Positions 1-14,136 of a stretch of DNA of 14,136 nt are shown here, one piece after another. Numbering within the stretch: position 1 is the stretch's first letter; the number at the start of each line of letters is the position of its first letter. Position numbers and translations under genes: made by a program. Source of the DNA: an uncultured Opitutaceae bacterium (GTDB lineage: Bacteria; Verrucomicrobiota; Verrucomicrobiia; Opitutales; Opitutaceae). The DNA lies in NCBI GenBank assembly GCA_937128785.1, contig CAKZMS010000532.1:1-14136 (forward strand). Reading direction: 5' to 3'. The notes below the pieces were generated by a model that saw nothing but the letters and a program-made list of their open reading frames with translations, was not told the origin of the DNA and ran no database searches.

Positions 1-218
1 CCGGCCGTCAGCGTGGTGACCAGCAGGGCTTCCGGACTGCCGATTTCTCCCCGCCAGACCTCGACTTCTCCGGACTCGATCAGGTGAATGTGATCGTTGA
101 TCTGACCGGCGGTGAGCAAGGTTTGGCCGGCTGGCCAACGCTTTAGGGGGAGGGAATCTCGGAGGGACTCGGCTTCATCAGGATTAAGTCGATCAAAGAG
201 GTCAGGGAAAGCGGGCAT
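1..218 (-). CDS. Cyclic nucleotide-binding domain protein, N-terminal part (runs off left edge)
   Basis: The 72 visible codons start at ATG 216-218 and continue past position 1. The translated segment (MPAFPDLFDRLNPDEAESL, then KRWPAGQTLLTAGQ, then HIHLIESGEVEVWR) has the Crp/cNMP-binding layout: an initial helix, the 'pawpaGqtLltaG' beta strands at about residues 27-38, and the 'hLIesGeVeVwr' strand at about 44-55. The phosphate-binding cassette that would show whether cAMP/cGMP is bound lies outside the window, as does any effector domain, so the role could be a transcription regulator or another cNMP-gated protein. The reading frame upstream closes with TGA at 279-281 and offers no other ATG, which fixes the start. 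It lies 98 bp downstream of the beta-CASP RNase-like gene on the same strand and could be cotranscribed with it. No Shine-Dalgarno sequence is visible. Confidence 0.82.
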   Translation of the reverse strand, partial: MPAFPDLFDRLNPDEAESLRDSLPLKRWPAGQTLLTAGQINDHIHLIESGEVEVWRGEIGSPEALLVTTLTA

Positions 219-316
219 GAGGTAGAGTTGACTAGCGTGGGGGTGGTAGATGTTGTGCCCGCGTCCACCGAAGCCAGTTCATCGCGACTGGCAAGCAGCG
301 TCCGGCTGAGTCGGCG

Positions 317-1711
317 CTAGATCTCGATGGCTTCGCCGATGGAGCCCAACACGGCGTGCAGGCCGTGACGGGTTTTGATTTCCTCGACCAGCGGCTCGCG
401 GGCGCGATCTTCACCGTGCGTCAGGACGACGCGCGGTTGCGATTTGGCCAACGGCTCAAGCCACCGCAGCAGGTCCGATTGATCGGCGTGGGCGCTGAAC
501 CCGCCCATGGTGTGAATCTGCGCGCGCACGGCGATTTTCTCGCCGTGAATTTTAACGTGGGGTTCGCCGTTGACCAGACGACGGCCAAGGGTGCCGTTGC
601 CTTGGTAGCCGACGATCAGCACGTGGGTGTCGGCCTTCCACAGGTTTTGTTTGAGGTGGTGCAGGATGCGTCCGGCATTGCACATGCCGGCTCCTGCGAG
701 AATGGCGCAGGGACCGTCCACGTGATTCAGCGCCTTGGAGTCATCGGCGGTCTGACTGGGTTTGAAGTAGCCGCCGCTGATCGGGAAGAGACCGGCCTTC
801 CGGTAAGCGACCATCTCATCGTCGAAGAGTTCGGGATGTCCCTTGTAAACTTCCGTGGCCCGCAGGGCCATGGGGCTGTCGAGGTAGACGGGAAAGGCCG
901 GCACCTTGTGCTCATGAAACATGACGGCGAGGTGGTAGATGATCTGCTGGGAGCGACCGACGGCAAAGGTGGGCACGAGGATCTTGCCCTTGGCGGCGTG
1001 GACCTTTTCCACGATGGCTTCGAACTCATCAACGGTGTCGGCATAGGGGCGGTGGTTGCGGTCGCCGTAGGTGGATTCCATGATCACGAGATCGGCACTC
1101 GGCAGGGTGGAAAAATCCTTGAGCACGGGGCGGTCGGCGGGACCGAGATCACCCGAAAACACCACGGTTTTGGTGGTGCCGTTTTCGGTGATGGTAAAAG
1201 CCAGGCTGGTGGATCCCAGCATGTGGCCGGCCTCGAAGAATCGGGCGACGATGCCGGGGGCCACCTCCACCGGTTGGCCAACTTGAATCTCCCGCAGCAG
1301 TTCCTGCACGGCGGGAACGTCGTCGGGTTCGTAGAGCGCATCGATCGGGTCCTCGCCGGCGCGGCGCCGCTTGCGATTAGTGCGTTCGTTGTCGCTTACC
1401 TGAATCCGGGCCGAGTCCTCCAAAATGATCATCATCAGATCGATGGTCGCCGAGGTGGCGAAGATGGGGCCGGTGAAGCCGGCCTTCACCAACACCGGCA
1501 CGCGTCCCGTATGGTCCAGATGGGCATGGGTGATGACCACGGCATCGAGCATGTCCGCCCGCTCCACCGGGGGTTGGCGGTTCAATTCGTCGGCGCCGCG
1601 GGTGCCTTGAAACATGCCGCAGTCGACGACAATGCGGGCTTGGCCGGTTTCGAGTTCATAGCAGGAACCGGTGACTTCTCCGCTGGCCGCGCCGTGAGGG
1701 GTGATTTTCAT
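317..1711 (-). CDS. MBL-fold beta-CASP RNase-like protein (YSH1/CPSF73-like, RMMBL domain)
   Basis: 464-residue metallo-beta-lactamase-fold protein with the signatures of the bacterial CPSF73/YSH1-like (COG1236-type) ribonucleases. Visible metal-ligand motifs: HAHLDH at residues 62-67, GHMLGS with His163, SGDLG with Asp188, and LTHGED with His432. The beta-CASP insertion follows STYGDR (about 213-218), with VPTFAVGRSQQ at about 246-256. The C-terminal RMMBL part has GAGMCNAGR, VGYQGNGTLGRRL and GFSAHAD (His408). Family members with this set act as zinc-dependent endo/exoribonucleases in the cytoplasm; substrate here is unknown. ATG 1709-1711 was chosen because the family normally begins MKIxxHGAAxxVTGS. 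The frame stays open to about 1810 but the extra N-terminus looks uncoding. An upstream ATG at 1736-1738 is a lesser alternative. The gene is divergent from the methyltransferase gene and ends TAG. Confidence 0.93.
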   Translation of the reverse strand: MKITPHGAASGEVTGSCYELETGQARIVVDCGMFQGTRGADELNRQPPVERADMLDAVVITHAHLDHTGRVPVLVKAGFTGPIFATSATIDLMMIILEDSARIQVSDNERTNRKRRRAGEDPIDALYEPDDVPAVQELLREIQVGQPVEVAPGIVARFFEAGHMLGSTSLAFTITENGTTKTVVFSGDLGPADRPVLKDFSTLPSADLVIMESTYGDRNHRPYADTVDEFEAIVEKVHAAKGKILVPTFAVGRSQQIIYHLAVMFHEHKVPAFPVYLDSPMALRATEVYKGHPELFDDEMVAYRKAGLFPISGGYFKPSQTADDSKALNHVDGPCAILAGAGMCNAGRILHHLKQNLWKADTHVLIVGYQGNGTLGRRLVNGEPHVKIHGEKIAVRAQIHTMGGFSAHADQSDLLRWLEPLAKSQPRVVLTHGEDRAREPLVEEIKTRHGLHAVLGSIGEAIEI

Positions 1712-1841
1712 GAGGATACAGGGGGGACTCACGGACATCCTGTCGTCCCGTGGTGGGTATGGCGAAGCCATTCCGCCGGCCCCGTAACCTTTTGAACCCA
1801 AGGGTTGCACTCACGCCTTTGCCCCCGCTGCCTCCTTCCGG
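1712..1841. promoter_or_regulatory. Divergent intergenic region between RNase and methyltransferase genes
   Basis: These 130 bases must hold the promoters of both divergent genes. No convincing -35/-10 pair is visible. A short inverted repeat, AACCC-AA-GGGTT, lies at 1795-1806, about 36 bp before the methyltransferase start. It could be an operator half-site pair but may be chance. Confidence 0.3.
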
Positions 1842-2939
1842 ATGCTCCTCTCTTCGCTTCAACGGTTCACGGTCCTGCTGGCCTCATGGGTGCGGCGACT
1901 GGGCACGCGCACGGGAAACTGGTTGGTGGCATCTCCGCGTCTGAAGCCGTGGTTCTATCCCCCGCTGAAGGTCGAAACTCCGGCCGAGAAGTATCGCGAA
2001 TTCAACGGCTACTACTTCGCCGACATTCATGAGCAGGAGCGGATGCTCGGCGACGAACCGCGGATGGAGTTTTATCACCGGGCGATCCGCCGGCACATCA
2101 AACCGGGTCAGCGTGTGATCGACCTAGGCACGGGTACCGGGATTCTGGCGGCCTATGCCTCCCGGCAGGGAGCGAGTCAGGTCTACGCGATCGACCACTC
2201 GACCATCATCGAACACGCCAAGGAGTTGGCCGCGGAGAACGGCATTGAGAATGTGCAGTTCGAAGACCTGCACAGCACCGATTTCCATGTGGATGAGCCG
2301 GTCGATGTGATCCTGCATGAGCAGATTGGAGACTTCCTGTTCGATGAGGCCATGGTGCCCAACGTGTGTGATCTGCGTGACCGGGTCCTCAAACCGGGGG
2401 GGCTGATCCTTCCCAGTCTGTTCGAGCTATTCTGCGAGCCGATCACGCTGCACGACGATCGTCGGATTCCCTACATCTGGGAGTTGAAGGATGTCCATGG
2501 ATTCGATTTTTCGAGCATGGAACGCAGCCGGCCGGAGAATCCGGAATACTACCGTCTGTCGAGCTGCGACCTTCATCTGGTGAAACACTTTATCGGGGCG
2601 CCGGCTCCCGTGGTGGCCATCGATCTGCATACGGTCGAGGAGAACGCGTTGCCGCCGAAGGTAACCTTCACTCGCGAAGTCTGCAACGCCGGCATGGTCG
2701 ACGGACTGGCCGTCTACATGAAGGCGCGGGTCGACGACGATTTGGAGCTTACCTCGAGCCCGCTGGAGCCGGGCCGGGCGCCGCATTGGGGGTTCCGGAT
2801 CCTGCGACTTGATCAAAGCCGCGTGGAAGTGGGCGATACGCTTAAGGTGACCCTGGACGTGGGGGATTGGGCGGATCCGGACACCTGGCAATGGACCTGC
2901 CGGAAGCAGCCCGTCGATCAGCGTGGCACCGTGATGTAG
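1842..2939 (+). CDS. Bacterial PRMT-like class I SAM-dependent methyltransferase
   Basis: 365-residue protein resembling the protein arginine methyltransferase fold rather than a generic methyltransferase. The SAM-binding core shows motif I VIDLGTGTG (residues 92-100) and post-I VYAIDHS (114-120). The signature 'double-E' loop is present as HEQIGDFLFDE (159-169), with Glu160 and Glu169 nine residues apart as in PRMT1 (SEWMGYCLFYE). Upstream is NGYYFADIHEQERMLGDEPR (55-74), like the PRMT N-terminal YFxxY...H..ML.D.xR segment. APHWGF (313-318) aligns with the THW loop near the C-terminal beta-barrel. It probably methylates a protein or peptide in the cytoplasm, but the substrate is unknown. The first about 45 residues are basic and hydrophobic, not obviously part of the core. 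Start is the first ATG; the next Met (68) would remove conserved sequence. Its 3' end overlaps the convergent neighbour by 22 bp. TAG stop. Confidence 0.87.
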   Translation: MLLSSLQRFTVLLASWVRRLGTRTGNWLVASPRLKPWFYPPLKVETPAEKYREFNGYYFADIHEQERMLGDEPRMEFYHRAIRRHIKPGQRVIDLGTGTGILAAYASRQGASQVYAIDHSTIIEHAKELAAENGIENVQFEDLHSTDFHVDEPVDVILHEQIGDFLFDEAMVPNVCDLRDRVLKPGGLILPSLFELFCEPITLHDDRRIPYIWELKDVHGFDFSSMERSRPENPEYYRLSSCDLHLVKHFIGAPAPVVAIDLHTVEENALPPKVTFTREVCNAGMVDGLAVYMKARVDDDLELTSSPLEPGRAPHWGFRILRLDQSRVEVGDTLKVTLDVGDWADPDTWQWTCRKQPVDQRGTVM

Positions 2940-4045
2940 GCGTTGGTGCCGTCCTTGAAAACGATCAACGAGTCATTTTCGGCCAGGCCTTCGAAAGAAA
3001 CGCGCAGGTTGTAGTCGACCATTTCTCCCGGCTGAAAAGTCATGTTGTTGATCAACGCCTTCGGCACCGGTCCGGGCAGGACCCCGCCGATTTGGGCGTT
3101 GCGCACCCACGCCCGGAAAGCAGGGGAGGGTGGCACATCCGATCGGTAGACGACTTCACGAGGCACCACGGGTTCTTCGGTCTCGGTTTCACCCAGCAAT
3201 TCCTCGACGGCAGCGGCGCCATCGGCCTCGGCTTTGAATTCGGCCCAAACCGCATTCGAGCCGGCGTAGGTGGAGACACTGACCGGCTCCGGCAGCGCGA
3301 CCGCTTGGGCTCCGGCGCTGAGCTCGTCATTGGTCCCGCCGGTGGATCCATCGGTTGATTCGCCTTCGGCCCCTTCCTCTCCCTCGGCGCCCTCGGCGGT
3401 TTCGATCATTTCGTCGATGGCCTCAAAATTGCCCTCGGCGAGGGCGTTGCCCAGATTCACGCGCTTGTTGCTGGCAGCCACCACGTCGCGGGTCTGTTGG
3501 AGCATTTCCCCCACCATGGAATCAGGTTTTTCCTCGGCGGCCTTTTCGCGTTCCTCCGGTGTCAGGACCTCGATGCCGACCGTGTTGAGGGCGGCTTCCA
3601 CGGTGGGATTGGACGTGATCTTCACCATGGTTGGAGTGGACATCACTTTGTCCACGATAGGTGGAAATCCAAAGAAATGGATGTAGCTGTAGCTCATGCC
3701 CGCCAGCATCAGGATCATGGGAAAGAACCGGGCTCCCAGCTTGAACAGCTTGATGAAGAGGTTGATGAACGCCCACTTCATCCGCGACGACTGCGGACCT
3801 CCGGACATGGAAATCTCGGTGGCCGCTCGCACGCCCTCGAGGTCCACCTCCGGGGTGTTGGTCTGTGCGGGTTCGTCGTCGGTATCCGCAGCTTCCTCGC
3901 TTTCTTCCGCCGCAGCCTCCTTTGGTTCGGCCACCGGCTCCTCCGACTGGGTCACCTTCTTTTTGTCCGACTCCGCAGCATCGTTGGCCGGGACGGAATC
4001 GTCGTCGGAGTTTTCGGCGGGGGATGAAGGCCGTGAATTGCTCAT
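2918..4045 (-). CDS. Acidic single-pass membrane protein of unknown function
   Basis: 375 residues; I do not recognise a family. Residues 1-80 are low-complexity, rich in Ser, Glu, Asp and Ala and probably disordered. A basic/hydrophobic stretch follows (88-103, RMKWAFINLFIKLFKL) and then one likely transmembrane helix at about 105-125. After the membrane comes a helical, charged region to about 210, a Gly/Glu/Ala-rich linker (AEGAEGEEGAEG, about 217-228), and a compact, better-structured C-terminal segment (about 305-375: SPAFRAWVRNAQIGGVLPG ... LIVFKDGTNAYITVPR). The positive residues before the helix and acidic N-terminus suggest a cytoplasmic N-terminus and outward C-terminal domain, by the positive-inside rule. 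The C-terminal segment looks like the functional part. ATG 4043-4045 is the natural start. TGA stop; the last 22 bp overlap the 3' end of the methyltransferase gene on the other strand. Confidence 0.82.
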   Translation of the reverse strand: MSNSRPSSPAENSDDDSVPANDAAESDKKKVTQSEEPVAEPKEAAAEESEEAADTDDEPAQTNTPEVDLEGVRAATEISMSGGPQSSRMKWAFINLFIKLFKLGARFFPMILMLAGMSYSYIHFFGFPPIVDKVMSTPTMVKITSNPTVEAALNTVGIEVLTPEEREKAAEEKPDSMVGEMLQQTRDVVAASNKRVNLGNALAEGNFEAIDEMIETAEGAEGEEGAEGESTDGSTGGTNDELSAGAQAVALPEPVSVSTYAGSNAVWAEFKAEADGAAAVEELLGETETEEPVVPREVVYRSDVPPSPAFRAWVRNAQIGGVLPGPVPKALINNMTFQPGEMVDYNLRVSFEGLAENDSLIVFKDGTNAYITVPR

Positions 4046-4203
4046 CGGGAGTGGTGGTCCGCGTTGTTCAAAAAAGGGAACGCCCCGCTGTCATGCAAGC
4101 GTGCTTGCAATCCCATGCGGGGGCACGGGAAGGCATTGCCCGTGGCGTTGCAACCGTACCTGGTCACGCCTGTTCTCCATGAGTGAGGCGTCCCCGCTGA
4201 GAG
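4046..4203. other. Intergenic spacer downstream of sulfatase, rich in short inverted repeats
   Basis: 158 bp between the sulfatase stop and the start of the membrane protein gene, both on the minus strand. It holds ACGCCT/AGGCGT (4166-4171 and 4186-4191), CACGGG/CCCGTG (4124-4129 and 4139-4144), and the near-perfect palindrome listed separately. A run of six A at 4070-4075 (T on the transcribed strand) follows a very short GGG-GCGTT-CCC stem, so it is at best a weak terminator for the sulfatase transcript. The spacer must also contain the promoter of the membrane-protein gene if that is transcribed separately. Confidence 0.4.
4094..4109. repeat. Palindrome TGCAAGC-GT-GCTTGCA, possible operator
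   Basis: A 16-bp perfect inverted repeat with 7-bp arms and a 2-bp centre. The spacing is typical of a dimeric regulator site rather than a transcription terminator, whose loop is normally at least 3 nt. It lies 49-64 bp before the start of the unknown membrane protein gene, within promoter range. A second TTGCAA core occurs at 4148-4153. Confidence 0.4.
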
Positions 4204-5610
4204 TTATTTCAGCGAATCGGGGTGGCGGGGGCCGCGTCCATAGTAGGGCGGAGCGTCGAAATCGAAACTGATGTCCGCGTTCTCGCGGGGATCTCCCGTC
4301 ATCGCCAGGTCGCGCGTCAGCAGTTGCGCATGCTCCCGCAGCACCGCCGCGTAAGCCGGGTCGGCGGCGACGTTGTGCAGTTGATCAGGGTCGGTTCGGA
4401 CATCGTAGAGTTCCTCGGGGGGGCGCTGACCGAAGCTCCATTCCCACGCCTGGCGGTGCGCTTCGTCCCGGTCCCGGTTCTCGATGATGTAAGTCTTGGT
4501 GGGGCCATTGTCGGTGTCACCGAACCAGACACCGGGGATGGCGGCGTTTTCCCAATCAGCGATGCCATTGGGTCCGCGCCGGGGCGTGTAGTTACGGATG
4601 TAGAGAAAATCCGGTGTGCGCACCGCCCGCGAAGGGTAGCCGCCCATGTCGGGAGCCCGTTGGGAGGGGACGTGCCGTTCCTTGCCGGTCAGCACGTAGG
4701 GTCGCAGGGCGGATTCATCCCCCTCCAGAATCGCCGGCAGCAGGTTCTCGCCCGTCATGTCGGGGTGGGGAGCCACCCCCGCCGCGGCCAGGAAAGTAGG
4801 GGCCAAGTCGGTCAGGGAAACGAATCCCTGAAAGACCTGCTGGGAAGCGACCCGGTCCGGCCAACGGATCGCCAGGGGCACCCGCGCACCGCTGTCGTAG
4901 AGGTTGCTCTTGCAGCGGGGGAACGGCATGCCGTGGTCGCCGGTGATGACCACGATCGTGTTCTCGGCTTCGCCGGATGCTTCGAGCATCTCGAGCGCGG
5001 CCGCCACGTCCGAGTCGAAGCGTTCCACGTCAAAAGAATAATCCGCCACATCGCTACGGATCTCCTCGGAGTCGGGGTAGTGGCCGAACAGTTTGATGTC
5101 GGCGAGGTTCATACCGGAGGCAACGCCGGTGCCGGCTTCGTAACCGCGATGCGGGTCACTGGCGCCGAGCCAGAAGAAGAACGGTTTCTCCGCGTCACGC
5201 TTGTCCAGAAACTCGGCAAATCCCCCGGAAAATTCGGGTCCGGCCGGATGGCGATCCGCCCACTTGCCCAGCAGTTTTCCGGGCCCCCAGGATTTGCGCC
5301 AACGTCCGGTGGCGTATCCGGCGTCTTCGAGCAGATGCGGAAACGTTTCGAGGGTCTCGTCCAGGGTGCTCCACAGGTTGGCTCCCGGGCCGAGCCGCCA
5401 ATGGTATTGTCCCGTCAGGATGGCGTTGCGCGATGGGGTGCACGATGGGGACGAAATGTAGGCGTGGTGAAAGAGGGCTCCCTCTTCGGCGATCTGATCA
5501 AAGGCCGGGGTCTGCACCACGGTATCATTCGCGTAGGCGGAGGCATGCGGCCAGCCCCAGTCATCGGCGATCCAAAACAGGATATTGGGTCGGGAATCGG
5601 CGGCGGCCAC
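4204..5610 (-). CDS. Sulfatase, CTPSR type, heparan N-sulfatase-like; signal peptide cut off by a TGA
   Basis: 468 codons from GTG 5608-5610. Type I sulfatase: hydrolyses sulfate esters or sulfamates using a formylglycine made from Cys57 in SCTPSRNAILTG (the CxPSR signature). Calcium-ligand motifs are visible: NILFWIADDWGW (Asp16-Asp17) and TGDHGMPF (Asp225-His226). DPHR at 152-155 and the KSNLYDSGARVP segment (about 234-245) are also present. The order of these motifs and the ANLWSTL, AGPEF and FVSLTDLAPTFL segments resemble the N-sulfoglucosamine sulfohydrolase (SGSH-like) group, so a glycosaminoglycan or similar sulfated polysaccharide is a plausible substrate. This is an inference; the substrate cannot be read from sequence. 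Catalytic domain appears complete, with LYDVRTDPDQLHN near the end. Oddity: codon-for-codon upstream is a good signal peptide, but TGA 5611-5613 separates it from the enzyme (see next entry). TAA stop. Confidence 0.9.
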   Translation of the reverse strand: MAAADSRPNILFWIADDWGWPHASAYANDTVVQTPAFDQIAEEGALFHHAYISSPSCTPSRNAILTGQYHWRLGPGANLWSTLDETLETFPHLLEDAGYATGRWRKSWGPGKLLGKWADRHPAGPEFSGGFAEFLDKRDAEKPFFFWLGASDPHRGYEAGTGVASGMNLADIKLFGHYPDSEEIRSDVADYSFDVERFDSDVAAALEMLEASGEAENTIVVITGDHGMPFPRCKSNLYDSGARVPLAIRWPDRVASQQVFQGFVSLTDLAPTFLAAAGVAPHPDMTGENLLPAILEGDESALRPYVLTGKERHVPSQRAPDMGGYPSRAVRTPDFLYIRNYTPRRGPNGIADWENAAIPGVWFGDTDNGPTKTYIIENRDRDEAHRQAWEWSFGQRPPEELYDVRTDPDQLHNVAADPAYAAVLREHAQLLTRDLAMTGDPRENADISFDFDAPPYYGRGPRHPDSLK

Positions 5611-5667
5611 TCAGGCGATGCAGGTGAGCAGGAGAGCCAAGCGAAGACGAAGCGTCGGAGAGTTCAT
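5611..5667 (-). pseudogene. Orphaned sulfatase signal-peptide coding sequence ending in TGA
   Basis: In the same frame as the sulfatase, ATG 5665-5667 encodes MNSPTLRLRLALLLTCIA, then TGA at 5611-5613, then directly the GTG and AAADSRPNILF of the enzyme. The peptide has the n-region arginines and hydrophobic core of a Sec signal, and the 'VAAAD' after the stop would supply the cleavage site. Reading the TGA as a sense codon restores one ordinary secreted sulfatase. The gene therefore carries a nonsense mutation, uses readthrough or reinitiation at the abutting GTG, or contains a sequencing error. Other genes in the window end in TGA (2918-2920, 7173-7175, 11165-11167), so TGA is a normal stop here. 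Confidence 0.8.
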
Positions 5668-5954
5668 GGGGCAGCAGGGGGAGATTACAAAAACGAACCG
5701 ACCGTGGCGAACGTTGGCATGGGGTTCAATGGCAACCATGATCGGGGGACTCGGTCACGCCAATGTTGGCCACTTGGCACTGTTACACGATTGGCCGGCG
5801 GGCGCTCTCGAGGCGCATTCCAGACCTCGCAATCCGGTCCATATTGCTAGGGTGAACCCCCGACTTTTCAGGTATTGATGCCGTAGGATCGAGGCGGCAG
5901 GGTATCCGGTCCTAACCTACCGTGAACCCTTTCTGCATCCGAAACAGCGTCCCG
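5668..5954. promoter_or_regulatory. Divergent control region between sulfatase and S41 peptidase genes
   Basis: 287 bases without a supported gene, holding the promoters of the divergent sulfatase and S41 peptidase. No strong sigma-70 promoter is evident on either strand. Two operator-like inverted repeats are visible: GTTGGCAT / ATGGCAAC, arms at 5713-5720 and 5729-5736 with one mismatch, and GCCAA-TG-TTGGC at 5759-5770. Both share a TTGGC core. A GTG at 5922-5924 could give the peptidase eleven more residues. Confidence 0.35.
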
Positions 5955-7175
5955 ATGGCCCGCTGCGCGCTTGTCGCGTTGGCGTTGGTGCTGGGTGGCT
6001 GTATGACATCCCGGACGACTCCGCCGGAGGAGCCCGTTTTCGCGAATGCGACGGAACGGGCCCAGGTGCAGGTGGCTACGTTGGAGCAGGCCTGGCGCTT
6101 GGTGAACAAGCGGTTTTATTCACCGGAATTCAACGGGGCGGATTGGGCCACGGCCTTTGATCGCTACCGTGACCGGGCGGCGCGGGCGCCGAATCAAGAG
6201 GCGCTCTATGAAGTCATCAATGAGATGCTGGATGAGTTGGATGACGGGCATACCGGTGCCATGACTCCGCGAGAAGCGTGGGAGGACTACATGGCTGAGC
6301 GGGCCTTTGTGGGACTCAATCTGGAACGCATCGACGGCCAGTGGGTGGTCAGCGAGTTGCGGCCCGGCAGCGCGGCGGCGGAGTCGGAGATCAAACCGGG
6401 CTGGATCGCGTTGACGCGCAACGGCGAGGTCTTGCCCGAAGAGGGCTTGGATTTTGAAAGCGAGCCGGGGCTCTCCTACACGTGGGAATTTCTTGATGCG
6501 GATGATGATGAGCGGTCGGTTACGCTGGTAGCGCGCACCCTGCCTGATTGGATGCCGCCGGAGGAGCGTCACTCACCGGAGGGGTGGGTTTATCTGCGGT
6601 TCGATGAATTCGAGGTGGAGTATCACAAGTGGCTGCGCGAGCGCCTGAAGGCGCACCGCGATGCGCCGGGTATCGTGCTGGATTTGCGCAACAACGGAGG
6701 CGGCGCGGTTTCTTCGCTGGAGCACGTGATGAACGATTTCTTTCCCAACCGGGTGTCGTATGGGGCGTTCGTTTCCCGCAAAGGGAAACGCGATAACGAG
6801 AAGTCTGCTTGGTTTGATGGCGTCGGCTACGAAGGCCCGCTGGTCGTATTAATCGGGGGAGGCTCAGCCAGCTCGGCGGAGATTTTGGCTCATGTTTTCA
6901 AGCATTACGAACGGGCGACCTTGATCGGGCGACCCACGGCGGGGGTCGTGATCGCCAGCCGCTTTTTCTCCCTGCGCGACGGCGGTGAACTGCAGGTGGG
7001 ATTGCACGATTTCGAAACGTTGGACGGTTCGCGGCTGGAAGGAAACGGCGTGGAGCCGGACGTGTTGGTCGAGCGCACCTTGGATGATCTGCGGGATGGT
7101 CATGACGCGGACTTGGCGGCGGCGGTGAAGTGGTTGCGCGCCCACGCGCCAACCGCGCAGACGGCTGAGTTGTGA
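5955..7175 (+). CDS. S41-family peptidase, predicted lipoprotein with PDZ-like region
   Basis: 406 residues. MARCALVALALVLGGC is a lipoprotein signal peptide with lipobox LGGC (Cys16), so the protein should be anchored outside the cytoplasm. An N-terminal helical part contains LDDGHTG (residues about 95-101), a hallmark of many S41 proteins. A PDZ-like segment follows at about 118-165 (FVGLNLERIDG, then PGSAAAESEIKPGW). The tail-specific-protease core has WVYLRFDEF, IVLDLRNNGGG (about 240-250) and GGGSASSAEI (nucleophile Ser306). In CtpA/Prc-type enzymes the catalytic Lys lies 25 residues after that Ser; here that position is Val331 (GRPTAGVV). It may therefore use His from the DGHT motif, as proposed for tricorn-like S41 members, or be inactive. 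ATG 5955 was preferred to GTG 5922 because it directly starts the signal peptide. Its TGA lies 6 bp from the stop of the convergent LytTR regulator, with no room for a terminator. Confidence 0.9.
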   Translation: MARCALVALALVLGGCMTSRTTPPEEPVFANATERAQVQVATLEQAWRLVNKRFYSPEFNGADWATAFDRYRDRAARAPNQEALYEVINEMLDELDDGHTGAMTPREAWEDYMAERAFVGLNLERIDGQWVVSELRPGSAAAESEIKPGWIALTRNGEVLPEEGLDFESEPGLSYTWEFLDADDDERSVTLVARTLPDWMPPEERHSPEGWVYLRFDEFEVEYHKWLRERLKAHRDAPGIVLDLRNNGGGAVSSLEHVMNDFFPNRVSYGAFVSRKGKRDNEKSAWFDGVGYEGPLVVLIGGGSASSAEILAHVFKHYERATLIGRPTAGVVIASRFFSLRDGGELQVGLHDFETLDGSRLEGNGVEPDVLVERTLDDLRDGHDADLAAAVKWLRAHAPTAQTAEL

Positions 7176-7181
7176 ACGGTG

Positions 7182-7931
7182 CTAGGGCAGCAGTTTGCCC
7201 AGGCCGGCCGCGGTGAAAAGCTGACGCAGTTCGGTGAGTCGACGTCGACTCGCGGAGAGTTCGGGCAACCCGTGGTCGAATTGAAAACGCACGTTGTCGC
7301 CCTCGGCCCGCACGATCGCGCGGACGTGTTGCAGGTTGACGATCGTTTGGCGGTGGATGCGGACAAACATCGAGTCGGGGAGCGCGCCCTCCCATGATTT
7401 GAGCGTGCGCAGGGTCAGCAGTTTTTGGCCATGCTGAAGCTGTAGCTCGGTGTAGTTTTCACAGCTGCCGATCGAGACGATCTGAGCCACCGGCACGAAG
7501 CGCGTGGCCGAGCCGGACTTCACAAAAACGCGATCCTCGAGGCCCAGCCGGGGAGAGGACGGGGCAGGTTCGCTGCTTTCCTCAACCCGATGAAGTGTCT
7601 CGGTAAGGCGCTCCGGGGTGACCGGCTTGAGCAGGTAATCCAACGCATTCACCTCAAAGGCGCGCACCGCGTAGCGATCGTAGGCGGTGACAAAAATGAC
7701 TTTGGTCTCCGGAGGAATGAACTCCAACAGTTCGAAGCCCGTGCCGCCGCGGAGCTGGATATCCAAGAATATTACATCGTAATCGACGTTGCCCAGCCGT
7801 TCCCGGGCCGCGTTCAAGGTGTCGGCTTCGCCCACTACTTTGAGATGAGGGTGCGCCTGCAAGAGCCGACGCAGTTCCATGCGGGCCAGCGGCTCATCGT
7901 CGATCAAGAGGGCATGGTGAAGGGAAGGCAT
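7182..7931 (-). CDS. LytTR-family response regulator
   Basis: 249-residue two-component response regulator. The receiver domain (about 5-115) has the acidic pair Asp11-Asp12 (LLIDDEP), phosphoacceptor Asp57 (IFLDIQLRGG), Thr82 (FVTAYD) and Lys102 (LLKPV). After a Pro/Ser linker (about 118-128) comes a LytTR DNA-binding domain (about 132-240) with RVFVKSG, IVSIGSCENYTELQLQ, FVRIHRQTIVNL and FDHGLPELSASRRR, the typical LytTR order. LytTR proteins bind pairs of direct repeats. ATG 7929-7931 starts 11 nt after the stop of the sensor kinase, so the two are certainly cotranscribed and the kinase is its likely partner. The frame continues upstream to about 7991 inside the kinase gene, but the extra residues do not fit a receiver start. 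Confidence 0.95.
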   Translation of the reverse strand: MPSLHHALLIDDEPLARMELRRLLQAHPHLKVVGEADTLNAARERLGNVDYDVIFLDIQLRGGTGFELLEFIPPETKVIFVTAYDRYAVRAFEVNALDYLLKPVTPERLTETLHRVEESSEPAPSSPRLGLEDRVFVKSGSATRFVPVAQIVSIGSCENYTELQLQHGQKLLTLRTLKSWEGALPDSMFVRIHRQTIVNLQHVRAIVRAEGDNVRFQFDHGLPELSASRRRLTELRQLFTAAGLGKLLP

Positions 7932-7942
7932 GGCGGGAAGAG

Positions 7943-10900
7943 CTATTCGGGGGGCGGGGTGCAAGGCAGGGTTACGCGGACGATGACCCAACCGGCTTCA
8001 GAGGTATCGTGACGGAGCTCGGCTTTGTCGCCGTAGTGGCGCTTCAGGCGTTGGCGCAGGTTCTGCAGTCCGATCTGCGTCGAGTCGGTGAACGGGTTGG
8101 TATCCGGTTTCACCCATTTGCCGGTATTGCCGACCAGACAGGTGAGGATGCCATCGGTGATGCTGGTTTCGATGCGCACCTGTAGGACATCGGGGGACGT
8201 GCGGCCCCCGTATTTGATGGCGTTTTCGAGTAGGGGCAGGAGGATGTTTTGGGGCAGCTGGCAGGCCAGGCTTGCCTCGCTCACCTGGGAGTGGATTTTC
8301 AGCCCGTCCTGCCAGCGCACCTGCTCGATATCGAGGTAGTTTCGGGCCATCTCCATCTCATCGCCGACCGAGACCATTTCGTCCTCGCTGCGGCTGAGGG
8401 TGCGGCGGCAGAAGTCGGCCAGTTTCGAAACCATTTCCCCGGCGGCATCCGGGGAGCTGAAGACGAGAGCGCGGATCGAGTTGAGCGAGTTGAAAAGAAA
8501 GTGCGGGTTCAGCTGATAGCGCAGGAGCTCCAGGCGGGCGGTTTCGGCGGCGAGGCGGGCAGCCAGGGTTTCGTCGCGCTCGAGCTCGTGGAGGCGTTGG
8601 AGGGATTCGGCCTTCTGCGCCAGCTCCGTCGTCCGGGCGGCGACCTGCGCTTCCAACTCCGCGCGTTGGCGCATCAGCCGGGAGGTGCGCAGGCGAACAA
8701 TGGCATAGACGACCGCCAACCCCGCCAGCAGGTAGCCAAGCTTGGCGAACGGGGTGAGCCACCACGGGGCCAGCACGGTGAACGTGATGCGGGCGGGCGC
8801 GCTCCAACGGTGGTCGGCCGTGCGGCCACTGGCTTCGAACGTGTAGGTGCCGGGCGGTAGATTGGTGAAGGTGCGTTCACCGGAGTTGTTGGTCTCCAAC
8901 TGTCCGTCGATGAATCCTGTCAGGCGGGATCGGTGCTCGGAGCTCTCCTCGCCGGCCAGGCCGGGGGTGCCGAAATGGAAGCGCAACGAATTCTGGGGCG
9001 CGGGAATCTCCTGCGTTTCGCCGGCGACCAACGGCAGGATGGTGCCGCCCGTCGTGGAGACATGGTGGAGGATGGTCTGGCCGATGGCGGAGGGTGGATG
9101 CTCGAGGGTCTGCGCGACGTTGATGCGAATCACGCCGGTCCGTCCGGCCAACCACAGGATTTCCTCACCGTCGATCACTTCGCAGGCGAGTTCGTCGAGG
9201 GCCCCGACGCGATCAAGGTTTGGCACCGGGAGAGGAAGCCACTGGCCATCCACCATTTTACCGATTTGGCGAAAAGACCGTTCGTTGGCGGGCAAGGCGG
9301 GTTTGGCTTCGAACCATACTCCGCCGAGCGGAGATACGGCGGCGTAGTGGCTCGACCATGTCCCGTCGGCGAATGCTTCCCCGTAGCGGGTCTCGGGCAC
9401 GAATCGATCGGTGGCGGCTTCGTAGCGGTAAAGGCCGAATGACGACATGATGAGGGGCTCACCGTTGATATCACGGACGACGAACCGGTTTTTAATGGGT
9501 GGGAGTCCATCCGCTTCGCCGTAGGCCACGGGGGTGGGGTCCGCGGCTTCGAACAAATCCGTGCCGGTTTCGATTTCGCTATAGGGGAGTCGCCAGACAC
9601 CGGCGTTGGATGAGCCAAACCAAAGATCGCCCGCCGCGTCCGGGCACAAGGTTTGAAACTCACCCTGCACGCCTTCGAGGGTCCGGTGATCGGTCCATTC
9701 GCTGCCATCGCGCCGCCAGACCGCGATGCCGGTCAGGTGCAGCGCGAAGACGTGGTCCGGGAAACGCGGGAGGGTGGTGATCGCGCTGATGTTGGAGGGG
9801 CTGTGCAGCTTGTGCACCTGCCGGTCCTGATCGACCCACCACATCGATCGCAATCCGCCGATGAGCAGCGAACCATCGTCGAGGGCTTCGATGACGTTGA
9901 GTTTGTCGTTGATCTCGAAGCGGGCGCGAAACTCCGGATTGGTGAGCAGCTCGGCGGAGCCGGCGTATTCCATGGGGCCGACGGTCGTCGCGAACAGGGG
10001 CCGGGCGTCGACGCGCACGATGTTGTTCGCTCCGTTGGCATCGAGGCCGTTGGCTTGGTAGAAGCGGTCGATCCCCGTGCTCAGATCGAGGCGGGCGATA
10101 CCTTGTTCGGTGCCCAGCCAGACCGTGTCGGGATGGGTCACTTTGGCGGTAATGACGGTATTTGAGGGGAGGCCCTCGTCGACCGTGAGGTGGAAGAGGG
10201 GCTCAAGGTCGGCGGTGGTGATGAGCACACCGTTGCCCAGACTGGGGAAAAGCAGGCGGCCATCCGGCAGGCGAGCCACGCCGTAGAGTCGGCCCTGTTT
10301 CAGAAAGTCCGCCACCTCGCCTTCCACGGGTACGGTTGCCTCATCGGTGATGCGAACCAAGCCGTGTCGCCCCGCGGCGCCCCAGGCCGAGCCGTCGCCG
10401 AGGGGCGCAATCTCGGTCAGGAGCATGAAGGTGCTCGGATCGGGTTCGGCGGTGAACGGCTCCCATGCCCCCGGGGTGGTGGGCATAACCCAGCCGGCTT
10501 CCCGGCATACGATCAACCGATCCTGCCAGCGCACCGAGAGCGTCACGTAGCGCTCGTGCATTGCCCAAACGGAAAACTGTTCATCCGTCCATCGCAGTAG
10601 GTAGGCGTCTGACTGAAAATACACGCCATCGGGCATGATGTGCACTCGCCGTAGGTCCCCCATCTTCGTGATTTCGTCGGGCAAATGAGGGCGGAGGGAT
10701 TCGAAAACAAGGCCACCATCGGGTCCGGCGACCAGGCGACCAAATTCATCCACCCCGCCGACCCAAACCGTGCCGGCAGAGTCGATGGCGATCGTGCGGA
10801 GAAAGGCTGATCCCGGCACCGGAATCTTTCGCCATGCGATGCCATCGTAGGTGATGATTTCTTCGTTGGCCCCGAAATACAGCATGCCGTCCGGTCCTTG

Positions 10901-11074
10901 AGCGACGGTCCAGATCTGGTTGTGGCCTTGGTAGTCCCTCGTGGTGAAGGTGCGAATATCCGGGAAACCCCGTGCTTCCGGCGGAGGTCGCTCACCGCGA
11001 ACGCTCAGACCGCTCACCAAGACCACACTCGCAGCGAGCAGCAGTCTGAAACGGGCGGAAGTCGGGCGGGCCAT
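7943..11074 (-). CDS. Propeller/Y_Y_Y sensor histidine kinase, LytS-type transmitter
   Basis: 1043 residues. N-terminal signal (RFRLLLAASVVLVSGLSVRG, about 9-28) exports a large sensor built from propeller repeats of the type found in Bacteroidetes hybrid sensors (for example GTVWVGGVDEFGRL, DTVWLGTEQGIARLD, AGDLWFGSSNAGVWRL, and EGLPSNTV). A Y_Y_Y domain at about 695-765 (NSLRFHFGTPGL, then FTNLPPGTYTFEASG) precedes one transmembrane helix (about 775-795) and a coiled coil (about 800-850). The transmitter is a His_kinase/LytS type: QLNPHFLFNSLN with His858, and an HATPase with LLPLLENAIKYG (about 945-956) and TQIGLQNLRQRL (about 999-1010). It should sense an extracytoplasmic signal, probably a glycan by analogy, and phosphorylate the adjacent LytTR regulator. 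ATG 11072-11074 begins the signal peptide; the longer frame would need a TTG. TAG stop. Confidence 0.93.
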   Translation of the reverse strand: MARPTSARFRLLLAASVVLVSGLSVRGERPPPEARGFPDIRTFTTRDYQGHNQIWTVAQGPDGMLYFGANEEIITYDGIAWRKIPVPGSAFLRTIAIDSAGTVWVGGVDEFGRLVAGPDGGLVFESLRPHLPDEITKMGDLRRVHIMPDGVYFQSDAYLLRWTDEQFSVWAMHERYVTLSVRWQDRLIVCREAGWVMPTTPGAWEPFTAEPDPSTFMLLTEIAPLGDGSAWGAAGRHGLVRITDEATVPVEGEVADFLKQGRLYGVARLPDGRLLFPSLGNGVLITTADLEPLFHLTVDEGLPSNTVITAKVTHPDTVWLGTEQGIARLDLSTGIDRFYQANGLDANGANNIVRVDARPLFATTVGPMEYAGSAELLTNPEFRARFEINDKLNVIEALDDGSLLIGGLRSMWWVDQDRQVHKLHSPSNISAITTLPRFPDHVFALHLTGIAVWRRDGSEWTDHRTLEGVQGEFQTLCPDAAGDLWFGSSNAGVWRLPYSEIETGTDLFEAADPTPVAYGEADGLPPIKNRFVVRDINGEPLIMSSFGLYRYEAATDRFVPETRYGEAFADGTWSSHYAAVSPLGGVWFEAKPALPANERSFRQIGKMVDGQWLPLPVPNLDRVGALDELACEVIDGEEILWLAGRTGVIRINVAQTLEHPPSAIGQTILHHVSTTGGTILPLVAGETQEIPAPQNSLRFHFGTPGLAGEESSEHRSRLTGFIDGQLETNNSGERTFTNLPPGTYTFEASGRTADHRWSAPARITFTVLAPWWLTPFAKLGYLLAGLAVVYAIVRLRTSRLMRQRAELEAQVAARTTELAQKAESLQRLHELERDETLAARLAAETARLELLRYQLNPHFLFNSLNSIRALVFSSPDAAGEMVSKLADFCRRTLSRSEDEMVSVGDEMEMARNYLDIEQVRWQDGLKIHSQVSEASLACQLPQNILLPLLENAIKYGGRTSPDVLQVRIETSITDGILTCLVGNTGKWVKPDTNPFTDSTQIGLQNLRQRLKRHYGDKAELRHDTSEAGWVIVRVTLPCTPPPE

Positions 11075-11164
11075 GGTCGGAGCGGAACAGATGAGGCGGC
11101 CGCTCGCGAGTCTGGGATGAGGGGAAGGAGAGTGACGCGAGGAGCCGAGGGGAAGGAGCGTCAA
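11075..11164 (-). other. Spacer between HAF gene and kinase gene with 12-bp direct repeat
   Basis: 90-bp gap inside the probable operon. GAGGGGAAGGAG occurs twice on the plus strand, at 11119-11130 and 11147-11158 (28 bp start to start). In the transcript this is CUCCUUCCCCUC, a pyrimidine-rich stretch. There is no visible promoter or terminator. The frame stays open here but lacks a good start. Confidence 0.5.
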
Positions 11165-12217
11165 TCAGCCTTGGGGATCGAGGAGCAGACCGACCGACTG
11201 GTGGCCGGTGTGGCGCGAGGCCAGGATTTGGTGGCCGGCATTGATCGCTACGACGGTGTCCAAAGGCTGGGCCTTCGAAGCCGGTTGGAGGTCCTCGAGA
11301 AATTGGAGACCCTTGCCGGAAGTCCAGATACAGGCCGATCGCCGGGCATGGCTATCGAGGGCCGACCCGCCGACGATACCATCGTCGGTGATACAGGTGG
11401 GACAAAAGTCCTGGGACTCGCGGGTGTTCAAGTCGAGGGGGCGTCCTTCCGTCCACAAGACGGGACGGCGCAAGCCGAACTCAGTTTCGATAAATCCGAC
11501 TACCTGATTGGCTTCATTGAGGGCGATTGCCCGCGAGGAACACCGGGGAGGAAGCGACAAGGGAATGAATTCCTCCCCATGCCACAACCAGGCCCGCTGC
11601 GAGGCGGTGCGCGTCGACAAAGGGGTGACGGCGAAGAGCACCGTGCCGCTGTCATTGATGGCGATGGCATCGGTGAGGCCGCCTTCCGGAGGGTCGAAGT
11701 AGCGGGGCGTGCCAGATGCCGAAATCAGGAAGGCGCGGGAAACCAACACGGGATCCGCATTGATCATCATTTTCCCCACCACGTCGCCGCTCGCGTTGAC
11801 GTCCTGGGCGAAGCTCAGGTGATGCGGCCAGAATTCTGCGCCGAAATCCCCGCGATGGGAGGCCCAGGCAAACAACGACTTGGCCGATTCACCCCTGGTG
11901 CCCACCACCACACCCGAGGCATTGAGGGCGGCGAAGGGATGGGCCATTTCGGCTGTCGGGAGTTCCTGATTCCTCAAGTGATGAGGCGGCAGAAAAAGAC
12001 CCGAGGCACTCCATGATGCGCCCGTAAAACGGGACGGATGGATCAGATTGCCGATGATATCCCCGGCATCGTTCAAGCCGGTGGGGGTGAATCCGTGACC
12101 TGGGGGTGGGAAAACCAGTTGTCGGGCGGCCGGTAGTCGGAGGGCCCCGTCGTTCCGCCGCGACCCGGGTGCGGTGCGCGGGGGTGGCTCGACGAAAGGT
12201 GCGTTGGTTTGGAACAT
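11165..12217 (-). CDS. HAF-repeat, probable seven-bladed propeller protein without signal peptide
   Basis: 350 residues with seven copies of the HAF-type 'aiNdsGdvvG' motif starting near residues 47 (GLNDAGDIIG), 97 (ALNASGVVVG), 139 (DVNASGDVVG), 186 (AINDSGTVLF), 232 (ALNEANQVVG), 275 (CITDDGIVGG) and 324 (AINAGHQILA). The spacing is 42-50 residues, as expected for a seven-bladed beta-propeller; several copies are followed by RAFLIS- or RAWLWHG-like strands. HAF proteins are usually secreted, but ATG 12215-12217 gives MFQTNAPFVEPPPRT with no hydrophobic signal, and the longer frame from a TTG at 12277 adds none. The function is unknown. It is the first gene of the probable operon with the sensor kinase and LytTR regulator, so a role in the same signal response, for example as a target or accessory sensor, is plausible but unproven. 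TGA stop. Confidence 0.8.
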   Translation of the reverse strand: MFQTNAPFVEPPPRTAPGSRRNDGALRLPAARQLVFPPPGHGFTPTGLNDAGDIIGNLIHPSRFTGASWSASGLFLPPHHLRNQELPTAEMAHPFAALNASGVVVGTRGESAKSLFAWASHRGDFGAEFWPHHLSFAQDVNASGDVVGKMMINADPVLVSRAFLISASGTPRYFDPPEGGLTDAIAINDSGTVLFAVTPLSTRTASQRAWLWHGEEFIPLSLPPRCSSRAIALNEANQVVGFIETEFGLRRPVLWTEGRPLDLNTRESQDFCPTCITDDGIVGGSALDSHARRSACIWTSGKGLQFLEDLQPASKAQPLDTVVAINAGHQILASRHTGHQSVGLLLDPQG

Positions 12218-12441
12218 GATTGTCGACTCGGGGAGTGAGGGAGCTCGGCTGGGATTCACCCTAGGTGGGGCGACCAACCGGGCGACGGGAGATTGACCAG
12301 TGGCGGGACTCGGTTGACCAACGGTGAGCGAGGCGAATCGGATCCGAATTCAGGTTTCGCGATCAGCGGGCTTGCCCCGGCTCCGGCAGACCCTACAGCA
12401 TCATCCTTTGATTCACTTTACTGACCTCCCATCGACCGCGA
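12218..12441. promoter_or_regulatory. Divergent promoter region of HAF-kinase-regulator operon and topoisomerase gene
   Basis: 224 bp between two divergent starts. Apart from the direct-repeat pair listed next, it contains a third GACCAAC-like copy at 12272-12280. TTTGAT/TTTACT-like A+T-rich sequence at about 12408-12422 lies 20-30 bp before the topoisomerase ATG, where a -10 region could sit, but no clear -35 goes with it. Confidence 0.35.
12291..12320. promoter_or_regulatory. Candidate LytTR operator: 9-bp direct repeats 21 bp apart
   Basis: GATTGACCA (12291-12299) and GGTTGACCA (12312-12320) agree at 8 of 9 positions and are separated by exactly 12 bp. Known LytTR regulators such as VirR and AgrA bind two 9-bp direct repeats with about this spacing. 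The pair lies 74-103 bp upstream of the HAF start, at the head of the operon that encodes a LytTR regulator. Autoregulation is an inference from geometry and location, because LytTR motifs vary between subfamilies. Confidence 0.45.
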
Positions 12442-14136
12442 ATGCCACGACGCAAAAAGCCTGAAGACGACCAAGAAGAACTGCTATTTGACGGAGCCTC
12501 GGCTGCGAACGCACCCGAGTCCGCAGCGGCCGAGGACGGGCCGCAACCGGTGACGGCGGCGGCGAATGGGGGAGGCGCCGATGAGGGCGGCGAGGCTACG
12601 GGCGAGGAAAACGATGGGCCGCGCGAAGCCCCCTTGGAGGGGGCCTACCGCAACTGGTTCCTCGATTACGCGAGCTATGTGATTCTGGATCGCGCCGTGC
12701 CCCACCTGCACGACGGGCTCAAGCCCGTGCAGCGCCGCATTCTCCACACGCTTTTCAGCAAGGACGACGGTCGTTTCCACAAGGTCGCCAACATCGTGGG
12801 CGCGACCATGGCGTTTCACCCGCACGGAGATGCCTCGATCGAGGCCGCCCTCGTGGGGATCGCGCAGCGCGGCTATCTGATCGAGCCGCAGGGAAACTTC
12901 GGTAACACCCTCACGGGGGACGGCGCGGCGGCCGCCCGTTATATCGAGGCGCGACTGACGCCGTTTGCGCGCGACGTGCTGTTCAACCCCAAGACCACCG
13001 AGTGGCAGCAGAGTTACGATGGGCGCGCCAAGGAGCCGGTGACCTTGCCCGCCAAATTCCCGCTGGTCCTGCTCGAAGGCGCCGAGGGTATTGCGGTGGG
13101 TCTCTCCACCAAGATCCTGCCCCACAACTTCAACGATCTTTGCCGCGCCTCGATCAATTATCTGCAGGACAAACGATTCGTGATCCGCCCGGATTTCCCG
13201 ACCGGTGGCACCGCTGACTTCAGCGATTACAACGACGGCAAACGCGGCGGCAAAGTGAAGGTTCGCGCCACGATCGAAAACCCCAGCAAGTATGTCCTGG
13301 CGATCACCCAGCTCGCTTACGGCACCAACACGACTTCACTGATCGACTCGATTCTGGCGGCCAACCACAAGGGCAAGATCAAGATCAAGCATGTCGACGA
13401 CAACACCGCCGACAAGGTCGAGATTCTCGTCCACCTGCCGCAGGGGGCGGACCCGAAGAAGGTGAAGCAGCAGCTCTATGCCTTCACCAATTGCCAGATG
13501 TCCATCTCTCCGGCGGCGTGTGCGATCGAGCACCATGAAGGCCGTGACCGTCCGGCGTTTCTGGGGGTTTCGGAGATCCTCAAGCGCTCCACCGATCGCA
13601 CCGTGGGCCTGCTCAAACTGGAGCTCGAAATCAAACTCGGTGAGCTCGAACAGCAGTGGCACTGGGACTCCCTCGAGCGTATTTTCATCGAGGAGCGCAT
13701 CTACCGCCGGATCGAGAAATCCAAGACTTGGGAGAACGTGCTCAAGGAAATCCGCACGGGATTGGAGCCGTTCCTCGAGCGCCTGCAGCGGGAGGTCACC
13801 GACGAAGACATCACCCGCCTGACGGAGATTCGGATCAAGCGGATCTCGGCCTACAACCGCTTCAAGGCGGACGAGAAGATCAAGCAGATCGAAGAGGATA
13901 TCAAAGGGGTGCAACATCACCTCAAGCATCTCACCGATTACGCGATCGCGTGGTTCGAGAAGCTGCAGGAAAAATACGGCAAGGGCCGTCGCCGCAAGAC
14001 GTCGTTCGACGAGATCGAGCAGATCAACGTCTCCAAAGTCGTGGCCAAAAACCAACGCCTCTACGTCGACCGCGAGGGCGGGTTCATCGGGCGTAACTGG
14101 CGCCAACACGAGTTTATCACCGAGGTCAGCGAGATC
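12442..14136 (+). CDS. parC: DNA topoisomerase IV subunit A (ParC-like), 5' part, runs off right edge
   Basis: 565 codons from ATG 12442, open to the end of the window. Breakage-reunion subunit of a type IIA topoisomerase, which passes one DNA duplex through another using a tyrosyl-DNA link. The conserved core begins at about residue 69 (YRNWFLDYASYVILDRAVP). The gate-forming helix HPHGD is at 126-130, and the catalytic tyrosine is Tyr167 with Arg166 in AAAARYIEARL. NPKTTEWQQSYDGR, EPVTLPAKFPLVL, EGIAVGLSTKILPHNF and DFPTGG match Bacteroidetes-style ParC rather than classical GyrA. Residues 1-68 form an acidic, Ala/Glu/Gly-rich extension (EESEE-type composition) not found in E. coli ParC/GyrA. 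The coiled-coil arm around 400-500 is visible. No parE lies next to it on this side. Distinguishing ParC from GyrA fully needs the missing C-terminal domain. Confidence 0.93.
   Translation, partial: MPRRKKPEDDQEELLFDGASAANAPESAAAEDGPQPVTAAANGGGADEGGEATGEENDGPREAPLEGAYRNWFLDYASYVILDRAVPHLHDGLKPVQRRILHTLFSKDDGRFHKVANIVGATMAFHPHGDASIEAALVGIAQRGYLIEPQGNFGNTLTGDGAAAARYIEARLTPFARDVLFNPKTTEWQQSYDGRAKEPVTLPAKFPLVLLEGAEGIAVGLSTKILPHNFNDLCRASINYLQDKRFVIRPDFPTGGTADFSDYNDGKRGGKVKVRATIENPSKYVLAITQLAYGTNTTSLIDSILAANHKGKIKIKHVDDNTADKVEILVHLPQGADPKKVKQQLYAFTNCQMSISPAACAIEHHEGRDRPAFLGVSEILKRSTDRTVGLLKLELEIKLGELEQQWHWDSLERIFIEERIYRRIEKSKTWENVLKEIRTGLEPFLERLQREVTDEDITRLTEIRIKRISAYNRFKADEKIKQIEEDIKGVQHHLKHLTDYAIAWFEKLQEKYGKGRRRKTSFDEIEQINVSKVVAKNQRLYVDREGGFIGRNWRQHEFITEVSEI

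What the first reader, a model, noticed from the sequence alone, without database searches (positions are those of the whole stretch)
5608..5667. In-frame TGA splits a sulfatase from its own signal peptide
Frame-preserving translation across TGA 5611-5613 joins a clear Sec signal peptide (MNSPTLRLRLALLLTCIA) to an intact sulfatase (VAAADSRPNILF...). Everything downstream, including the CTPSR formylglycine site and metal motifs, looks intact, so the gene has not decayed. The stop is immediately followed by GTG, allowing termination-reinitiation that would make a cytoplasmic sulfatase. That would be unusual, because sulfatases of this type normally act outside the cytoplasm. Alternatives are a recent nonsense mutation, programmed readthrough or a sequencing error.
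Basis: partly seen in the sequence, partly recalled or inferred. Interest (0 to 1): 0.72.

Follow-up and report, generated by a model that had tools for sequence, protein, structure and literature searches.

The report
Nonsense codon in sulfatase signal peptide
In one draft genome pieced together from environmental DNA, a gene for a normally exported sulfate-removing enzyme carries a single stop codon inside its export signal; the relatives read here lack it, and it is most likely an ordinary isolated mutation or a sequencing error rather than a new translation trick.

Summary
On the minus strand, ATG 5667 opens an 18-codon signal-peptide-like segment, TGA 5613-5611 ends it, and GTG follows at once and runs into a complete S1 sulfatase. 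Of 397 stops ahead of long open frames sampled in this genome, 2 show such a layout; the other is a gene boundary. Of the 119 best-listed homologues, 117 have an N-terminal extension of 15+ residues, and 10 of 10 loci read on DNA are uninterrupted there.

Special mechanisms find no support: TGA ends 62 of 130 long ORFs, the one passing tRNA-Sec match is tRNA-Ser, and folds are ordinary. The genome is a fragmented bin (774 contigs, 82% complete). Of 125 family matches in it, 1 other gene has an isolated in-frame stop, and two sulfatases of genus relatives carry one each. Best reading: a recent nonsense mutation or a consensus error; reads, not available here, would decide. Restart at GTG is possible but probably a by-product. 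"Intact" needs a correction: three body residues occur in none of 119 homologues.

The parts
5614..5667 (-). ATG plus 17 codons of a Sec signal-peptide-like segment (MNSPTLRLRLALLLTCIA)
   Evidence: maximum 11-residue Kyte-Doolittle mean 2.22; lies where homologues have signal peptides
5611..5613 (-). in-frame TGA at codon 19, at the junction of the hydrophobic core and the cleavage region
   Evidence: no stop in this stretch in the 10 distinct loci read on DNA
5608..5610 (-). GTG directly after the TGA, possible restart codon; no Shine-Dalgarno-like sequence seen by eye
4204..5610 (-). S1 sulfatase ORF, 468 aa from GTG (PF00884, PF16347; CTPSR at about 5428-5442)

Best explanation
This is the orthologue of an exported S1 (SGSH/S1_8-like) sulfatase of Opitutaceae. 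In this one assembled genome it bears an isolated nonsense codon in its signal peptide, as either a recent real mutation or an error in the metagenome consensus. If real, ribosomes starting at 5667 stop after 18 codons and export of this sulfatase is lost. Some restart at the adjacent GTG may give a small amount of unexported enzyme, as a side effect and not as an evolved switch. Shown: the stop, the homologues' uninterrupted N-termini, conservation of the body, and other isolated stops in this bin and its genus. Inferred: that it is recent, and any restart. Not decided: mutation or error.
For: 117 of the 119 best-listed homologues have at least 15 residues before the NILF column. Ten distinct loci were read on DNA (L003-L005, which are the same contigs as L021-L023, and L024-L030; 10 of the 80 loci), and all ten have an uninterrupted N-terminal extension. 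L021 and L023 share neighbouring genes with the window. Since the split from the 88% homologue P0002 the body has changed at the same pace: 14 changes against 13, 27 unresolved. NG86 dN/dS against L003, L004, L005 and L024 is 0.083-0.125 (dS 1.5-2.1, near saturation). So any loss looks recent. The bin is fragmented (774 contigs, 82.37% complete). Of 125 family matches in it (PF00884 67, PF03781 5, PF07583 6, PF00005 30, PF00593 12, PF00069 5), 1 has an internal stop: a TAG in a Ser/Thr-kinase/FGE-domain gene, frame open on both sides. In the genus search 2 of 150 listed PF00884 rows (my hand count; 16 of them G000's own; 491 matches in all, the rest not listed) have one TAG each, read. At 1 of 125, about half an isolated stop would be expected among this genome's 67 sulfatase-domain matches.
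Against: Outside C11 the sampled part of the bin looks clean. Of 18 stops with coding signal on both sides in 343,539 bases, none looks to me like an internal stop; they read as gene boundaries or weak signal, judged by eye and not by homology. 0 of 67 PF00884 matches have a stop inside the domain. So the bin is not riddled with errors. GTG exactly after the TGA is what a working restart would look like, although valine and alanine codons are common at the end of a signal peptide (recalled).
Confidence: 0.9

Rival explanations
1. Functional relocation: the stop is fixed, and restart at the adjacent GTG makes a cytoplasmic sulfatase that the cell uses.
For: GTG abuts the TGA. Signal-less sulfatases exist in this genome, at least five of 56 N-termini. 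A related clade (C526:4505, 43% identical to the window gene; 39-41% to L003-L005) starts directly at the domain. 96 of 128 first ATGs of long frames here have no Shine-Dalgarno-like sequence (rough, since the first ATG is not always the true start), so its absence before the GTG says little. An FGE homologue is encoded (C401, 1.6e-80), so maturation in the cytoplasm is conceivable.
Against: None of the 10 loci read on DNA shows it. The body shows no shift in rate, and three residues never seen in homologues, two at strongly conserved sites, point to slight decay or errors and not to a new function.
Confidence: 0.05
2. Programmed readthrough or recoding of the TGA (selenocysteine, suppressor or code change) gives a full-length exported enzyme.
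For: The frame is kept across the stop. One match passes the tRNA-Sec model's cut-off (49 against 47 bits).
Against: ARAGORN calls that match tRNA-Ser with anticodon TGA, and the second-best tRNA-Ser with anticodon CGA; the other seven weaker matches were not typed. TGA ends 62 of 130 long ORFs. Folds around the stop are ordinary (z -0.51 and 0.61). The stop is absent from the 10 loci read. Missing tRNA-Sec is weak evidence in an 82% complete bin, and SelA/SelB were not searched for.
Confidence: 0.02
3. The gene naturally starts at the GTG and the upstream signal-like segment is chance.
For: An automatic gene call starts at GTG (P0001, 468 aa). Two of 119 homologues, P0049 and P0119, have short N-termini; the DNA ahead of them was not seen.
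Against: 117 of 119 homologues have the extension. The layout occurs at 2 of 397 stops, the other being a gene boundary. The M-x-S-P opening recurs in close homologues.
Confidence: 0.02

Closest known systems
S1 sulfatases with SGSH-type C-terminus (PF00884 + PF16347; best solved relatives are called S1_8A and S1_8B sulfatase, 9bb9 and 9bbd)
   Same: domain content, CTPSR formylglycine site, overall alignment
   Different: signal peptide cut by TGA; three body residues not seen in 119 homologues
Isolated premature stops (recent pseudogenes or consensus errors) in metagenome bins
   Same: single in-frame stop with the frame open on both sides; further cases at C11 of this genome and in L177 and L178
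   Different: here the stop lies in the signal peptide and a start codon follows at once

Membership tests
S1 sulfatase (PF00884) | Sulfatase domain above the curated cut-off | tested here: met
   128.3 bits against a cut-off of 25
S1 sulfatase (PF00884) | C/S-x-P-S-R formylglycine motif | tested here: met
   CTPSR at residues 76-80 of the 5667 frame; motif definition recalled
S1 sulfatase (PF00884) | Catalytic activity on a sulfated substrate | not testable with these tools
   no assay; three unusual body residues leave activity open
Exported sulfatase | Uninterrupted signal peptide in frame with the domain | tested here: not met
   TGA at codon 19; uninterrupted in the three genus orthologues
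Selenoprotein / TGA recoding | tRNA-Sec in the genome | tested here: inconclusive
   one match above the Rfam cut-off (49 against 47 bits) is tRNA-Ser(TGA) by ARAGORN; none other passes, but the genome is 82% complete
Selenoprotein / TGA recoding | Stable stem-loop just after the TGA | tested here: not met
   z-scores -0.51 and 0.61
Selenoprotein / TGA recoding | SelA/SelB machinery | not tested
   no search was made
Programmed readthrough | Stop codon conserved among orthologues | tested here: not met
   10 of 10 distinct loci read on DNA are uninterrupted; 117 of 119 homologous proteins have the extension
Isolated nonsense mutation or consensus error | Sense codon in the raw reads or in sister strains | not testable with these tools
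   no reads held; two searches gave no genome of the same species (may leave out very near records); closest other homologue 88% identical, its DNA not seen

The most novel reading that the evidence does not exclude
TGA followed at once by GTG acts as a fork: mostly termination and restart giving a cytoplasmic sulfatase, with occasional readthrough giving the exported form, so that one gene serves two compartments.
Probability: 0.02. Interest if true: 0.65.

Novelty: already known. Interest (0 to 1): 0.1.

Why it matters
As it stands it is a caution: isolated stops occur in metagenome bins, and gene callers then shorten an exported enzyme into an apparently cytoplasmic one (as P0001), which would mislead counts of secreted sulfatases. 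If the allele is real and fixed, it would be a small example of how one member of a large sulfatase set loses export in a single step.

Tried and rejected
A clean decay signal was sought and not found. The window is not an outlier for departures at conserved columns (33rd of 120 at 97% conservation, 45th at 90%, ties included), and its rate equals that of P0002. The one hint of decay or extra errors: 8 of 120 sequences, the window among them, have 3 or more residues dissimilar to everything seen at that column.

A second apparent broken signal peptide in the same genome (C526, 4505-5380) was rejected: its relatives L006, L010 and L007 also start close to the domain.

L146 has a signal-like segment ahead of a stop, but it is taken as the end of another gene ahead of a sulfatase with its own signal peptide. 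A conserved TAG shared by sulfatases of G005 and G007 (similar lengths) was suspected and rejected: the two are different proteins with stops at different places. Absence of a Shine-Dalgarno sequence was dropped as an argument against restart. In one search, 56 of the 67 PF00884 matches were read; the 11 left out do not begin near the start of the profile (second pieces of a gene or genes cut by a contig end). The FGE locus L176 was fetched but not studied.

Literature: the six search listings (one search returned none) showed no title about a sulfatase with a stop in its signal peptide. Only PMC6388578 was opened, for passages. This is no proof of absence from print.

Full report
What is there. 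On the minus strand, ATG 5667-5665 opens MNSPTLRLRLALLLTCIA, TGA 5613-5611 ends it, and GTG 5610-5608 opens a 468-aa ORF ending at 4204. That ORF is an S1 sulfatase (PF00884 5.1e-37, PF16347 6e-15) with CTPSR. Its best solved relatives are called S1_8A and S1_8B sulfatases.

Is the split real? Yes. One search scored 8000 candidates and listed the best 120 of 4833 hits. Of 119 of these (P0002-P0120, without the window's own P0001), 117 carry at least 15 residues ahead of the NILF column; the exceptions are P0049 and P0119, whose upstream DNA was not seen. Several share the opening M-x-S-P. Ten distinct loci read on DNA (L003-L005, equal to L021-L023, and L024-L030; 10 of the 80) all have an uninterrupted extension. 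The genus orthologues L003-L005 are 76-78% identical. Among L021-L030, L021 shares three neighbours (the 375-aa protein at 2918, the methyltransferase at 1842 and part of the MBL protein at 317), L023 two (S41 and the 375-aa protein) and L022 a 54-residue piece of the MBL protein; L024-L030 share none. In the window plus 64 loci of the same genome (343,539 bases), 397 stops are followed by at least 200 open codons; the signal-then-stop-then-start layout occurs at 2, and the other one is a gene boundary.

Has the gene decayed? Not much. Since the split from P0002 (54 of 460 body residues differ), 14 changes fall on the window's branch and 13 on the other, 27 unresolved. NG86 dN/dS is 0.083-0.125 against four relatives, with dS near saturation. 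The window is unremarkable for departures at conserved columns. Against this, three residues (W32, S211, P417) occur in no homologue and are dissimilar to all that do; 8 of 120 sequences have three or more such residues. W32 stands three residues before the DD pair, at a column where the other 118 letters are C (80) or A (38). These could be early decay or further consensus errors.

Could it be a special mechanism? TGA ends 62, TAG 44 and TAA 24 of 130 long ORFs, so TGA is not reassigned. One match passes the tRNA-Sec cut-off, 49 against 47 bits, but ARAGORN types it as tRNA-Ser(TGA). The folds are ordinary. No Rfam match at gathering score and no tRNA lies in the window. The stop is absent from the loci read. 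Restart at GTG is feasible: 96 of 128 first ATGs of long frames have no Shine-Dalgarno-like sequence (a rough count). It has no positive support.

How common are such stops? In this bin, 1 of 125 matches to six families has an internal stop: a TAG in a kinase/FGE-domain gene at C11 2746. In the genus search 2 of 150 listed sulfatase rows (hand count; 16 are G000's own; 491 matches in all) have one, at different places in different proteins of G007 and G005. A scan for stops with coding signal on both sides gave 18 in the sampled 343,539 bases; by eye none is a clear internal stop, not tested by homology. Isolated premature stops are thus rare but present: at 1 of 125, about 0.5 would be expected among the 67 sulfatase-domain matches (a few genes count twice there).

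Would a cytoplasmic sulfatase be odd? Of 56 sulfatase N-termini read in this genome (of 67 matches), at least five (C733, C191, C666, C409:1606, C122) have their first ATG within about ten residues of the domain, and C526:4505 belongs to a clade that starts at the domain. In two Kiritimatiellales strains, 354 and 339 sulfatases had a signal peptide, against 167 and 141 predicted cytoplasmic (PMC6388578, passages; sums mine).

What stays open. The protein cluster P0001 counts two member sequences on one listed contig; the second member could not be seen. The DNA of the 88% homologue P0002 could not be reached.

Verdict. This is a genuine in-frame stop, in the sequence as given, in the signal peptide of an otherwise conserved sulfatase, best read as a recent nonsense mutation or a consensus error. 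The choice between the two needs the reads. Low interest.

Noticed in passing
L175:2746 (G000 contig C11): In-frame TAG inside a Ser/Thr kinase plus FGE-sulfatase-domain gene, frame open on both sides.
   Followed up: partly
L177 and L178: Two different sulfatases of genus relatives G007 and G005 each carry one in-frame TAG within the domain.
   Followed up: partly
L134, C526 4505-5380: A sulfatase clade that starts at the domain (L006, L007, L010 also); in this genome it has no in-frame ATG before the domain and may start at TTG.
   Followed up: partly
window 5572-5574, 5035-5037, 4417-4419: Body residues W32, S211 and P417 of the sulfatase are seen in none of 119 homologues.
   Followed up: partly
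whole genome G000: 67 matches to the sulfatase family in an 82% complete 3.6 Mb genome.
   Followed up: no
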